This document shows, piece by piece, positions 1-64,000 of a stretch of 64,000 nucleotides of DNA (positions are counted from its first letter, which is position 1; each line of letters opens with the position of its first letter). The stretch spans positions 1 through 64,000 of the forward strand of contig JAJRVT010000155.1 of the NCBI GenBank assembly GCA_024277175.1, read 5' to 3'. A program made the translations under genes and the position numbers. The notes under the pieces were generated by a model. The model did not search any database. It worked only from the letters and a program-made list of their open reading frames with translations, and had not been told where the DNA came from. This DNA is from Chloroflexota bacterium. Its GTDB lineage: Bacteria; Chloroflexota; Anaerolineae; Caldilineales; Caldilineaceae.

Positions 1-524
1 TCGACGCCAACGGTGTGGACCAGGTCGAATTTCTGATCAGCGCCAACCCGGGCGAGCCTCTCAAACCCATGGCCAAGGTCGCGTCCGGCGGCGAGACGGC
101 CCGGCTCATGCTGGCGCTCAAGGGCGTGCTGGCCCACGCTGACGCCACGCCCACCCTCATTTTCGACGAGATCGACCAGGGCATCGGCGGCCGGGTGGGC
201 GGTGTGGTGGGCGAAAAGCTCTGGCGGCTCACCACGCCGAACCAGACGGACCAGAAAACGCCCACCCATCAGGTGCTCTGCATCACCCACCTGCCCCAAC
301 TCGCGGCCTTTGGCGACCGCCATTTCACGGTCAACAAGCAAATCTTCGCCGTCGACAGAACGGAGCGAACCCGCACCCTGGTCGATGACCTGGAAGGGCC
401 GGAACGGGTGGAGGAACTGACCCAGATGCTGGGCGCGCCCAGCGCATCCGGCCGGCGCTCGGTGGAGGAAATGCTGGCGAAGGTGGAGAGGGTGAAACGT
501 GGGGACGTGAAGCGTAAAACGTGA
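1..524 (+). CDS. recN: DNA repair protein RecN, C-terminal part (5' end outside window)
   Basis: This is the C-terminal end of RecN, an SMC-like ATPase that acts in the cytoplasm in repair of DNA double-strand breaks. The visible frame starts at base 3 without a start codon, so the gene begins before the window. It carries the ABC signature region (ASGGETARLMLALK) and the Walker B/D-loop region (TLIFDEIDQGIGG), followed by the CITHLPQLAAFGDRHF switch segment, all in the order expected for RecN. The last codons (reading VKRGDVKRKT) and the stop lie inside an ACGT-rich intergenic repeat that continues to about base 540, so the natural C-terminus may have been altered by the repeat. The identification rests on the characteristic combination of ABC signature and ITHLPQ motif. 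Confidence 0.93.
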   Translation, partial: DANGVDQVEFLISANPGEPLKPMAKVASGGETARLMLALKGVLAHADATPTLIFDEIDQGIGGRVGGVVGEKLWRLTTPNQTDQKTPTHQVLCITHLPQLAAFGDRHFTVNKQIFAVDRTERTRTLVDDLEGPERVEELTQMLGAPSASGRRSVEEMLAKVERVKRGDVKRKT

Positions 525-540
525 AACGCGAGGCGTAATC
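491..540. repeat. Family A ACGT-rich intergenic repeat, copy 1
   Basis: Iterated units of the type cgtgaaacgtaaaacgt and gaggcgtaat run across the recN stop codon. The same units occur at 2809-2899 and at 40307-40345. The copy forms the end of recN and the spacer before the NfeD gene. Confidence 0.75.
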
Positions 541-554
541 GGGGGGTCTGACCT

Positions 555-1928
555 ATGAAACTTACACGCACATATCTGCGAACACTTGCCCTGACCTTGA
601 TCGTTCTGGGGCTGGCCGGTTCGCTGATCGGGAGCGCCGTCATCACCCTCGCTGCGGAGCCGGCGCGCTTTCAAACGCCTACGCCCGAACCGACCGACGC
701 CCCCGCGCCAGGCGATCCCGTCATCGTGCTGACGTACAGCGGCATCGTCACCCCGGTGCTGGATCAGTACATCGGGCAAGGCGTCCAGGCTGCGGAGGAA
801 CGGGGCGCGCAGGCGGTGATCCTGCAACTGGACACGCCCGGTGGCAGCATCAACATCACCAACAGCATCACCCAACGCATACTGGGATCGCCCATCCCCA
901 TCGTGGTCTACATTGCGCCGCCGGGCGCGCGGGCGGGCAGCGCGGGGACCTTCATCACCCTGGCGGCCCACGCCGCGGCCATGACGCCCGACAGCAGCAT
1001 CGGTGCGGCGTCTCCGGTGGATATGGGCGGCGGCGATATCGATCCCACCATGGCGGCCAAAATTCGCAATATCATGAGTGCGGATATCGAGACCCTGGCC
1101 GACCGACGGGGCGAAGAGGCCGTCAACTGGGCGGTGGCCGCGGTCCAGGACGCGGAGGCCGCCACCGCGGCCCGGGCCCTGGAATTGGGCGTGATCGATT
1201 TCGTCGCCGATGATCTGAGCGATCTGCTCAACCAACTGGATGGCTTCCAGGTCACCGTGCGCGGCGAACCCCAGACGTTGCAGACCGCGAACGCACCGGT
1301 GGAGCCGCTGGATCTTACGCCCCTGCAACAGTTCCTCAACTTCATCAGCGATCCGAGTGTGGCCGCGATCCTGCTTTCGTTGGGCGCACTGGGGCTGGCG
1401 GTGGAACTACGCGCACCCGGCTTCGGCGCGCCGGGGATCATCGGCATTATCAGCCTGCTGCTTGGCTTCTATGGGCTGGGGCAAATGGACGCCAGTTTCA
1501 TTGGCATGGCCTTGATGGGCGTGGCCATCATCCTGTTCATCGCCGAGATGTTGACGCCCACCTTTGGAGCCTTGGCCCTGGGCGGCGCGGTTGCATTCAT
1601 CCTCGGCGCGCTGCTGCTCTTCGATACGCCCGGCGTGAGCATTCCCTGGCCCACCCTGCTGCTCATCGTCGGCTTGTTGTCCGGCGTCATCATCTTCGCC
1701 GGCTCCAAGGCCCTCCTGGCCCAACGCCGCCAACCCATCACCGGCAGCGAGGGCATGATCGGCCAGACCGCCAAGGTGAAAGCGGACTTTGGCACTGGTG
1801 AGATCGGCAGCGTCTTCGTCCAGGGCGAATGGTGGAACGCAACGATCAAAGAAGGCCGGGTCCGCAAGGGTGACCGGGTCAAAGTGGTCGACCGCGACGG
1901 CTATACGCTGATCGTGAAGGCTGAGTAA
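555..1928 (+). CDS. nfeD: NfeD-family membrane serine protease (ClpP-class, long form)
   Basis: This is a long-form NfeD protein: an N-terminal ClpP/SppA-like serine protease domain, a block of membrane helices and a C-terminal soluble OB-fold (NfeD) domain. It has an N-terminal signal or anchor (residues 1-34) and a short T/P-rich linker. In the protease domain, PGARAGSAG places the candidate nucleophile at Ser129, and Lys169 (TMAAKIRN) lies 40 residues later, nearly the Ser-Lys spacing of the archaeal 1510-N protease. Several hydrophobic segments follow at about residues 265-390, and residues 395-457 form the OB-like domain. Known relatives act in membrane protein quality control, often with a stomatin partner, but no stomatin gene is visible here. 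Length (457 aa) is typical. Confidence 0.88.
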   Translation: MKLTRTYLRTLALTLIVLGLAGSLIGSAVITLAAEPARFQTPTPEPTDAPAPGDPVIVLTYSGIVTPVLDQYIGQGVQAAEERGAQAVILQLDTPGGSINITNSITQRILGSPIPIVVYIAPPGARAGSAGTFITLAAHAAAMTPDSSIGAASPVDMGGGDIDPTMAAKIRNIMSADIETLADRRGEEAVNWAVAAVQDAEAATAARALELGVIDFVADDLSDLLNQLDGFQVTVRGEPQTLQTANAPVEPLDLTPLQQFLNFISDPSVAAILLSLGALGLAVELRAPGFGAPGIIGIISLLLGFYGLGQMDASFIGMALMGVAIILFIAEMLTPTFGALALGGAVAFILGALLLFDTPGVSIPWPTLLLIVGLLSGVIIFAGSKALLAQRRQPITGSEGMIGQTAKVKADFGTGEIGSVFVQGEWWNATIKEGRVRKGDRVKVVDRDGYTLIVKAE

Positions 1929-1952
1929 GGCAAAACGATAGGACTTCTTTCT

Positions 1953-2804
1953 ATGAGCGAATCGAATACGTGGCGCAGATATCTGACCGATTACAACGAG
2001 GGCCTGGGGCTGGTCTACGAGCGCTTCGTGCTCAATGACTTCCTGGAGGGCTTGCGGCGCAGATACGCGATCCGCTCGGTGCTGGAGGCGCCCCTCTACG
2101 GTATGGCCGGCGTCTCCGGCATCAACGACGTGATGCTGGCCCGGAACGGCGTGGACGTGACCCTGGTGGACGACAATGCCGAACGGATCGAGGGCGTCCA
2201 GCGCATCTGGGAGGAGGACCTGGGCCTATCGCCCAACCTGATCCTGATCCGCCCTGATCGCTGGGGCGACCTGCCCTTTGCAGACGATAGCTTCGACCTG
2301 ACCTGGGAATGGGCCGGCCTCTGGTACATCCACAACCCGGCCGGCCTGCTGCGGGAGTTGGTGCGCACCAGCCGGGACCTGGTCTTTGTGGCCATGCCCA
2401 ACAACATCCAGGTTGGCTACTGGATGCGCAAACTGGTCATCGACCGGGAGTTTTTCGCCACCCACGATGAAAGCTGGACCAACATCGGGCGCATCCGCCG
2501 CATTCTGGAGGGGGCCGGCGTGGAGATCATTGATCAAGGCGTACTCGACGTTCCCCCCTGGCCGGACACCGTCATGCCCGCCAACGAGGTGCTGCACCGG
2601 CTGGGCATCCGCAGCCAGAAGCTGGAAGCCCAGTTCACCGGCGATGACTGGCAGTGGAGCACCATGGCCTACTACATGGGCCAGGAGCCGGATCTGCGCG
2701 ACCGGGTGATGAAGTACGCCTGGCTGGACCACGCCCCTCTGCCCTGGCAGATCAAGACTGTCTGGGCCCATCATCGGTATTTGCTAGGGCGGGTGAAGAG
2801 GTAA
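1953..2804 (+). CDS. Class I SAM-dependent methyltransferase-like protein
   Basis: A 283-aa cytoplasmic protein with features of a Rossmann-fold methyltransferase of the methyltransferase-11 type. Residues near 45-75 hold a degenerate glycine-rich loop (EAPLYGMAGVSG), then an acidic strand end (VTLVDDN), then a DLPFADDSFDLTW motif typical of the post-motif region. The substrate cannot be read from the sequence. It starts 24 nt after the NfeD gene and may be co-transcribed with it. Its stop codon abuts a family A repeat, which supplies the final KR and stop context. The fold call is fairly sure and the function unknown. Confidence 0.7.
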   Translation: MSESNTWRRYLTDYNEGLGLVYERFVLNDFLEGLRRRYAIRSVLEAPLYGMAGVSGINDVMLARNGVDVTLVDDNAERIEGVQRIWEEDLGLSPNLILIRPDRWGDLPFADDSFDLTWEWAGLWYIHNPAGLLRELVRTSRDLVFVAMPNNIQVGYWMRKLVIDREFFATHDESWTNIGRIRRILEGAGVEIIDQGVLDVPPWPDTVMPANEVLHRLGIRSQKLEAQFTGDDWQWSTMAYYMGQEPDLRDRVMKYAWLDHAPLPWQIKTVWAHHRYLLGRVKR

Positions 2805-2808
2805 AACA

Positions 2809-2899
2809 TAATGCGTGAAACGTAAAACGTAATGCGTAAAATAGAGCGGCGTCAGGTTGTCCGCGTCGCTCTCACCCACACATTACGTTTCACGCATTA
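2809..2899. repeat. Family A repeat forming a 17-bp perfect inverted repeat between convergent genes
   Basis: The arm taatgcgtgaaacgtaa at 2809-2825 is the exact reverse complement of 2883-2899, with a 57-nt loop. The left side adjoins the methyltransferase stop codon, and the right side contains the stop codon of the minus-strand lipoprotein gene. It could serve as a shared hairpin 3' end, although no T-tract follows. Confidence 0.85.
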
Positions 2900-3503
2900 C
2901 GGCTCCCGCGTCACAACCGAATCCAACACCGACGTCCCCTCCGGCGTGAGCGCGTCGGCGATCAGGGTGGCTACCGGGCCGGGACCCAGCGCGCGGCTGA
3001 CCACAGTCAAATCGTCGTCGCCGTAGAGGGTGAGGCGGTTCTGGGGCAGCCAGCCGGGGAGGCCGGCGTCGGTGAAGACAGCCAAATGTCGACCGTCCTC
3101 CGAGCGCCCGGTCACGGTGACCGTGTCGCCGGCATGGAGGGTGTCGATGGTCGCGCCGCCCGGCTCCGCCTGCAACGCGGTGCGAAAACGCACAATGCCC
3201 ATGGCCGTGGGCGGCTGCGCCGGGAGCACCGCGCGCAACAGCGCTCGGGCGTCCGCCCCGGAGGGAACCGGCGTGGCGGACGCGCTGACGTCGGCCAACA
3301 CACGCCGAGCCGCGTGAACGGCGATAGTCGGCGGCGGGGTCAGTCGAAAGACGCGCGCGGAGTTGTCGAAGACAGGCGTGGCCTGAACCGGCCGAACCAC
3401 ATCGGGCGGCAGAGCCGTAGGCGTGGCCGCGCTGCCCCCGCTACACGCGGTCAGGAGCAGGGCGAGGAGAGCGAGGAAGAGCCAGTGGCGACAAGATGAC
3501 AAG
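2897..3503 (-). CDS. Small lipoprotein with an SH3-like domain
   Basis: A secreted lipoprotein of unknown role. From a TTG at 3503 the protein opens with a compact signal (FLALLALLLTAC), a lipobox cysteine and a Ser/Gly/Thr/Pro-rich tether. Toward the C-terminus a bacterial SH3-like segment can be seen (VRFRTALQAEPGG, GDTVTVTGRSEDGRHLAVF, PGWLPQNRLTL). I prefer the TTG start because the longer frame, beginning at an ATG at 3685, would translate the family B repeat into a low-complexity P/G/S-rich leader and would overlap the upstream permease gene. The stop lies in a family A repeat. It is downstream of, and co-oriented with, the MacB-like exporter genes, so it may be an accessory envelope protein. 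Confidence 0.6.
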
Positions 3504-3662
3504 ATGACAAGGTGACGTCTCCCCCAGGATTGGGGGCCGGGGGGCCGGGACGACGGAGGGACAAGATGACAGGATTGGGGGTCGGGGGGCCGGGATGACA
3601 GGGTGACGTCTCCCCCAGGATTGGGGGCCGGGGGGCCGAGATGACTCGTGACTCGTGACATG
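3490..3662. repeat. Family B repeat (gatgacaagatgac / gattgggggccggggggcc)
   Basis: Iterated units gatgacaagatgaca, gtgacgtctcccccag and attgggggccggggggcc fill the space between the permease stop (3666) and the lipoprotein signal sequence. Related copies lie at 26474-26583 and 34244-34316. The copy covers the position where the lipoprotein start codon and ribosome site would be expected. Confidence 0.8.
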
Positions 3663-3665
3663 TGT

Positions 3666-4907
3666 CTATTCATAGCGCAACGCATCGATCGGATTGAGCC
3701 GGCTGGCGCGGACCGCGGGATAGATGCCGAAGAAGAGGCCGACGGCCATGGAAAAGAACAATGAGATCAAGACGGCGTCTACGCCGACCACAGCGCTGAA
3801 GGAATCGGAAATATTGCTGACCGCCTTTGCGCCGATGATGCCCAGGATAATGCCGATAATGCCGCCGAAGACGGCCAGGGTCACGGCCTCGATGAGAAAT
3901 TGAAGCAATACGTCCCGACGTTTGGCGCCCACGGCCTTGCGCAGGCCGATCTCCCGGGTGCGCTCAGTGACGCTGACCAGCATGATGTTCATGATGCCGA
4001 TGCCGCCCACCAGCAGGCTGATGCCCGCGATCGCGCCCAGGAAGAGGGTCAGCGCGCCCAAAATTTCGCCAAAGACGGAAATGATGTCATTCTGACTGAT
4101 GATGCTGAAATCGTCGTCATCCAGATAGCTGATGCCGCGACGGGCGCGCAAGGTGGCGGCGATCTCATCCTGGGTCTCCTGGATGCGGTCACTGTCCATC
4201 ACAGAGACGTAGATGACGCTGACCTGGTAGCCGCCGCTGACCGTCTTACGCTTGAAGAGCCGGTCCTGGGCCGTGGTCAGGGGGATGAAGACGGATGCAT
4301 CCTCGTTGCCGCCCGGTCCGCCGCCCCGCTCCTCCATGACGCCGATGACCTGAAAGGCCATGTTGTTGATGCGCACGGTCTGGCCCACCGGGTGCTCATC
4401 CGGTTCGAAAAGTTCGGTGTAGACGTCCTGTCCCAGCGTCACCACCCGCGCCCGTTCGTCGAAGTCTTCCTGGGTGAAAAAGTCGCCGATCACCGTCGGC
4501 CAGTTGCGCACATTCGAGAAGGAGGGCGTCACCGCGCTGACGGTGGCCTGCATGTCCTTCCCTTCTCTGGAAATGGTGGCGTCGGTGAAGAACTCGGCCG
4601 AGACCGCGCGCACGTCCGGGTTTTGAGAACGGTCGCCCAATACCTCCATATCTTCCAGCGTCAGCGGATTGATCCGCCCCCCGGTTCCGGGATGCCCCGC
4701 CTCCAACTGGCCGGGCACGACGAAAAGCAGGTTGCTACCCAGGCTCGTAAAGCGGTCGGTGACGAATTTCTCCACGCCGCGGCCGATGGACATGAGCGCA
4801 ATCACCGCGCCCACGCCAATGATGATGCCGAGCATGGTCAACACGCTGCGTAATTTGTTCGCCGCCAATGCACGCATGGCGATGCGGATGGATTCGATGA
4901 ATTTCAT
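3666..4907 (-). CDS. MacB-type ABC transporter permease (FtsX domain)
   Basis: A 413-aa inner-membrane permease of the MacB/FtsX type. One transmembrane helix follows a basic amphipathic N-terminus (RIAMRALAANKLRSVLTMLGIIIGVGAVIAL). A large extracytoplasmic MacB_PCD domain spans about residues 50-270, and three helices lie at the C-terminus after the coupling segment RTREIGLRKAVGAKRRDVLLQF. It pairs with the ATPase just upstream (5772-5023) and the adaptor (7314-5842) as a MacA-MacB-like system. The cargo is unknown; relatives export macrolides, peptides or lipoproteins, or act as mechanotransmitters. A 115-nt gap filled by a family C hairpin separates it from the ATPase gene. Confidence 0.9.
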   Translation of the reverse strand: MKFIESIRIAMRALAANKLRSVLTMLGIIIGVGAVIALMSIGRGVEKFVTDRFTSLGSNLLFVVPGQLEAGHPGTGGRINPLTLEDMEVLGDRSQNPDVRAVSAEFFTDATISREGKDMQATVSAVTPSFSNVRNWPTVIGDFFTQEDFDERARVVTLGQDVYTELFEPDEHPVGQTVRINNMAFQVIGVMEERGGGPGGNEDASVFIPLTTAQDRLFKRKTVSGGYQVSVIYVSVMDSDRIQETQDEIAATLRARRGISYLDDDDFSIISQNDIISVFGEILGALTLFLGAIAGISLLVGGIGIMNIMLVSVTERTREIGLRKAVGAKRRDVLLQFLIEAVTLAVFGGIIGIILGIIGAKAVSNISDSFSAVVGVDAVLISLFFSMAVGLFFGIYPAVRASRLNPIDALRYE

Positions 4908-4920
4908 GGTTCGGATCTGA

Positions 4921-5013
4921 ATAGACCGCGGATTAGGCGGATTGGGCAGATCTTCACGGATTTTTTTGAAGGATCTGTTCTGATCCGCCCAATCTGCCCA
5001 ATCCGCGGTCCAT
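4921..5013. repeat. Family C hairpin repeat (gaccgcggatt...aatccgcggtc), copy 1
   Basis: The arms ggattgggcagat (4939-4951) and its exact complement (4992-5004) are flanked by accgcggat and atccgcggt, so the whole element folds back. It lies inside the exporter operon, between the ATPase and permease genes. Other copies are at 44735-44935, 52978-53062, 55313-55440, 59762-59853 and 62053-62140. Confidence 0.88.
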
Positions 5014-5022
5014 TAGCTAGCC

Positions 5023-5772
5023 TTAATTTGTCGCGACGTCGGCCTCGATCAGCCCGTCGCGGATGTGCACGATGCGGTTGCAATACTCGGCCGTCTCCGG
5101 ATCGTGGGTGACGAAAATAATGATAATCCCCTGCTCTTGGTTCAGGCGCTGAAAAAGCTCCATGATCTCGATGCCGGTCTGGGTGTCCAGGTTGCCGGTC
5201 GGCTCGTCAGCCAGGATCAGCGCGGGCCGGTTGACCAGGGCCCGGGCGATAGCCACCCGCTGCTGCTGGCCGCCCGACAGTTCGTTGGGCTTATGGTCCA
5301 GCCGGTCGCCCAGCCCCACCAGATCCAGCACCTCCGCTGCCCGATCATGCCGTTTACGACCGCTCGTCCCGGCGTAGATCAACGGTAGTTCCACGTTGGC
5401 CAACGCCGATGTGCGCGGCAAAAGGTTGAAATTCTGGAAGACGAAGCCCAGCTTATGACAGCGAATCTCAGCCAGTTGATCGTCGTTCAGCCCGCCTACA
5501 TCCACGCCGTCCAGGGCGTAGAAGCCTGAGGTGGGCACATCCAGGCAGCCGATGATATTCATCAACGTGGACTTGCCACTGCCGCTCGGCCCCATAATGG
5601 CCAGCATCTCGCTAGGCCAGACGTCCAGATCGACGCCGCGCAGGGCGCGCACCTCCATCGTCCCCATCTGGTAGATCTTGAAGACGTCACGCACAGCAAT
5701 AACAGGCTGGGAGCGTTCAGCTTCGGTCGTTGAATTTGGAGCGGCCAAAACGGGCGTAGATGATGCTGACAT
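5023..5772 (-). CDS. MacB/LolD-type ABC transporter ATP-binding protein
   Basis: The 249-aa ATPase subunit of the exporter. Walker A GPSGSGKS is at residues 61-68, the Q-loop in [10 protein letters not shown], the signature LSGGQQQR at about 165-172, and Walker [13 protein letters not shown] at about 186-197, with an FVTHD switch histidine. The TGNLD wording is the hallmark of the MacB/LolD/FtsE group. Residues 1-22 precede the domain and are poorly conserved in appearance. It sits between the adaptor and permease genes on the minus strand, which argues for one operon despite the inserted repeat. Confidence 0.93.
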
Positions 5773-5841
5773 AGAAACGTAGATCGCCTTCTGATTGACA
5801 TCTTCCTGGCAACTTAGAGCGGCCAGGAAGGTTGCACGGTC

Positions 5842-7314
5842 CTACGGGCCGCCAAAGATAGCGCCCCGCAGCCGTTCCTCGCTGCTGCGGGAGATCAGGG
5901 CCACCTCGTCGCCATCTTCCAACCCGCCCAGCACCTGGCTCATGCGCTCGTTACGCAGCCCCAGTTCCACCTCCTGGAAGACCGGCTCGCCATCCACCAG
6001 TTTGTAGACATAGGCCCGATCGGTCTCCCGATCCAGTTGGATAAAGCGGTTGGGGACCAGCACCGCGTCATCGACGTTGGCGGTGGTGATGAACGCGGTC
6101 GCGCTCATGCCGGCGCGCAGGGGGGCGTCGGTGGGGGCAGGCGTGATGGTCACCGGGTAGGCGATGACGCCGCCCACGTTGCTGGCCGTCGGGGCCACTT
6201 CGGTAACCTGACCAGTCAGATCATCCCCGGGCAGGGCGTCGACGCGAATGCGGACCGGCTGGCCCACGGCCACCTGGCGCACGTCGATCTCATCCACCAA
6301 CACGTCCATCTTCAGATGATCTAGGTCGGTCACCACCACCGCGGGCAGACCGGCGTTCGCCTGTTCGTTGGCTTTGATGTTCACCTGGCTGACCACGCCG
6401 TCGAAGGGGGCGATCAGCTGGGCGTTGTTGAGGTTGTTCTCAGCCTGGAGCAGACCAATTTGAGCCTGTTGCAACTGGGCCCGGGCGATGCGCAGGTCCT
6501 GCTCGTCCGGCCCATCCAGCAAGGCGTCCAAATTTTTCTGGGCGGTGAGGAGGTTGCTCTGAGCCTGGCGCACCCCGACCTCGGCCTGGGCGATTTGGTT
6601 GAGCGCGGCCGTGATCTGAGCCTGGGTGGGCGGCTCATCGGTGATCGCCGCCTGGGCCTTGGCGACTTCCAGGGCGACAGTGGCCTGCTCCAGCTGCGCG
6701 GCCTGGGGCAATGCGCCGGCATTGGGCAGGTTCTTGATCTCGTTGTAGGCTTGCTGCGCCGTCTTGACGTTGGCCTCGGCCTGACGCACCTGAGCCTGAT
6801 TGACCAGTCGCTGGGCGTCCGACGGCCCGGCCAACAGATCCCGGTACGCCGCCTGTGCGGCCTTCAGGCTGGCTTCGGCCCCGGCCACCCCATTTTGGGC
6901 AACCTCGACGGCAGCCTGGGCAGTCAGCAGATCGTCCTCGCTGGGCGGCTGCTCCAGCTTGGCCAGTTGGGCCTCACTGATCTCGGCGGCGGCGCGCGCC
7001 TGGGCCAAAGCCAGCGTCAGGTCCGTGGTGTCCAGTTCGGCCAGCAGATCGCCCTCGGACACCTCCTGCCCCTCCACCACGTAGACATTGCTCACCGTCC
7101 CCGGTGCGCGGAAGACCAGCGAGACCTCTGTTTCAGGCTCGATATTGCCCGTGGCGCTGACGGTGCTGGCGATAGAGCCGCGTTCCACGGTCGCGGTTTC
7201 ATACGCAGGCTCTTCCGCAGCCTGCTGGCGTGGCAGCCAAATCCGTTGATAAGCGAGCCAGCCGGCCGCCGTCAAACCAACCAAAACGACTAACGCTATG
7301 ATCCATTTACGCAT
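5842..7314 (-). CDS. MacA/HlyD-type periplasmic adaptor (membrane fusion protein)
   Basis: A 490-aa membrane-anchored adaptor protein. An N-terminal transmembrane anchor (residues 4-22) is followed by a biotinyl-lipoyl half (RAPGTVSNVYVVEGQEVSEGDLLAELD). A long Ala/Gln/Leu-rich alpha-helical hairpin spans about residues 110-300. A second lipoyl half (LIAPFDGVVSQVNIKANEQ) and beta-barrel domains follow. The helical hairpin is long and internally repetitive (repeats of the LxxAQxNL and ARAQLQQAQ kind). It is the first gene of the exporter operon. In a cell without an outer membrane such adaptors cannot bridge to TolC and probably gate or receive cargo outside; that is inference. Confidence 0.9.
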   Translation of the reverse strand: MRKWIIALVVLVGLTAAGWLAYQRIWLPRQQAAEEPAYETATVERGSIASTVSATGNIEPETEVSLVFRAPGTVSNVYVVEGQEVSEGDLLAELDTTDLTLALAQARAAAEISEAQLAKLEQPPSEDDLLTAQAAVEVAQNGVAGAEASLKAAQAAYRDLLAGPSDAQRLVNQAQVRQAEANVKTAQQAYNEIKNLPNAGALPQAAQLEQATVALEVAKAQAAITDEPPTQAQITAALNQIAQAEVGVRQAQSNLLTAQKNLDALLDGPDEQDLRIARAQLQQAQIGLLQAENNLNNAQLIAPFDGVVSQVNIKANEQANAGLPAVVVTDLDHLKMDVLVDEIDVRQVAVGQPVRIRVDALPGDDLTGQVTEVAPTASNVGGVIAYPVTITPAPTDAPLRAGMSATAFITTANVDDAVLVPNRFIQLDRETDRAYVYKLVDGEPVFQEVELGLRNERMSQVLGGLEDGDEVALISRSSEERLRGAIFGGP

Positions 7315-7392
7315 CGGTCATCCATTCACTGAATCGTTACATCTATCCCTGCGAAACCGAAAGCAAAAGGGGTGAATCAGAAACAAAACGGA

Positions 7393-7453
7393 GAGTTATC
7401 CCCAGCCACCCCCCTGAGAACAGGGGATAAACGACCGGTTCTGGGGATAACTC
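7393..7453. other. 13-bp perfect inverted repeat with a competing internal arm
   Basis: gagttatccccag (7393-7405) pairs exactly with 7441-7453. The internal ggggataa at 7423-7430 can pair instead with ttatcccc at 7396-7403, so two alternative hairpins share the left arm. It lies downstream of the dehydrogenase gene and upstream of the adaptor gene on the minus strand, where it could act as a terminator or as a switch in the adaptor leader. Confidence 0.7.
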
Positions 7454-7481
7454 ACTCCTTTTTTCACAAGTGATCCGTAAT

Positions 7482-8393
7482 TTACCCTTCACTTTCGGTT
7501 TCGGATCCAACCTGGAAGCCAGCTAAATGCTCCAGCGCCTTGATCAAGGCGTGGTTGCCTTCGCTCCCCAACCCCTGGGCCTCCAGGGTGCGGTAGAGGT
7601 TGAAAACAAAGCTCGTTCCAGGAATGGGAACGCCTGACTGGTCGGCGGCTTCCAGCACCAGGCGCAGGTCTTTTTGTTGCAGATCGATGGTGAAGCCGGG
7701 TCGCCAATCCCGCCGCATGATCTGCGGGGCGCGGTTGGTGAACATCCAACTGCCGGCCGCACCCTGGCTGATGGCGTCGAAGGTCTTCTGCAAATCCACG
7801 CCGCCGGCCTGGGCGAAGAGGAGCGCCTCGCACATGGCTAGGGCGTTGCCCACCACCAGCACCTGGTTGACCAACTTAACGGTCTGGCCGGATCCGTTCT
7901 CCTCGCCCACGTGGGTGATGGTCTTGCCCATGGCCTGGAAGACAGGCAGGGCGCGCGCAAACTGCTCACCGTCTCCGCCCACCATAATGCTGAGCGTGCC
8001 TTTGGCCGCACCCTCGCTGCCGCCGCTGATGGGCGCATCCAACATATGAACGCCTTTGTCCGCCAGTTCAGCCGCGATCTCTCGGGTGGCCTGGGGGCTG
8101 ATGGTGCTACAGTCGATGACCAGGGAACCAGGTTTTGCGCCGTGGATCACGCCGTTCTCGCCCAGGATCACGTTCTGCACATCGGGCGTGTCACTGACGC
8201 AGGTGATGATGACGTCGCTGTGCGCGGCTACATCGGCAGGACTTTCACCGGCCTCCGCGCCCGCGGCCACCAAAGGCTCCATGCGGCTGGCGGTCCGATT
8301 CCAAACCCGCACAGGAAAGCCGGCCTTGAGCAAGTTGGCCGCCATGCCTCGTCCCATGATGCCAAGACCGATAAATCCAACTCGTTCGCTCAT
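7482..8393 (-). CDS. Beta-hydroxyacid dehydrogenase (3-hydroxyisobutyrate dehydrogenase / tartronate semialdehyde reductase family)
   Basis: An NAD(P)-dependent dehydrogenase of about 303 aa. It has the Rossmann motif VGFIGLGIMGRGMAANLLKAG at the N-terminus, the substrate-binding motif DAPISGGSEGA, and the catalytic lysine region GSGQTVKLVNQ. I place the start at ATG 8393, preceded by a GAGGA ribosome site, rather than at an in-frame GTG at 8408 that precedes that site. Family members oxidise 3-hydroxyisobutyrate or reduce tartronate semialdehyde; the exact substrate cannot be decided, and the neighbours give no pathway context. Confidence 0.88.
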   Translation of the reverse strand: MSERVGFIGLGIMGRGMAANLLKAGFPVRVWNRTASRMEPLVAAGAEAGESPADVAAHSDVIITCVSDTPDVQNVILGENGVIHGAKPGSLVIDCSTISPQATREIAAELADKGVHMLDAPISGGSEGAAKGTLSIMVGGDGEQFARALPVFQAMGKTITHVGEENGSGQTVKLVNQVLVVGNALAMCEALLFAQAGGVDLQKTFDAISQGAAGSWMFTNRAPQIMRRDWRPGFTIDLQQKDLRLVLEAADQSGVPIPGTSFVFNLYRTLEAQGLGSEGNHALIKALEHLAGFQVGSETESEG

Positions 8394-8609
8394 GCTATTC
8401 TTCCTCACTGTGGTTCATGTTGGGTGGCGATGGATCCATAATAGACTACGCACATCAGTAATAAAAGTCGCACAATTCATCATACGCCCATTCGCTGGAT
8501 GCGCCAAACTTGGGAGAAGAAGGAAGAAGTATGGAGATCTCTCTGAGTTTTTGCGGCGTTGTTGCAAGCATTCCATACACTCGCAACAGTTCAATCGCCC
8601 GGCGTCCCC

Positions 8610-8638
8610 GAAAAAAGGCCCGCCTTGCGGCGGGCCTT
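8610..8638 (-). terminator. Rho-independent terminator of clpC
   Basis: On the minus strand aaggcccgcc and ggcgggcctt form a 10-bp stem with a 4-nt loop, followed by a T-run (read as aaaaaa at 8611-8616 on the plus strand). It lies about 30 nt after the clpC stop. Confidence 0.93.
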
Positions 8639-8668
8639 CGCAGATCTATTTTCCAACGACCTCAGTCA

Positions 8669-11209
8669 CTACTGAAGCATGGCGATGACGGCTTCGGCGG
8701 TTTCAGATTCGATCTCCTCCACAGGCTTGTGATCGATGATCTCGAACACAAAGCCTTGCTCGTCAGCCTCGCCCTCACCTGCAACCTCAGCCTCGTCTTC
8801 GCGCGCCCGATAATCGATACGGATGGTGTCGCCAGGGACGAAACGATTAGCCAGCAAAGCCTCGCTCAACTCATCCTGAAGCTCATTTTGGATCACCCGG
8901 CGCAAGGGGCGGGCGCCATACTCAGGATCGTAGCCGGCTTCAGCAATGGCCATACGGGCGGCGTCCGTGATCTCCAACTGGATCTCCTGCTCCGCCAGTT
9001 GGATGCGCAGGGGAGTCAACTCCAGTTCCACGATCATGGCGATCTCATCGCGTGAGAGACTGCGGAAGACCATGACGCCGTCAAGACGGTTGATGAACTC
9101 GGGCCGGAAGGTCTTCTTCAGGGCGTCCATGACCTTGGCCTTCATCTGCGTGTACTCCTGCTCGCGCGTCTCTTCATCCTCCCGGGTGATGGCGAAGCCC
9201 AGCTTGCTCGCCCCCTGGATCAGTTTGGCGCCCACATTGCTGGTCATCAGGATCAATGTATTGCGGAAATCCACCCGCCGGCCTTTGGCGTCAGAAAGAT
9301 AGCCATCTTCCATCACCTGTAAGAGCATGTTGAAGGCTTCCGGATGGGCCTTTTCGATCTCATCCAGCAGAATGACGCTGTAGGGACGGCGACGCACGGC
9401 CTCAGTCAACTGGCCACCCTCTTCATAGCCCACGTAGCCCGGAGGCGCGCCCACCAGCCGGCTGACGTTGTGGCGTTCCATGAACTCGCTCATATCGAGC
9501 TTGATCAGGGCTTCCTGGCTGCCAAACATGAACTCGGCCAGGGTCTTGGCCAACAGCGTCTTGCCGACGCCCGTGGGTCCCAGGAAGATGAAGGTGCCGA
9601 TGGGGCGGCGGGGGTCTTTCAACCCGGCGCGAGCCCGGCGGACGGCCTTGGCGATGGCCTTGATAGGCTCTTCCTGGCCAATGACCCGCATCTGCATCAC
9701 CTTCTCCATCTCCAGCATACGTTCGCGCTCTTCGCCGGCGATGCGGCTGACGGGAACGCCTGTCCACATGGAGACGACTTCGGCGATGTCTTCGGCCGTC
9801 ACCCGGGGCTTGTTGGCCTCCTCATTCCAGCCCGCACGCAGTTCAGTGAGGCGGGCTTCCATCTCGACCTCCTGATAGCGCAGGTCGATGGCGTCGTCAT
9901 AGCGTTGGGCCTCTAACGCCTTGTCCTTGGCTTTTTGGACCTTCTTCATGCTCATAAAGGCTTCGCGCAAATTGGCGGCGTAGGGGGCTTTGTACATGCG
10001 CACCCGGCTGCCGGCCTCGTCGATGAGGTCAATGGCTTTGTCCGGCATGAAACGATCGGGCACGTAGCGCGCGGCCAGGTTCGCAGCCGCGTCCAGCGCC
10101 TCGTCAGTGATAATCAATTTGTGGTGATCTTCGTAGCGGGAACGCACGCCGCGAAGGATCAGAATGGTCTCTTCGACGGATGGCTCGTCCACCAAGATCG
10201 GCTGGAAGCGACGTTCCAGGGCGGCGTCGCTCTCGATATGCTTGCGATACTCATCCAGCGTCGTCGCGCCGATGACCTGAAGCTCACCCCGGCTCAGGGC
10301 GGGTTTGAGGATGTTGGCTGCGTCCACGCTGCTGCCGGCCGCGCCTGCGCCGACCAGCATGTGCACTTCGTCGATGAAAAGCAGGGCCTTGGTGTCGATA
10401 ATTTCATCGATCACCTTCTTGAGCCGCTCCTCGAACTGGCCGCGATACATGGTGCCGGCCACCAGGCTCCCCACATCCAGCATCAACAGCCGCCGGTTGA
10501 GAAGCGGTTCGGGTACGTTGCCCTCGATGATGCGCTGAGCCAACCCTTCGACGATGGCCGTCTTGCCCACGCCAGGTTCGCCGATGAGCGCCGGGTTGTT
10601 CTTAGTGCGCCGGCTCAGGATCTGGATCAAACGCTCGATTTCGGTCTGGCGGCCAATCACCGGGTCCAGCCGCTCTTCGTCGGCGGCCGCGGTCAGATCA
10701 TAGCCAAGTTGATCGACCAGCGGCGTTTTGGACTCCTTCTTTTCCTTACTCTTGCTCTGCGCCTGACTCTGCAAAATATTGCGGGCCGTCTGGGTGCGGA
10801 CTCGATCCAGGTTGACGCCCAGCCCCCGCAGCACATTGACGGCGATGCCTTCGCCCTCGCGCACTAACCCCAACAGCAGGTGCTCTGTGCCGATGTAATG
10901 GTGCCCCATGAGACGGGCCTCATCGACGGCCAGTTCGATCACGCGCTTGGTGCGGGGAGCCAGTGACGGCTTGCCGTACGGAGGGCGCTCGCCGCGTCCC
11001 ACCGTCCGCTCCACCGCGCGGATCACCTGGCTGGGTTCGACGCCCAGTTCGCGCAGGACATTGACGGCCACGCCGTTTTCCTCGCGCACCAACCCCAGCA
11101 ACAGATGTTCAGTCCCGATATAGTTATGATTCAGGCGAAGCGCCTCCTCTTGCGCAAGGGTCAACACCCGTCGCGCGCGCTTTGTAAAACGTTCAAGTTT
11201 ATCAGACAT
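8669..11209 (-). CDS. clpC: ATP-dependent Clp protease ATP-binding subunit ClpC
   Basis: An 846-aa class 1 Hsp100 unfoldase that feeds proteins to ClpP. Two Clp_N repeats occupy residues 1-150 ([13 protein letters not shown] occurs twice). AAA-1 has Walker A GEPGVGKT at 210-217. The middle domain contains a UVR-like stretch ([24 protein letters not shown]), and AAA-2 has GPTGVGKT and the clamp sequence [15 protein letters not shown]. The C-terminal D2 domain is followed by an acidic tail. The ribosome site (AGAGGATG) lies just before the ATG. No mcsA, mcsB or ctsR lies beside it, so regulation is not the Bacillus arrangement. It is a single gene with its own terminator. Confidence 0.96.
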
Positions 11210-11568
11210 TTTTCATCCTCTTCGTAGATCAGGCGCCCAATTCCCACCGTTATTACTATAGCAGAAATAGCGCCCGAATGACGTAACGACAGTTCCGCTT
11301 TTGAGCCAACGTACAGCGTCATCCTCTGCGGAGCACGCGATATTGCTGACCTTCACCGATTGTTGATACGGTCTGGGATGATCTGTGGGCGATTACGCGA
11401 ATCGCGGGTTTACAGGTCTATAGTACGGCCTACCGCCATTGTACCGACCAGAGGGGTCTTTGTCAACAGGGCGAAACCGGATTAAGAATCAGGGGGACAG
11501 GCGTGGCCATCGAACGATGAAACGCCAGGAGGGATAATGAAGTTCCAGGGAGGCTGGATCATGGGAAC
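11210..11568. promoter_or_regulatory. Intergenic region upstream of clpC with possible promoter
   Basis: This 359-nt stretch has no convincing gene. On the minus strand a TATAGT box (complement of 11255-11260) lies about 45 nt before the clpC ATG, but no good -35 element accompanies it. A second tata-rich patch lies near 11418-11425. No CIRCE or CtsR-type operator was recognised. Confidence 0.3.
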
Positions 11569-11602
11569 AAAAAACCGGGAGACGCCTATGCGTCTCCCGG
11601 TT
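11569..11602 (-). terminator. Rho-independent terminator of the S1 gene
   Basis: On the minus strand aaccgggagacg and its exact complement form a 12-bp stem with a 6-nt loop, followed by six T residues. It lies about 37 nt after the S1 stop. Confidence 0.94.
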
Positions 11603-11638
11603 CAAGTCATACGCTATCGACGACGGCCACGCCAGGCG

Positions 11639-12940
11639 CTAGCCAGCCATTTCCATGACCGGCGCTTCCTCCACCGCCATCTGCTCCATAACAGACTCGA
11701 CAATCTCATCGGTGGTCGGGGCCGCATCGCCATTGGATGCGTCGCCGTTGCTGGGAGCGATGGTCCAATCCAGCTCGACTTCCTCGACCGGCTTGGCCTG
11801 TTTCAGGCTCAACCCCATACGACGCTTGGCCGTGTCGATGCGAATGATGCGCAGATCGTGGATCTCGCCTTCGGCTACGACTTCCTTGGGGTGGGCTACC
11901 CGGCTATGGGAGAGTTCACTGATATGGATCAAGCCTTCGATGCCAGAATCGTCCAGGCGGGCGAAAGCGCCAAAATTGACCAGCTTCGTGATGCGGCCCT
12001 TGACGATCTGCCCCACCTCATAGGTCTGGTCCACCAGGTCCCACGGCTCCGGCTGCAAGCGACGCATGCTCAAACCGATGCGACGACGCTCCCGATCGAT
12101 GCTGATGATCTGAACTTTCACCTTGTCGCCAACGCTCACCACTTCCTTGGGATGGCTGACGCGATTCCAACTCAACTCGCTCAGATGAATCAGGCCATCG
12201 GCCCCGCCAAGGTCGACGAAGGCTCCGAAATCAGCGATGCTGGTGATGACGCCATCGTATGAATCGCCTTCTTTGAGCGATTGCAGCAGAAGCTCCTTCT
12301 GCTGACGACGCCACTCGCGCATGGCCTGACGTTCGGAGAGGATCAGGCGATTACGTTTGCGGTCGATGTCGATGACCTTGAGTTTGAGGTCTTTGCCCAT
12401 CAGACCGGCCCACCGTTCGTCGGCTTCCATCTCCTCGCCGCCGGGCTTGCGCATGGCCTGGCTGCTGGGGCTCAGTTGGCTGGCCGGCACGAAGCCACGC
12501 ACCTGCCCCAGGCGCACAATAACGCCGCCCCGGTTGCAGGCCGTCACATCGCCCTCGAAAATATCCTGACTCGCCATCAGTTCCTCAGCCCGCTCCCAAT
12601 CCTTTTCAGCCAGGGCGCGGCTGATGCTCAACATCAGGTTGCCATCACGATCCTCGCGCAGCACGTATACCGGAACCTCATCGCCAACCTGTATCGAGTC
12701 GATGGTGTCCCTGATATGGTCCAACTCCCGGCCACCGACGATGCCTTCAGATTTGAAGCCAATATCGATCAGCAATTCATGGGGTCGCTTATCGACCACA
12801 ATGCCAGAGCGGACTTCACCCTTTTGGGGCGTCTGCAACGAATCCCCCATCTCTTCGAGCAAGAGCGCCATGGGATGGGGCTCGCCAAGGGCGGCGGCGG
12901 CTTGAGCCGTGAATTGTGCAGTTGCATGAGCGTTTGACAT
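11639..12940 (-). CDS. rpsA: 30S ribosomal protein S1 (four S1 domains)
   Basis: A 433-aa RNA-binding protein with four successive S1/OB domains. They start at about residue 40 ([23 protein letters not shown]), 127 ([25 protein letters not shown]), 225 ([25 protein letters not shown]) and 310 ([27 protein letters not shown]). The last two carry the canonical SxxDFGAFVxL wording. Four domains rather than six is common outside Proteobacteria. The role is mRNA binding on the 30S subunit. An acidic C-terminal tail follows. It is flanked by its own terminator and by ridA upstream. Confidence 0.92.
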
Positions 12941-13008
12941 GGATTAACAACATCCTCCGAAAAAATTGTATCAAGGCTGCCGCATGATGCGGCAAACGAA
13001 AACAAAAG

Positions 13009-13033
13009 AAAAACCCGGCGAATAACCAGGTTT
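13009..13033 (-). terminator. Rho-independent terminator of ridA
   Basis: On the minus strand aaacctgg/ccgggttt form an 8-bp stem (one G-U pair), followed by a T-rich tract (ttttttcttttgtttt in reading direction). It lies only a few bases past the ridA stop. Confidence 0.7.
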
Positions 13034-13038
13034 GCTTC

Positions 13039-13419
13039 CTATTCTGTTAAGGCGATGGCTTCGATCTCCACAAGCCCGCCCAAGGGCAAGGCCGCTACTT
13101 CGACCGTGCTGCGCGCTGGCGGCGTGGCGTCGAACGCCTCGGCGTAGATCGCATTGACCGTTCCAAAATCCGCCATATTCGCCAGAAAAATGGTGGTCTT
13201 GACGATCCGGTCCATACCACTGCCTGCGGCGGCGAGCACCGCCGCCAAATTGGCCAATGCCTGCCGAGTCTGGGCTTCAATCCCATCAGGCAACTCGCCA
13301 GTGTCAGGAACAAGTCCGAGTTCCCCAGAGGTGAAAACCAACTGGTCGATTTTGATAGCCTGGGAATATGGGCCTACAGCAGCCGGTGCATCTTGGGTGT
13401 GTATGGCTTGATGATTCAA
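13039..13419 (-). CDS. ridA: RidA-family enamine/imine deaminase
   Basis: A 126-aa protein of the RidA (YjgF/YER057c/UK114) family, which hydrolyses reactive enamine/imine intermediates from PLP enzymes. The diagnostic features are PAAVGPYSQAIKID near the N-terminus, TSGELGLVPDTGEL, and the substrate-binding arginine in PARSTVEVAALPLGGLVEIEAIA. Length matches the family. It is a monocistronic gene between mreB and the S1 gene, with its own terminator. Confidence 0.93.
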   Translation of the reverse strand: MNHQAIHTQDAPAAVGPYSQAIKIDQLVFTSGELGLVPDTGELPDGIEAQTRQALANLAAVLAAAGSGMDRIVKTTIFLANMADFGTVNAIYAEAFDATPPARSTVEVAALPLGGLVEIEAIALTE

Positions 13420-13560
13420 TGGTGCCTCACAAAAACTCTCAAAAATAACGCGCAGTCGCCGAACCGTAAATCATAACAAATTGTAGTTGAAGTCCGTGGG
13501 GAAGTCAAAAATGGAAGGGCGGAAATGGAAGATACCCCACAGCGTTGCTTCTAAGCCCCA

Positions 13561-14586
13561 TTACCCTGGCACAATCGGCAAACTCCGCCGCATGATCTCG
13601 TAATTTTCCAGCGCGCGCCCCGCGCCCAGAGCCACACAGGCAATGGGATTCTCGGCCACGTAGCAGGGCACGCCCGTCTCCTGGGTGAGGAGTTGGGCTA
13701 CGTTACGTAACTGGGCCCCGCCACCTGTCAACACCATGCCCCGATCGATGATGTCCGCGGCCAATTCCGGCGGCGTCTTTTCCAAAGTGGCGCGCACAGT
13801 GCTCACCACAGACTGGAGCGGTTCGGCGATGGCTTCCGTCACCTCGCTGCTGGTGATGTGCATGATTTTGGGCAGGCCGGTAACCTGATCTCGACCGCGC
13901 AGTTCCATCTCGCGCTCGTCCTCCAGGGGCAAGGCGCTGCCGATGCCGATCTTGATCTCCTCCGCGGTTTGCGCGCCGATCAACAGGTTATATTTCTTAC
14001 GCACATAATTGATGATGGCCTCGTCGAAACGGTTGCCCCCCACGCGCACGCTGCTCCAGACGACGATATCATACATGGATGCGACCGCGGCCTCGGTGGT
14101 GCCGCCGCCCATATCCACCACCATGTTGCCCGTGGGCGTACCGATAGGCAGCCCCGCGCCGTAGGCCGCAGCCAATGGCTCCGGGATCAAATAAGCCGCA
14201 CCGGCGCCGGCCTGCATGGCCGCATCATGGACCGCGCGCTCCTCCACGCTGGTGACGCCTCGCGGGGTGCTGATCATGACTTTGGGCTTGAAGAGGGGTC
14301 CAAAAATGGGGTTGACATTGCCCACGATGGACTGGATAAAGTAACGCAGCATGGCCTCAGTGACCACAAAATCAGCGATCACGCCGTCACGCATGGGCCG
14401 GGCGACCTCGATGCTTTCCGGTGTACGCCCCAGCATGTCATAGGCCTCATGTCCCACGGCGACCATCTTGTTGTCGCGTAGGCGGATGGCGACCACCGAA
14501 GGCTCGTGCATCACAATGCCCCGCCCCTTGACGTGGACCAAAACATTGACTGTGCCTAGATCGATGCCGATGTGTTTTTCAAACAT
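13561..14586 (-). CDS. mreB: Rod shape-determining protein MreB
   Basis: A 341-aa bacterial actin. The phosphate-1 motif [12 protein letters not shown] lies at the N-terminus, the phosphate-2 motif [13 protein letters not shown] around residue 157, and the adenosine motif [11 protein letters not shown] around residue 288. It directs wall synthesis along the cell body. No mreC/mreD follows, as is common for extra mreB copies or for Chloroflexota. The leader toward the atp operon contains the atp terminator. Confidence 0.95.
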
Positions 14587-14668
14587 TAGATCCCCATGGG
14601 TTTATCATCAAATTTTCTGTCCAGATTATAACCGGACAGACGACATCTGCTCAAATAGCCAACTATGC

Positions 14669-14702
14669 AAAAAGTGCGAACGCGGGAGCTGCGTTCGCAC
14701 TT
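14669..14702 (-). terminator. Rho-independent terminator of the ATP synthase operon
   Basis: On the minus strand aagtgcgaacgc and gcgttcgcactt form a perfect 12-bp stem, followed by TTTTT. It lies 57 nt past the atpC stop and before mreB. Confidence 0.94.
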
Positions 14703-14758
14703 CGTATCCCAAATCTGCATCCTGGCGAGCAGCCTGGACGTTGTTCGAGGACAACCGG

Positions 14759-15193
14759 CTAGCCCCCGTCGAAGGAAGGTCGCTCACGACGGCGACGCCG
14801 ATGACGGGCTACCTTGAGGCGCAGGCTGCTGCGCCGCAGCGCCGCGGCCATCACCGGACGGCGCTCGGCCGGAATGTTGCTGGCCAGGGACTCCTTGGCC
14901 CGCTGCAGCGCGGCCTCGGCGCGCTCGATGTCGATCTCTTCAGCGTATTCGGCCACATCGGCCAACACATTCACCTTGTCAGGGCGAACTTCAACCACGC
15001 CGCCGCCTACGGCGATATATTCGACTTCATTGCCCCGGTGGAGCATGATCTCGCCGATGTCAAGGGTAGACAGCAAGGGAGCGTGACCGGCCATGATGCC
15101 CATCTGCCCATCAGAGCCGGGCAACGTCACCATGTCGACCTCATCCGAGAACAACATGCGCTCCGGCGTCACGATGTCTACTTGAATAGTCAT
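14759..15193 (-). CDS. atpC: ATP synthase F1 subunit epsilon
   Basis: A 144-aa epsilon subunit of the F1 stalk. The N-terminal beta-sandwich contains [33 protein letters not shown], and the C-terminal helical hairpin starts near [15 protein letters not shown] and ends in a strongly basic tail (RHRRRRRER). The subunit couples rotation and inhibits ATP hydrolysis. It is the last gene of the operon, 6 nt after atpD. Confidence 0.94.
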
Positions 15194-15199
15194 AGAAGT

Positions 15200-16606
<1,407 letters not shown>

Positions 16607-16719
16607 TTATGGACTCCCTAATCGATCATCTAATCAGTCAGATGTGTATGCTATGCGTATCTATCAGTACAGGCTAAAAACCCGTATCATGTGCGAGTTC
16701 AACGGCGCATGCCGCCCTG

Positions 16720-17586
16720 CTATTCCAATGCCACCGTGCCGCCGATGATGTCCATCAACTCGTTAGTGATGCCTTCCTGACGAGCCTTGTTGTAGGTCAA
16801 CGTCAGGCTGTCGATCAGGTCCAAGGCGGCGTCGGTGGCGTTGCGCATGGCGACCATACGCGCAGAGTGCTCGCTGGCGATGGACTCGATCAGGGCCTGC
16901 AACACCTGGACCTCTGTGAAGCCGTAGAGAACGCGATCGAAGACCGCCTCCGGTGAAGGCTCGAAGATATAATCCGGCGCCATGGCGATAGAGGGTTCGA
17001 CCGGCTCGATAGGCAACAGTTTCTCCACCACCGGCTCCTGCTTGATGGTGTTGACAAACTGGGTGTAGATCACATAGATCTCATCAAAGACGCCCTGCAG
17101 ATAGTCATCGATGAGCACGCGGGCGATGGGACTCACGTCATAGGTGGTGGGGCTGTCAGGCATATTCATAAATTCAGCCCGCACAACCGGGTCATAACGC
17201 AGTAACCAGTCGCGCCCCTTGCGCCCCACGGTCACGACCTCCACCTCTAACCCCTCGGCTCGCTTCTCGCGCATAAAACTGGCGGTGAGGCGGAGAACGT
17301 TGGAAGTGAATCCACCGGCGAGGCCTCGATCCGCCGTCACCAGGAGGATGCCAACGCGTTTGGTCGGACGAATCTGGATCAAAGCGTCCAACTCGCTGTC
17401 AATGCTTGGCAGGCGCGCGATATAGGACAGCACCTCGCTCGCATGCTGTGCATACGGACGGGTTGAAGTGACCAGAGACTGGGCCTTACGCATCTTGGCC
17501 GCAGAAACGGCCTCCATCGCCTTGGTGACTTGCGAAATATTCTTAACCGACCGAATGCGGCGGCGAATTTCTCGTGTATTGGCCAC
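16720..17586 (-). CDS. atpG: ATP synthase F1 subunit gamma
   Basis: The 288-aa rotor shaft. The N-terminal helix reads [33 protein letters not shown], and the C-terminal helix contains [39 protein letters not shown]; both are diagnostic. It lies between atpA and atpD. The 113-nt gap to atpD holds nothing recognisable. Confidence 0.96.
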
Positions 17587-17713
17587 GGTGAAGAGCTCCC
17601 CTTATGGCGCTAAACGCTGACAAAAGCACATGACGGAGATGAACAAACGCGATCCGACGAAAACATCCGCCACGCCCGCGCCCATCATCCCCTCATCTCG
17701 TCAGATCTTCGGA

Positions 17714-19231
17714 TTATGCAGGCGGGCTCCAACTGTTGTTGAAGTCCTCCAGCGCAAGACGCAGGGACTCGGCCACGTCATCATCCAGCACTTTGGTGCG
17801 CATGATGGCCTGCCCCACTTCAGCATGACTTGCATCCATGTAAGCGTGCATGTCCGCTTCCCAGTTCTTCACATATCGAACCGGCACTGCATCCAGATAG
17901 CCGTTGCCAGCCGCCCAAAGGCTCATCACCTGCTTGTCCAGTTGCAGGGGCTGATATTGGGGCTGCTTGAGCAATTCGGTCAGACGACGACCCCGGTCCA
18001 ACTGGCGCTGGGTGGAGGCGTCCAGATCGCTGCCGAACTGGGCGAACGCAGCCAGTTCGCGATACTGGCTTAACTCCAGCTTGAGCTTGCCAGCCACCTT
18101 TTTCATGGCCTTGGTCTGGGCCGAACCGCCCACGCGGCTCACGGAGATGCCCACGTTCAGCGCCGGACGAACGCCGGCGTAGAAGAGGTCGCTCTCCAGG
18201 AAAATCTGACCATCCGTAATCGAAATCACGTTGGTTGGAATATAGGCGGAGACATCGCCTGCCTGGGTTTCGATGACGGGCAACGCCGTCAGGCTGCCGC
18301 CGCCTTCGGATTCATCCAAACGAGCCGCGCGCTCCAGCAGGCGGCTGTGCAGATAGAACACATCGCCGGGGTAGGCCTCGCGTCCGGGCGGGCGACGCAG
18401 GAGCAACGACACCTGGCGATAGGCCTGGGCGTGCTTAGAGAGGTCATCATAGACGATCATGGCGTCTCGCCCCTGCTCCATGAATTCCTCGCCGATGGCG
18501 CAGCCGGCAAAGGGCGCAATATATTGCAGAGCGGCGGGGTCGGCGGCGGAAGCGCTGACCACAATGGTGTGATCCATGGCGCCGTGTTTCTCCAGGATGG
18601 CCACCACCTGGGCGACGCTGGACTGCTTCTGGCCGATGGCCACGTAGATGCAGATCAGGTCTTTGCCCTTTTGGTTGATGATGGTGTCGATGGCGATGGC
18701 CGTCTTACCGGTCTGACGGTCGCCAATGATCAACTCGCGCTGGCCGCGGCCGATGGGGATCAAAGCGTCGATGGCGGTAATGCCGGTCTGCACCGGCGTA
18801 TCCACGGGCTTGCGCTTGATCACGCCGGGGGCGATGCGTTCGACGGGTCGGAACTCATCGCTCTCGATGGGGCCTTTGCCGTCGATGGGTTGCCCCACGG
18901 CATTGACCACGCGGCCGATCAGGGCGTCACCCACCGGCACAGAAGCGATGCGTCCCGTGCTGCGCACCAGATCGCCCTCTTCGATGTCGCTGTATTCGCC
19001 CATGATAATGATGCCGACGTGATCCGCCGACAGGTTGAGGGCGATGCCAAGGGTGCCGTTTTTGGTAAATTCCAGCAACTCGCCCGCCATGGCGCCGTCC
19101 AGACCGGAAACCAGCGCGATGCCGTCACCGATCTCCATCACTTCGCCGACGTCGACCTGGGTGGCAACGGGTTCGAAGTTGAGAATCTGCTCTTTTAGTA
19201 ATGCTGTGATGTCATTTGTTTGCACAGCCAC
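17714..19231 (-). CDS. atpA: ATP synthase F1 subunit alpha
   Basis: The 505-aa non-catalytic hexamer subunit. The P-loop GDRQTGKT lies at about residues 169-176, and the protein contains the alpha-specific [14 protein letters not shown] and [28 protein letters not shown] blocks. The C-terminal helical domain is complete. It lies between atpH and atpG. Confidence 0.97.
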
Positions 19232-19391
19232 TATTCATTCCTCCTGTTCAGGACAGTCATCGCCGCGTCATGCAGCGGTCGATCGCTGGCGAGCGTGCGA
19301 ACGCACCCACACAGTCAACCCCATATTCTCAAAAGTATGTGATCACAGAGTATATGATCATGCTATGCAGCAACGACCGCGTGAGCGTGCG

Positions 19392-19925
19392 TTAGCGCAC
19401 AACCGACGACAGTGATTCGCGCAGGATGGCCAGGCGGCTCGCCACTGAGTTGTCGATCAGGTGATCGCCGACGCGCACGCGCAGCCCACCGAGCAACGAA
19501 GGATCGACACGGAAAGAGAAGACAAGACCTTCACCATACTCGGAAATCAGCTTGCTACGCAATTTCGCCTGCTCTTCTTCGCTCAGTTCGACAGCGCTGG
19601 CGATTTCCGCTTTCAGAGGGGCGCGTTGACCACTGACCGCTTCAGCCAGCGAAGCGGAAACATCGCCGATCAGGTTCAGATCGCCCTCCTGACCCATCAA
19701 CAACAGTAGATTGTAGATTTCGTCAGGCGTATCTTCAGGCAGGACCGCGATGAGCGCCTTGCGTTTTTCCGCGGCGCTCACCTGCTTATCCAGCAGTAAT
19801 TTGCTCAGATTGTCGTCTGCGCCGATCGCTTTGCTGGCCTGTTCGAGTGAACTCTGCCACCGCTCCAGCATTGCCTGCAGAACGGCCTGCGCATAGCGAT
19901 TCGCCCGCGCGCTATTGTCACCCAT
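19392..19925 (-). CDS. atpH: ATP synthase F1 subunit delta
   Basis: The 177-aa peripheral-stalk subunit that joins F1 to the b subunits. An N-terminal six-helix region (RANRYAQAVLQAMLERWQ) and the C-terminal segment DPSLLGGLRVRVGDHLIDNSVASRLAILRESL, with its GG[LF]R[VI] signature, are visible. The start codon directly abuts the atpF stop, suggesting translational coupling. The 160-nt gap toward atpA includes a gcgttagcgc palindromic patch overlapping the gene end. Confidence 0.94.
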   Translation of the reverse strand: MGDNSARANRYAQAVLQAMLERWQSSLEQASKAIGADDNLSKLLLDKQVSAAEKRKALIAVLPEDTPDEIYNLLLLMGQEGDLNLIGDVSASLAEAVSGQRAPLKAEIASAVELSEEEQAKLRSKLISEYGEGLVFSFRVDPSLLGGLRVRVGDHLIDNSVASRLAILRESLSSVVR

Positions 19926-20426
19926 TTAAGCCCCACTCCCCTTATACTCAGCCAAAAACTCGCTGACGAAACGCTCCTGCTCTTTTCGATTGGCCAATTC
20001 ATGGCCGAGCAGTTGTTCGGTGGCGAGAATCGCCAGATCGGCGATCTGCTTATTGGCGTCGGCCAAGGCGGCGTCGGCCAGCTTCTCAGCTTCGGCCTGG
20101 GCCCGCATGCGAATATCCTGCACCTCTGATTCGGCGCGGGACCGCACTTCTTGGGCGATCTTTTCCGCATCGCGCGTCGCCTGGGCCCGGATCTCCTGGG
20201 CTTCGCGACGCGCGGCTTCGAGAATTTTCGCCTTTTCTTGTTCGGCTTCCTGTGCGGCGGCGCTGGCCCGTTCAGCATCTTTCATGCTCTGGGCGATACG
20301 CTCCTTGCGCTGGGCAAGCATATTCAAAATTGGCTTGTAGAGCACAAGTCTCAGAATCACCACCAACAGCAGAAAGTTGACGATCTGAGAGACAAGAAGG
20401 CCGGGCGTGATACCAAGTTTATCCAA
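19926..20426 (-). CDS. atpF: ATP synthase F0 subunit b
   Basis: The 166-aa membrane-anchored stator. One transmembrane helix near the N-terminus ([23 protein letters not shown]) leads into a long charged Ala/Glu/Arg-rich coiled coil ([32 protein letters not shown]). Length is typical. A single b gene is present and no b' paralogue. Confidence 0.94.
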
Positions 20427-20516
20427 GATTAGCCTCCCCTTCCACGAACGCGATTACGCTGGAGCGACGGGTTGCTGCAAACAGCCCAACGCTAGCGGCG
20501 CAATCCACGTTTTAAT

Positions 20517-20777
<261 letters not shown>

Positions 20778-20886
20778 TTAGCAAAACTATCCGGTAGTAA
20801 CAAACAAATTCAGGGCTAACGACGTTTATACAAAAATACGATACTACTGACAACAGTCCGCCATGGGATGAACGCCAACGGTCGCG

Positions 20887-21957
20887 TTAGGCGTGTTCTT
20901 CATCATGATCATGGCTGACGGTGGACAGGCTGAAGAAAATCAGCGCCAGCATCATGAAGACCAAGGCCTGCACGAAGCCGACGAAAATTTCCAGAGCGAA
21001 GAAAGGGATCGGCAGCAGGAAAGTGATCAGGAAGGCCATGGTCGCCAGCACGATCTCCCCTGCGAAGACATTGCCGAAGAGACGAAAGCCAAACGCAATC
21101 ACGCGGGAGAACTCGGAAATCAATTCCAGAATGCCGACGAAGGCGCTGATCCCTTTCATGAAGCCCTCGCCGCTGGCGTTGAAGAATTTTTTGAAATACT
21201 TGCCACCCAAGGCCTTGATGCCGAACACCTGGACCAGCACAAGGGTGGTGATGGCTAACGCAAAAGTCATGTTCAGGTCGGCGCTGGGAGGACGGAAGAG
21301 GGGCACGAATGCGGCTTCGCCTTCTTCCGAGGCTGCGGGGGCTGGCTGGGCCTCCACCAAAATCAGGTCGCCCCCCGCCATGGCGAGCTGCCCATCCAGA
21401 TAAGAGGAATGTCCTTCGCCCTCCTGGGGAGCCTCCTCAGCAGGTTGCTCGACATGGGCGCCTTCAGGCGGGTGGTAGATGCCGATGCTCCCCACGCCCG
21501 GCAGGACATCGGTCCAGTTGCTAATAATGACGAAAAGGAAAATGGTCGCCACCCAGGGGAAGTAGCGTTTGGCGTCCTTGCCGGCCACACTCTCGCTCAG
21601 GCCCATTAACCCTTCGATGACGAATTCCATTATATTCTGCAGCCCGCCGGGCACGACCTTCATGCCTCGCGTAGCCATGAAAGCGACGACAAGCAGAAAA
21701 ATATCAACCAGGATCGTGGTGAAAGTGGAGTTGGTGAACCACTGGGGACCATTGGAGAAAAGCGGTTCGCCGGCTAACGAAACGTGGGGCTGATCAACTT
21801 GAATGAAAAAACCCACAAACAAAAGCAGGGTCAACCCAATGTAAATCGCGGCCATACGCGGCTTATTACGCACATAGTCGCCGATTTTCTGAAAGAAATT
21901 CCTCTTGGGTTTGGTCTCTGCAGGGTCCATCCTGGGTTCGGTCTGTGCGAATTCCAT
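20887..21957 (-). CDS. atpB: ATP synthase F0 subunit a, with an acidic internal insertion
   Basis: The proton-channel subunit. I take the start at ATG 21957, which is preceded by a GAGGTGA ribosome site; a longer frame begins at 22005. The essential arginine is in [18 protein letters not shown]. At 356 aa the protein is about 100 residues longer than typical. The excess includes an N-terminal P/K-rich stretch and a Glu/Pro/Ala-rich insertion of about 60 residues between an early helix and the [14 protein letters not shown] helix (roughly plus-strand positions 21290-21490). The insert is presumably extracytoplasmic or loop-located. It is the first large gene of the operon, after atpI. Confidence 0.94.
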
Positions 21958-22084
21958 ACGACAGTTCTCACCTCTCTGCATAGGTAGCGATGCCTGACGC
22001 ATCACCCAACTGGGATTGCTTATCTAGCCAAGCTTGTCTATCTAAAACCAACCGACCAGCCCAACAGGGGGAATGACGCAGACG

Positions 22085-22351
22085 TCACCCATGTTGAGCG
22101 TCTTCAGGTGAATCGAAATCAGGATCAGGATCCGCCGGAGCGACCTCCTGAATCACCTGGTCGAACTCGCGAAGTGCAGTCCGACTCAGCCATACGCCGC
22201 CAAGCGGCATAAAAATAACCAGAGCGACCAAAGTGGCGACTGGCAATGTGCCCAACCCTAAATCGACAAAAAACGCAATGCTGACGGGCAAAATCACGCC
22301 CACAACAAGGGCCGTAGCCATGGAGCGAAGATTAATGTGCGTCTTTGGCAT
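22085..22351 (-). CDS. AtpI/AtpZ-like small membrane protein
   Basis: An 88-aa protein with two predicted membrane helices (TALVVGVILPVSIAFFVDLGL and ATLVALVIFMPLGGVWL), then an acidic tail (PADPDPDFDSPED). Position and topology match the AtpI/AtpZ/AtpQ group that precedes atpB in many operons and helps c-ring assembly or cation supply. Sequence similarity alone is weak, so the call leans on position. Confidence 0.65.
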   Translation of the reverse strand: MPKTHINLRSMATALVVGVILPVSIAFFVDLGLGTLPVATLVALVIFMPLGGVWLSRTALREFDQVIQEVAPADPDPDFDSPEDAQHG

Positions 22352-22622
22352 TGCGATGCGCTGTCATCCCAAATCGCGATTCAAGGCGCTTGCGCTCCGC
22401 GCCGTTCCTTCAACGATGGGGTGCGTCCACCATGCAACCGAAGGAGCGACAACGACATGCAGGCGCGAGCTTGCTGCGATTATAGCAGCCGCGTTTCTTA
22501 TCGCGCAAATTTTCACACGTTGTTTTGACAAACAAGTCCATCGAAGCCGCCCAATACCCGCTTTGGATGTCCGTTCCTCCCCGGCTTTGCGCGCTTATCA
22601 CGCCAGAACTTATAATGCCGCC

Positions 22623-23741
22623 ATGCGAGTCGTCATGGTTAGTAAAGCGCTGGTTGTCGGCGCCTATCAACGCAAAGCCGAGGAAATCGCCCAATTAGGC
22701 GTGGACCTGACTGTCCTCATCCCGCCGGCATGGCGCGACGCCCGAGGCGCCCAGGCGGCCGTTCGTCGCCATGTGACCGGCTATGAACTGAAGGTGATCC
22801 CAATCCGGTTCAACGGCAATTTTCACCTCCATTACTACCCGACCCTGGCAGAGGAGCTGGCCAGGATCCGGCCCCATGCGCTGCATATGGACGAAGAACC
22901 CTACAACGCCGCCACCTGGCATGGCCTACGCGCTGCTCAAAAAATAGGTGTAGCGGCTACTTTTTTCACCTGGCAGAACCTGCACCGCCGCTATCCGCCC
23001 CCTTTCTCCTGGATGGAACGCAATGTCTACGCCCACGCCCCCGTAGCCATGGCTGGGAACCAGGATGCAGCGAGGGTGCTGGCTCGCAAAGGGTATCAGG
23101 GTGAAACGGTCGTCATTCCTCAGTTTGGCGTGGACCCGGCCATCTATTCGCCGCCGGTCGATCCGCCCGCGCGTACGGCTTTCCACATCGGCTACGCCGG
23201 CGGCCTGCTCCCGGAAAAAGGCGTAGACCTGTTGCTGAACGCATGCGCTCGACTGCGCGGCGAGTGGCGGCTACGTATTGTCGGCGAGGGCCAAGAGCGG
23301 GCCGCCCTCGTCGCACAAGCCGAAACCCTGGGGATCGCACCTCGGGTGGCCTTTCTGGGACGTAGGGACAGCAGTCAGATGCCGGCGTTCTATCGCGACC
23401 TCGACGCCCTGGCCCTGCCCAGCCGCACCACGCCCAGTTGGAAAGAGCAATTCGGCCGCGTGCTCATCGAAGCCATGGCCTGCAGGGTCCCGGTGGTCGG
23501 CAGCGACAGCGGCGAGATCCCTCACGTGATCGGTGACGCCGGCCTGATCTTCCCCGAGAACGACGCCGCTGAACTGGCGGTCCGGCTCCAGGCGTTGCTG
23601 GATGGCCCGGCCTTGGGCGCGACCCTGGGCGCGGCGGGCCGCCAGCGAGTCCTGGAGCGCTTCACCATGGCCAGCGTGGCCGCGCGCACAGTGGACGTTT
23701 ACGAGAAACTATGCACATTGGCATCGACGCCCAACTCCTGA
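22623..23741 (+). CDS. Glycosyltransferase family 4-type
   Basis: A 372-aa GT-B glycosyltransferase. An N-terminal Rossmann half starts at MRVVMVSKALVVGAYQRK, and the C-terminal half opens with IGYAGGLLPEKGVDLLLNACARL, typical of GT1/GT4. The E-x7-E-like region is FGRVLIEAMACRVPVVGSDSGEIPHVIGDAG. The frame is open upstream to 22233, but the ATG at 22623 begins where GT homology begins. The next glycosyltransferase gene overlaps its end by 31 bp. It is probably part of a surface polysaccharide cluster with the two following genes. Confidence 0.88.
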   Translation: MRVVMVSKALVVGAYQRKAEEIAQLGVDLTVLIPPAWRDARGAQAAVRRHVTGYELKVIPIRFNGNFHLHYYPTLAEELARIRPHALHMDEEPYNAATWHGLRAAQKIGVAATFFTWQNLHRRYPPPFSWMERNVYAHAPVAMAGNQDAARVLARKGYQGETVVIPQFGVDPAIYSPPVDPPARTAFHIGYAGGLLPEKGVDLLLNACARLRGEWRLRIVGEGQERAALVAQAETLGIAPRVAFLGRRDSSQMPAFYRDLDALALPSRTTPSWKEQFGRVLIEAMACRVPVVGSDSGEIPHVIGDAGLIFPENDAAELAVRLQALLDGPALGATLGAAGRQRVLERFTMASVAARTVDVYEKLCTLASTPNS

Positions 23742-24862
23742 GCGGAGAGGAAAGTTATCGCGCCGCGGGCGTGAGCAACTACAGTCGCCGTCTGCTGATC
23801 GAGCTTGGCCGGCTGGCGGAAGAACGCGCGGTCGACCACCGCTTCACCGCCTTCATCAACGCGGCGGAATTCGCCTGCCCCGGCGTGGAGTTGGCCGTGA
23901 GCGGGCTGCCCCTGCACCGCCCGCCGGTCCGCATCCTCTGGGAGCAAACCCTCCTGCGCCGGGAGTTGAAGCGCCGGGAGATTGACCTCCTTCACGGGTT
24001 GGTCAACGTGCTGCCCTTGGGCGGACCGGCCCGTGGCGTGGTCACCGTCCACGACCTGAGCTTCGTACGCATGCCCGAAAAGCTGCCCGCGGCCAAACGG
24101 CTTTACCTGCAACGCTTTAGCCGCGCCAGCGTGGACCGGGCCGCCCAGATCATCGCCGTGAGCCGGCAGACAGCCGACGATCTCATACGCTATTTCGACG
24201 CGCCGGCGGAGAAGATCACGGTCATCCACAACGGGGTTGGCCAGGAGTTCACGCCCGGCGACCCAGCGGCGTGTGCCGAGTTCCGCCGCGCGAAAGGGCT
24301 ACCGGATCGCTTTTTGCTCTACGTAGGCACCCTGGAGCCGCGCAAGAACCTGCCCCTGCTGATCAGGGCCTACGCCCGCTGGGTGGAAACGAGCCGCACC
24401 GCAGACGATGTCACCCTGGTCCTGGTCGGGGCCAAAGGCTGGTTCTATGATGAAATCTTTCAACTTGTGCAGGAATTGGCGCTGGAGGATCGGGTCCGCT
24501 TCCCCGGTTACGCGCCCGACGCGGAACTGCCATCCTGGTATCAGGCTGCGACCGGCTTCGTCTACCCCAGCCTGATGGAGGGGTTTGGCCTGCCCCTGCT
24601 GGAGGCCATGGCGTGCGGCGCGCCGGTCCTCTGTAGCGCCGCCCTCAGCCTGCAAGAAGTGGCCGGCGATGCCGCGCTGACCGTCCCCTTAAGCGACGAA
24701 ACCAAGAGCGAGGCCATCGCCGCGCTGGTGGACGGCCTGGAGCGGCTTATGAATGACGCCGGGCTACGCCAGGCGTTGCGTCAACGGGGGCTGGCGCGCG
24801 CGGCGCGATTTTCCTGGCGTAAGACGGCCCTGGAAACGGCTCGCGTCTATGCGCGTTGCTGA
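23711..24862 (+). CDS. Glycosyltransferase family 4
   Basis: A 383-aa GT-B enzyme. It opens with MHIGIDAQLLSG and contains the VSNYSRRLLIEL acceptor-side motif. In the C-terminal half, LLYVGTLEPRKNLPLLIRAY and the catalytic SLMEGFGLPLLEAMACGAPVL are textbook GT4. Mannosyl- or rhamnosyl-transferase activity is common among relatives, but the sugar cannot be read here. The start lies inside the upstream GT gene (31-bp overlap), so the two are translationally linked. Confidence 0.92.
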   Translation: MHIGIDAQLLSGEESYRAAGVSNYSRRLLIELGRLAEERAVDHRFTAFINAAEFACPGVELAVSGLPLHRPPVRILWEQTLLRRELKRREIDLLHGLVNVLPLGGPARGVVTVHDLSFVRMPEKLPAAKRLYLQRFSRASVDRAAQIIAVSRQTADDLIRYFDAPAEKITVIHNGVGQEFTPGDPAACAEFRRAKGLPDRFLLYVGTLEPRKNLPLLIRAYARWVETSRTADDVTLVLVGAKGWFYDEIFQLVQELALEDRVRFPGYAPDAELPSWYQAATGFVYPSLMEGFGLPLLEAMACGAPVLCSAALSLQEVAGDAALTVPLSDETKSEAIAALVDGLERLMNDAGLRQALRQRGLARAARFSWRKTALETARVYARC

Positions 24863-24955
24863 CGGCTCCCGTCCAGCGCCCGCAGCGCCATCGCGGAATC
24901 GAGCCAGTTGTGATACACTGTGGGCGCGTTCTTGAGGCGAAACAACGAAACTTCT

Positions 24956-26476
24956 ATGGCGACTGTAGAGCAAGTGGAACTATCTCAACCGACCCTCGAC
25001 CGCTCCAAGACTGCATCCCGGCCTCAGGACAGCAGGCTGGCGCGCCTTGTGCGCCCCGTTCCCGCGGGCTGGTGGCGGTATTTGCTCGCGCTCTCGGACA
25101 TGCTGCTTATCGTCATCGCCTTCACCATCGCTTACGCCATCCGCTATGAGTTTCAGTGGTTTCGGACGGTGGAGCCGGACTATGACGTCAGCTTCATCCA
25201 GTACGCGCCTTTTCTGGGCGCGCTGCTGATCATTCTGCCCGTGGCCTATTATCTGTCCGACGTCTACCCCTATCGACGGGGCCGCAGCCTGGTGGAACAA
25301 GTCTACGCCATTGCCACGGCCACCGCGGTCGGCGTCATGGTCGTCATCATCTTCAGCCTCTTCTTCAGCGCCACCCTCTACAGCCGCCTGATCTTCCTCT
25401 ACGCCGCCTTTCTGATCACCCTGCTCCTCGGCCTCGGCCGAATGCTGATCCTCATCGCCCGCGGCCACCTGCGCCGCTATGACATCGGCGTAGATCGCAT
25501 GTTGCTGGTGGGCGTCGGCGATGTGGGGCGGATGGTCATGCGCAACGTGGCGGCCCGGCCAGACTTTGGCTATCGGCTGATTGGCTTCGTGGACGATCAC
25601 CCCGACAAAGGGACCACGGATATCGGCCCCTTCAAGGCCATGGGTCCCGTCGAGAATCTGGAGCGCGTGTTGGATGAACAGGCCATCGACACGGTCGTCA
25701 TCTGCCTGCCCTGGCAATCCCACCGCACCATTCAACGGCTGCTTCGCTTATGCAGCCAGAAGGGGGCGCGCACCCAGATCGTGCCTGACCTCTTCCAGTT
25801 GACCAAGAACCAGATGAAGGTGGAAGACCTGAACGGCATCCCCCTGATCAGCACCCGGGACGTCTCCATCCGCGGCTGGAACCTGGTCATCAAGCGCATT
25901 TCAGATGTGGCGCTGACCGCGTTCTTCTCTCTCATCGCACTGCCCCTGGGCGTGATCATCACCATCGCCATTTGGTTTGACAGCCGCGGTCCTATTTTTT
26001 ACACCCAGACCCGAGTCGGCAAAAACGGAAAACCATTTTGCTGCTACAAATTCCGTTCCATGGTAGTGGATGCAGACGAGTTGCGGGCGGAAATCGATGG
26101 TCTAAACGAGGCCAGCGGACCGCTTTTCAAAATGCGCGATGACCCGCGCCGCACCCGGGTGCGGCGCTTCCTGCGGCGCTACAGCCTGGACGAGCTGCCC
26201 CAACTATTCAACGTGCTGCGTGGCGACATGAGTCTGGTGGGGCCCCGTCCGAACCTGCCGGACGAGGTGGCCCAATACCGGGAGTGGCACAAGCGACGCC
26301 TCTCCGTCAGCCCTGGCATCACCGGCCTGTGGCAAGTGAGCGGTCGCAGCGACCTGACTTTCGATGAGATGGTGTTGCTGGACATTTACTACGTGGAAAA
26401 CTGGAACCTGGCCATGGACTTAAGCATCCTCCTGCGCTCGATCCCCGCAGTGCTACGCGGCCAGGGAGCATATTGA
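24956..26476 (+). CDS. Exopolysaccharide polyprenyl-phosphate glycosyl-1-phosphate transferase
   Basis: A membrane enzyme of about 506 aa that loads the first sugar-phosphate onto undecaprenyl phosphate. Four to five N-terminal helices (about residues 30-160) and a cytoplasmic Rossmann-like CoA-binding-type domain (MLLVGVGDVGRMVMRNVAARPDFGYRLIGFVDD) are visible. The C-terminal bacterial sugar transferase domain includes KRISDVALTAFFSLIALPLG, YKFRSMVVDADELR, SLDELPQLFNVLRGDMSLVGPRP and PGITGLWQVSGRS. I chose ATG 24956; an in-frame GTG at 24920 lies beside a -10-like box (gatacact). The stop is immediately followed by a family B repeat. Confidence 0.94.
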   Translation: MATVEQVELSQPTLDRSKTASRPQDSRLARLVRPVPAGWWRYLLALSDMLLIVIAFTIAYAIRYEFQWFRTVEPDYDVSFIQYAPFLGALLIILPVAYYLSDVYPYRRGRSLVEQVYAIATATAVGVMVVIIFSLFFSATLYSRLIFLYAAFLITLLLGLGRMLILIARGHLRRYDIGVDRMLLVGVGDVGRMVMRNVAARPDFGYRLIGFVDDHPDKGTTDIGPFKAMGPVENLERVLDEQAIDTVVICLPWQSHRTIQRLLRLCSQKGARTQIVPDLFQLTKNQMKVEDLNGIPLISTRDVSIRGWNLVIKRISDVALTAFFSLIALPLGVIITIAIWFDSRGPIFYTQTRVGKNGKPFCCYKFRSMVVDADELRAEIDGLNEASGPLFKMRDDPRRTRVRRFLRRYSLDELPQLFNVLRGDMSLVGPRPNLPDEVAQYREWHKRRLSVSPGITGLWQVSGRSDLTFDEMVLLDIYYVENWNLAMDLSILLRSIPAVLRGQGAY

Positions 26477-26583
26477 TGACAAGATGACAGGGTGAGGGGG
26501 TGAGGGGGTGACAAGGTCATTGTGGCCCCCCGGCCCCCAATCTTGGGGGAGACGTCACCCGGTCACCCCTCACCTTGTCATCC
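26474..26583. repeat. Family B repeat between convergent genes
   Basis: The units gatgacaagatgacagg and gtgagggggtgac are followed by their complements (cccctcaccttgtcatc), with the G/C block ggccccccggcccccaat between them, so the element can fold back. It joins the sugar transferase stop on the plus strand to the glycosidase-like gene stop on the minus strand; the latter's final Gly-Met-Thr-Arg-stop is encoded by the repeat. Confidence 0.82.
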
Positions 26584-27787
26584 CCTCACGTTCGCGCAAA
26601 TAGCCGGCCATAGCGTCCATCAACCCAGTCGGTCGGCCATCGGCATCGAAGAGATTGCCAGCGGGGTAATCGGCAGAATAGGCGCTGAACCAGAGCCAGC
26701 GCTGGACCAGCCGATCGTCGTCCGCGGCCAGGCCCAGCGCTGGATCGCGCAGGGAATCGAAAAGGTCGAAGCTGCCAAGCATGAAGCGCTCCACCCGCTG
26801 GGGTGAAAACCCCAATCCCATCGGCATCAGAATACCATATTCAGTCACCCAGAGGGGCTTGTCCCCCTGGCCATGATCCGCCATCCACCGGCGCATGTCC
26901 CGCACCTGCTGCTCCACCAAGCGCGGATCATCATGATCCTTCACCTCCCATAGGCGGCCGTCGGGCGCGTCCACCGGCAGGCCGGGCGGAACGCCCACCC
27001 CCCAGTTCCCCGCCTCCTCACGCAGGATGAAAGCGTGCATGCCCCAGACGTCCACCGGTGGCTCCTCCCCATATTCCGCCTGATACGCATCCCAAAAAGC
27101 GTCGAGGTAGGCCAGGCGCAGGGGCGTGCTCTGGCTCAGATTGCCCGCGATCACCATGGCCGTGGGGTCAGCCTCCTTGATGGCCTGATAGGCGAAGCGG
27201 TAGGCGCGCGCATATTCGGCCGGCGTGGCCCAATCCTGGGCCAGGACGTCCGGCTCGTTGCCAACCAGCCAGGCGTGGCCAGGATAGGCGCGCGCGACCT
27301 GACCGATCATATCGGCCGTAAAATAGAGACGACCGCCCGGCGTGCGCAACATAGGTGCGTACTCCATGCCCAGCCCGGTTTCCGCCCCCCTCAGGCCAAG
27401 GCGGACATCCTCGATGTGGGTAGGAATCCCCTTCGCGCCGATGATGCCAAAAGTCCAGTTATGGACCCAGCCGGGCCGCTCGTCGGGCCAGTCATAAGCG
27501 AGGAGGTTGATCTGGGGCGCGCCCACGCCCATCCGCCAACGCAGAGTGTGAGGCGGAGGCGTTGGCAAAGGAGTCGGCGCATAGCTACGCGAAACCACCA
27601 ACGCTGCCATGGATGGCGGATCCTGCACATCGGCGATGACGCCGAAATAGATGCCCAGTTGGGGAGAATCGGCAGAGACCAGAGGAGATGGCAGGGGAGA
27701 CAGATCCGATCCGGAGACGAGCGCCCCCAGAGCGGTCAACAGGATTGACAGGAAAAAATGGTAGAGATCGACCATGATCCGGCTCAC
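26570..27787 (-). CDS. Exported TIM-barrel glycosidase-like protein (clan GH-A type)
   Basis: A 405-aa secreted protein with a signal sequence (FFLSILLTALGALVSGS) and a (beta/alpha)8 hydrolase core. Candidate catalytic residues are the acid/base Glu in WLVGNEPD and the nucleophile Glu in WVTEYGILM, as in clan GH-A enzymes such as GH39 and GH5. Substrate is unknown. The start is uncertain: GTG 27787 gives an Arg in the n-region, while ATG 27775 is an alternative. It lies a few bases after the patatin gene, so the two are probably co-transcribed. Its last residues come from a family B repeat. Confidence 0.72.
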   Translation of the reverse strand: MSRIMVDLYHFFLSILLTALGALVSGSDLSPLPSPLVSADSPQLGIYFGVIADVQDPPSMAALVVSRSYAPTPLPTPPPHTLRWRMGVGAPQINLLAYDWPDERPGWVHNWTFGIIGAKGIPTHIEDVRLGLRGAETGLGMEYAPMLRTPGGRLYFTADMIGQVARAYPGHAWLVGNEPDVLAQDWATPAEYARAYRFAYQAIKEADPTAMVIAGNLSQSTPLRLAYLDAFWDAYQAEYGEEPPVDVWGMHAFILREEAGNWGVGVPPGLPVDAPDGRLWEVKDHDDPRLVEQQVRDMRRWMADHGQGDKPLWVTEYGILMPMGLGFSPQRVERFMLGSFDLFDSLRDPALGLAADDDRLVQRWLWFSAYSADYPAGNLFDADGRPTGLMDAMAGYLREREGMTR

Positions 27788-27792
27788 AACGC

Positions 27793-29058
27793 CTACGCGT
27801 TGCCGACGGAATCCTGCAAACGACGCAGCCCGGCCTCCAGATCGAGGAGAGAAGTGGAGAGCGAGGCGGCGTCTTTGTCGCGCTCGATGATCTGTTGCAT
27901 GATGACCGGGTCCATGCCGCTGCTGTGCATCTCCTCCAATTCCACGCTGGCCAACTCCTTGGTCAATTCGATGTTATGGCGTGAGAGTACATTGCGGAAA
28001 TACTCATAGTTTTCCAGCACGCCAACGGTCACCGTCTCGAATCCATGTTCCGCCACCTCCAAACGAGTCCGATAGTGCATGGGGCCTACGGAAAACATGT
28101 GCACATCGTCCCAGCTCGGCTGGATCAAAATGATGTCTACATCCGGGTATTTCATCTGTAGATTTTTGATGTGATAACGAATACCGGCGTAGGCGATGGT
28201 GCGCACCGTCTGATTGAGAATCCCCTGAATACCAGCGTCTCTAACCAGGTGAGGGTTGTCAAAAGTAGACGTGTTCAAAGGCACCAAAGGATTGATACAC
28301 ACCACCAATTTAGCGCCGGCCTCGATAGCCAGATCCACGCTGGCGGATCCGTGCAGCCCGCCGTCCAGATAATCGCGATCAAAAATTCTAACTGGTCGAT
28401 AGAGGACCGGCACCGCGCTGCTGGCGGCCACAGCCTGGCTGATAGGGACAATGCTCTTCCCTCTCAGGCCAAAAACCGCCCGTTCCCCCGTCTCCAATGC
28501 TGTGGCGACGATGTAAAGCTCTTTGCTGAGCCGATCGAAACGATTGGTGTTACCCGGACTGGTGAGGATGTTGCGCAAATAGCGTTCCAACGATCGCCCG
28601 TCATAGATGCCGGCCGGCAACACCTGACTCAACTCCCACAAAATGTCAGAGATGGCCAGACTGGTGGGGTGAATGAGGCTATGGCGCATGATATGGTACA
28701 GCGTGCGCGGAAACTTACCCAGCCGCCGGACGAGGCCAGACAGATTGGTGTGAAAAATATCGTCCACCTTGATGCCGCTGATTTCAGGGTGGCGGGAGTC
28801 TATCACCTGCATGATCTCGGTGGGGGAAAATCCGTTGGCGAGAAAGGCGCTGACCAAGGAGCCGGCGCTGGTCCCCACATAGATGTCAAAATCGTTGATG
28901 GTGTAATCCACCAGCAGATCGTCGATAGCCCGCAGCGCACCGACTTCGTACACAACGCCGGTGATCCCGCCACCGGCCAGAACCAGGGCGGTTTTACTGC
29001 GCGATGGTCGTTTGGTGGGGGAATGATTGGAAGAATAGGGCGCAGTTGCTCGAATCAT
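27793..29058 (-). CDS. Patatin-like phospholipase
   Basis: A 421-aa serine acyl hydrolase of the patatin/RssA group. The oxyanion motif is LVLAGGGITGVVYEVGALRAI, the nucleophile elbow is GTSAG (YVGTSAGSLVSAF), and the catalytic aspartate is in YLDGGLHGSASVDLAIEAGAK. A C-terminal extension follows the domain, at about residues 330-421. It lies between the PHA-regulator-domain gene and the glycosidase-like gene in one minus-strand run. Substrates are lipids or acyl esters; PHA degradation is possible given the neighbour but not shown. Confidence 0.9.
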   Translation of the reverse strand: MIRATAPYSSNHSPTKRPSRSKTALVLAGGGITGVVYEVGALRAIDDLLVDYTINDFDIYVGTSAGSLVSAFLANGFSPTEIMQVIDSRHPEISGIKVDDIFHTNLSGLVRRLGKFPRTLYHIMRHSLIHPTSLAISDILWELSQVLPAGIYDGRSLERYLRNILTSPGNTNRFDRLSKELYIVATALETGERAVFGLRGKSIVPISQAVAASSAVPVLYRPVRIFDRDYLDGGLHGSASVDLAIEAGAKLVVCINPLVPLNTSTFDNPHLVRDAGIQGILNQTVRTIAYAGIRYHIKNLQMKYPDVDIILIQPSWDDVHMFSVGPMHYRTRLEVAEHGFETVTVGVLENYEYFRNVLSRHNIELTKELASVELEEMHSSGMDPVIMQQIIERDKDAASLSTSLLDLEAGLRRLQDSVGNA

Positions 29059-29072
29059 GGAAAATAGGCGGG

Positions 29073-29690
29073 CTATGCTGAGGGTGCTTCATCGTCGGCG
29101 ACGGTCGAATCAGGCGCTTCATCACCTTTACTGGCCAACAGTTCATCCAGGCGCTGATTCAAGACGGCCAACTGAACGCGGAGGTCCTGCAGATCCTGTT
29201 GCGATGGCATTTTGAGCAGGTGCAATACATCGACCAGTTTGTCGCCACCCGACGTTTTCTCTTTGGCTGGCTTTTCTCCCGCCAGTGCAGCCTCCTCCGA
29301 GGGAGCGTCCTCATCCGCCCCGGATTCAGCGTCTTCGCTTTCGTTCTCGCCGTTTTCATCCCCTTCTCCATCCAGCCCCAACAGTGCGCCTGCGCCGGGC
29401 AGGAGTAGGCCGCTGGGCATCGACCGTAACACATGCTCCAGGGTGTCGCCTCCGGTGCGGATGAGGCTGGTCAGCAGTGAGCGGGGCAGAAAGCCATCGT
29501 CGCTCTTCTTCTCCTGTTCGAGAATGATCTGAGTCAGGGTGAGGGTGGTCAAATCATCGCCCGATTCGTAGTCGATCACCTGAACATCTCGTCCACTCCG
29601 GATCATGGCCGTGATGTCCTCCAGGGTGACGTAGCGTTTGGCTTCGGTGTCGTAGAGTTTGCGATTCGGGTAGCGTTTGATGGTTGGCAT
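29073..29690 (-). CDS. Polyhydroxyalkanoate synthesis regulator domain protein (PhaR-like)
   Basis: A 205-aa protein. The N-terminal 60 residues match the PHB/PHA accumulation regulator DNA-binding domain (IKRYPNRKLYDTEAKRYVTLEDI, then IRSGRDVQVIDYESGDDLTTLTLTQIILEQE). A long acidic, low-complexity middle (Glu/Asp/Ser/Ala-rich) and a C-terminal heptad-like segment (LQDLRVQLAVLNQRLDELL) suggest a phasin-like helix. I use ATG 29690, because the longer frame adds an unrelated His/Ser-rich leader. PhaR proteins repress phasin genes and sense PHA granules. No phaC or phasin gene is in the window. Confidence 0.82.
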   Translation of the reverse strand: MPTIKRYPNRKLYDTEAKRYVTLEDITAMIRSGRDVQVIDYESGDDLTTLTLTQIILEQEKKSDDGFLPRSLLTSLIRTGGDTLEHVLRSMPSGLLLPGAGALLGLDGEGDENGENESEDAESGADEDAPSEEAALAGEKPAKEKTSGGDKLVDVLHLLKMPSQQDLQDLRVQLAVLNQRLDELLASKGDEAPDSTVADDEAPSA

Positions 29691-29759
29691 GGTCGTCAGC
29701 AAGCCTAATGCGCCGCTTGAATGGTGATGAGAACTGTACAGGAGGGATGATAACATAGC

Positions 29760-29794
29760 CAACGCGGCGCGTCAATCAGTGGCGCGCCGCGTTG
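29760..29794. other. 12-bp perfect GC-rich inverted repeat
   Basis: caacgcggcgcg (29760-29771) pairs with 29783-29794. It lies between the small membrane protein gene and the PhaR-like gene, both on the minus strand. It could be a terminator stem for the former, but no T-tract follows, so its role is open. Confidence 0.55.
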
Positions 29795-29835
29795 TGGAGG
29801 TGAAAATTATGTTCAGACTGGAGCCGTTACGCCAT

Positions 29836-30087
29836 CTAAAAATCTTCGTAGTAGATAGTCGGGTTATGCCGGGATTTCATCTGCTGGCCAAGGCGGCGAA
29901 CCCGCCAGGCCCACAGGGTCAACGAAACGCAGGCGAAGAGCAGTGCACCGGCCACCAGATAAGCCAGTAGCTGGGGCCAAATCAAGATCGCTAGGCCGAA
30001 CAGGATGAGCAAAATCCCCGGCCCCATCAACAGCCACCAACCGCTGGACGATGAACCGTTATAATATGTAAAACGAGATGCATTCAT
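29836..30087 (-). CDS. Small membrane protein of unknown function
   Basis: An 83-aa protein with two predicted membrane helices (LLMGPGILLILFGLAILIWPQLLAYLV and AGALLFACVSLTLWAW), a Ser/Gly/Trp-rich N-terminus and a basic, then acidic, C-terminus. It resembles many short two-helix proteins but no named family can be assigned. It follows the YugP-type protease gene by 18 nt, so co-transcription is likely. Confidence 0.6.
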   Translation of the reverse strand: MNASRFTYYNGSSSSGWWLLMGPGILLILFGLAILIWPQLLAYLVAGALLFACVSLTLWAWRVRRLGQQMKSRHNPTIYYEDF

Positions 30088-30105
30088 GTGTATGGTTCTC
30101 CCCCC

Positions 30106-30801
30106 TTAACGCCGACGCCCAAGCAACAAATAGGCGTAATAGAGCATGGTGGCGATGGCTTGCAGCGCGGCCGCCACATAGGTCCACGCGGCCGCATCCA
30201 GCACCTTGTTGACGCCGTCCATCTCAGCCGGGGCCAGAATGCCCTGGGAAACGAGCAACTGCTTGGCCCGCCTGCTGGCGTCGAACTCTACAGGCAACGT
30301 GACAATGGTGAACAGCGCAGTCAGTCCGAAGATGGCCAGGCCGGCCCAGGCCAAGGTCTCGCCAAACGCCGATGCCATGAAAAGACCGATGAAGAAAATG
30401 ATCGGTCCCAGCCAACTGCCAAATTGAACTGTGGGCACCATGGCCGTGCGCAGCCGCAGCATGCTGTAGTGGGTCTGATCCTGGAGGGCGTGGCCGGACT
30501 CATGGGCCGCCACCCCCACCGAGGCCAGACTCGCTCCCTGGTAGACTGTGGGACTGAGCCGCAGGGTTTTGCTGCGCGGGTCATAGTGATCCGAAAGGAA
30601 GCCATCGACGCGCTCCACGGCCACATATTGGAGCCCGTTGGCGTCCAGGATGCGCCGCGCGGCCTGTGCGCCGGTCACGCCTGTGGCCGTCCGCACCTTC
30701 GAATATTTGTTGAATGCCGATTTCACCTTGGCCTGGGCCCACATGCCAAGGATCAAGGGCGGCAGGGCGAAGAGAAAATAGATCGGATTGAAATAGAACA
30801 T
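30106..30801 (-). CDS. YugP-type zinc membrane metallopeptidase
   Basis: A 231-aa membrane protein of the neutral zinc metallopeptidase (YugP) family. The zinc motif HESGH is in ASVGVAAHESGHALQDQ, preceded by the family pattern DHYDPRSKTLRLSPTVYQGASLASV. An N-terminal helix (residues 4-22) and several helices after residue 130 are visible, and DASRRAKQLLVSQGIL near residue 185 is also typical. The substrate is unknown. It is likely co-transcribed with the 83-aa membrane protein. Confidence 0.9.
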   Translation of the reverse strand: MFYFNPIYFLFALPPLILGMWAQAKVKSAFNKYSKVRTATGVTGAQAARRILDANGLQYVAVERVDGFLSDHYDPRSKTLRLSPTVYQGASLASVGVAAHESGHALQDQTHYSMLRLRTAMVPTVQFGSWLGPIIFFIGLFMASAFGETLAWAGLAIFGLTALFTIVTLPVEFDASRRAKQLLVSQGILAPAEMDGVNKVLDAAAWTYVAAALQAIATMLYYAYLLLGRRR

Positions 30802-30958
30802 GTGAAAACTCCCCTATCAGCGTACGCGTCCCTCGAAGACGCACCAAATCGGATCATATCCGACCACCAATAGCATACCACATTTTTTGTCGGAAACAGA
30901 TAAGCGCTTGATTAGTCTTCTGTTAGAAACAATCTGGTTGTTGTTGTACAGGAGGGCG

Positions 30959-32584
30959 TCAGCGGCGGCGGGTGACAAGGGCCAACGCCCCATGCAGTTC
31001 ATCGCTCCTGAACAGGAGACTGATGGTCCCGTAGACGCCCGCGGCCAGGATCGCGCCGCCGATGGCCGCCACCCACACCTCCAAAGTGGCGGAGGGCAGA
31101 CGTCCCGGCAGCCAGCGCAGCCAGACGGTCACGGCGATCCCCATGCCCACGGCCGCCACGCCGCTGCTCGCCACAGCCCGCGTCAGACGCCGCCCCTCGA
31201 TACCCCCCATCCGTCTGCGCAACAACGCCAGCAACAAGACCATCTCCAACGTGGTAGCCACGCTGTTGGCCAGCGCCAGACCGCCAAATCCTAAATAGTG
31301 GACCCACCATAGACTGAAGAGGATATTGAGAACCATGGCCCCGATACCGATCAAGACCGGCGTCATGGTGTCGTGGAGCGCGTAAAAGGCGCGCACGGTG
31401 ATCTCCAGCCCGGAGTGGGCCACCAGACCGATGGCGTAGAACTGAAGCGCAAACGCGACCAGGGCCGTGCTCTCCGCGGTGAAATTGCCCCGCTCCAGCA
31501 GCACCTGGATCAAGGGCGTGCGCAACACGTACAGCCCTACGGCCGCGGGAATGGTGAGGAAGAAGACGGTGCGCAGGGTGCGGCCAAAGGCGCGCTGCAT
31601 CTCCCCATGGCGACCGCCCGCGTACTGGGCCGCGAAGGTGGGAAACGTTGCCGTAGCCAGGGCCTGGGCGAAGATCCCCTGGGGCAGCAGCATCAACAGC
31701 CAGGCGTAGTTGAGCGCGCTCAGGCTGCCCGGGGCCAGGTTGCTGGCCAGAATAGTGTTGACCAGAAACTGCATCTGTACGAAAAAGAGGCCCAGCACCC
31801 GGGGACCCATGAGGCGTCCCACCTCGCGCACGCCAGGGTAGCGGATGGAGATGCTGGGGATATAGCGACCGCCATAGCGCCAGAGGCCAGGCAACTGGAT
31901 CAGCAGATGGGCCAATGCACCGACAACGACGCCCACAACCAGACCGTAGACGCCCATGCGCGGGGCCAGGAGCCACGCGCCGGCGATGATGGCCAAGTTG
32001 TAGAGCACGGGCGCGGCCGCGGGCAGCAGAAAATGCTGCAACGCATTGAGCGCGCCCATGACCAGTCCGCTGGCGCCAAAGATGATCGTACTGAGCAACA
32101 TCCAGCGCATGAGGCTTGCGGTCAACGCTTGCTGAGCCGGCGGGAAGCCAGGGGCGATGACACGAGCCACCAGCGGCTCGGCGAAGATCGCGGCCAGGCC
32201 CGCAGCCACTATCAGAAGCAGGGTGACCAGGTTCAGCACCCGGCTGAAGAGCAGCCAGGCGTCCCGATGGCTTTTGTTGACCAGATAAGCGGCGAAGGTG
32301 GGGATGAATGCGCTGCCCAGCGCACCGCCAGCCACCAGTTGAAAGAGAATGTCGGGGATGCGGAAAGCGGCCAGGTAGGCGTCCAACTGGGCGCTGGTGC
32401 CGAACTGCGCGCCGATGACGATCTCCCGGGCCAGGCCGGTGACGCGGCTGATCACAAAGAAGAACATGACGATCATGGCCGCATGGGCGACGCCCCGGCT
32501 GTCCAGGGTGACGGGGCGTCTTCCAGCTTGATCTTCATCGGTTATGGCGGCTTCGAGCGGCGCAGGCTCCTGTTGCACAGTCAT
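30959..32584 (-). CDS. murJ: Lipid II flippase MurJ
   Basis: A 541-aa polytopic membrane protein of the MviN/MurJ (MOP exporter) family with about 14 helices. Family segments such as SRVTGLAREIVIGAQFGTSAQLDAYLAAFRIPD at the N-terminus and LLPQGIFAQALATATFPTFAAQYA in the middle are clear. It flips lipid II for peptidoglycan synthesis. It is divergent from the following plus-strand genes; a family E repeat fills the gap. Confidence 0.94.
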   Translation of the reverse strand: MTVQQEPAPLEAAITDEDQAGRRPVTLDSRGVAHAAMIVMFFFVISRVTGLAREIVIGAQFGTSAQLDAYLAAFRIPDILFQLVAGGALGSAFIPTFAAYLVNKSHRDAWLLFSRVLNLVTLLLIVAAGLAAIFAEPLVARVIAPGFPPAQQALTASLMRWMLLSTIIFGASGLVMGALNALQHFLLPAAAPVLYNLAIIAGAWLLAPRMGVYGLVVGVVVGALAHLLIQLPGLWRYGGRYIPSISIRYPGVREVGRLMGPRVLGLFFVQMQFLVNTILASNLAPGSLSALNYAWLLMLLPQGIFAQALATATFPTFAAQYAGGRHGEMQRAFGRTLRTVFFLTIPAAVGLYVLRTPLIQVLLERGNFTAESTALVAFALQFYAIGLVAHSGLEITVRAFYALHDTMTPVLIGIGAMVLNILFSLWWVHYLGFGGLALANSVATTLEMVLLLALLRRRMGGIEGRRLTRAVASSGVAAVGMGIAVTVWLRWLPGRLPSATLEVWVAAIGGAILAAGVYGTISLLFRSDELHGALALVTRRR

Positions 32585-32608
32585 GGCCCGCGATTATAGC
32601 ACAGGGCC

Positions 32609-32695
32609 CATTTTGACGCAGAGACGCGAAGGTGCGGAGGAACGCAGAGATTTCTCGATTCCTTCTACGCCCCTTTGCACCTCTATGTCAAAATG
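32609..32695. repeat. Family E repeat (acgcagagacgcgaagg...), copy 1
   Basis: cattttgac (32609-32617) and its complement gtcaaaatg (32687-32695) bound iterated acgcagaga / gcgaagg / ctctgcg-type units. A second, longer copy is at 46531-46692. It separates the divergent murJ and nuclease-like genes, so it may include promoter sequence. Confidence 0.75.
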
Positions 32696-32805
32696 CCGCC
32701 GTTAGTCTATACGTCCCGTCTCTCCGAACAGGATTGCGCAGCCGGAACAGATGTGCTAGGATGCGGCAAATCAAATGCATCACCAAACAGAGGACAGCGA
32801 ATTCC

Positions 32806-33555
32806 ATGAGTGCGTACTTTACCATGAACGCCTGGCGGGAAATTCTGGCCAGGATCTTCGATGACATCCCGGGGCAGGACAACGTCAGTCCCCCGTGGCT
32901 GATCAACCCAGCCACCCATCGCCGCTTGAAATTGGACCGCTACTACCCGGACGTGGGTGTGGCCATCCGCTTCGTGGGCCTGAGTGCAAAAGGCCAGCGT
33001 CGCCAGAGCGACTGGGAAGAACGGGAAACCCAGCAACGTGATCTGACCCGATCTGAGCTATGCCGGATCAACGGCGTACAGTTGGCGTTGATCGACCTCA
33101 ATCAGGAGCCGGTCGAACAGATGGACGGGCTGCTGCGCGTGCTTGCGCGCGCCAGCCGCATGTTGGCCTCTAGCGATCGGCCCGACCAGGAAAAGGTGAC
33201 CTGGATGCCACCCCTGGGCCGCGCCCGGGAACGAACCGCAGACCTGCGCGCGCTGATCAAAAAACGTCCGGAGCAGATGATGGCCAATCTGGCCGAAAGC
33301 TGGCGAGATCGGGAAAGCGGTCTCACATCCTCGCTCGCGGCGGATCCCGACCGAAGCGATGAGATAGACAACGCAAGCGCGCCTCCCGTAGATTTCACCC
33401 CCGGCCTGCGGGTGCGGCACAGCCGCTTCGGCGACGGTGTGATCATCGAGGTCAACGGCGACGGTGGGGATGCGACCGTCTCTATTCTCTTCGACGCAGC
33501 CCAGGAGAAGACGTTCCTGGTTTCGCTGCTGAATGGCAAGATCGAGGCGCTGTAG
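32806..33555 (+). CDS. Protein with a degenerate VSR-like nuclease fold and a C-terminal UvrD-type Tudor-like domain
   Basis: A 249-aa protein with no name I can give. Residues 25-110 follow the layout of VSR/PD-(D/E)XK endonuclease-like domains: KLDRYYPDVGVAIRFVG, then QQRDLTRSELCRINGVQLALIDL. The expected catalytic Glu of the AIEFDG-type strand is Arg here, so activity is doubtful. Residues 200-249 (GLRVRHSRFGDGVIIEV to KTFLVSLLNGKIEAL) match the small Tudor-like domain found at the end of UvrD/PcrA helicases, which mediates protein contacts. The start is ATG 32806 with a GAGGA ribosome site. A role in DNA repair or transcription-coupled processes is inference. Confidence 0.6.
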   Translation: MSAYFTMNAWREILARIFDDIPGQDNVSPPWLINPATHRRLKLDRYYPDVGVAIRFVGLSAKGQRRQSDWEERETQQRDLTRSELCRINGVQLALIDLNQEPVEQMDGLLRVLARASRMLASSDRPDQEKVTWMPPLGRARERTADLRALIKKRPEQMMANLAESWRDRESGLTSSLAADPDRSDEIDNASAPPVDFTPGLRVRHSRFGDGVIIEVNGDGGDATVSILFDAAQEKTFLVSLLNGKIEAL

Positions 33556-33674
33556 GCGACGCCCCTCCCCGCGTTTTCGCGACTTTGCGCTATGCTTTGC
33601 GTTATGCTGTCTGGAGCCTGTCGACGCATGGGCAAAATGACGAATCCGAGTCGACGATAGAGAGATGGTGGAAA

Positions 33675-34241
33675 ATGGAAAAACAACCTAATAGCGCCTG
33701 TTGCTTTATCTGTGGCGTGGAAAACGTCGCGGGGGTGCATGTGCGCTTCTACAACACGGTCAATGAACAAGGCGAGCCGGAAGTGCTAGCCCGCTTCACA
33801 GGACAGCCGGTGCACCAGGGCTATCCGGGACGCATGCACGGCGGTGTGGCCAGCGGCATCCTGGACGAGGTTATGGGGCGGGCCATCAACGCGGCGGCTC
33901 AACACGTTCATGACCACGATCATCCTGACGAACGCACCGGGGATCACAGCGAGAAAGATACGACAGAGGAAGACGCCGACCGCTACGCGAATATCGAGTG
34001 GGGCGTTACCGCCGACCTCTCGGTGCGTTTTCGCCAGCCCGTCCCCCTGGGCGTCGAACTGCTCGCGCGCGGGCGCGTTACCCGGGACACCCGCCGGCTA
34101 TTCGAGGGCGCTGGCGAACTTTACCTGCCTGACGGTTCAGTGGCCGTCACTGCGACCGGGCGCTATGTAAAACTAAAACTGGATACAATCGCCGAAAGCC
34201 CCGAGGAATTGGGCTGGCGCGTCTATGATGATGATGCATGA
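33675..34241 (+). CDS. Hotdog-fold thioesterase (PaaI type)
   Basis: A 188-aa acyl-CoA thioesterase-like protein. CCFICGVENVAGVHVRF at the N-terminus, HQGYPGRMHGGVASGILDEVMGRAI in the middle (the HGG-V motif with the following acidic residue) and VRFRQPVPLG are typical of the PaaI group. A roughly 30-residue His/Asp/Glu-rich insertion (HVHDHDHPDERTGDHSEKDTTEED) lies between the two halves and looks metal- or linker-like. Start ATG 33675 sits behind a purine-rich stretch. The stop abuts a family B repeat. Confidence 0.82.
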   Translation: MEKQPNSACCFICGVENVAGVHVRFYNTVNEQGEPEVLARFTGQPVHQGYPGRMHGGVASGILDEVMGRAINAAAQHVHDHDHPDERTGDHSEKDTTEEDADRYANIEWGVTADLSVRFRQPVPLGVELLARGRVTRDTRRLFEGAGELYLPDGSVAVTATGRYVKLKLDTIAESPEELGWRVYDDDA

Positions 34242-34243
34242 CA

Positions 34244-34316
34244 TGGTGGGGGGTGACAGGATGGCAAGATGAACGAACGTCATCCTGCCATCCTGTCACC
34301 CCTCATCTTGTCATGC
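34244..34316. repeat. Family B repeat, copy 3, between convergent genes
   Basis: gtgacaggatggcaagatga and its approximate complement (catcctgccatcctgtcac) form a long hairpin between the thioesterase stop and the stop of the tiny minus-strand membrane peptide. Confidence 0.75.
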
Positions 34317-34430
34317 CTACAGCCCGCTGCCCGCTGCCGCCGCGGCCAGAAGAAAAAATCCAAGCGCGGCCAGGACTGCGATGATGAGTACGAAGTAGAA
34401 GAACCCCGAAAAACTATTATTGTCATCCAT
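34317..34430 (-). CDS. 37-aa single-helix membrane peptide
   Basis: From ATG 34430 the peptide has a short polar head (DDNNS) and one hydrophobic helix (FFYFVLIIAVLAALGFFLLAAAA). A GAAGG site lies about 9 nt upstream. The longer frame to 34562 adds an unrelated leader. No family can be assigned; the short size makes the gene call tentative. Confidence 0.45.
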   Translation of the reverse strand: MDDNNSFSGFFYFVLIIAVLAALGFFLLAAAAAGSGL

Positions 34431-34574
34431 GAGTGGCCTTCTTCCAGGACTGGTCACTCGATGCTCCGAACCGGCGATGAATGTCAGTAACAAGGAGTCA
34501 AGAGTGTGAAAATTAACGGTTGCCACTTTGGATGACGTCCTGTCAAAAGAGAAGTTACGCAAAAATTTTCCCCG

Positions 34575-37500
34575 TCAGTTTTCAATTTTCGTCAAATCAT
34601 CTTCATACCTCACCAACACCCGATAGCCACCGTTCCACGGCTTCTCTTTGGCGAATTGCCCCACCACGCCGGTCACGATGAAGCGCTCGCCCTTCTCCAC
34701 ATAGGGACGCTTCCAGCCCAGGCTGCTGCGCACAGTGACGCGCACCGGCTCCACGTCAGGCCGATCCGGATCCGCAAGGTAGATGCTGTCCCCCTGCCAG
34801 CCGCTGACCACACCGGAAAAGCGAACCAGCCGCCCTTCCAGGCTTTCGCCGATCTCGGCGATGGTCACCAGCAAAGGCGCCAGGGGAGCGCCGCCCTCGA
34901 TGCGCCACACCTGGGCGGGATCGTCCAGCCGGATCTCCATCTCGCCTCGGAATGACTTGGTCACGCCCCGCACCAGCACCCAATCTCCCTCCGCCAGGGG
35001 CGGCAACTGCCCATGACGCAGGTAAACCCGGACGCCAAGCCCGCCGGTGACGCCATCGCCGGCCGGGTCGGCCACATACATGCTGGCGTTGAAAAGCCCC
35101 GGCGGCGCAATAACCACGCCCCGGAATTCCACCCAGCGCTCCAGCCCCTGCCGTTTGGCCATGGTCAGAGATCCTGGCGAACCGCTGGCCTGCCCTTCCC
35201 CGGGATCGATGGTCTCGACCGGGTGCTTGCCCGTGCCATGCATGCCCAGGTTGATCTCGCCGGGCGTGGGGACCGTGTCGTGCTGCCAGTCGCCGCTCTC
35301 CTCATCGCGGCCGATGGAGCCGCCGGGCGCGACGGACCACCCGACCGCGTCCACCTCCCGTCCCTCGGGATCGAGCAGGCGCACATAATCATCCTGATTG
35401 TTCATATTCAGGCGGCTCTCGCTGCGCCAGATGACCAGCCGTTGGCCACCGCCGATGAAGGCGCCGCCGCCAAAGGTGTAGCGTCGGCCAGGCGTCTCAT
35501 CGCCTCGCCGATCGCTCAACTGCCAGCCTGCCAGGGAAGCCGGTCCCGGGTCCAGGTTTTCCAGTTCGATGAACTCATCATCGTTGTCCACCACGCCGTC
35601 GCCGTTGTAATCCAGTTGGGGAGCGGGCATGATTTCACTGATACGCACCTGGCCCGCCACACCTGGACGCACGAAGATGGGGGCAGTCACGGCAAAATCG
35701 CCGTCGGTCTGGGTGGCGACCACGAAGAGGCGCGCGCCGGGGATGGCCGCCGTACGCACCCGCCAATGCCCATCGGCAGGCGGGACGTCCAACTGCTGGA
35801 TCGGCTGATCATTCTGCCAAAGGGTCAACCCGGCCACGTCGCCGGCCGTATCACCGTAGCGAATGTCCAGCGTGACCTCGTTTGCCGGCGGAATCGCGCT
35901 CCCCATCCAGCGGACGAGGCCGTCTTCCATCTCCGCGCGCAGGGCGAGCCAGATCCCCGGCCGGCTCGTCAGCCAGCCCCGGCGCTCGATCAGGGCCGTG
36001 GTCAGACCGAAGACGTCGCGACTCTGCACGACCAAACCGGTGTAACGGGGATACAGGCTCAGCCGGCCGGGCAGGCTGGGGTTGGCGTCGCCCGCCGGCA
36101 GCAAAGGATAATCCCGGCCAACCCAGGCGTCGATCAACGGCTGGAGTTCACCCGGTGCGTACACATCGTCACCCGACGCGGCGATCACCGGCCAGTTATC
36201 CGGCGCGGGCTCGGTCAGCCACTGGGCATAGGCCGACGCCTCACCCAGCCATAACTGGAGTTCCCTGGCGTTGGTCGCCTGGGTGGCCCGCGGTGCGTAG
36301 ACAATGGCCTCTTCACCATCGCTCCCATTCCAGCGCCAGGCCGGCAGCGTCAGCGCCGGGCCGCCTGGCGCGGCCGTCACCTGGTTGTCATCGGCCAGCG
36401 CCAAAAAATCAAGTCCCTCGGCGGCCGCGGCAGCGAGCAGATACGCGGGCGGCGCGGTGAAGCCCTGGCTGAAGTTGCTGCGCGCGCCCAGGCTGCCCCA
36501 GACAGCGACCATGCCATCATCCAGGGCCGGATTGTCGTGGACCAGGGATGCAGGCAAAACCACAGAAACGAAGGGATCCGGGGGGGCGAAGAGCCAGCGC
36601 TGGCGTTGATCATCGGTATCCATCGCGCTTACCTGGCCGGGCGCGTCCTGGAGGCTGAAGCCGGCCGGCGGGCGCAGAGGACCGGTCAGGTCCAGGGCAG
36701 CGTAGTCGCCATCACCGTACGCGACAGCGTCGGCCAACTCGCCCGCGGGGTTGAGCAGCGCCACCTCATCGCCGCCGTCGTTGAGCGCCCACTTGCCGGA
36801 AGCTAGGCCAGGCAGGCGCTCCAGCACCGGCGCGGGATCACCGCTCTCTTCGAACTGGGCGTCGGCGGCGCGAGCGAACGTAGCCCGGAAGGCTGCACCG
36901 TCGCGTGCGATCACGAAACTCGCGCCGGGGGCCAGAGTCGCGTCCCCGGGCAGCGCGTACATGCCTTCACCATCGCCTGGACGCTCGGCGTCACCCACCC
37001 GCCAGCCATCCAGTCCAAGGGGAGCATCGCCCACGTTGCGCAGGACGATGAACTCTTCATCAGCCGATTTGAACGCGACCTCGTCGATACGTAAGGGAGA
37101 CGGCGCTGGTGAAGGAGACCAGACATCGCCAGCCGGTGGTGGCGTGGTGGTGGGCGAAATGGTCGGTGAAGCAGTGGGTGAAGCGTCTGGTGTGGGAGAA
37201 ACGAACGCCGTGGGGACAGGCGTTCCGGATCCTGCATAAGCCTGACCAGGGCTGCCCAGATCGCCGGCCGAGCCGGGCCAGGGCGTCTGCGCCGTCACCC
37301 AGCCGTCGTCTGGAGCGAAGCCAGTTCGCTCTAGACTCGCCCCCTTGGTCGTGGAGAGGCCGCCATCGCCCCACACCACCCGGTCCACTTCCAGGTCTCC
37401 GGGTGCGAGCAGCAGGAGTTCGTCATCGCCGTTGGCCAAGCTGATGGAACTGTAGACGTAGGCCACGCTCACGCCGCCGTTGGCCGCGTAATCCCCGTTG

Positions 37501-40373
37501 CGGGCGATGACCGCGTAGCCCCCCGGCTCGACGACCAGGTCCGCGGCGATGGTGTGGCCGTCGCTGCCCAAATCAGCGATACGCCAGCCGCGCAGGTTCA
37601 CCGCTGCATCATCAGCGTTGTACAACTCGATCCATTCGCCGTCGCTGTCGTTGACCGCGTCCGGATTGGCCAGAAATTCGCTGATGAAGACCCGCGGCGG
37701 TGGGCCGACAATGGGCGGAACCGTAGGCGCTTCCGTCGGTCCCGGCGTAGGCGTGCTTGCCCCCGTCGGCGTGGGCGTGGGTAGATCCGGTCCCGGAACA
37801 TAGGCTTGACCAGGGCTGCCAAAATCTCCCGCCGAGCCGGGCCAAGGCGTTTGCGCGGTCGCCCAGCCATCACCGGCCGCGAAACCCGTTCGCTCCAGGC
37901 TCGCGCCTTTGGTTGTCGATAGCTCGTCATTCCCCCAGATTACCCGATCCACCTCCACATCGCCAGGCGCAAGCAGCAGAATCTCGTCGTCTCCGTTGGC
38001 CAGGCTGATCGAACTGTAGACGTAGGCCACGTCCACGCCACCGTTGGCCGCGCGATCCCCGTTGCGAGCGATGACCGTGTAGCCACCCGGCCCGATGACC
38101 AGGTCCGCGGCGATGGTGTGGCCGTCGCTGCCCAGGTCTGCGATCCGCCACCCGCGCAGGTTCACGGCCGCGCCGTCAGCGTTGTACAACTCGATCCACT
38201 CGCCGTCGCTGTCGTTGACCGCGTCCGGGTTGGCCAAAAATTCGCTGATGAAGACCCGCGGCGGTGGGCCGACAATGGGCGGGACCGTCGGTTCGCTGGT
38301 GGGTTCCGGGGTGACCGGTGTGGCGGTTGGCAGCGGAACAGAGGTCGCGGTTGGCCCGGGAGTAGGCGTGGCGGTCGGTGGCGGCTCGACATAGGCCTGG
38401 CCGGGGCTGCCAAAGTCGCCGGCCGAGCCAGGCCAGGGCGTCTGCGCGGTCACCCAACCGTCGCCAGCCGTGAAGCCGGTCCGCTCCAGGCTCGCGCCTT
38501 TGGTTGTGGACAGGTCGCCATCGCCCCAGATCACCCGGTCCACTTCCACGCCGCCGGGTGCGAGTAGCAAAAGTTCGTCGTCTCCGTTGGCCAAGCTGAT
38601 CGAACTGTAGACGTAGGCCACGTCCACGCCACCGTTGGTCGCGCGATCCTCGTTGCGGGCGATGACCGCGTAGCCGCCCGGTGCGATGATCAGATCGTCA
38701 GCGAGGGTGTGGCTGTCGCTGCCCAGGTCGGCCATGCGCCAGCCGCGCAGGTTCACCGCTGCGTCGTCGCCGTTGAACAGCTCGACCCACTCGCCCGCGC
38801 TGTCGTTGACCGCATCCGGGTTGGCCAAGAACTCGCTGATGAAGACCTGCGGCGGTGGGCCGACAATAGGCGGGACCGTCGGTTCGCTGGTGGGTTCCGG
38901 GGTGACCAGTATGGCGGTTGGCAGCGGAACGGACGTCATCGTCGAACCCGGTGTGGGCGTGAAAGTGGACGGCGGCGGAACATAGGGTTGGCCGGGGCTG
39001 CCCAGGTCACCGGCTGAGCCAGGCCAAGGCGTGCTGGCTGTCATCCAGCCGTCATCAGGGCCAAAGCCGATCCGCTCCAGGCTGGCTCCTGACGTGACAG
39101 AAAGGCCGTCATCGCCCCAAGTCACCTGGTCCACGGGAACGCCACCCGGCGCGAGCAGGCGGATCTCATCACTGCCGTTGCCCAGACTCACGCCCTGGTA
39201 GACGTAGAGGGGAACGACGCCGCCATTGCTGGAGCGCTCCCCGTTGCGGGCCAGCACCGCGTATTCACCGGGTTGGAGCCACACATCGGCGTCGATGAGA
39301 TGGCTGTCGCTGCCGAAGTCCGAGAGGTACCAGCCGCGCAGGTTCACGGTCCAGCTTTCGGCGTTGTAGATCTCGATCCACTCGCCTTCGTTGTCGTCGA
39401 CCGCGTCCGGGTCGGCCAGGAATTCGCTGATGAAAACCTTGGGCGGTGGGCCGGGCGTGGCGACCGGAGTGGGCGTGGCGGTGGGTGGGATAGGAATGGG
39501 AGTGGCCGTGGGTTCAGGCGTGGGCGGCGGTGCATAGGCCTGGCCGGGGCTGCCAAAATCGCCAGCCGAACCAGGCCAGGGTACGTTGGCCGTGACCCAA
39601 CTGTCCCCACCTGCGAAGCCGATTCGCTCCAGGCTGGCGCCTTTGGTGACAGAAGGAACGCCCTCGATCCCCCAGACCACCCGGTCCACTTCTACATCGC
39701 CAGGCGCAAAGATCAGTATTTCATCGTCACCATTGGCCAATTTTACAGAATTGTAACTATAGACATAGGCTACGTTCACGCCACCGTTGGCGGTCAAGTC
39801 ATTATTGACGCCGAGAACGAGATACTCACCCGGCTGGATCCAGACGTCATCGTCAATGGTGTATCCGATGCTGTCCAGGTCAGCCAAACGCCAGCCGTTG
39901 AGATTGATGGCCATACTGTCGCCATTGTAAAGCTCGATCCATTCGCCCTCGCTGTCATTGACTGCGTCCGGGTTGGCCAGAAATTCGCTGATAAAGACCT
40001 GCGGCGGTGGACCAGTCGGGGGCGGCGTGGGCGTCTCACTCGGCGTGGGCGTAGGAGTCGGCGTATCAACCGGCGTGGACGTGGAGGTAGGCGTCTCAGT
40101 CGGGGCAGGAATAGTCTCCCACGGAGACGTAGGCACAGGGCCTTCAGGAGATATATCAGGAAGAAGGGGTGCGATCTGTCCCCGGGGCTTGACCATCAGG
40201 GACGCGACCGGCGTGGGGAATGGCGTGGCGGCGTGGAGCGTTCCCGCCGGGCCGGATTCGGCCGCCAGGGCAAGTAGGAGAATGAAGGCAAACGCGCCGA
40301 CGAAATGAAGACGTAAAACGTGAAGACGTGAGGCGTACGTGCGCGAAAAGCGGAGAAAACGAGCAACCATCAT
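34575..40373 (-). CDS. Giant exported protein with lamin-tail-domain repeats, a degenerate PHP/CehA-like domain and a C-terminal OB-like domain
   Basis: A very large secreted protein (about 1930 aa). A signal sequence is followed by T/P/V-rich linkers. Five near-identical lamin-tail (LTD) units start with VFISEFLANPDAVND and contain GEWIELYN and LRGWRIADLGSD. A sixth, divergent LTD-like unit begins at IDEVAFKSADEEFIVLRN. Around residues 1290-1580 comes a CehA/McbA-type PHP-like region whose metal ligands are mostly replaced. A seventh LTD (RISEIMPAPQLDYNGDGVVDNDDEFIELEN) and a C-terminal OB-like domain (YVADPAGDGV, VLVRGVTKSFRGEMEIRL) end the protein. LTDs occur in extracellular nucleases and surface proteins; no nuclease domain is present. 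It is probably a cell-surface or matrix protein. Start ATG 40373 or 40370. Confidence 0.8.
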   Translation of the reverse strand: MMVARFLRFSRTYASRLHVLRLHFVGAFAFILLLALAAESGPAGTLHAATPFPTPVASLMVKPRGQIAPLLPDISPEGPVPTSPWETIPAPTETPTSTSTPVDTPTPTPTPSETPTPPPTGPPPQVFISEFLANPDAVNDSEGEWIELYNGDSMAINLNGWRLADLDSIGYTIDDDVWIQPGEYLVLGVNNDLTANGGVNVAYVYSYNSVKLANGDDEILIFAPGDVEVDRVVWGIEGVPSVTKGASLERIGFAGGDSWVTANVPWPGSAGDFGSPGQAYAPPPTPEPTATPIPIPPTATPTPVATPGPPPKVFISEFLADPDAVDDNEGEWIEIYNAESWTVNLRGWYLSDFGSDSHLIDADVWLQPGEYAVLARNGERSSNGGVVPLYVYQGVSLGNGSDEIRLLAPGGVPVDQVTWGDDGLSVTSGASLERIGFGPDDGWMTASTPWPGSAGDLGSPGQPYVPPPSTFTPTPGSTMTSVPLPTAILVTPEPTSEPTVPPIVGPPPQVFISEFLANPDAVNDSAGEWVELFNGDDAAVNLRGWRMADLGSDSHTLADDLIIAPGGYAVIARNEDRATNGGVDVAYVYSSISLANGDDELLLLAPGGVEVDRVIWGDGDLSTTKGASLERTGFTAGDGWVTAQTPWPGSAGDFGSPGQAYVEPPPTATPTPGPTATSVPLPTATPVTPEPTSEPTVPPIVGPPPRVFISEFLANPDAVNDSDGEWIELYNADGAAVNLRGWRIADLGSDGHTIAADLVIGPGGYTVIARNGDRAANGGVDVAYVYSSISLANGDDEILLLAPGDVEVDRVIWGNDELSTTKGASLERTGFAAGDGWATAQTPWPGSAGDFGSPGQAYVPGPDLPTPTPTGASTPTPGPTEAPTVPPIVGPPPRVFISEFLANPDAVNDSDGEWIELYNADDAAVNLRGWRIADLGSDGHTIAADLVVEPGGYAVIARNGDYAANGGVSVAYVYSSISLANGDDELLLLAPGDLEVDRVVWGDGGLSTTKGASLERTGFAPDDGWVTAQTPWPGSAGDLGSPGQAYAGSGTPVPTAFVSPTPDASPTASPTISPTTTPPPAGDVWSPSPAPSPLRIDEVAFKSADEEFIVLRNVGDAPLGLDGWRVGDAERPGDGEGMYALPGDATLAPGASFVIARDGAAFRATFARAADAQFEESGDPAPVLERLPGLASGKWALNDGGDEVALLNPAGELADAVAYGDGDYAALDLTGPLRPPAGFSLQDAPGQVSAMDTDDQRQRWLFAPPDPFVSVVLPASLVHDNPALDDGMVAVWGSLGARSNFSQGFTAPPAYLLAAAAAEGLDFLALADDNQVTAAPGGPALTLPAWRWNGSDGEEAIVYAPRATQATNARELQLWLGEASAYAQWLTEPAPDNWPVIAASGDDVYAPGELQPLIDAWVGRDYPLLPAGDANPSLPGRLSLYPRYTGLVVQSRDVFGLTTALIERRGWLTSRPGIWLALRAEMEDGLVRWMGSAIPPANEVTLDIRYGDTAGDVAGLTLWQNDQPIQQLDVPPADGHWRVRTAAIPGARLFVVATQTDGDFAVTAPIFVRPGVAGQVRISEIMPAPQLDYNGDGVVDNDDEFIELENLDPGPASLAGWQLSDRRGDETPGRRYTFGGGAFIGGGQRLVIWRSESRLNMNNQDDYVRLLDPEGREVDAVGWSVAPGGSIGRDEESGDWQHDTVPTPGEINLGMHGTGKHPVETIDPGEGQASGSPGSLTMAKRQGLERWVEFRGVVIAPPGLFNASMYVADPAGDGVTGGLGVRVYLRHGQLPPLAEGDWVLVRGVTKSFRGEMEIRLDDPAQVWRIEGGAPLAPLLVTIAEIGESLEGRLVRFSGVVSGWQGDSIYLADPDRPDVEPVRVTVRSSLGWKRPYVEKGERFIVTGVVGQFAKEKPWNGGYRVLVRYEDDLTKIEN
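37233..40010 (-). repeat. Array of five LTD-encoding tandem repeats, 560-595 bp each
   Basis: Units end at about 40010, 39450, 38860, 38268 and 37703 on the plus strand. The conserved block around ttcgctgatgaagacc and gcggcggtgggcc is almost identical at the DNA level in the inner units, while the T/P-linker segments vary in length and sequence. This is the pattern of recent duplication or gene conversion. Confidence 0.9.
40307..40345. repeat. Family A repeat inside the signal-peptide coding region
   Basis: acgtaaaacgtgaagacgtgaggcgt matches the family A units at 491-540 and 2809-2899. Read on the minus strand it encodes the residues TYASRLHVLRLH that precede the hydrophobic core of the signal peptide of the giant exported protein. 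Confidence 0.7.
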
Positions 40374-40400
40374 TGCACCCCCCGAGGGATAGAAGCACAA

Positions 40401-40801
40401 CTGGCGGATAGAAATTATGGCGACGATAATACGATAGGGCTATCATAGAGGAGGGAGGGCAGCTTGTCAAGTGCGAAAAGGAGCCTCGAAACAAAATTCC
40501 AGGCTGATAGCTCAGGTTCGCTAAAGCGGACTGATCAGCACGTTCTTGGGGTAGCCAGTCCGTGCGGTTCCAAACCACACCTACGATAGCATGAATCTGT
40601 GAACCATACCTGAAATGGCGCGCCAGTGCGCGTTAGCGCAGCCCTGCCGCCAACTGCGCTAACGCGCACACGACGAATGGGTTAGGCGCTTCCCGGAAAT
40701 TAACGTCCCCGGCACGAATCACGAATTTTGACATCGACCAGAGGACGCTTGGTCCGTGCCGGGGACGTTACGGATATTCATTTTTCCTGGAACGGCCTTA
40801 C
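40401..40801. other. 401-nt intergenic region with two long perfect hairpins
   Basis: gtgcgcgttagcgcag (40626-40641) pairs exactly with 40654-40669, and taacgtccccggcacg (40701-40716) pairs exactly with 40755-40770. Both are 16 bp. The region lies downstream of purH and upstream of the giant exported protein gene (both minus strand). There is no T-tract and no open gene. Confidence 0.85.
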
Positions 40802-42337
<1,536 letters not shown>

Positions 42338-42510
42338 GGGTGGATGCTCCTATGCTCCTGGGATTGCCTGTGAGATGCACAAGTTTGGGGTGAGGATAAT
42401 GTTTTTCATCGCAGCGTAAAAGATGCATAGTGGATCGGGAGACAGACGTTCCATGCCTTTTTCTGGTTCCCGTGAATTCATATGATCGGCGGACTCGGAT
42501 TGAACAACGA

Positions 42511-43776
42511 CTATTCGCTCTTTCGCACGCGGTAGAGCATCTCCCCGGCCTTGGGCACGAAGAGAATCCCCTCATCCTCCCGATCCTTCCATGCATCCAG
42601 ATCGATGGTCGCCGGATCCTGATAGCCCAACGCCAACTGCGCGCAGTCCTCGGGCGGCAGTTTAGTGGCCAGGGTCACGTCCACCCGCGGATACTCGATC
42701 CCGTTTTCATAGCGCCCCGCACCGCGCACGTGGGTGCTGTGGGCCAGGACGCCCAGGGGAATGTGCTTGAACTTGTCCCACTGCTTGAGAAAATACTCCA
42801 GCACGTGGTAGCCGATCTCGTAGATGTACTTGCCGTGGACATGGCTGACCACGTCGAGGTGAGGCGCGTAGATAATGACCTGGCCGCCGTCCGCGACCAC
42901 TGGGTCCAGCTTGTACATGGCCTTGCCGGCCGTCCACAGTTCGTCGTACATAGGCGGCGCCCAGGAGAGCACCCGCTGGAACGGCTTATCATACCAGAGG
43001 ATGTGACGCTGAGAAGAAAGGTCGGCCGCGGCTTCCCAGGCCGTGACATGATCGCCCACGAAGATCCCCGCCAGTCCCTTGCCCACCACCACCATGGAAA
43101 CCAGGGTGACGGGCGTGGGCACATGCTCGGCCGCTGCGTGGATCATGCGACGCATGGCCGTGTCTTTGACGCCGATGGTGTCGATCACGCCCACCAGCGC
43201 GCCCAGCCAGTGGGTGACGTTGATCATTTCCGGGCCGGAGATGCCGGGGAAGAGATACTTGGCCCCGCCCGAAAAGCCGACCACCTCATGGGGAAAGGTC
43301 GGCCCCAGGATCAGGATGTGGTCGTAGTCCAGCACCGCGCGGTTGATGTTGACGGGCACGTCGCCGCCCAGAGTGTAGTGCCAGACGTCGCCGGCGATGG
43401 TCTGAATCTGGGCCTTGGGCAGCACGCCCAGTTGGGTCAGGGCGTCGGGCGAATCCCAGGCGTGGTTCAGCAGCCCGATATGTTTGTAGACCGTTGCCCG
43501 TTCCTCCGCGCTGATCCCTACCAGCCGGTTAAGTTCTTCTCCAGAGAGCGCCGGATGGGTGCCCAACGCCACCATGAAATCGAGCTGTCGTGCATCGTGT
43601 AGCAGCTCGACTACGTAGCGGAAGAGTTGGGGCAGGGGAATGGTGCGGGTGTGGTCGGGGATCAACACCAACACCTTCTGGCCGCTGAACTCTCCCTCCA
43701 GCCCGGCGGCCAGTGTATTACGAATGGTCTTCTCATCGAGCAGGCCATGGTCGGATACTGCTTGCGCCGTGATCAT
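42511..43776 (-). CDS. LarA-family nickel-pincer racemase/epimerase (candidate aldonate 2-epimerase)
   Basis: A 421-aa LarA-type enzyme. LarA uses the nickel-pincer nucleotide cofactor to invert 2-hydroxyacids by hydride transfer. The substrate motif DHTRTIP and LGTH are present. The segment PHEVVGFSGGAKYLFPGISGPEMINVTH places His, Lys (+10) and His (+26) at the same spacing as LarA His174, Lys184 (cofactor attachment) and His200. I start at ATG 43776 behind an AGGGG site; the longer frame adds 30 residues encoded by a family D repeat. It follows uxaE and an SDR on the same strand, so an aldonate such as mannonate is a more likely substrate than lactate. No larB, larC or larE is nearby. Confidence 0.85.
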   Translation of the reverse strand: MITAQAVSDHGLLDEKTIRNTLAAGLEGEFSGQKVLVLIPDHTRTIPLPQLFRYVVELLHDARQLDFMVALGTHPALSGEELNRLVGISAEERATVYKHIGLLNHAWDSPDALTQLGVLPKAQIQTIAGDVWHYTLGGDVPVNINRAVLDYDHILILGPTFPHEVVGFSGGAKYLFPGISGPEMINVTHWLGALVGVIDTIGVKDTAMRRMIHAAAEHVPTPVTLVSMVVVGKGLAGIFVGDHVTAWEAAADLSSQRHILWYDKPFQRVLSWAPPMYDELWTAGKAMYKLDPVVADGGQVIIYAPHLDVVSHVHGKYIYEIGYHVLEYFLKQWDKFKHIPLGVLAHSTHVRGAGRYENGIEYPRVDVTLATKLPPEDCAQLALGYQDPATIDLDAWKDREDEGILFVPKAGEMLYRVRKSE

Positions 43777-43800
43777 GCTGTTACCCCTTTGCGCTGAAAT

Positions 43801-43870
43801 TTCTTGAGATTGAAGAGATTGGGAGATTGGAGACTGGCGTGTGACCGAAGAATCTCCAATCTCCATTCTC
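43801..43870. repeat. Family D repeat (gagattgggagattggag), copy 1
   Basis: ggagattggaga (43822-43833) pairs exactly with 43853-43864 within iterated gattgaagagattggg units. It lies between the SDR stop and the LarA-like start. Other copies are at 50583-50650 and 58676-58760. Confidence 0.85.
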
Positions 43871-43872
43871 TC

Positions 43873-44709
43873 CTATACGCCACTATACGCGCTGAACCCG
43901 CCATCAATCGGAACCACCACGCCGGTGACGAACGCCGACGCGGGGGAGAGCAGCCAGAGAACGGTCCCCAGCAGATCATCGGCGTTGCCGAAGCGGCCCA
44001 TGGGCGTGTGGTCGACGATCTGCCGGCCGCGCTGGGTCAACCCGCCCGTCTTCTCATCGGTAAGCAAAAAACGATTCTGGGGGGTGATGAAAAAGCCAGG
44101 GGCGATAGCGTTGACGCGGATGTTGGGCGAGTACTCCTGGGCCATGTGGACGGCCAGCCACTGGGTAAAATTGCTTACACCAGCCTTGGCCGCGGAATAG
44201 GCCGGGATACGGGTCAGTGGTCTGAACGCGTTCATGGACGAGATGTTCAGAATCACGCCCTGATTCCGATCCACCATGACGCGACCGAAAGTCTGGCTGG
44301 GCAGGATAGTGCCTACGATGTTGAGATCGAAAACGAATCCCAATGCATCCCGGGGCAGGTCGAAAAAGGACTGATCGGGCCCGGTCGTGGCGCCAGGGTG
44401 ATTGCCGCCGGCTGCGTTGATGAGCATATCAACCGCCCCAAAATGTTTCTGAATAATCGCGGCCGCCGCCTCCAGCGAATCCCGATCCAGAACATCTCCG
44501 TAGACGACCACATACTTGCCTGGCCCTGCGTCCATGGGTTCTTTGAGCGCGTCCGACAGGTTGGGGTTGCGGTCCAGCACGGCCACATTGGCGCCGCAAC
44601 CCACCAGCGCGCAGGCCATTTCACCGCCCAACACGCCTGTCCCTCCGGTGATGACGACGGTTTTTCCCGAAAAATCATACCACTGGGTAAGCTCCTGTAA
44701 ATTCATCAT
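43873..44709 (-). CDS. SDR oxidoreductase, probably fructuronate reductase / D-mannonate oxidoreductase
   Basis: A 278-aa short-chain dehydrogenase. The cofactor loop is TGGTGVLGGEMA, then INAAGG, the catalytic serine region LNISSM, and YSAAK. The long loop after INAAGGNHPGATTG and the segment NAFRPLTRIPAYSAAKAGVSNFTQWLAVHMAQEY are characteristic of the mannonate-oxidoreductase subgroup of SDRs (the Bacillus-type UxuB). It would reduce D-fructuronate to D-mannonate. It lies directly after uxaE on the minus strand, which supports that role. Confidence 0.8.
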   Translation of the reverse strand: MMNLQELTQWYDFSGKTVVITGGTGVLGGEMACALVGCGANVAVLDRNPNLSDALKEPMDAGPGKYVVVYGDVLDRDSLEAAAAIIQKHFGAVDMLINAAGGNHPGATTGPDQSFFDLPRDALGFVFDLNIVGTILPSQTFGRVMVDRNQGVILNISSMNAFRPLTRIPAYSAAKAGVSNFTQWLAVHMAQEYSPNIRVNAIAPGFFITPQNRFLLTDEKTGGLTQRGRQIVDHTPMGRFGNADDLLGTVLWLLSPASAFVTGVVVPIDGGFSAYSGV

Positions 44710-44734
44710 GCATCTCCCAAATCATGTATGTTCT

Positions 44735-44935
44735 AAGATAGACCACGGATTGGGCGGAAACAGCCGGATTTTTGCAACTATTCAGCAATTACCGTTGGAA
44801 CGCGGATTTTACGGAGTTAGATCAGATTTTATCAGCGCAAATCCGCGTTCCAACGAAGCCTGGCTGAACAGGTACGAATTTTTTTAAAAAGATCCGTAAA
44901 AATCAACCCAATCCGGGGGCTATCAAAAAATTAGC
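44735..44935. repeat. Family C hairpin repeats, two nested units
   Basis: An inner unit has a 16-bp perfect inverted repeat (gttggaacgcggattt at 44794-44809 with 44839-44854). An outer unit runs from tagaccacggattgggcgg to caacccaatccgggggctat. The element fills the gap between uxaE and the SDR gene, inside the presumed operon. Confidence 0.88.
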
Positions 44936-44949
44936 TGCGATGTTTCATT

Positions 44950-46404
44950 TCATCTACAAAACGGCGCCAGGTGGCGCGCGAAATGTCTCTCCAGGCCGGT
45001 CCGGTACTCGTCCTCGTGAACAGTCAACAGTTGCTGAAGCGCATCGCCATATTCATCCAGGATGGAGCCAAAGGTGACGTGCAGCACCTGTCGGGCGTCA
45101 AACTGGTCCAGCAATCCGGGCAGTTCCGCGTCCGTCAACTGCTCAGCCGCGGGGACCCGGTCCAGTCGCCCATCGATATAGTAGGTTGCGCGATCATGCT
45201 CGAAGCGGGCCAGGGCCAGGGTCAACATGCGCCGGAAGAGGACTGGCTCATCCTTGGCCGCCACCCGCAGCGCCTCCAGATAGGAGGTGCCGGCCGTCTT
45301 GACGTGCACATAGCCCCGGGCGTAGCGGTTGATGGCCGGATAGATGCTGAACTTGTCCGAACCGGTGTGGATGCTGAGTTTATAGGCGTCGAAGTGGTGG
45401 AGGATGGCGGTGTGGCGAGCCAGTTCAGTTTCGAACTCGGCCAGATTCCCCATGTAGTCCACCCCTTTCTGGAACTTACCCACAAAACGCGGGGCGAGGC
45501 TCACCAGGGGCGCGCCTCGCCGAAGCAACTCATTGGCGATGAAAAAATGTTCGTGGATAGAAGTGGGCGTGTCGGTCTCATCCACAGACATCTCCAGGTC
45601 GTAGGGCCGCCCACCCATCTGCTCGTCCAGAGCCTGGATGATGGTCAGGGTATGGACTACGGCCGGGCCATACTTCACCAGCGCTCGCAACAGGATCTCC
45701 TCATCGAAGACCAGGGTCAACCCGTCCAGTTCGAACGGCCCCTGACAGTAGTCTCGGTGCAGATCGTCATAGGCGACGCCCAGTTCCGCCCATGGCAGAC
45801 TCTCAGCCTTAACGCGCAAAATCTCCACGCTGTCTGTCTGGGCTTCATTATCCACATGGTCGCTGGGGTCGATCGTATAGAAGGTGTAGCCTGCATCCAC
45901 AAAGGGGGCCAGCACGCCCACTTCCTTCACGTGGTCCGCGTCCGCGCCCCAGGGTGCGCGCCACCCTTCCTGGAAGACGCCCCACATGGCGAAGTCTATC
46001 ACCTGCTGAGGCGTGCGACCGGTGCGGGTGTTCTCACGTACAGACTGCTGGGCGTAGATGGGGACCATGGGCTGGCCGACGCAGGTGGAGCGCATGGCCT
46101 GGATATGGCCGGGCGTGGCGCAGCCCAGCCGGTCGCCGAAGCCAAAGGAAGGCTGTCGCCCTAAGGGGGCCGGACGCAGCCAAGGCAGTTGCAGCCGCAA
46201 CGCGGCCGCGTTCTGAGCCGAAAGAGGGCAGAGCAAAATCCTGTCATCCCGGCTCAACTCACCCGAAAAATCCGAGGCGTCACCAATGATTCCCAGCCGC
46301 CGCTCACCGTTGGCGTGCAGTTTGCAGAGGAAATAGGTGACGCCTCCCTGCCGGACGATCGAACTGGGGTAGACGTAGCCTTCAGGGCAATTCAATTGTG
46401 ACAT
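44950..46404 (-). CDS. uxaE: Tagaturonate epimerase UxaE
   Basis: A 484-aa protein of the tagaturonate/fructuronate 3-epimerase (UxaE) family, a metal-dependent enzyme that converts D-tagaturonate to D-fructuronate in galacturonate catabolism. Family features that I recognise are the N-terminal VYPSSIVRQGGVTYFLCKL and the block PSFGFGDRLGCATPGHIQA. Acidic and His residues in FSIYPAINRYARGYVHVKTAGTSYLEAL, and HTGSDKFS upstream of it, are plausible metal and substrate ligands. It is the first gene of a set with the SDR and LarA-like genes. Confidence 0.85.
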   Translation of the reverse strand: MSQLNCPEGYVYPSSIVRQGGVTYFLCKLHANGERRLGIIGDASDFSGELSRDDRILLCPLSAQNAAALRLQLPWLRPAPLGRQPSFGFGDRLGCATPGHIQAMRSTCVGQPMVPIYAQQSVRENTRTGRTPQQVIDFAMWGVFQEGWRAPWGADADHVKEVGVLAPFVDAGYTFYTIDPSDHVDNEAQTDSVEILRVKAESLPWAELGVAYDDLHRDYCQGPFELDGLTLVFDEEILLRALVKYGPAVVHTLTIIQALDEQMGGRPYDLEMSVDETDTPTSIHEHFFIANELLRRGAPLVSLAPRFVGKFQKGVDYMGNLAEFETELARHTAILHHFDAYKLSIHTGSDKFSIYPAINRYARGYVHVKTAGTSYLEALRVAAKDEPVLFRRMLTLALARFEHDRATYYIDGRLDRVPAAEQLTDAELPGLLDQFDARQVLHVTFGSILDEYGDALQQLLTVHEDEYRTGLERHFARHLAPFCR

Positions 46405-46493
46405 GATGTCCTCGCCTTACGGGGGCAAATGAAGAAATGTGGATAGATGCTGCTGGTATTGTACAAAAAAAACGCCTATAGTTCGAATCCCGA

Positions 46494-46523
46494 TTGCGCG
46501 AACCGAATTCAGCGGCCTATAAT
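46494..46523 (+). promoter_or_regulatory. Sigma-70-type promoter for the CitE-like gene
   Basis: TTGCGC (46494-46499), an 18-nt spacer, then a consensus TATAAT (46518-46523). The transcript would begin just before a family E repeat and reach the ATG at 46724. Confidence 0.65.
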
Positions 46524-46530
46524 GAGTGTA

Positions 46531-46692
46531 AAATTTTGACGCAAAGCCTCCAGTTGAACCTGATCGGTTCAATTCCTCCTAAAAGAAACTGGGGAGTGAG
46601 TTTCTTAGTAGGCGCGAAGGCGCAGAGAAACGCAGAGGTTTTGTTATCCTTTCTCTCTGCCCCCCTATGCGTCTCACCGTCTTTGCATCAAA
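46531..46692. repeat. Family E repeat, copy 2, in a gene leader
   Basis: tttgacgcaaag (46535-46546) pairs with 46681-46692 with one mismatch. Between them are gcgaaggcgcagagaaacgc-type units and their complements. It forms most of the leader between the promoter and the CitE-like start. Confidence 0.8.
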
Positions 46693-46723
46693 GTCCCGAA
46701 ACAACGAACAAAGGAGTCGCTCC

Positions 46724-47623
46724 ATGCCCCAGGAACCGCAACCCAAACGTCCAACCGCCCGCCGTTCGCTGCTCTTCATGCCCGGAGACAGCCTGCGCAA
46801 GATCGAAAAGGCGACCACGCTGCCCGCAGACAGCGTCATTATGGACCTGGAAGACGGCGTCGCGCGCTCGCGCAAGGACGCGGCCCGAACCACGGTCGCG
46901 CAGGCGTTGACCACGCTGGACTTCGGCGGGCGCGAGCGGTTGGTGCGCATCAACCCTGTGTCCACGCCGTTTAGCCGCGCCGACCTGGATGCGACCATCG
47001 CCGCGCGGCCAGACGGTTACGTGATCCCCAAGGTGGAGAGCGCCGAAGACCTACAATCAGTCGACCGCTATCTGGACGAAGCTGAGCGGGCTAACGGACG
47101 GCCCAGGGACAGCCTGCGTCTGCTGGCCATCATCGAGACAGCGCGCGGGGTCATGAACCTGGCCGCCATCGCGGGGGCGTCGCCTCGGCTGGATGCACTC
47201 ATGTTCGGGGCCGAAGATCTGGCCGGCGACATGGGCGCCACCCGCACGCGCGCCGGCTGGGAGGTTTTTTACGCCCGCAGCGCGGTGGCGATCGCGGCCG
47301 CGGCCTACCGCCTTCAAGCCATCGACACCGTTTTCATCGACCTGACCGATCTGGACGGTCTGGCCGAGGAATGCCGCTTCGCCCGTCAGATGGGCTACAT
47401 CGGTAAAATGGCCATCCATCCCCGCCAGGTCCCGGTTATCAACGCCGCTTTCTCGCCCACGCCCGAGGAAATCGCGCAGGCCCGACGGCTGGTCGTGGCC
47501 CACGACGAACAACAGGCCGGCGGCGCCGGCGTCTTCGAACTGGACGGCAAGATGATTGACATGCCCATGGTTCGCGCGGCCATGCGCGTGCTGGATCGGG
47601 CGCGGGCCGCGGGGATCGAATGA
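46724..47623 (+). CDS. CitE-like HpcH/HpaI aldolase family CoA-ester lyase
   Basis: A 299-aa TIM-barrel lyase of the citrate lyase beta / malyl-CoA lyase family. RRSLLFMPGDSLRKIEKA, the metal-side MDLEDGVARSRKD, and GAEDLAGDMGATRT are the hallmark blocks. KMAIHPRQVPVINAAFSP near the C-terminus is also typical. Substrates of such enzymes include L-malyl-CoA, beta-methylmalyl-CoA and citramalyl-CoA; no partner gene decides between them. Start ATG 46724 lies behind an AAGGAG ribosome site. Confidence 0.9.
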   Translation: MPQEPQPKRPTARRSLLFMPGDSLRKIEKATTLPADSVIMDLEDGVARSRKDAARTTVAQALTTLDFGGRERLVRINPVSTPFSRADLDATIAARPDGYVIPKVESAEDLQSVDRYLDEAERANGRPRDSLRLLAIIETARGVMNLAAIAGASPRLDALMFGAEDLAGDMGATRTRAGWEVFYARSAVAIAAAAYRLQAIDTVFIDLTDLDGLAEECRFARQMGYIGKMAIHPRQVPVINAAFSPTPEEIAQARRLVVAHDEQQAGGAGVFELDGKMIDMPMVRAAMRVLDRARAAGIE

Positions 47624-47747
47624 GGGAAAAACCGTATCTGCTCAACAAACGGGGGTGAGTGCGTCGCATTGTGCTTTTCATGGCTTTGTAGTGAAATATG
47701 TGCTGAATTTGTGTTGCCCGGTACGGACGGCGGGGGACGGCAGGGAT

Positions 47748-48461
47748 ATGATGACGTCCATGACGAAAACGCTGCTCTTCCTGCTGACGCTCGCGGCGCT
47801 GCTGCTGACGGCCTGCATCGCGCCCCCTGCCATCGCCCCATCCACTACAGCGCCCCCTTCCACGGAGGCGATCAGCCGCGTCGATGGCCCGGCTCCGTCG
47901 GACGATCTGAAAACGTCAGCTACCGTTCAAGTTACGGCGCTCATCTCACTACCTATCTCGCTCTATATTCTGGATGACGAAACGGACGCCCATTCCAGTG
48001 CGCGCACGGTGGAGGAGGTGAAGAGGATCCTCGCCAACGCCAACGAAATCTGGTCCCAGGCCGGCATCGAACTGGATGTGCAAAATGTGCAGCGCCTCAT
48101 CATCCCTGCGCCGTTGCTGGAGGAGATCGCCCAGGGAGAGTTCTCCGGCTTTTTCAGGGCGGCCGGCATAGATTTCAGCATCCCCGATCTATCGCTGATC
48201 AATGGCTTCTACGTCCGCGCCATCGGCGGGCCGAACGGCATCGCCCCCTCCGGCACGCGCACGTTCTTTGTCATGGACGAGCCCTCCGTCCACGACGAAC
48301 GGGTCACGTCGCATGAAGTCAGCCATATCCTCGGCCTCCACCACACCCTGGATGACCGGGGGCGCCTGCTCTATCCAGGGACGAATGGCACATCATTGAC
48401 GGACGAAGAGAGCGTCGTCGCCCGCTATGTAGCTCAAGGGTTATTGACGGGCGTGCGTTAG
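47748..48461 (+). CDS. Metzincin-like zinc protease lipoprotein
   Basis: A 237-aa exported protein with a lipoprotein signal ending in LLLTAC and a Pro/Thr/Ser-rich tether. The zinc motif SHEVSHILGLHH (HExxHxxGxxH) lies near residue 188 and is preceded by a FFVMDEP strand. The domain is short, with only about 35 residues after the motif, so the Met-turn typical of metzincins is not evident. It probably acts at the outer face of the membrane. Start: ATG 47748 or 47751. Confidence 0.7.
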   Translation: MMTSMTKTLLFLLTLAALLLTACIAPPAIAPSTTAPPSTEAISRVDGPAPSDDLKTSATVQVTALISLPISLYILDDETDAHSSARTVEEVKRILANANEIWSQAGIELDVQNVQRLIIPAPLLEEIAQGEFSGFFRAAGIDFSIPDLSLINGFYVRAIGGPNGIAPSGTRTFFVMDEPSVHDERVTSHEVSHILGLHHTLDDRGRLLYPGTNGTSLTDEESVVARYVAQGLLTGVR

Positions 48462-48495
48462 CAAGAGGCGGAATGCGACCCTACGTCTTTTCACT

Positions 48496-48888
48496 TCAGA
48501 CGTCAGCTATCGTGTCCTGGCTGAAAATATTTCGCCAACCCCCTTCACATCTTTGCCAGATCGACGAGATGTACATCATCTCTTGAGCGCCTGAGGCGGC
48601 TGCGCCCGATCGAATCCATTGGGCCTTGTATGACAGCAGCACTACGCCTTCGCAAAGAACTCGAAGCCGAGCCAGTGACAGCGAGTACGATTCCGCCACC
48701 GGGCCTGTCGCTAGCTGTCCAACATGCTCACTTTTCTCGGCAAACCCTGTACCGTACACGCCCCAGAAATTATCCGCCAAAAGCCGATCATCAGCATTAG
48801 CGTCCCCCGAGATCAATGTGTCCCAGACTTGGGTTTCGAGCCGCAAAAAGAAATCAATATCGGCCTGATTCTCATGACTTGTTATCAT
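48496..48888 (-). CDS. NTF2-like / DUF4440-type protein
   Basis: A 130-aa protein with the cone-fold pattern of the SnoaL/DUF4440 group (LRLETQVWDTLISGDANADDRLLADNFWGVYG near the start and CEGGWRNIFSQDTIAD at the end). Function ranges from isomerases to binding proteins and cannot be fixed here. Its ATG overlaps the stop of the DUF983 gene (ATGA), indicating translational coupling. Confidence 0.75.
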   Translation of the reverse strand: MITSHENQADIDFFLRLETQVWDTLISGDANADDRLLADNFWGVYGTGFAEKSEHVGQLATGPVAESYSLSLARLRVLCEGVVLLSYKAQWIRSGAAASGAQEMMYISSIWQRCEGGWRNIFSQDTIADV

Positions 48889-49307
48889 CGCTTTTCGCCT
48901 TCTTTCACTCCGGAATATTGAGCAGATGCATATAATCTGCGTTCGATTTTCCCCCTCTGATTCGGCGGCTCCCGGGGATCGATCATCTGGTCCACGTGCA
49001 TCCAGATGATGCGCGAGTAGCGGAAGATGAAGGGCCAACTCACCAGCAACACCGCCACCATAATCAGGCTGAAAGGAAGCGCGGGGACGCCCGTAAAGTA
49101 GAGATAGAGGGCGAGGGGTGCAAAAATGACGAAGCCGAAAACGTAGGCCACAAACATGGCATTGAGAAAATAGCCGCTCTCGCGCTCGAAATGCACGCCA
49201 CAGTTCGGACAATCTTTGTGCATGCCCAGGAAGGAGCGAAACGCCTTGCCCTCCAGGCAAACGGGGCAACGTTGAAAAACAATCGCACTCAAACGACTTC
49301 TCGCCAT
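48885..49307 (-). CDS. DUF983 family membrane protein
   Basis: A 140-aa protein with an N-terminal zinc-ribbon-like CPVC and CPNCG pair (RCPVCLEGKAFRSFLGMHKDCPNCGVHFERESGYF), followed by two membrane helices. This is the DUF983 layout; the role is unknown. It forms a two-gene unit with the NTF2-like gene and is divergent from the LacI gene. Confidence 0.88.
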   Translation of the reverse strand: MARSRLSAIVFQRCPVCLEGKAFRSFLGMHKDCPNCGVHFERESGYFLNAMFVAYVFGFVIFAPLALYLYFTGVPALPFSLIMVAVLLVSWPFIFRYSRIIWMHVDQMIDPREPPNQRGKIERRLYASAQYSGVKEGEKR

Positions 49308-49428
49308 GGGTCCAATCCTCTTGTTGAAAACGAAACGTTCCCGTCTTGAAATTTATGGGTGAAGCTATCATGTGATCGCGCTTTGGTCAAAGATTGAGCA
49401 ACGTCAAGTTAAAAAGTTAAAAAAGCGC

Positions 49429-49457
49429 TTGACAAGCCTCAAGTCATAGGCTATGCT
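49429..49457 (+). promoter_or_regulatory. Strong promoter of the LacI-family regulator gene
   Basis: TTGACA (49429-49434), a 17-nt spacer and TATGCT (49452-49457) make a near-consensus promoter. An A/T-rich patch (agttaaaaagttaaaaaa) just upstream resembles an UP element. Two palindromic operators start about 15 nt downstream. Confidence 0.82.
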
Positions 49458-49471
49458 ATGAAACAGCTACC

Positions 49472-49483
49472 GTGAGCGCTCAC
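49472..49483. promoter_or_regulatory. LacI-family operator 1 (perfect palindrome)
   Basis: gtgagcgctcac is a perfect 12-bp palindrome with the central CG typical of LacI/GalR sites. It lies directly downstream of the promoter, where bound protein would block transcription. Confidence 0.82.
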
Positions 49484-49495
49484 GTGAACGCTCAC
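49484..49495. promoter_or_regulatory. LacI-family operator 2
   Basis: gtgaacgctcac directly abuts operator 1 and differs from it at one position. Tandem sites with no gap suggest cooperative autoregulation. Confidence 0.75.
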
Positions 49496-49531
49496 GCGAA
49501 CCATGTCAGCCGGAGAAGGCGGAATACGCTC

Positions 49532-50548
49532 ATGGGCAGGCGGGTGACCATTGCAGACGTTGCCGAACGGGCTGGGGTTTCCTACCAGACGGTCTCGCGC
49601 GTCATCAACGACAAACCCGACGTCAGCCCCGACACCCGGCGCCGGGTCCAGGAAATCATCGCCCAGACCGGCTATCGCCCCAGCCGTATCGCCCGCAGTT
49701 TGGCCACCGCGCGTACGGCCACCATCGGATTCGTCGTCCCCGATATCGCCAATCCATTTTTTTCAGACATCGCCCTCGGCGTCGAGCAATTCGCCTATGA
49801 ACGCGGTTATGGCATCCTTCTCTGCAACACCAACGAGGACCCCGCCATCGAAACAGATGTGCTGCTCATGCTGGAGGACAAGCAGGTCGATGGCGTCATC
49901 GTCTGCGGCCTGCGCCAAGAGAGCGCCCCCCTGCGCGCCGCCCTGGCCCGCTTCCGCGCGGTGGTGCTGGTGAATCGACAGTTGGATGACGTCACCCTGC
50001 CGGCCGTGCTCATGAATGACGCGGACGGCGGCTATCAGGCCACCCGGCATCTGTTGCAATCGGGACGACGCGCGATTGGCTTTGTGGCCGGTCCTCCATC
50101 ATCCTACAGCGGTGCGAGACGTATGCAGGGCTATCGTCGCGCCTTGGCGGAAGTCGGCATCGATAACCACCCTGATTGGGTGCGTCATTGTCGTCCCGGC
50201 GTCGATGGCGGGGCGGAGACGGCGAGCGCGTTGTTGACCGCATCTCCCGAGTTGTCCGCCCTTTTTTGTTACAACGATCTGGTGGCGGTGGGCGCGTCCC
50301 GGGCCTGCGCTGAACTGGGGTTGACTGTGCCGGATGATGTAGCCATTGTCGGCTTCGATGACATTAGGTTGGCCGCCCTGGTCTCCCCGGCGTTGACCAC
50401 TTGTCGCGTGCCTCGGGTGGAGATGGGCGGTATGGCCATGGACATGTTGCTGAGACAGATCGAGGGCGGCGGTGGGGCGATAAATGCAATGAAGGATGTG
50501 ATCGAGATCCACCCAGAGCTTGTGATTCGGGCCAGCGCGCCCGTTTGA
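49532..50548 (+). CDS. LacI-family transcriptional regulator
   Basis: A 338-aa repressor-type regulator. The N-terminal helix-turn-helix is VTIADVAERAGVSYQTVSRVINDKPDVSPDTRRRV with the hinge helix region RPSRIARSLAT. A periplasmic-binding-protein-like sensor domain (TIGFVVPDIANPFFSDI to CRVPRVEMGGMAMDMLLRQI) follows. I place the start at ATG 49532; the longer frame begins within operator 1. It probably represses itself through the two operators and controls the following transporter and sugar genes. Confidence 0.93.
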   Translation: MGRRVTIADVAERAGVSYQTVSRVINDKPDVSPDTRRRVQEIIAQTGYRPSRIARSLATARTATIGFVVPDIANPFFSDIALGVEQFAYERGYGILLCNTNEDPAIETDVLLMLEDKQVDGVIVCGLRQESAPLRAALARFRAVVLVNRQLDDVTLPAVLMNDADGGYQATRHLLQSGRRAIGFVAGPPSSYSGARRMQGYRRALAEVGIDNHPDWVRHCRPGVDGGAETASALLTASPELSALFCYNDLVAVGASRACAELGLTVPDDVAIVGFDDIRLAALVSPALTTCRVPRVEMGGMAMDMLLRQIEGGGGAINAMKDVIEIHPELVIRASAPV

Positions 50549-50582
50549 GTTCGGAAGACCGGCCTGGGCTAAATATACTATG

Positions 50583-50650
50583 AAATCCTGAGATTGACGA
50601 GGTGGGAGATTGGGGAGATTGAAGATTCCCCGCCATCCCAATCTCCAATC
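50583..50650. repeat. Family D repeat, copy 2
   Basis: ggagattggg (50605-50614) pairs with 50637-50646 within gagattgacgaggtgggagattgg-like units. It lies in the 323-nt gap between the regulator and the solute-binding protein gene, just after a TATACT box (50574-50579). A short duplication ataaaaccatcg follows near 50660. Confidence 0.8.
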
Positions 50651-50709
50651 CCGATCGATAAAACCATCGATAAAACCACTATCTTCGAATCGTTCTGCAA
50701 GCCTTGGAG

Positions 50710-50721
50710 AGGAGGTGATCC
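50710..50721 (+). other. Twelve-base complement of the 16S rRNA 3' end in the binding-protein gene leader
   Basis: aggaggtgatcc matches the full complement of the usual 16S tail, far beyond a normal ribosome site. It lies about 150 nt before the solute-binding protein start, with no start codon at suitable distance. Confidence 0.4.
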
Positions 50722-50871
50722 GCCCCAAACGTTCGTGTATTCGGCAAGCTGTTTTATAGTTGTTCCCATCGCCCTCAACCACACCGACGTCTGCGTGCTA
50801 TTCGTCGACGAGGGCGCTGGCCATCGAATTCCCAACTGGAGCACGCCCTAACTTCGATCAAGGAGAGCTAC

Positions 50872-52917
50872 ATGAATCGCAAACCGAGTTCCTTTCGCAC
50901 CCTGGCGTTGGTCGGCGTTCTTACGCTGATCCTGGCGCTGGTCCTGGCCGCCTGCGGCGCGCCTGCAGCGCCGGCTGCGGAAGAAGCCGCGCCGGCAGCG
51001 GAGGAAGCCGCACCCGCGGCGGAAGAGGCTGCGCCCGCGGCGGAAGAGGCTGCGCCCGCAGTGGAGACCAAGTACAAAGAAGCGCCTATGCTGGCTGAGA
51101 TGGTGGCCGCAGGCGAGCTGCCCAACGTGGACGAGCGCCTGCCCGAAGAGCCTCTGGTGGAAGAAGTCGCCGAGAGCATCGGTCAGTACGGCGGCACCCT
51201 GCGCCGCGCCTTCCTTGGCCCGTCAGACCACAACAACTATGTGCGCGTGGTCTACGACGCCCTGGTTCGCTTCTCGCCCGACGGCAGCGAGGTCATTCCC
51301 CACATCGCCAAAGGCTGGGAGTCCAATGACGACTTCAGCGAGTGGACGGTCTACCTGCGCCCCGGCGCCAAATGGTCGGACGGCGAACCGTTGACCGCTG
51401 ATGACGTCATGTTCTGGTACAACGACATTCTGCTCAACGAGGAACTGAGCCCCAGCCCCTCCGGTTGGATGGTGAACGCGGACGGCTCCACAGCCACCGT
51501 GGAAAAAATCGACGACTACACCGTCAAGTGGACCTTCGGCCAGCCCAACACCGCGTTCCTCCTGGACCTGGCCAACAAGGACGGCGCCGACCTTTCCATC
51601 GGCAACCTGGCCTATGCGCCCGCCCACTATCTGAAGCAGTTCCACCCCGCCTATGCTGACGCGGATGCGCTGCAAGCCTTGGTCGACGAAGCCGGGTTCG
51701 AAACCTGGGTGGAGCTCTTCACCCTCAAGGCCCTGCCCCAGACCAACGCCGATCGCCCCACCACTGCGGCGTGGGTGCCCGACAACAGCACCGTGGCCGA
51801 TCAGGTCTTCGTGCTCAAGCGTAATCCCTACTATGTGGGCGTCGATACAGAGGGCAACCAGTTGCCTTATATCGATGAGGTGCGTTTCACCTTCTTCGCC
51901 GACAAAGAAGCCCTCAACCTGGCCGCGGTTTCCGGCGAACTGGACTTCCAGGCCCGCCACATCAACATGAGCAACTATCCCGTGCTCAAGGAAAACGAGG
52001 ACAAGGGCGGCTATCATGTGGTGACGTGGCCGACTTTTGGCGGTTCTGACGCCGTGATCATGTTCAACCAAACCTATGAAAACGACCCGGCCGTGGGCGA
52101 ATTGCTACGCAATAAAGACTTCCGCGTCGCCCTCTCCTATGCCATGGACCGCGAAGCCATCAAAGAACTGGCCTTCCTGGGTCTTGGCGAGGCCCGCCAG
52201 GGCGTGCCCGCCCCCAACCACCCCTATTACCCTGGTGATGAATACGCCTACAAGTACACGGAGAACGATCCGGATCAGGCCAACGCCTTGCTGGACGGCA
52301 TCGGCATGACCGAACGCGATGGTGATGGCTTCCGCCTGATGCCCAACGGCGAACCGCTGGATATCGAAATCCAGGTCATCCCCGCCTTTGGCAACTGGAC
52401 CGATGTGGGCCAACTGGTGGTCGAGCAGTGGGCCGATGTGGGCGTCAAGGCGCATGTGGAGATTCGCGAGCGCGCCCTGGGGTTCCAGATGCGCGACACC
52501 AACGAACTGATGACCGAAATCTGGAACGAGGACACCACGGGCTTCCCCTTCAGCGGCCAGCCCAAGATGGATCCGCGTAGCGATCCGGCCCTGACCTTTG
52601 GTCCGCTCTTCCGTAAGTGGTACCAGACCAACGGCGCTGAGGGCGTGGAGCCGCCGGATGAGATCAAGAAACTGGTCGAGATCATCGACGAGGGCAAGGT
52701 TTCCGGCCGCGATCGCCAGATCGAACTCGCCCAGGAACTGTTCAAGATCTGGGCCGACAACATCTGGGAAATCGGCACCGTGGGTCTGACCCCCATGATC
52801 CAGGGCGTGGTGGTCGTGAACAACGATCTCTACAACGTGCCCGACACCGCTGGCAATGACTGGCCGTTGCGCACGCCTGGCGACACCCGACCCGAAACGT
52901 ATTATTTCGCCCAGTAA
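50872..52917 (+). CDS. Family-5 ABC transporter solute-binding lipoprotein
   Basis: A 681-aa extracellular binding protein of the peptide/nickel/oligosaccharide family. The lipobox is LVLAACGA, followed by a tandem linker of repeated APAAEEA units (residues 27-65). The domain shows VYDALVRFSPDGSEVIPHIAKGWE, LRPGAKWSDGEPLTADDVMFWYND and DFRVALSYAMDREAIKELA, all family hallmarks. The ribosome site is AAGGAGAG. Relatives in Thermotoga and Chloroflexota often bind oligosaccharides rather than peptides, which fits the surrounding sugar genes. It is the first gene of the transporter operon. Confidence 0.94.
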   Translation: MNRKPSSFRTLALVGVLTLILALVLAACGAPAAPAAEEAAPAAEEAAPAAEEAAPAAEEAAPAVETKYKEAPMLAEMVAAGELPNVDERLPEEPLVEEVAESIGQYGGTLRRAFLGPSDHNNYVRVVYDALVRFSPDGSEVIPHIAKGWESNDDFSEWTVYLRPGAKWSDGEPLTADDVMFWYNDILLNEELSPSPSGWMVNADGSTATVEKIDDYTVKWTFGQPNTAFLLDLANKDGADLSIGNLAYAPAHYLKQFHPAYADADALQALVDEAGFETWVELFTLKALPQTNADRPTTAAWVPDNSTVADQVFVLKRNPYYVGVDTEGNQLPYIDEVRFTFFADKEALNLAAVSGELDFQARHINMSNYPVLKENEDKGGYHVVTWPTFGGSDAVIMFNQTYENDPAVGELLRNKDFRVALSYAMDREAIKELAFLGLGEARQGVPAPNHPYYPGDEYAYKYTENDPDQANALLDGIGMTERDGDGFRLMPNGEPLDIEIQVIPAFGNWTDVGQLVVEQWADVGVKAHVEIRERALGFQMRDTNELMTEIWNEDTTGFPFSGQPKMDPRSDPALTFGPLFRKWYQTNGAEGVEPPDEIKKLVEIIDEGKVSGRDRQIELAQELFKIWADNIWEIGTVGLTPMIQGVVVVNNDLYNVPDTAGNDWPLRTPGDTRPETYYFAQ

Positions 52918-52977
52918 GCAGGTGAAGCAACACATGTTCACTTGCTGGGTTCGTTCGGAGTGAACTTGAACAAACCA

Positions 52978-53062
52978 TAACTACGGAAGAGAACCGCGGA
53001 TTGCGCAGACGCAGCGGATAGCAACGGGAATCCGCACAATTCGTGTAAGCCGCGGTTCTCTT
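52978..53062. repeat. Family C hairpin repeat, between binding-protein and first permease genes
   Basis: agagaaccgcgg (52988-52999) pairs exactly with 53050-53061, with gattgcgcagacgcagcgga-type units inside. On the plus strand it is followed by a T/C-rich tract (tttctcttttctt), so it could attenuate transcription between the abundant binding protein and the permeases. Confidence 0.85.
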
Positions 53063-53098
53063 TCTCTTTTCTTCATCGTCCATTCGGAGGAATGCGGG

Positions 53099-54085
53099 AT
53101 GGTCCAATATATCATCAAGCGGCTGCTCTTGCTGCCGTTGCTGCTTTTCATCTTTTCCATCTTCGCTTTCGTGCTAATCCAGGCGCCCCCCGGCGATTTC
53201 GTCACCAGCTACATCGCCGAACTGGCCGCATCTGGCTCATCGGTGGACCAGGCGCAGATCGATGCCTTGCGCTCCATGTATGGTCTGGACCAACCCATGT
53301 ACGTCCAGTATTTCCACTGGATGGGGCGTATGTTGCACGGTGATCTGGGTGCGTCTCTGGATTGGAAACGCCCCATCGCTGAACTAATCAGGGAGCGGGT
53401 CATGCTCACGGTGCTGCTGGGGGCGTTCACGTTCGTTCTCACCTGGGCATTGGCTATCCCCATCGGCATCATCGGGGCCACCAAACAGTACTCATTTCTG
53501 GACTATTTCTTCACCGTCTTCAACTATATCGGCATTGCGACCCCCACCTTTATGACCGCATTGATCCTCATGTGGCTGGCTTTTTCCTGGTTCGGCATCA
53601 GCGTCACCGGCCTCTTCTCGGCTGAATATGTAGACGCTCCCTGGACTTTGGCAAAATTCATCGATCTGCTCAAGCACATCTGGCTGCCGGTGTTGATCCT
53701 GGCGCTGGACGGCACGGCCCGGCTGGCCCGCATCATGCGCGCCAATCTGCTGGATGAGTTGAACAAGCCCTATGTGGAGATGGCGCGGGCCAAGGGCATG
53801 TCGGAGTGGCGATTGGTGCTCAAGTACCCGGTGCGCATGGCCATCAACCCGCTCATCAGCACCATCGGCTGGTACCTCCCCCTGCTCTTCTCCGGCAGCG
53901 TGATCGTGGCCACCGTGCTGAATCTGCCCACCATCGGGCCTATGCTACTCCGCTCCCTCACTAACCAGGACATGTTCCTGGCCGGAGCCATCATCATGAT
54001 CTATCTATTCCTGGCCATCATCGGCACACTGATCTCGGATATTCTGCTGGCCTGGCTAGATCCCCGCATCCGCATGGAGTCCTGA
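53099..54085 (+). CDS. ABC transporter permease, DppB/OppB type
   Basis: A 328-aa inner-membrane permease with six helices. It opens with MVQYIIKRLLLLPLLLFIFSIFAFVL. The EAA loop appears as NKPYVEMARAKGMSEWRLVLKYPVRMAINPLIS, and LPTIGPMLLRSLTNQD precedes the final helix. A GGAGGAAT ribosome site precedes the start. The partner permease gene begins 2 nt after its stop. Confidence 0.94.
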   Translation: MVQYIIKRLLLLPLLLFIFSIFAFVLIQAPPGDFVTSYIAELAASGSSVDQAQIDALRSMYGLDQPMYVQYFHWMGRMLHGDLGASLDWKRPIAELIRERVMLTVLLGAFTFVLTWALAIPIGIIGATKQYSFLDYFFTVFNYIGIATPTFMTALILMWLAFSWFGISVTGLFSAEYVDAPWTLAKFIDLLKHIWLPVLILALDGTARLARIMRANLLDELNKPYVEMARAKGMSEWRLVLKYPVRMAINPLISTIGWYLPLLFSGSVIVATVLNLPTIGPMLLRSLTNQDMFLAGAIIMIYLFLAIIGTLISDILLAWLDPRIRMES

Positions 54086-54087
54086 CC

Positions 54088-55296
54088 ATGGAGCCTGTCA
54101 CTGATCTGGACGTGGGTCCAAAAGATGTGCATGATCTGGAAGTGGCCGAGACCATCGAGGATTGGACCGGCGCCATCGGTCCGGGCCTGGGACCGGTGGA
54201 GGATGCAGAGGCCATCAATGTCGCACCCAACTGGAAGCTGGTCTGGTGGCGCTTCAGGAAACACAAACTGGCCCTCTTCAGCGGCGTGGTGGTGATCGTC
54301 ATCGCAACGGTGGCCATATTTCCTGGCTTCTTCGCCACCATGGATCCCCATGGCAGTCGCTCCACCATGTCCTTTGTGCCGCTTCAGCGGCTGCGCTTTT
54401 TTCACGACGGAACCTTTGAACCCTTCGTCTATGGCGTGACGGGGGCCCGCAATCCAGAAACGTTGCGCATGGAATGGGTAACCGATGAAGAGGTTATCAT
54501 CCCCGTATCCTTCTTTGTGGAAGGGTTCGAATACAAAGTGCTGGGGTTCATCACCACCAACATCCACCTGCTGGGGACGGCTGAAGGTCCCACCGAGGAG
54601 AACCCTTTCTTTCTCCTGGGATCGGACCGACTGGGCCGCGATCAGTGGTCGCGTCTGATGTATGGCACCCAGGTCTCCCTCTCCATCGGCCTGATCGCGG
54701 TCATGGTCAGCGTCTTCCTGGGCGTACTCATGGGCGGCATCTCCGGCTACCTCGGCGGCGTCGCGGACCTGATCATCCAGCGCCTGATCGAGCTGCTCCA
54801 ATCCCTACCCGCTATCCCTATCTGGATGGCTCTGACCGCGGCCTTACCCCGGGATTGGTCGGTGGAGAAGACTTACTTCGCCATCACCCTCATTCTGGCG
54901 CTGATCGGCTGGACCACCTTGGCGCGGGAGGTGCGCGGCCGTTTTCTGGTCCTGCGCGAGGAGGACTTCGTGGTGGCGGCAAAACTCTCAGGCGCCAACC
55001 AGCGGCGAATCATCTTCCGGCATATGGTCCCCACTTTCTCCAGCCACATCATCGCCGCCGCCACCCTGGCCGTGCCGGTCATGATCATCAGCGAGACCTT
55101 TCTCAGCTTCCTGGGGCTGGGGCTACGACCGCCGGCTATCAGTTGGGGCGTGCTCCTGCAGGAAGCCCAGAACCTGCAATCCATTGCCCTGGCTCCCTGG
55201 CTGCTCCTGCCCGGCGTGGCCGTAATCATCACCGTGCTGGCGCTCAACATTCTCGGCGACGGCCTGCGCGACGCGGCTGATCCGTATAGTCATTGA
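54088..55296 (+). CDS. ABC transporter permease, DppC/OppC type (long)
   Basis: A 402-aa permease, about 100 residues longer than standard. An acidic N-terminal extension of about 45 residues precedes the family segment WKLVWWRFRKHKLALFSGVVVIVIATVAIF. A large loop between helices 1 and 2 (about residues 80-170) contains FLLGSDRLGRDQWSRLMYGTQVSLSIGL. The EAA loop is EEDFVVAAKLSGANQRRIIFRHMVPTFSSHI. Enlarged loops of this sort are seen in sugar-type family-5 systems. Confidence 0.93.
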   Translation: MEPVTDLDVGPKDVHDLEVAETIEDWTGAIGPGLGPVEDAEAINVAPNWKLVWWRFRKHKLALFSGVVVIVIATVAIFPGFFATMDPHGSRSTMSFVPLQRLRFFHDGTFEPFVYGVTGARNPETLRMEWVTDEEVIIPVSFFVEGFEYKVLGFITTNIHLLGTAEGPTEENPFFLLGSDRLGRDQWSRLMYGTQVSLSIGLIAVMVSVFLGVLMGGISGYLGGVADLIIQRLIELLQSLPAIPIWMALTAALPRDWSVEKTYFAITLILALIGWTTLAREVRGRFLVLREEDFVVAAKLSGANQRRIIFRHMVPTFSSHIIAAATLAVPVMIISETFLSFLGLGLRPPAISWGVLLQEAQNLQSIALAPWLLLPGVAVIITVLALNILGDGLRDAADPYSH

Positions 55297-55312
55297 TTAT
55301 GTCTGTTCAAGG

Positions 55313-55440
55313 GGTTCTTATGGAACGCGGATTTTCACGGATGGAATCAGATTTTCACGGATTTTTCTGAAAAATCCGTGAAAATCCGTTCTTATCAGCG
55401 CGAATCCGCGTTCCACCGAAGCCAGTCTGAACAAACGCCA
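55313..55440. repeat. Family C repeat with an 18-bp near-loopless hairpin
   Basis: Outer arms tggaacgcggatt (55321-55333) pair with 55403-55415. An inner gattttcacggatttttc (55350-55367) pairs exactly with 55369-55386, leaving one unpaired base. The element lies between the permease and ATPase genes of the operon. Confidence 0.92.
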
Positions 55441-55459
55441 AAATGCAAAGAATCGATCC

Positions 55460-56500
55460 ATGAACCCAACCGAACCGCTGTTGTCGGTACAGAACCTGAA
55501 AACCTATTTTTTCCTGGACGAGGGAACGGTCAAGGCCGTGGACGGCGTCGACTTCGACGTCTATCCGGGCCAGGTGGTGGGCATTGTGGGGGAGAGCGGC
55601 TGCGGCAAGAGCGTCACCATCAAGTCCGTCCTGCGCCTGACCCAAAAGCCGGGACGCATCGTGGAGGGCAAGATCCTCTTCCGCTCCCAGCGGGTGACGG
55701 ACGCGGACAGCGGCAGCGACGTCATAGACCTGACGACCCTTGATCCCCACGGCAAGCGGATGCGCTCCATCCGCGGAGCGGAGATCGCCATGATCCCCCA
55801 AGAACCCATGGCTTCCTTCAGCCCGGTGCACACGGTGGGCAACCAGTTGATCGAAGCCATTCGACTACACGAAGATGTGAGCAAAGAGGAAGCCCGGCAG
55901 ATCGCTATCGAACGGCTTCATGAGGTGGGCATGCCCAACCCCGAACAGCGCCTGGACGCCTATTCATGGGAGTTGAGCGGCGGCCTGCGTCAGCGGGCCA
56001 TGATCGCCATGTCCCTCTCCTGCAACCCTCATTTGCTGATCGCTGACGAGCCGACCACAGCCATCGACGTCACTACCCAGGCCCAGGTGCTCAACCTGCT
56101 GCGCTCCCTCCAGAAAATGCACAACATGTCCATCATCTTCATCACCCACGACCTGGGCGTCATCGCGCAGGTGGCCGATTATGTGGTGGTCATGTACCTG
56201 GGACGGGTCATGGAGACGGGGCCGGTGGACGACATCTTCCACAACCCCCTCCACCCTTACACCAAGGCGCTGCTCAAGTCGATCCCGTCCATCTATTCGC
56301 CGTCGGGAACGGAACTGCCCACCATCGAAGGCTCCATCCCCCATCCCTTCAGCCGTCCGTCCGGCTGTCCGTTCTATCCCCGCTGCGAAGCTTTCATGGC
56401 TGGGGTCTGCAACGCCAAGGATCCCGAACTGCAATCCATCAACGAGCGGCAATCAGTCAGTTGTTTCCTGTACGAAGAGAAGCAGATGCAGCCCAGCTAA
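55460..56500 (+). CDS. ABC transporter ATP-binding protein, DppD/OppD type
   Basis: A 346-aa ATPase. Walker A is GESGCGKS, the signature is ELSGGLRQRAMIAMS, and Walker B is LLIADEPTTAIDVTTQAQ. The C-terminal oligopeptide-transporter extension has the Cys pattern CPFYPRCEAFMAGVCNA, which in this family binds an iron-sulfur or metal site. It partners the next ATPase. Confidence 0.95.
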   Translation: MNPTEPLLSVQNLKTYFFLDEGTVKAVDGVDFDVYPGQVVGIVGESGCGKSVTIKSVLRLTQKPGRIVEGKILFRSQRVTDADSGSDVIDLTTLDPHGKRMRSIRGAEIAMIPQEPMASFSPVHTVGNQLIEAIRLHEDVSKEEARQIAIERLHEVGMPNPEQRLDAYSWELSGGLRQRAMIAMSLSCNPHLLIADEPTTAIDVTTQAQVLNLLRSLQKMHNMSIIFITHDLGVIAQVADYVVVMYLGRVMETGPVDDIFHNPLHPYTKALLKSIPSIYSPSGTELPTIEGSIPHPFSRPSGCPFYPRCEAFMAGVCNAKDPELQSINERQSVSCFLYEEKQMQPS

Positions 56501-56519
56501 AAATTAGGGAATCGGTACT

Positions 56520-57572
56520 GTGGATAAAATCAGACAAGACGAACGGGTGCTGCTGGAAGTCAGCCATCTGAAGAAGTATTTTCCCATTCGCAAGGGCTTC
56601 TTCAAACGGGTGGTGGGGCATGTACGCGCGGTCGATGATGTGAGTTTTTCCATCAACGAGGGTGAAACCCTGGGGCTGGTGGGCGAAAGCGGCTGCGGCA
56701 AGACCACAACCTCCCGCGCCATCCTGCGCGCCCTGGACCCAACCGATGGCCAGATCCTCTTCCGCACCGAAAGCGGCGAGATCGTGGACCTGGCCGCGCT
56801 GCCGGAAAAGGAGATCCGCCCCCTGCGCAGCCAGATGCAAATGATCTTCCAGGACCCTTTCGCCTCCCTCAACCCGCGCATGAACCTACTGGACATCGTC
56901 AGCGAACCCATGCTGACCATCGAGGGGATCAAGAGCCGCAAGGAGCGATCCGAGCGGGTGGCCGAGCTGCTGCGGCTGGTGGGGTTGCGCCCGGAATATA
57001 TGCAGCGTTTCCCCCACGCCTTCAGCGGCGGCCAGCGCCAGCGCATCGTCATCGCCCGCGCCCTGGCCCTCAACCCGCGGCTGGTGGTGGCTGATGAACC
57101 GGTCTCGGCCCTGGACGTCTCGGTCCAGGCCCAGGTGCTCAACCTGATGCTGCGCCTGCAACGGCAGCTCAACCTGACCTACCTCTTCGTGGCCCACGAC
57201 CTGAGCGTGGTCAAGCACTTCTGCAACCGGGTCATCGTCATGTATGTGGGCAAGATCGTGGAGGACGCACCAACGGACGAGCTCTACTTCCGGCCCCGAC
57301 ACCCGTACACCGCCGCGCTCATGTCCGCGGTGCCCGTGCCCGACCCGCGCATCCGCTCGGCCATGACGCCCCTGGAAGGCGACGTGCCCAGCCCGGCCAA
57401 TCCGCCATCAGGCTGCTATTTCCACCCCCGCTGCCCGTACGCGGTGGACATCTGTTCCCAGAAGACGCCTGAACTGGAGGAAATTTCGCCCGATCACTAC
57501 GTCAGTTGTCATCGAGCGGGCGAGTTGGAGTTGACCGGCGTGGTCGACCCGCGCCAAGCTCAGATCGGGTGA
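56520..57572 (+). CDS. ABC transporter ATP-binding protein, DppF/OppF type
   Basis: A 350-aa ATPase starting at GTG 56520. Walker A is GESGCGKT, the signature [15 protein letters not shown], and Walker [18 protein letters not shown]. The C-terminal Cys cluster ([17 protein letters not shown]) matches DppF. It begins 19 nt after dppD and completes a full importer: binding protein, two permeases and two ATPases. Confidence 0.95.
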
Positions 57573-57592
57573 AATTCAATGTGGGGAAAATA

Positions 57593-58687
57593 ATGGATTT
57601 TGATCCCGCGCCCTGGCTGGACAAACTGGATCCCCTCATCGACGTGGCGCACGTGGAGGCCGCGGAGGCGCGCCAACTGGCGGCCTGGCGCTGGGAACCC
57701 CTGGACCGGCTGCCCACCATCGTCACCATGCGCGATGACTGGGGCCACCACCAGTATGACTTTCCGCCCGGCTGGCCACAGATTCCCTACAGCCAGGCCT
57801 TCCGGGACCCGGCCCGGATGCTGGTGCATGAACTGTGGCGGGTCTGCGAGGGCGCGCTGCTCAAAGACGACCGGGCCTACACCATCCGCGCCAACTACGG
57901 CCTGGTGCTGTTGCCCTCCATGGTCGGCTGTCCCCACTGGCAGGATCAGGAAAACATGCCCTGGGCCGAGGCGTTCGCGACCACTGAAGAAGTGGAACGG
58001 GTGATAGAGCGGGGGCTGCCGGACATGAACAGCGGCATCGCCGGCCAGGTGTGGGAGACGGAATGCTATTTTCGCGAGATGCTCGCCCCCTATCCCAACC
58101 TGAGCCGCACCGTGCGCATCGGCTGTCCGGACGCACAGGGCCCCTTCAACACCGCGGTCAACATCGCCGGCGTGCAGGTCTACATGGAGGTGATCAAGCA
58201 TCCGGAGTTCGTCCACCGCCTGCTGGACTTCTCCACCGAGCTCTACCTGGCCGTCATCGCCCACCACAAACAGTTGATGGACGAGCCGGAGGACGTGGGC
58301 TACTCCTTCTCCTACCGCATCGATGGCGGCGGACGGGCCTCGGACGACTCGGCGGTGATGATGTCGGGGGCCATGTACGCCGAATTTGTCAAGCCCTACA
58401 ACGCCCGGGCCTATCAGGCAACCCACGGCGGGCTGCTCCACTTCTGCGGCCAGGGCGATCAGTTCTACGAACAGATGCTCACCACGCCCGGCGTCACCGG
58501 CATCAACTTCGGCAACCCGGAGATGCAGGACATCGAGGCCCGCTACGCAGCCGCCAAAGAGCACAAAGTCTGCCTGCTCTGGGACGGCGATCTCCCACCC
58601 TCCATGGCCGACGTCACCACGGGCATGGTGCATAAGCGGATTGTGAGAAGTTGGGGAGAGGCGGAGAAATTGAAGATTGAAGATTGA
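57593..58687 (+). CDS. Uroporphyrinogen-decarboxylase-family protein, methyltransferase-like
   Basis: A 364-aa TIM-barrel protein of the URO-D/MtaA superfamily, not a haem-pathway enzyme. It lacks the N-terminal RxPvWxMRQAGR signature of true URO-D. It has LLHFCGQGDQFYEQM, where His-x-Cys is the zinc-binding beginning seen in cobalamin-dependent methyltransferases such as MtaA, followed by GINFGNPEMQDIEAR. Such genes are common in sugar-uptake loci of this phylum but their reaction is unknown. ATG 57593 lies 20 nt after the ATPase gene. The C-terminus (LKIED) and the stop are encoded by the start of a family D repeat. Confidence 0.75.
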   Translation: MDFDPAPWLDKLDPLIDVAHVEAAEARQLAAWRWEPLDRLPTIVTMRDDWGHHQYDFPPGWPQIPYSQAFRDPARMLVHELWRVCEGALLKDDRAYTIRANYGLVLLPSMVGCPHWQDQENMPWAEAFATTEEVERVIERGLPDMNSGIAGQVWETECYFREMLAPYPNLSRTVRIGCPDAQGPFNTAVNIAGVQVYMEVIKHPEFVHRLLDFSTELYLAVIAHHKQLMDEPEDVGYSFSYRIDGGGRASDDSAVMMSGAMYAEFVKPYNARAYQATHGGLLHFCGQGDQFYEQMLTTPGVTGINFGNPEMQDIEARYAAAKEHKVCLLWDGDLPPSMADVTTGMVHKRIVRSWGEAEKLKIED

Positions 58688-58760
58688 GGATTGGAGAGAT
58701 TGGAGATTAGGAGATTGGAGGTGGCGGGAATCTCCAATCTCCCCAATCTCTTCAATCTCT
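58676..58760. repeat. Family D repeat, copy 3
   Basis: gagattggagatt (58696-58708) pairs exactly with 58729-58741 in a run of gattgaagattga-like units that begins inside the URO-D-like gene and ends just before the ribosome site of the Gfo/Idh gene. Confidence 0.87.
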
Positions 58761-58782
58761 TCTTCCACCGTGGAGGTTACAC

Positions 58783-59766
58783 ATGAACCAGATTCGTTGG
58801 GGCATCATCGGCTGCGGAAACGTGACCGAGGTGAAGAGCGGGCCGGCGTTGCAACAGGCCCGGGGATCCAGCCTGGTGGCGGTCATGCGTCGCAACGGCG
58901 AGCTGGCGCGCGAGTACGCCGAGCGCCACGGCGTCCCCCGCTGGTATGACGACGCCCAGGCCCTCATCGACGACCCGGAGGTGGACGCGGTCTATGTGGC
59001 CACGCCGCCTTCCTCCCACAAGGAATACACGATCATGGCGGCCCGGGCCGGCAAGCCGGTCTACGTGGAGAAGCCCATGGCCCTGGACTTCGCCGAATGC
59101 CAGCAGATGATCGGGGCCTGCGCAGCGGCCGACGTTCCCCTCTTCGTGGCCTATTATCGCCGCGCGCTGCCCCGTTTTCTGAAGATCAAGGAGCTGCTGG
59201 ACGGAGGCGCCATCGGCAACGTGCGCTTCGTAAACATCACCTTTTACCAGCCCATCCGCGACGAGGAGCGGGATCCGGACACCCTGCCCTGGCGGGTGAT
59301 CCCGGAGATCGCCGGCGGCGGGCGCTTCGTGGACCTGGCCGCGCACCAACTGGACTTCCTGGACTACGCGCTGGGTCCCATCGCCAGGGTGCAGGGGTTC
59401 GCCGGCAACCAGGCCCGCCTCTTCCCTGCCGAGGACGTGGTCACCGGGTCGTGGGTCTTCGAGTCGGACGTCCAGGGCGCGGGCGCATGGTGTTTCACCG
59501 CCTTCGAGGAAGTGGACCGCACCGAGATCGTGGGCGACCGGGGCAAGATCGAGTACGCCACCTTCGGCAACGATCCCGTCGTCCTCACCACTGCGGAAGG
59601 GCGGACCGAATTCGCCATCGACAACCCGATCCACATCCAGCAGCCCCTGATCCAGACCATGGTGGATGAACTGCTGGGCGCGGGCCACTGCCCCAGCCAC
59701 GGCGAGAGCGGCTCTCGCACCACCTGGGTCATGGAGCAAATGCTGGCGGGATATGGGAGACAATAG
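58783..59766 (+). CDS. Gfo/Idh/MocA-family oxidoreductase
   Basis: A 327-aa NAD(P)-dependent sugar dehydrogenase-type protein. The Rossmann motif is IRWGIIGCGNVTEVKSGPAL. The catalytic EKP motif is in VYVEKPMALD, and the substrate-domain motif GGGRFVDLAAHQLDFLDY has the conserved Asp and His. Members oxidise inositols, sugars or amino sugars. The ribosome site GGAGG lies just upstream. The TAG stop is formed at the edge of a family C repeat. Confidence 0.92.
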   Translation: MNQIRWGIIGCGNVTEVKSGPALQQARGSSLVAVMRRNGELAREYAERHGVPRWYDDAQALIDDPEVDAVYVATPPSSHKEYTIMAARAGKPVYVEKPMALDFAECQQMIGACAAADVPLFVAYYRRALPRFLKIKELLDGGAIGNVRFVNITFYQPIRDEERDPDTLPWRVIPEIAGGGRFVDLAAHQLDFLDYALGPIARVQGFAGNQARLFPAEDVVTGSWVFESDVQGAGAWCFTAFEEVDRTEIVGDRGKIEYATFGNDPVVLTTAEGRTEFAIDNPIHIQQPLIQTMVDELLGAGHCPSHGESGSRTTWVMEQMLAGYGRQ

Positions 59767-59853
59767 AACGCGGATTGAGCGGATTAGGCGGAAACAGCCA
59801 GATTTAAAAAAATCCGTGGGAATCCGCCCGATCCGGGGTTTCCGCGTTCTATT
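59762..59853. repeat. Family C hairpin repeat between Gfo/Idh and cupin genes
   Basis: aatagaacgcgga (59762-59774) pairs exactly with 59841-59853. The stop codon of the upstream gene is the tag inside the left arm. The ribosome site of the cupin gene follows the right arm directly. Confidence 0.88.
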
Positions 59854-59871
59854 CAGATCTGGAGGAATTTC

Positions 59872-60306
59872 ATGAAATACGTCTTCAGCACGCAGCAGAC
59901 CAAACGCTATCGTTTCCCCACCCACATCAATGACCTGGTCATGGACCGTTCCCAGGCCACGGCCAGTGAGGTCTTCGTGGTCGTGATCGAGCCGGGGAAA
60001 GCGCCGCCCCTGCACAAGCATGACGACACCGAGCAGATCTTCTACGTGCTATCGGGCCGGGGCCGGCTGGAGATCGGCGAGGACGGCGACGAATACCCGG
60101 TCAGGCCCGGAGACGTGGTGCGGATCCCGCCCTCCACCTGGCACGCCATCCACTGTGAAGGGCCGGACGATCTGCGCTACCTGGCCATCGACTGTTTCCC
60201 CGGCGGGCGTCCCGCGGCCGAGCCGACCTGGGATTCGCATGTGCAGGCGCTTTGTGAGGGGATGGGGTGGGATTATAGAGCAGTGGTCGAAACAGGGGAC
60301 GCGTAA
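59872..60306 (+). CDS. Cupin-domain protein
   Basis: A 144-aa beta-barrel protein. The first cupin motif supplies PPLHKHDDTEQIFYVLSGRGRLEIG (two His and Glu metal ligands) and the second supplies RPGDVVRIPPSTWHAIHCEG with the third His. It may be a sugar-related isomerase or binding protein, consistent with neighbours; the reaction is unknown. A GGAGGA ribosome site precedes the start. Confidence 0.9.
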   Translation: MKYVFSTQQTKRYRFPTHINDLVMDRSQATASEVFVVVIEPGKAPPLHKHDDTEQIFYVLSGRGRLEIGEDGDEYPVRPGDVVRIPPSTWHAIHCEGPDDLRYLAIDCFPGGRPAAEPTWDSHVQALCEGMGWDYRAVVETGDA

Positions 60307-60359
60307 CAGCAAAGGCGGAGGACAGAGGCGTCGTCAGCAGAGATACCAAAACGGTGATG

Positions 60360-60575
60360 TCAATCCTGCGTTGCTTGCGTAGTATGGCGGCGTCGTTCTT
60401 TGATTTCGGCGACAATTTCATCTACAGTCAGATCACCAATGATCTGGTCTCGCTCTTGCGTATAGTTTCCGTATCCTGTCGTAAACTGCTGAATAAATCG
60501 GGCTGTATTCACTACGCCCATTTCACGACACAAGAGGCGAATAGCGGATGTATTCAGTTCGGCTAGGGGCATCAA
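60360..60575 (-). CDS. Putative small partner (antitoxin-like) of a PIN-domain gene
   Basis: A 71-aa protein (LNTSAIRLLCREMGVVNTARFIQQFTTGYGNYTQERDQII) with helical, charged character and a basic C-terminal tail. It resembles short proteins that accompany PIN-domain ribonucleases, but I cannot name the family with certainty. It begins 11 nt after the PIN fragment. Both are on the strand opposite to the sugar operon. Confidence 0.5.
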   Translation of the reverse strand: MMPLAELNTSAIRLLCREMGVVNTARFIQQFTTGYGNYTQERDQIIGDLTVDEIVAEIKERRRHTTQATQD

Positions 60576-60586
60576 TTCAAGCGTTA

Positions 60587-60835
60587 TTATATAATCTCCT
60601 CAACCAATTCGAGCGGAGTTACCACATTGATCTCGATATCGGTGACCCGCTTGGTTCGGTTGATCAGTCTATCATCACAGGAGCAAAAATAATCAACATG
60701 TTCAGCCTCCGCCGCGGCAATGTGAAGCGCATCCATACCTTTGAAGCCAAGATACTCCAACGATTTTGCACGCTGCACAATGCTGTCGTCTACTTCGATG
60801 ACAAGAGATGCCAACTTGAGGATCTCGGATGTCAC
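60587..60835 (-). pseudogene. 5'-truncated PIN-domain ribonuclease (toxin remnant)
   Basis: The 82 residues match only the C-terminal part of a PIN-domain toxin: VIEVDDSIVQRAKSLEYLGFKGMDALHIAAAEAEHVDYFCSCDDRLINR, with the conserved DALHxAxA and DDRL motifs. The N-terminal catalytic Asp segment (about 60 residues) is missing. Upstream in the same frame a stop appears within a few codons, and the region is occupied by the AGE-epimerase start on the other strand. It is a likely remnant, with antitoxin-like gene 11 nt downstream. Confidence 0.65.
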
Positions 60836-60872
60836 GATTGTATCATATCATTCAATGATCGGGAAGAGAACC

Positions 60873-62054
60873 GTGAAAATTAACATCAGGTTTACAGACC
60901 TGTTAGCTATCTATCGATCTGAGTTGTTGGATCGCACAGTTCCCTTCTGGATGGACCACTCCATCGACCGGGAACACGGCGGCATCCTCTCCTGCATCTC
61001 GGACCGGGGCCGGGTGCTGAGCACAGACAAGTACATGTGGTCCCAACTGCGGGCCATCTGGACCTTTTCCGCGCTCTACAATCGCATAGAAGCGCGCACA
61101 GTAGAAGAGCGTACTGGGTGGCTGGACGTGGCCCGCAACATCTTCGCCTTCGCCAGCGCGCATGGCCGGGACGAGGACGGCCGCTGGGTCTTCGCCGTGG
61201 ACCAGAACGGTGCGGCATTGCAGGGCGCGACCAGCATCTACGCCGATGGGTTCGCCATCTACGGTCTGACCGAGTACGCGCGCGCCTCCGGTGATCGGGC
61301 CGCCATAGACCTGGCCCTGGAGACCTATCGCAACGTCCAGGATCGGCTGGCGCGGCCCGGCTCCTACGAAACCGCGCCCTATCCCATTCCCGAAGGCGTC
61401 AAGGCCCACGGCGTCTCCATGATCTTCTCCCTGGTCTTCCATGAGTTGGGGCTGTTGCTGGGCGATAAGGAGATCCTGGCTGCCGGCCTCCACCATGCCA
61501 GCGAAGTGATGGACGCCTTCCTGCGTCCCGACGATGGCCTGATCTACGAATACGTTCACCTGGACGGCAGCCCCCTGGACTCGCCCCAGGGGCGCGCCAT
61601 CGTGCCCGGATACGCCATCGAATCCATGTGGTTCATGATCCATATCTTCCGGCACTGGGGAGACGACGCCCGCATCCGACAGGCGGTGGAAGTGATCCGG
61701 CGGCACGTGGAGTACGGCTGGGACGCGGACTACGGCGGCATTCTGCTGGCCAAGGACGCGGCCGGCGGCGAGCCCTGGTGGCCCTTTGCCGACGCCAAGC
61801 TCTGGTGGCCCCACACCGAGGCCCTCTACGCGCTGCTGCTGGCTTATGAAGTTTCGGGCGAACCGTGGACCCTGGACTGGTACGCGAAAGTCCACGACTA
61901 CGCCTTCAGCCACTACCCGGTCCCCGACTATGGCGAGTGGACCCAGAAGCTGGACCGGCAAGGACGCCCCTTCACAGAGACGGTGGCCCTCCCCGTAAAG
62001 GATCCCTTCCACCTACCCCGAGCGCTGATCAACGTCATTCAGATCCTGGAATGA
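60873..62054 (+). CDS. AGE-family epimerase/isomerase (N-acylglucosamine 2-epimerase type)
   Basis: A 393-aa (alpha/alpha)6-barrel enzyme related to N-acylglucosamine 2-epimerase, cellobiose 2-epimerase and mannose isomerase. Family blocks are FWMDHSIDREHGGILSCISDRG, KYMWSQLRAIWTFSALYNR, PGYAIESMWFMIHIFRHW and AKLWWPHTEALYALLLAYE, with conserved His residues in these helices. GTG 60873 is preferred, behind GGGAAGAG; an in-frame ATG at 60855 is possible, and longer upstream frames run through the PIN remnant. Substrate is probably a mono- or disaccharide handled by the neighbouring importer. Confidence 0.88.
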   Translation: MKINIRFTDLLAIYRSELLDRTVPFWMDHSIDREHGGILSCISDRGRVLSTDKYMWSQLRAIWTFSALYNRIEARTVEERTGWLDVARNIFAFASAHGRDEDGRWVFAVDQNGAALQGATSIYADGFAIYGLTEYARASGDRAAIDLALETYRNVQDRLARPGSYETAPYPIPEGVKAHGVSMIFSLVFHELGLLLGDKEILAAGLHHASEVMDAFLRPDDGLIYEYVHLDGSPLDSPQGRAIVPGYAIESMWFMIHIFRHWGDDARIRQAVEVIRRHVEYGWDADYGGILLAKDAAGGEPWWPFADAKLWWPHTEALYALLLAYEVSGEPWTLDWYAKVHDYAFSHYPVPDYGEWTQKLDRQGRPFTETVALPVKDPFHLPRALINVIQILE

Positions 62055-62140
62055 TAGAACGCGGATTGAACTGGTCAGGCGGATTCTCGCGGATGTTTTT
62101 GAAAAAAGTCCGTGAAAATCCGCCCAATCCGCGGTCTATC
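62053..62140. repeat. Family C hairpin repeat after the AGE-epimerase gene
   Basis: gatagaacgcggattg (62053-62068) pairs with 62125-62140 except for one base. The left arm overlaps the final stop codon of the AGE gene and provides a second, in-frame stop (tag). The right side ends near the stop of the convergent macroglobulin gene. Confidence 0.88.
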
Positions 62141-62148
62141 GGATCGCC

Positions 62149-64000
62149 CTACTCCACCACCACGAAGTCCGTGCCGCTGCGCCCGAAGACCTCTGGCGAA
62201 TACATCTCCTCGGCCTTGGCCGGCGGGACCACGAAACGGCCCGGCGTGGTGGCGCGCGCCACATACGAATACTCGTAGACCCCGGCGTAGAGGTAGGTGG
62301 TGAAGGCCTCGGCCCGCTGGTCGCGCAGGTTCTGGTGCTGGTACCAGGGACCCCACCACCACCAGCCGCCACCGGGCGACGCATTGGGATCGGCCGGAAT
62401 GTCCTCGGCCACGGCCAGGGAGGGGTTGATGATCTCCAGCCCCGCGGGCACGGGGTCCACCAGGGCCACGTGATAGCGCCGGTTGTCGGCCACCATGTGC
62501 ACCCGCACCCGCACCCGTGCGCCGGCCTTGATGCGCCAGGTCCCATCCTCGTCTTGCTGCACGTCTGCCGGATCGTCCACCGCCTCATATTCCCGCTGGA
62601 CCACGAAGCCCATCTCCAACGGATCCAGGTCCAGGTTCTCGGGCGCGTAGCGCATGCCCAGCCGGTAGTAGAGCCGGCCCGCGCCGTCCTTCTGGATGGT
62701 CAGGTCCTGGGTCTCGCCGCCGCTCTGCTCCGGATCCACCAGATAGTCCATGGGGACCACCGTCTGGCGGGTGTCGGTGCTGCGGCCGGCGAACTCGTGC
62801 TCGGCCACATACGTATCGCCCAGCCAGATGCGGGCCACGAAGTCGGGCGTCTCGGCCTCGAAGGTGTTGAAGTAGTTATCCAGGGCCAGGAGCACGAAGA
62901 CGTTCTCCTGGGTGTTGTTCCAGCGCCCTTTGGTGCGGTGGGCCAGCAGCCCGTTGACCACCTTGGGGATCAGATCGCTGTCGGGTGTGTCATTGATCAT
63001 CGCGTCCAGGATCAGCGCGTCCGTGCGCCGGTTGGAGTGGAGCAGCAGGTATTCCTGCTCGCCATAGGAGGTGGTGAAGTTGGCCGCGCCCGGCGTCTCC
63101 ACCGCCTTGTTGTTGATGTGTCGCCGGATCTCCTCCACCTGGGCAGCAAAGGCCGGCTCGCCGCTGAAGACCTGCCACAGCCAGGCCGTGGCCTCCAGCG
63201 AAGCCTCTTCCAGGGGCATCTCGTTGTAGATAACCAGCGCCTTGGCCGGGTCCACATCGCCCATCAACTGGCGTACGTAGAGGGCGTAGGCGCTCAGGGT
63301 GTGGCGGGTCTGCTCGCTGTAGTAAGAGGGATAGTAGGACTCGATGTTGCGTAGGTAATTCAACGCACGCGACCGGGTCACCTCCGACGTGTCGAAGCCC
63401 TTCATCTCCGCCCGCTGGAGCGCGTGGGCCACGTGGATGCTGTAGGAGGGCACAGACTCCTTCCCTCGCGTCCAGACGGGCCAGCCGCCGTCCTCGTTCT
63501 GGAGGCTTTGCAGGCGGGCAATGTCACGCTCCATGCTCTTGTCCAGTTCGGCCGGATCGGGCAACCCCTCGGCCTGGAACGCGCTCAGCACATCCCGCAG
63601 CGCGGCCACGCCCAGCACCCGGGACGCGATCTGCTCCGAGCACTCGAAGGGATAGCTGGTCAGATAGAGGACCGCGTCGGTCAACGCCTGGAGAGAGGTG
63701 GAGGAGGTGTTGATCTCCAGCCCGCCGAACTGGGGGAAGACGTTCGCAGGCGTGGCGATGGGCTGGACCACCGCGCCCTGGTCCACCACGCCGTAGGTGG
63801 CGAAGGCCTCGGTGGTGGCCGGCGTGTAGACGGGCAGCTCCACCTCCTGCGCGTCCGCGTACGCGCCCGATGCCGCCGCGATCTGGAGGCGCGTCGTCCC
63901 CGCGTTGACCGTGGCCGCGGGGAAGCGGACTTCCACCCGGTCGTTGGCCGGGACCATGACCCGAAGGCCCGGATCGCCGGTCAGCGCCAGGTTAGCGGCG
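62149..64000 (-). CDS. Alpha-2-macroglobulin family protein, C-terminal part (5' end outside window)
   Basis: About 617 residues are visible and the frame stays open to the window edge. The thioester motif CxEQ is present (YPFECSEQIASRVLG), followed by a terpenoid-cyclase-like thioester domain with alternating helices (LQSLQNEDGGWPVWTRG, SYSIHVAHALQRAEMKG, TAWLWQVF). A C-terminal receptor-binding-like domain (RLYYRLGMRYAPENLDLDP, YHVALVDPVPAGLEIINPSL) ends in GTDFVVVE. Bacterial macroglobulins trap proteases at the envelope, often beside a penicillin-binding protein; that neighbour, if any, lies outside the window. Confidence 0.88.
   Translation of the reverse strand, partial: AANLALTGDPGLRVMVPANDRVEVRFPAATVNAGTTRLQIAAASGAYADAQEVELPVYTPATTEAFATYGVVDQGAVVQPIATPANVFPQFGGLEINTSSTSLQALTDAVLYLTSYPFECSEQIASRVLGVAALRDVLSAFQAEGLPDPAELDKSMERDIARLQSLQNEDGGWPVWTRGKESVPSYSIHVAHALQRAEMKGFDTSEVTRSRALNYLRNIESYYPSYYSEQTRHTLSAYALYVRQLMGDVDPAKALVIYNEMPLEEASLEATAWLWQVFSGEPAFAAQVEEIRRHINNKAVETPGAANFTTSYGEQEYLLLHSNRRTDALILDAMINDTPDSDLIPKVVNGLLAHRTKGRWNNTQENVFVLLALDNYFNTFEAETPDFVARIWLGDTYVAEHEFAGRSTDTRQTVVPMDYLVDPEQSGGETQDLTIQKDGAGRLYYRLGMRYAPENLDLDPLEMGFVVQREYEAVDDPADVQQDEDGTWRIKAGARVRVRVHMVADNRRYHVALVDPVPAGLEIINPSLAVAEDIPADPNASPGGGWWWWGPWYQHQNLRDQRAEAFTTYLYAGVYEYSYVARATTPGRFVVPPAKAEEMYSPEVFGRSGTDFVVVE

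Follow-up and report, generated by a model that had tools for sequence, protein, structure and literature searches.

Intact metal sites are widespread across the PHP superfamily. The site is formed by nine ligands with the consensus H, H, D/H, H, E, H, C/H, D/N and H, and in variant PHP domains, Arg is the residue that most often takes the ligand's place at six of the nine sites (PMC3666897). The same paper describes the PHP domain of E. coli Pol III as one that has lost ligands, kept its fold and assumed a structural role. In metallohydrolases of the CehA/McbA type (NF038032, CehA_McbA_metalo), the PHP barrel is joined to a C-terminal beta-sandwich, and BVU_3505 (3e38) is a two-domain PHP-like predicted phosphoesterase whose chain of 343 residues is too short to hold lamin tail domain (LTD) or OB parts as well. 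Among exported proteins, ExeM of Shewanella is an EEP nuclease that also carries an LTD and a pair of OB-like parts, and its activity depends on the OB part (PMC6085458). We found no paper in the open-access literature that joins the lamin tail domain and the PHP domain, and none that joins the PHP domain and pseudoenzymes.

We analyzed a window of 64,000 nucleotides from a Chloroflexota bacterium of the family Caldilineaceae (GCA_024277175.1, contig JAJRVT010000155.1, positions 1 to 64,000), which contains on the (-) strand an ORF of 1941 aa with a TTG start (34575..40400; all features described below are on this strand). The ATG at aa 10 (about 40373) is the likelier start, and the protein is predicted to be exported, as its N-terminus, judged by eye, resembles a signal peptide. 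Pfam PF00932 (lamin tail domain) matched the protein in seven stretches (E 1.5e-132). Five of these are LTD repeats 1 to 5 (39570..39998, 39018..39437, 38427..38846, 37836..38255 and 37272..37691, respectively), which were also defined by DNA repeat comparison, and the others are an LTD of a variant type directly before the PHP unit (36681..37085) and an LTD directly after it (35259..35648). The five repeats are found in 37225-40013 at a spacing of 561-591 bases with Pro/Thr-rich linkers between them, and the LTD repeats of family D1 share 71-91% DNA identity with the reference copy. The whole CehA/McbA-type unit (aa 1240-1580, 35661-36683) consists of a degenerate PHP barrel (aa 1297-1481, 35958..36512), which was delimited by a match to 2anu_E and by the profile of intact relatives, and a C-terminal Ig-like beta-sandwich (aa 1482-1580, 35661..35957), which holds WMGS and DGDFAVTAP. 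The sandwich assignment is based on secondary structure, on the match of model residues 241-341 to beta-sandwich domains and on its being part of NF038032. The protein ends in a tail of two tandem OB-like folds (aa 1734-1941, 34578..35201), assigned from the predicted structure and Foldseek. Upstream of the gene is one resembling PurH, and 4HBT, MurJ and other genes are found nearby; at orthologous loci, these neighbours showed no recurrence beyond weak SDR matches, and they give no hint of a partner or an operon.

An earlier note, made from the sequence alone, had placed a degenerate domain of CehA/McbA-type PHP layout at 35650-36510. The strings that it quoted all lie within this ORF, at aa 1298-1314 (36459-36509), 1324-1339 (36384-36431) and 1468-1494 (35919-35999); the place was right, whereas the real domain is slightly longer, given the barrel and sandwich limits above. 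The layout itself was borne out by the match to NF038032, by the match to a profile of intact relatives and by a PHP fold in the predicted structure. NF038032 matched the domain alone at E 6.4e-7 and the whole protein at E 7.2e-5 (NCBIfam), and the best stretch was the C-terminal half (model positions 197-314 against domain residues 220-338). The score of the domain was 29.1 bits, under the family cut-off of 80 bits, and Pfam gave no PHP match in the window domain or in the whole 1941-aa protein, both of which would be expected if the resemblance to PHP were a chance likeness. However, a profile built from 34 relatives with all nine ligands and zero degenerate sequences, albeit relatives that were chosen with an earlier profile (A3) that did include degenerate rows, gave the window domain 83.9 bits, compared with 9.1 bits for the best of 2000 shuffles of that domain. 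For the first 230 residues, which are mostly barrel, the corresponding values were 31.3 and 5.1 bits.

A search of solved-structure sequences gave zero matches with the window domain alone and, with alignment A3, matches to PHP proteins that cover motif I, together with weak ferritin rows. The PHP unit was also modelled from 17 aligned sequences (mean pLDDT 83.7, pTM 0.86); of five models, two reached good confidence (83.7 and 79.3), and the remaining three scored 51-56. The best structural match was BVU_3505 (3e38_B, Z 16.8, 3.5 Å over 196 residues, 14% identity), followed by 2anu_E (Z 15.4, 2.7 Å over 170 residues, spanning model residues 58-242), endonuclease Q (Z 13.3) and E. coli Pol III alpha (2hnh, Z 9.9), whereas unrelated beta-sandwich matches to the C-terminal part began at Z 9.1. 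Foldseek also ranked 3e38_A first (E 6.3e-6), with a TM-score of only 0.41. Moreover, intermediates exist, for example L030, which matches NF038032 at E 3.2e-14. Chance likeness was therefore ruled out by the shuffle test together with the fold match, and we regard its probability as practically nil.

The metal ligands were read from a MAFFT alignment, with L099 as the reference, against the pattern HHDHEHHDH. The window domain has none of the nine ligands, or at most one if Asn is allowed at site 8, as in the consensus of PMC3666897. The residues at sites 1 to 9 are G, R, G (or Q, according to where a gap of one residue is placed), D, R, E, T, N and S, the position of ligand 7 being the least sure owing to weak alignment in that stretch. 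At the motif I site (36462..36497), GSLGARSNFSQG stands in place of the GDLHxHTxYSDG of intact relatives, and ligands 1 to 3 correspond to G1305, R1307 and, depending on the alignment, Q1312 or G1313. At the TDH site (36387..36392), D1337 is retained and the His of ligand 4 is replaced by D1338. The Glu of ligand 5 and the His of ligand 6 in the GxE...GH site (36309..36335) are replaced by R1356 and E1364, respectively, and in the SDxH site (36075..36083, LPAGDANPSLPG), the Asp of ligand 8 and the His of ligand 9 are replaced by N1440 and S1442. The proposal in the earlier note that the metal residues are replaced was thus confirmed by alignment to intact relatives for all nine sites, or for eight if Asn is accepted at site 8. 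A separate CehA/McbA-like ORF of 675 aa without an LTD match was found in the genome of the window (L001, G000:C323); its HxH (WGMIHAHAELSDGSG) is intact and a TEH motif is present.

Compared with the CehA/McbA metallohydrolases, the window domain shares the barrel, the C-terminal beta-sandwich, a significant profile match and the PHP fold, but differs in its replaced ligands and in its score below the family cut-off. Compared with E. coli Pol III alpha, it is likewise a PHP domain that keeps its fold after loss of metal ligands; however, five of nine ligands are lost in that cytoplasmic polymerase, whereas eight or nine are lost here, in an LTD/OB protein that is predicted to be exported. The features of a dead PHP domain, namely a kept fold, lost ligands and purifying selection (see below), are all found in the window domain, and the likeness is one in kind, not one of shared descent as part of a polymerase.

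The PHP domain was detected in 22 of 36 other genomes of the same family (about E 2e-32 or better), and the 14 without it include all eight genomes of genus g9 and all four of g16 in that sample. When genome contigs were searched with alignment A1, 17 loci were obtained, for which the named records were Caldilineaceae, including Litorilinea aerophila MAGs; a first scan with a single sequence gave zero matches, and one scan of viral contigs gave no relatives. In the orthologs, the domains are arranged as LTD(n)-LTD-PHP-LTD-tail, although the LTD after PHP was undetected in L063 (the same gene as L048), and their varying LTD number points to recent expansion and contraction of the repeats. In a sample of the whole phylum, only four of 400 genomes, the window's own among them, matched at E 1e-20 or better. 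In a class-wide profile search, 172 of 396 genomes matched at E 1e-6 or better; as five first-look candidates were scored per genome, this search may have missed intact paralogues in Caldilineaceae genomes. From the strongest rows listed in this search, 60 loci (L093-L152) were fetched, and the proportions of ligand classes given below are consequently not a census.

We tabulated the ligands of 73 near-full-length domains (at least 130 bits) from 87 matching ORFs. The ORFs set aside were L140, which is partial, L026, which duplicates L088, and 12 that scored below 130 bits. Because L023 and L061 represent one gene, the 73 rows amount to 72 distinct domains. All nine ligands were present in 34 rows, eight in 12 and seven in two; five, three and two ligands were found in one row each, one ligand in three rows and none in 19 rows, including the window. 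In 11 of the 12 rows with eight ligands (L093, L094, L096, L097, L113, L116, L123, L124, L126, L129 and L138), the last His is changed to Glu, Gln or Asp, and in L101 the first His is changed. The last-His variants may have an altered, not lost, metal site and may represent a step toward full loss. The exact order LTD-PHP-LTD-tail was observed in the classes with nine, eight and zero ligands. Seven loci from other Anaerolineae (L098, L099, L100, L105, L106, L107 and L109) encode intact LTD-PHP-LTD-tandem-OB proteins, for which an exported phosphoesterase or nuclease architecture is predicted; L098, L099, L100 and L106 share the domain order and homologous flanks with the window protein but have all nine ligands. 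At L147 (G458 C1), which retains two of the nine ligands, LTD and PHP pieces occur in several frames and the sequence contains 16 N bases, indicating a decayed gene or poor sequence.

A phylogenetic tree was built on the flanking LTD and the tail only, with the PHP domain excluded; it did not include L063 and L094, whose C-terminal flanks are short, or any row in which PHP is not followed by a tail. From a second tree of 43 rows, L147, L130, L031, L121, L129 and L023 were removed as doubtful or long, L147 on account of its N bases and its LTD pieces in several frames. In the flank tree, the Caldilineaceae rows grouped together (96/85), and L030 and L095, which have zero and one ligand, adjoined L096 and L097, which have eight ligands and belong to the same family, f16 (100/99), within intact rows. 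The label intact or degenerate changed four times on the best flank tree, and at least two changes were forced by the starred branches. A single clade of all degenerate rows was rejected with both 49 rows (p 8.5e-11) and 43 rows (p 3.3e-6). These results show that the metal site was lost at least two separate times. The change counts carry no direction, and we take the intact site as ancestral because it is present across the PHP superfamily (PMC3666897). The closest neighbours of L030/L095 and of L130 are rows with one changed ligand, a pattern that suggests stepwise loss. The intact relatives of the same architecture and the tree also support the earlier suggestion of derivation from a metallohydrolase; the window domain almost certainly descends from a PHP metallohydrolase and lacks its metal site, and it is the Caldilineaceae-branch end state of an exported LTD(n)-PHP-LTD-tandem-OB family.

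We then considered the residues that now occupy the barrel in the 19 Caldilineaceae rows. Columns with Asp, Glu, His or Cys in at least 70% of these rows are only H80, D98 and D172 of the domain; H80 is found in 14 rows and is Ala in the window itself, D98 (the Asp of TDH) in 18 rows and D172 in 16 rows. As to whether the ligands might be provided by other residues, a condition under which the earlier reading would fail, no substitute cluster of His, Cys, Glu or Asp is conserved in the barrel of these rows. That the domain is still a hydrolase, acting via other residues or without metal, would agree with the retention of D98 and D172 and with a dN/dS that remains low, but since the canonical positions are replaced and no conserved cluster of His, Cys or Glu serves as a stand-in, we consider it very improbable. 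The former ligand sites have themselves acquired a pattern: site 1 is Gly in 17/19 rows, site 3 Gly in 16/19, site 5 Arg in 15/19, site 9 Pro in 14/19 and site 8 Asn (8/19) or Gln (7/19), ligands 2, 4, 6 and 7 are variable, and new Trp residues at domain positions 116, 237 and 289 are fixed in all 19 rows. This pattern could reflect a repurposing of the old pocket as a specific site for phosphate, nucleotide or glycan, in which Arg would stand for the metals and new Trp would line the wall. The Arg at ligand 5 and the invariant Trp 116 point in this direction, as do the adjacent OB tail and the Arg known as a metal substitute in variant PHP domains (PMC3666897); however, the second dead clade (L030, L095) has different replacements, and we judge such a specific site to be unlikely.

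In comparisons of hand-picked and non-independent pairs, many with saturated dS (>1), the dN/dS (NG86) of the PHP unit was 0.112-0.356 in eight degenerate pairs and 0.105-0.171 in six intact or nearly intact pairs, and the value for PHP exceeded that for the C-terminal flank in 6/8 and 1/6 of these pairs, respectively. The low dN/dS, together with the contrast between PHP and flank, indicates that the degenerate domain is conserved with some relaxation: it is retained under purifying selection, and its lower constraint relative to the flank fits partial relaxation equally well. The latter leads to the alternative that the domain is a passive spacer with an empty pocket, which persists since without it the adjacent LTD and OB parts would no longer be folded or spaced correctly. 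The relaxed constraint in six of the eight dead pairs and the variability of former ligand positions 2, 4, 6 and 7 in the dead clade agree with such a spacer, whereas an overall dN/dS far under 1 does not, and three new Trp fixed in 19/19 rows and an Arg at ligand 5 in 15/19 are unlike a decaying pocket. We consider the passive spacer unlikely.

Taken as a whole, the best explanation, to which we assign a probability of about 0.65, is that a relative of the PHP metallohydrolases has become a protein that scaffolds or binds but does not catalyse; for the scaffold or binding role of the degenerate PHP protein taken by itself, we see even odds. The PHP stretch would presumably serve as a binding domain, for a ligand that is likewise presumed. 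The ancestor would have been a surface phosphoesterase or nuclease of ExeM-like build (LTD, OB pair and catalytic domain) with PHP as the catalytic part, the intact relatives are presumably still surface phosphoesterases or nucleases, and in the Caldilineaceae form, cutting would have been lost. The PHP unit might then be a rigid scaffold between two LTDs and possibly also a surface for binding to which Arg 1356 and the newly fixed Trp contribute. Binding and reach at the cell surface may come from the LTD array and the OB pair, the latter probably with nucleic acid as its ligand.

The tail model comprises two OB-like folds (pLDDT 87.7), for which the best Foldseek matches were DNA-binding proteins with tandem OB folds, namely Thermus SSB (2fxq, E 5.4e-6) and the telomere protein Teb1 (3u58, E 1.7e-5), followed by HIN tandem-OB domains and POT1; with a second structure aligner, most of the listed matches were single OB domains from aminoacyl-tRNA synthetases and from MCM. 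By analogy with ExeM, nucleic acid is proposed as the ligand of the tail, and the OB pair probably binds it. The window protein has in common with ExeM (PMC6085458) an LTD and tandem OB on an exported protein; however, the catalytic part of ExeM is EEP and its domain order is different, whereas the window protein is without any catalytic site. The ExeM-type model NF033680, for which over 1300 bits are expected, gave the window protein 31.5 bits, with the best stretch in one LTD.

As a more far-reaching and tentative proposal, which we would not expect to hold in full, ExeM-like surface phosphodiesterases may have become, at least two times independently, non-cutting holders of extracellular nucleic acid or another polyanion, with a pocket remodelled by Arg and Trp and an LTD array of variable copy number that sets reach or avidity, that is, nuclease-derived adhesion or matrix proteins. 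The inactivation of PHP domains as such is already known, and what is new here is recurrent inactivation within a conserved exported architecture. The family offers a natural series from enzyme to pseudoenzyme in one architecture, which runs from proteins that keep the whole site, through others in which one ligand has changed, to two or more independent clades that have lost the metal site completely, and it allows one to ask why an exported protein retains a dead hydrolase domain. A metallohydrolase annotation of these giant LTD proteins would be wrong in Caldilineaceae and plausible for their relatives.

The idea that a second, ExeM-like nuclease makes up for the lost activity, in the way suggested for Pol III with its epsilon subunit, was not supported: NF033680 matches at E 1e-40 or better were found in 8/24 genomes with the dead form and 3/25 with an intact or nearly intact form (Fisher's test, which ignores kinship, p 0.095). 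The eight Caldilineaceae genomes G004, G005, G011, G012, G013, G020, G022 and G023, which have a dead PHP protein, contain long ExeM-like matches in ORFs of 847-1725 aa.
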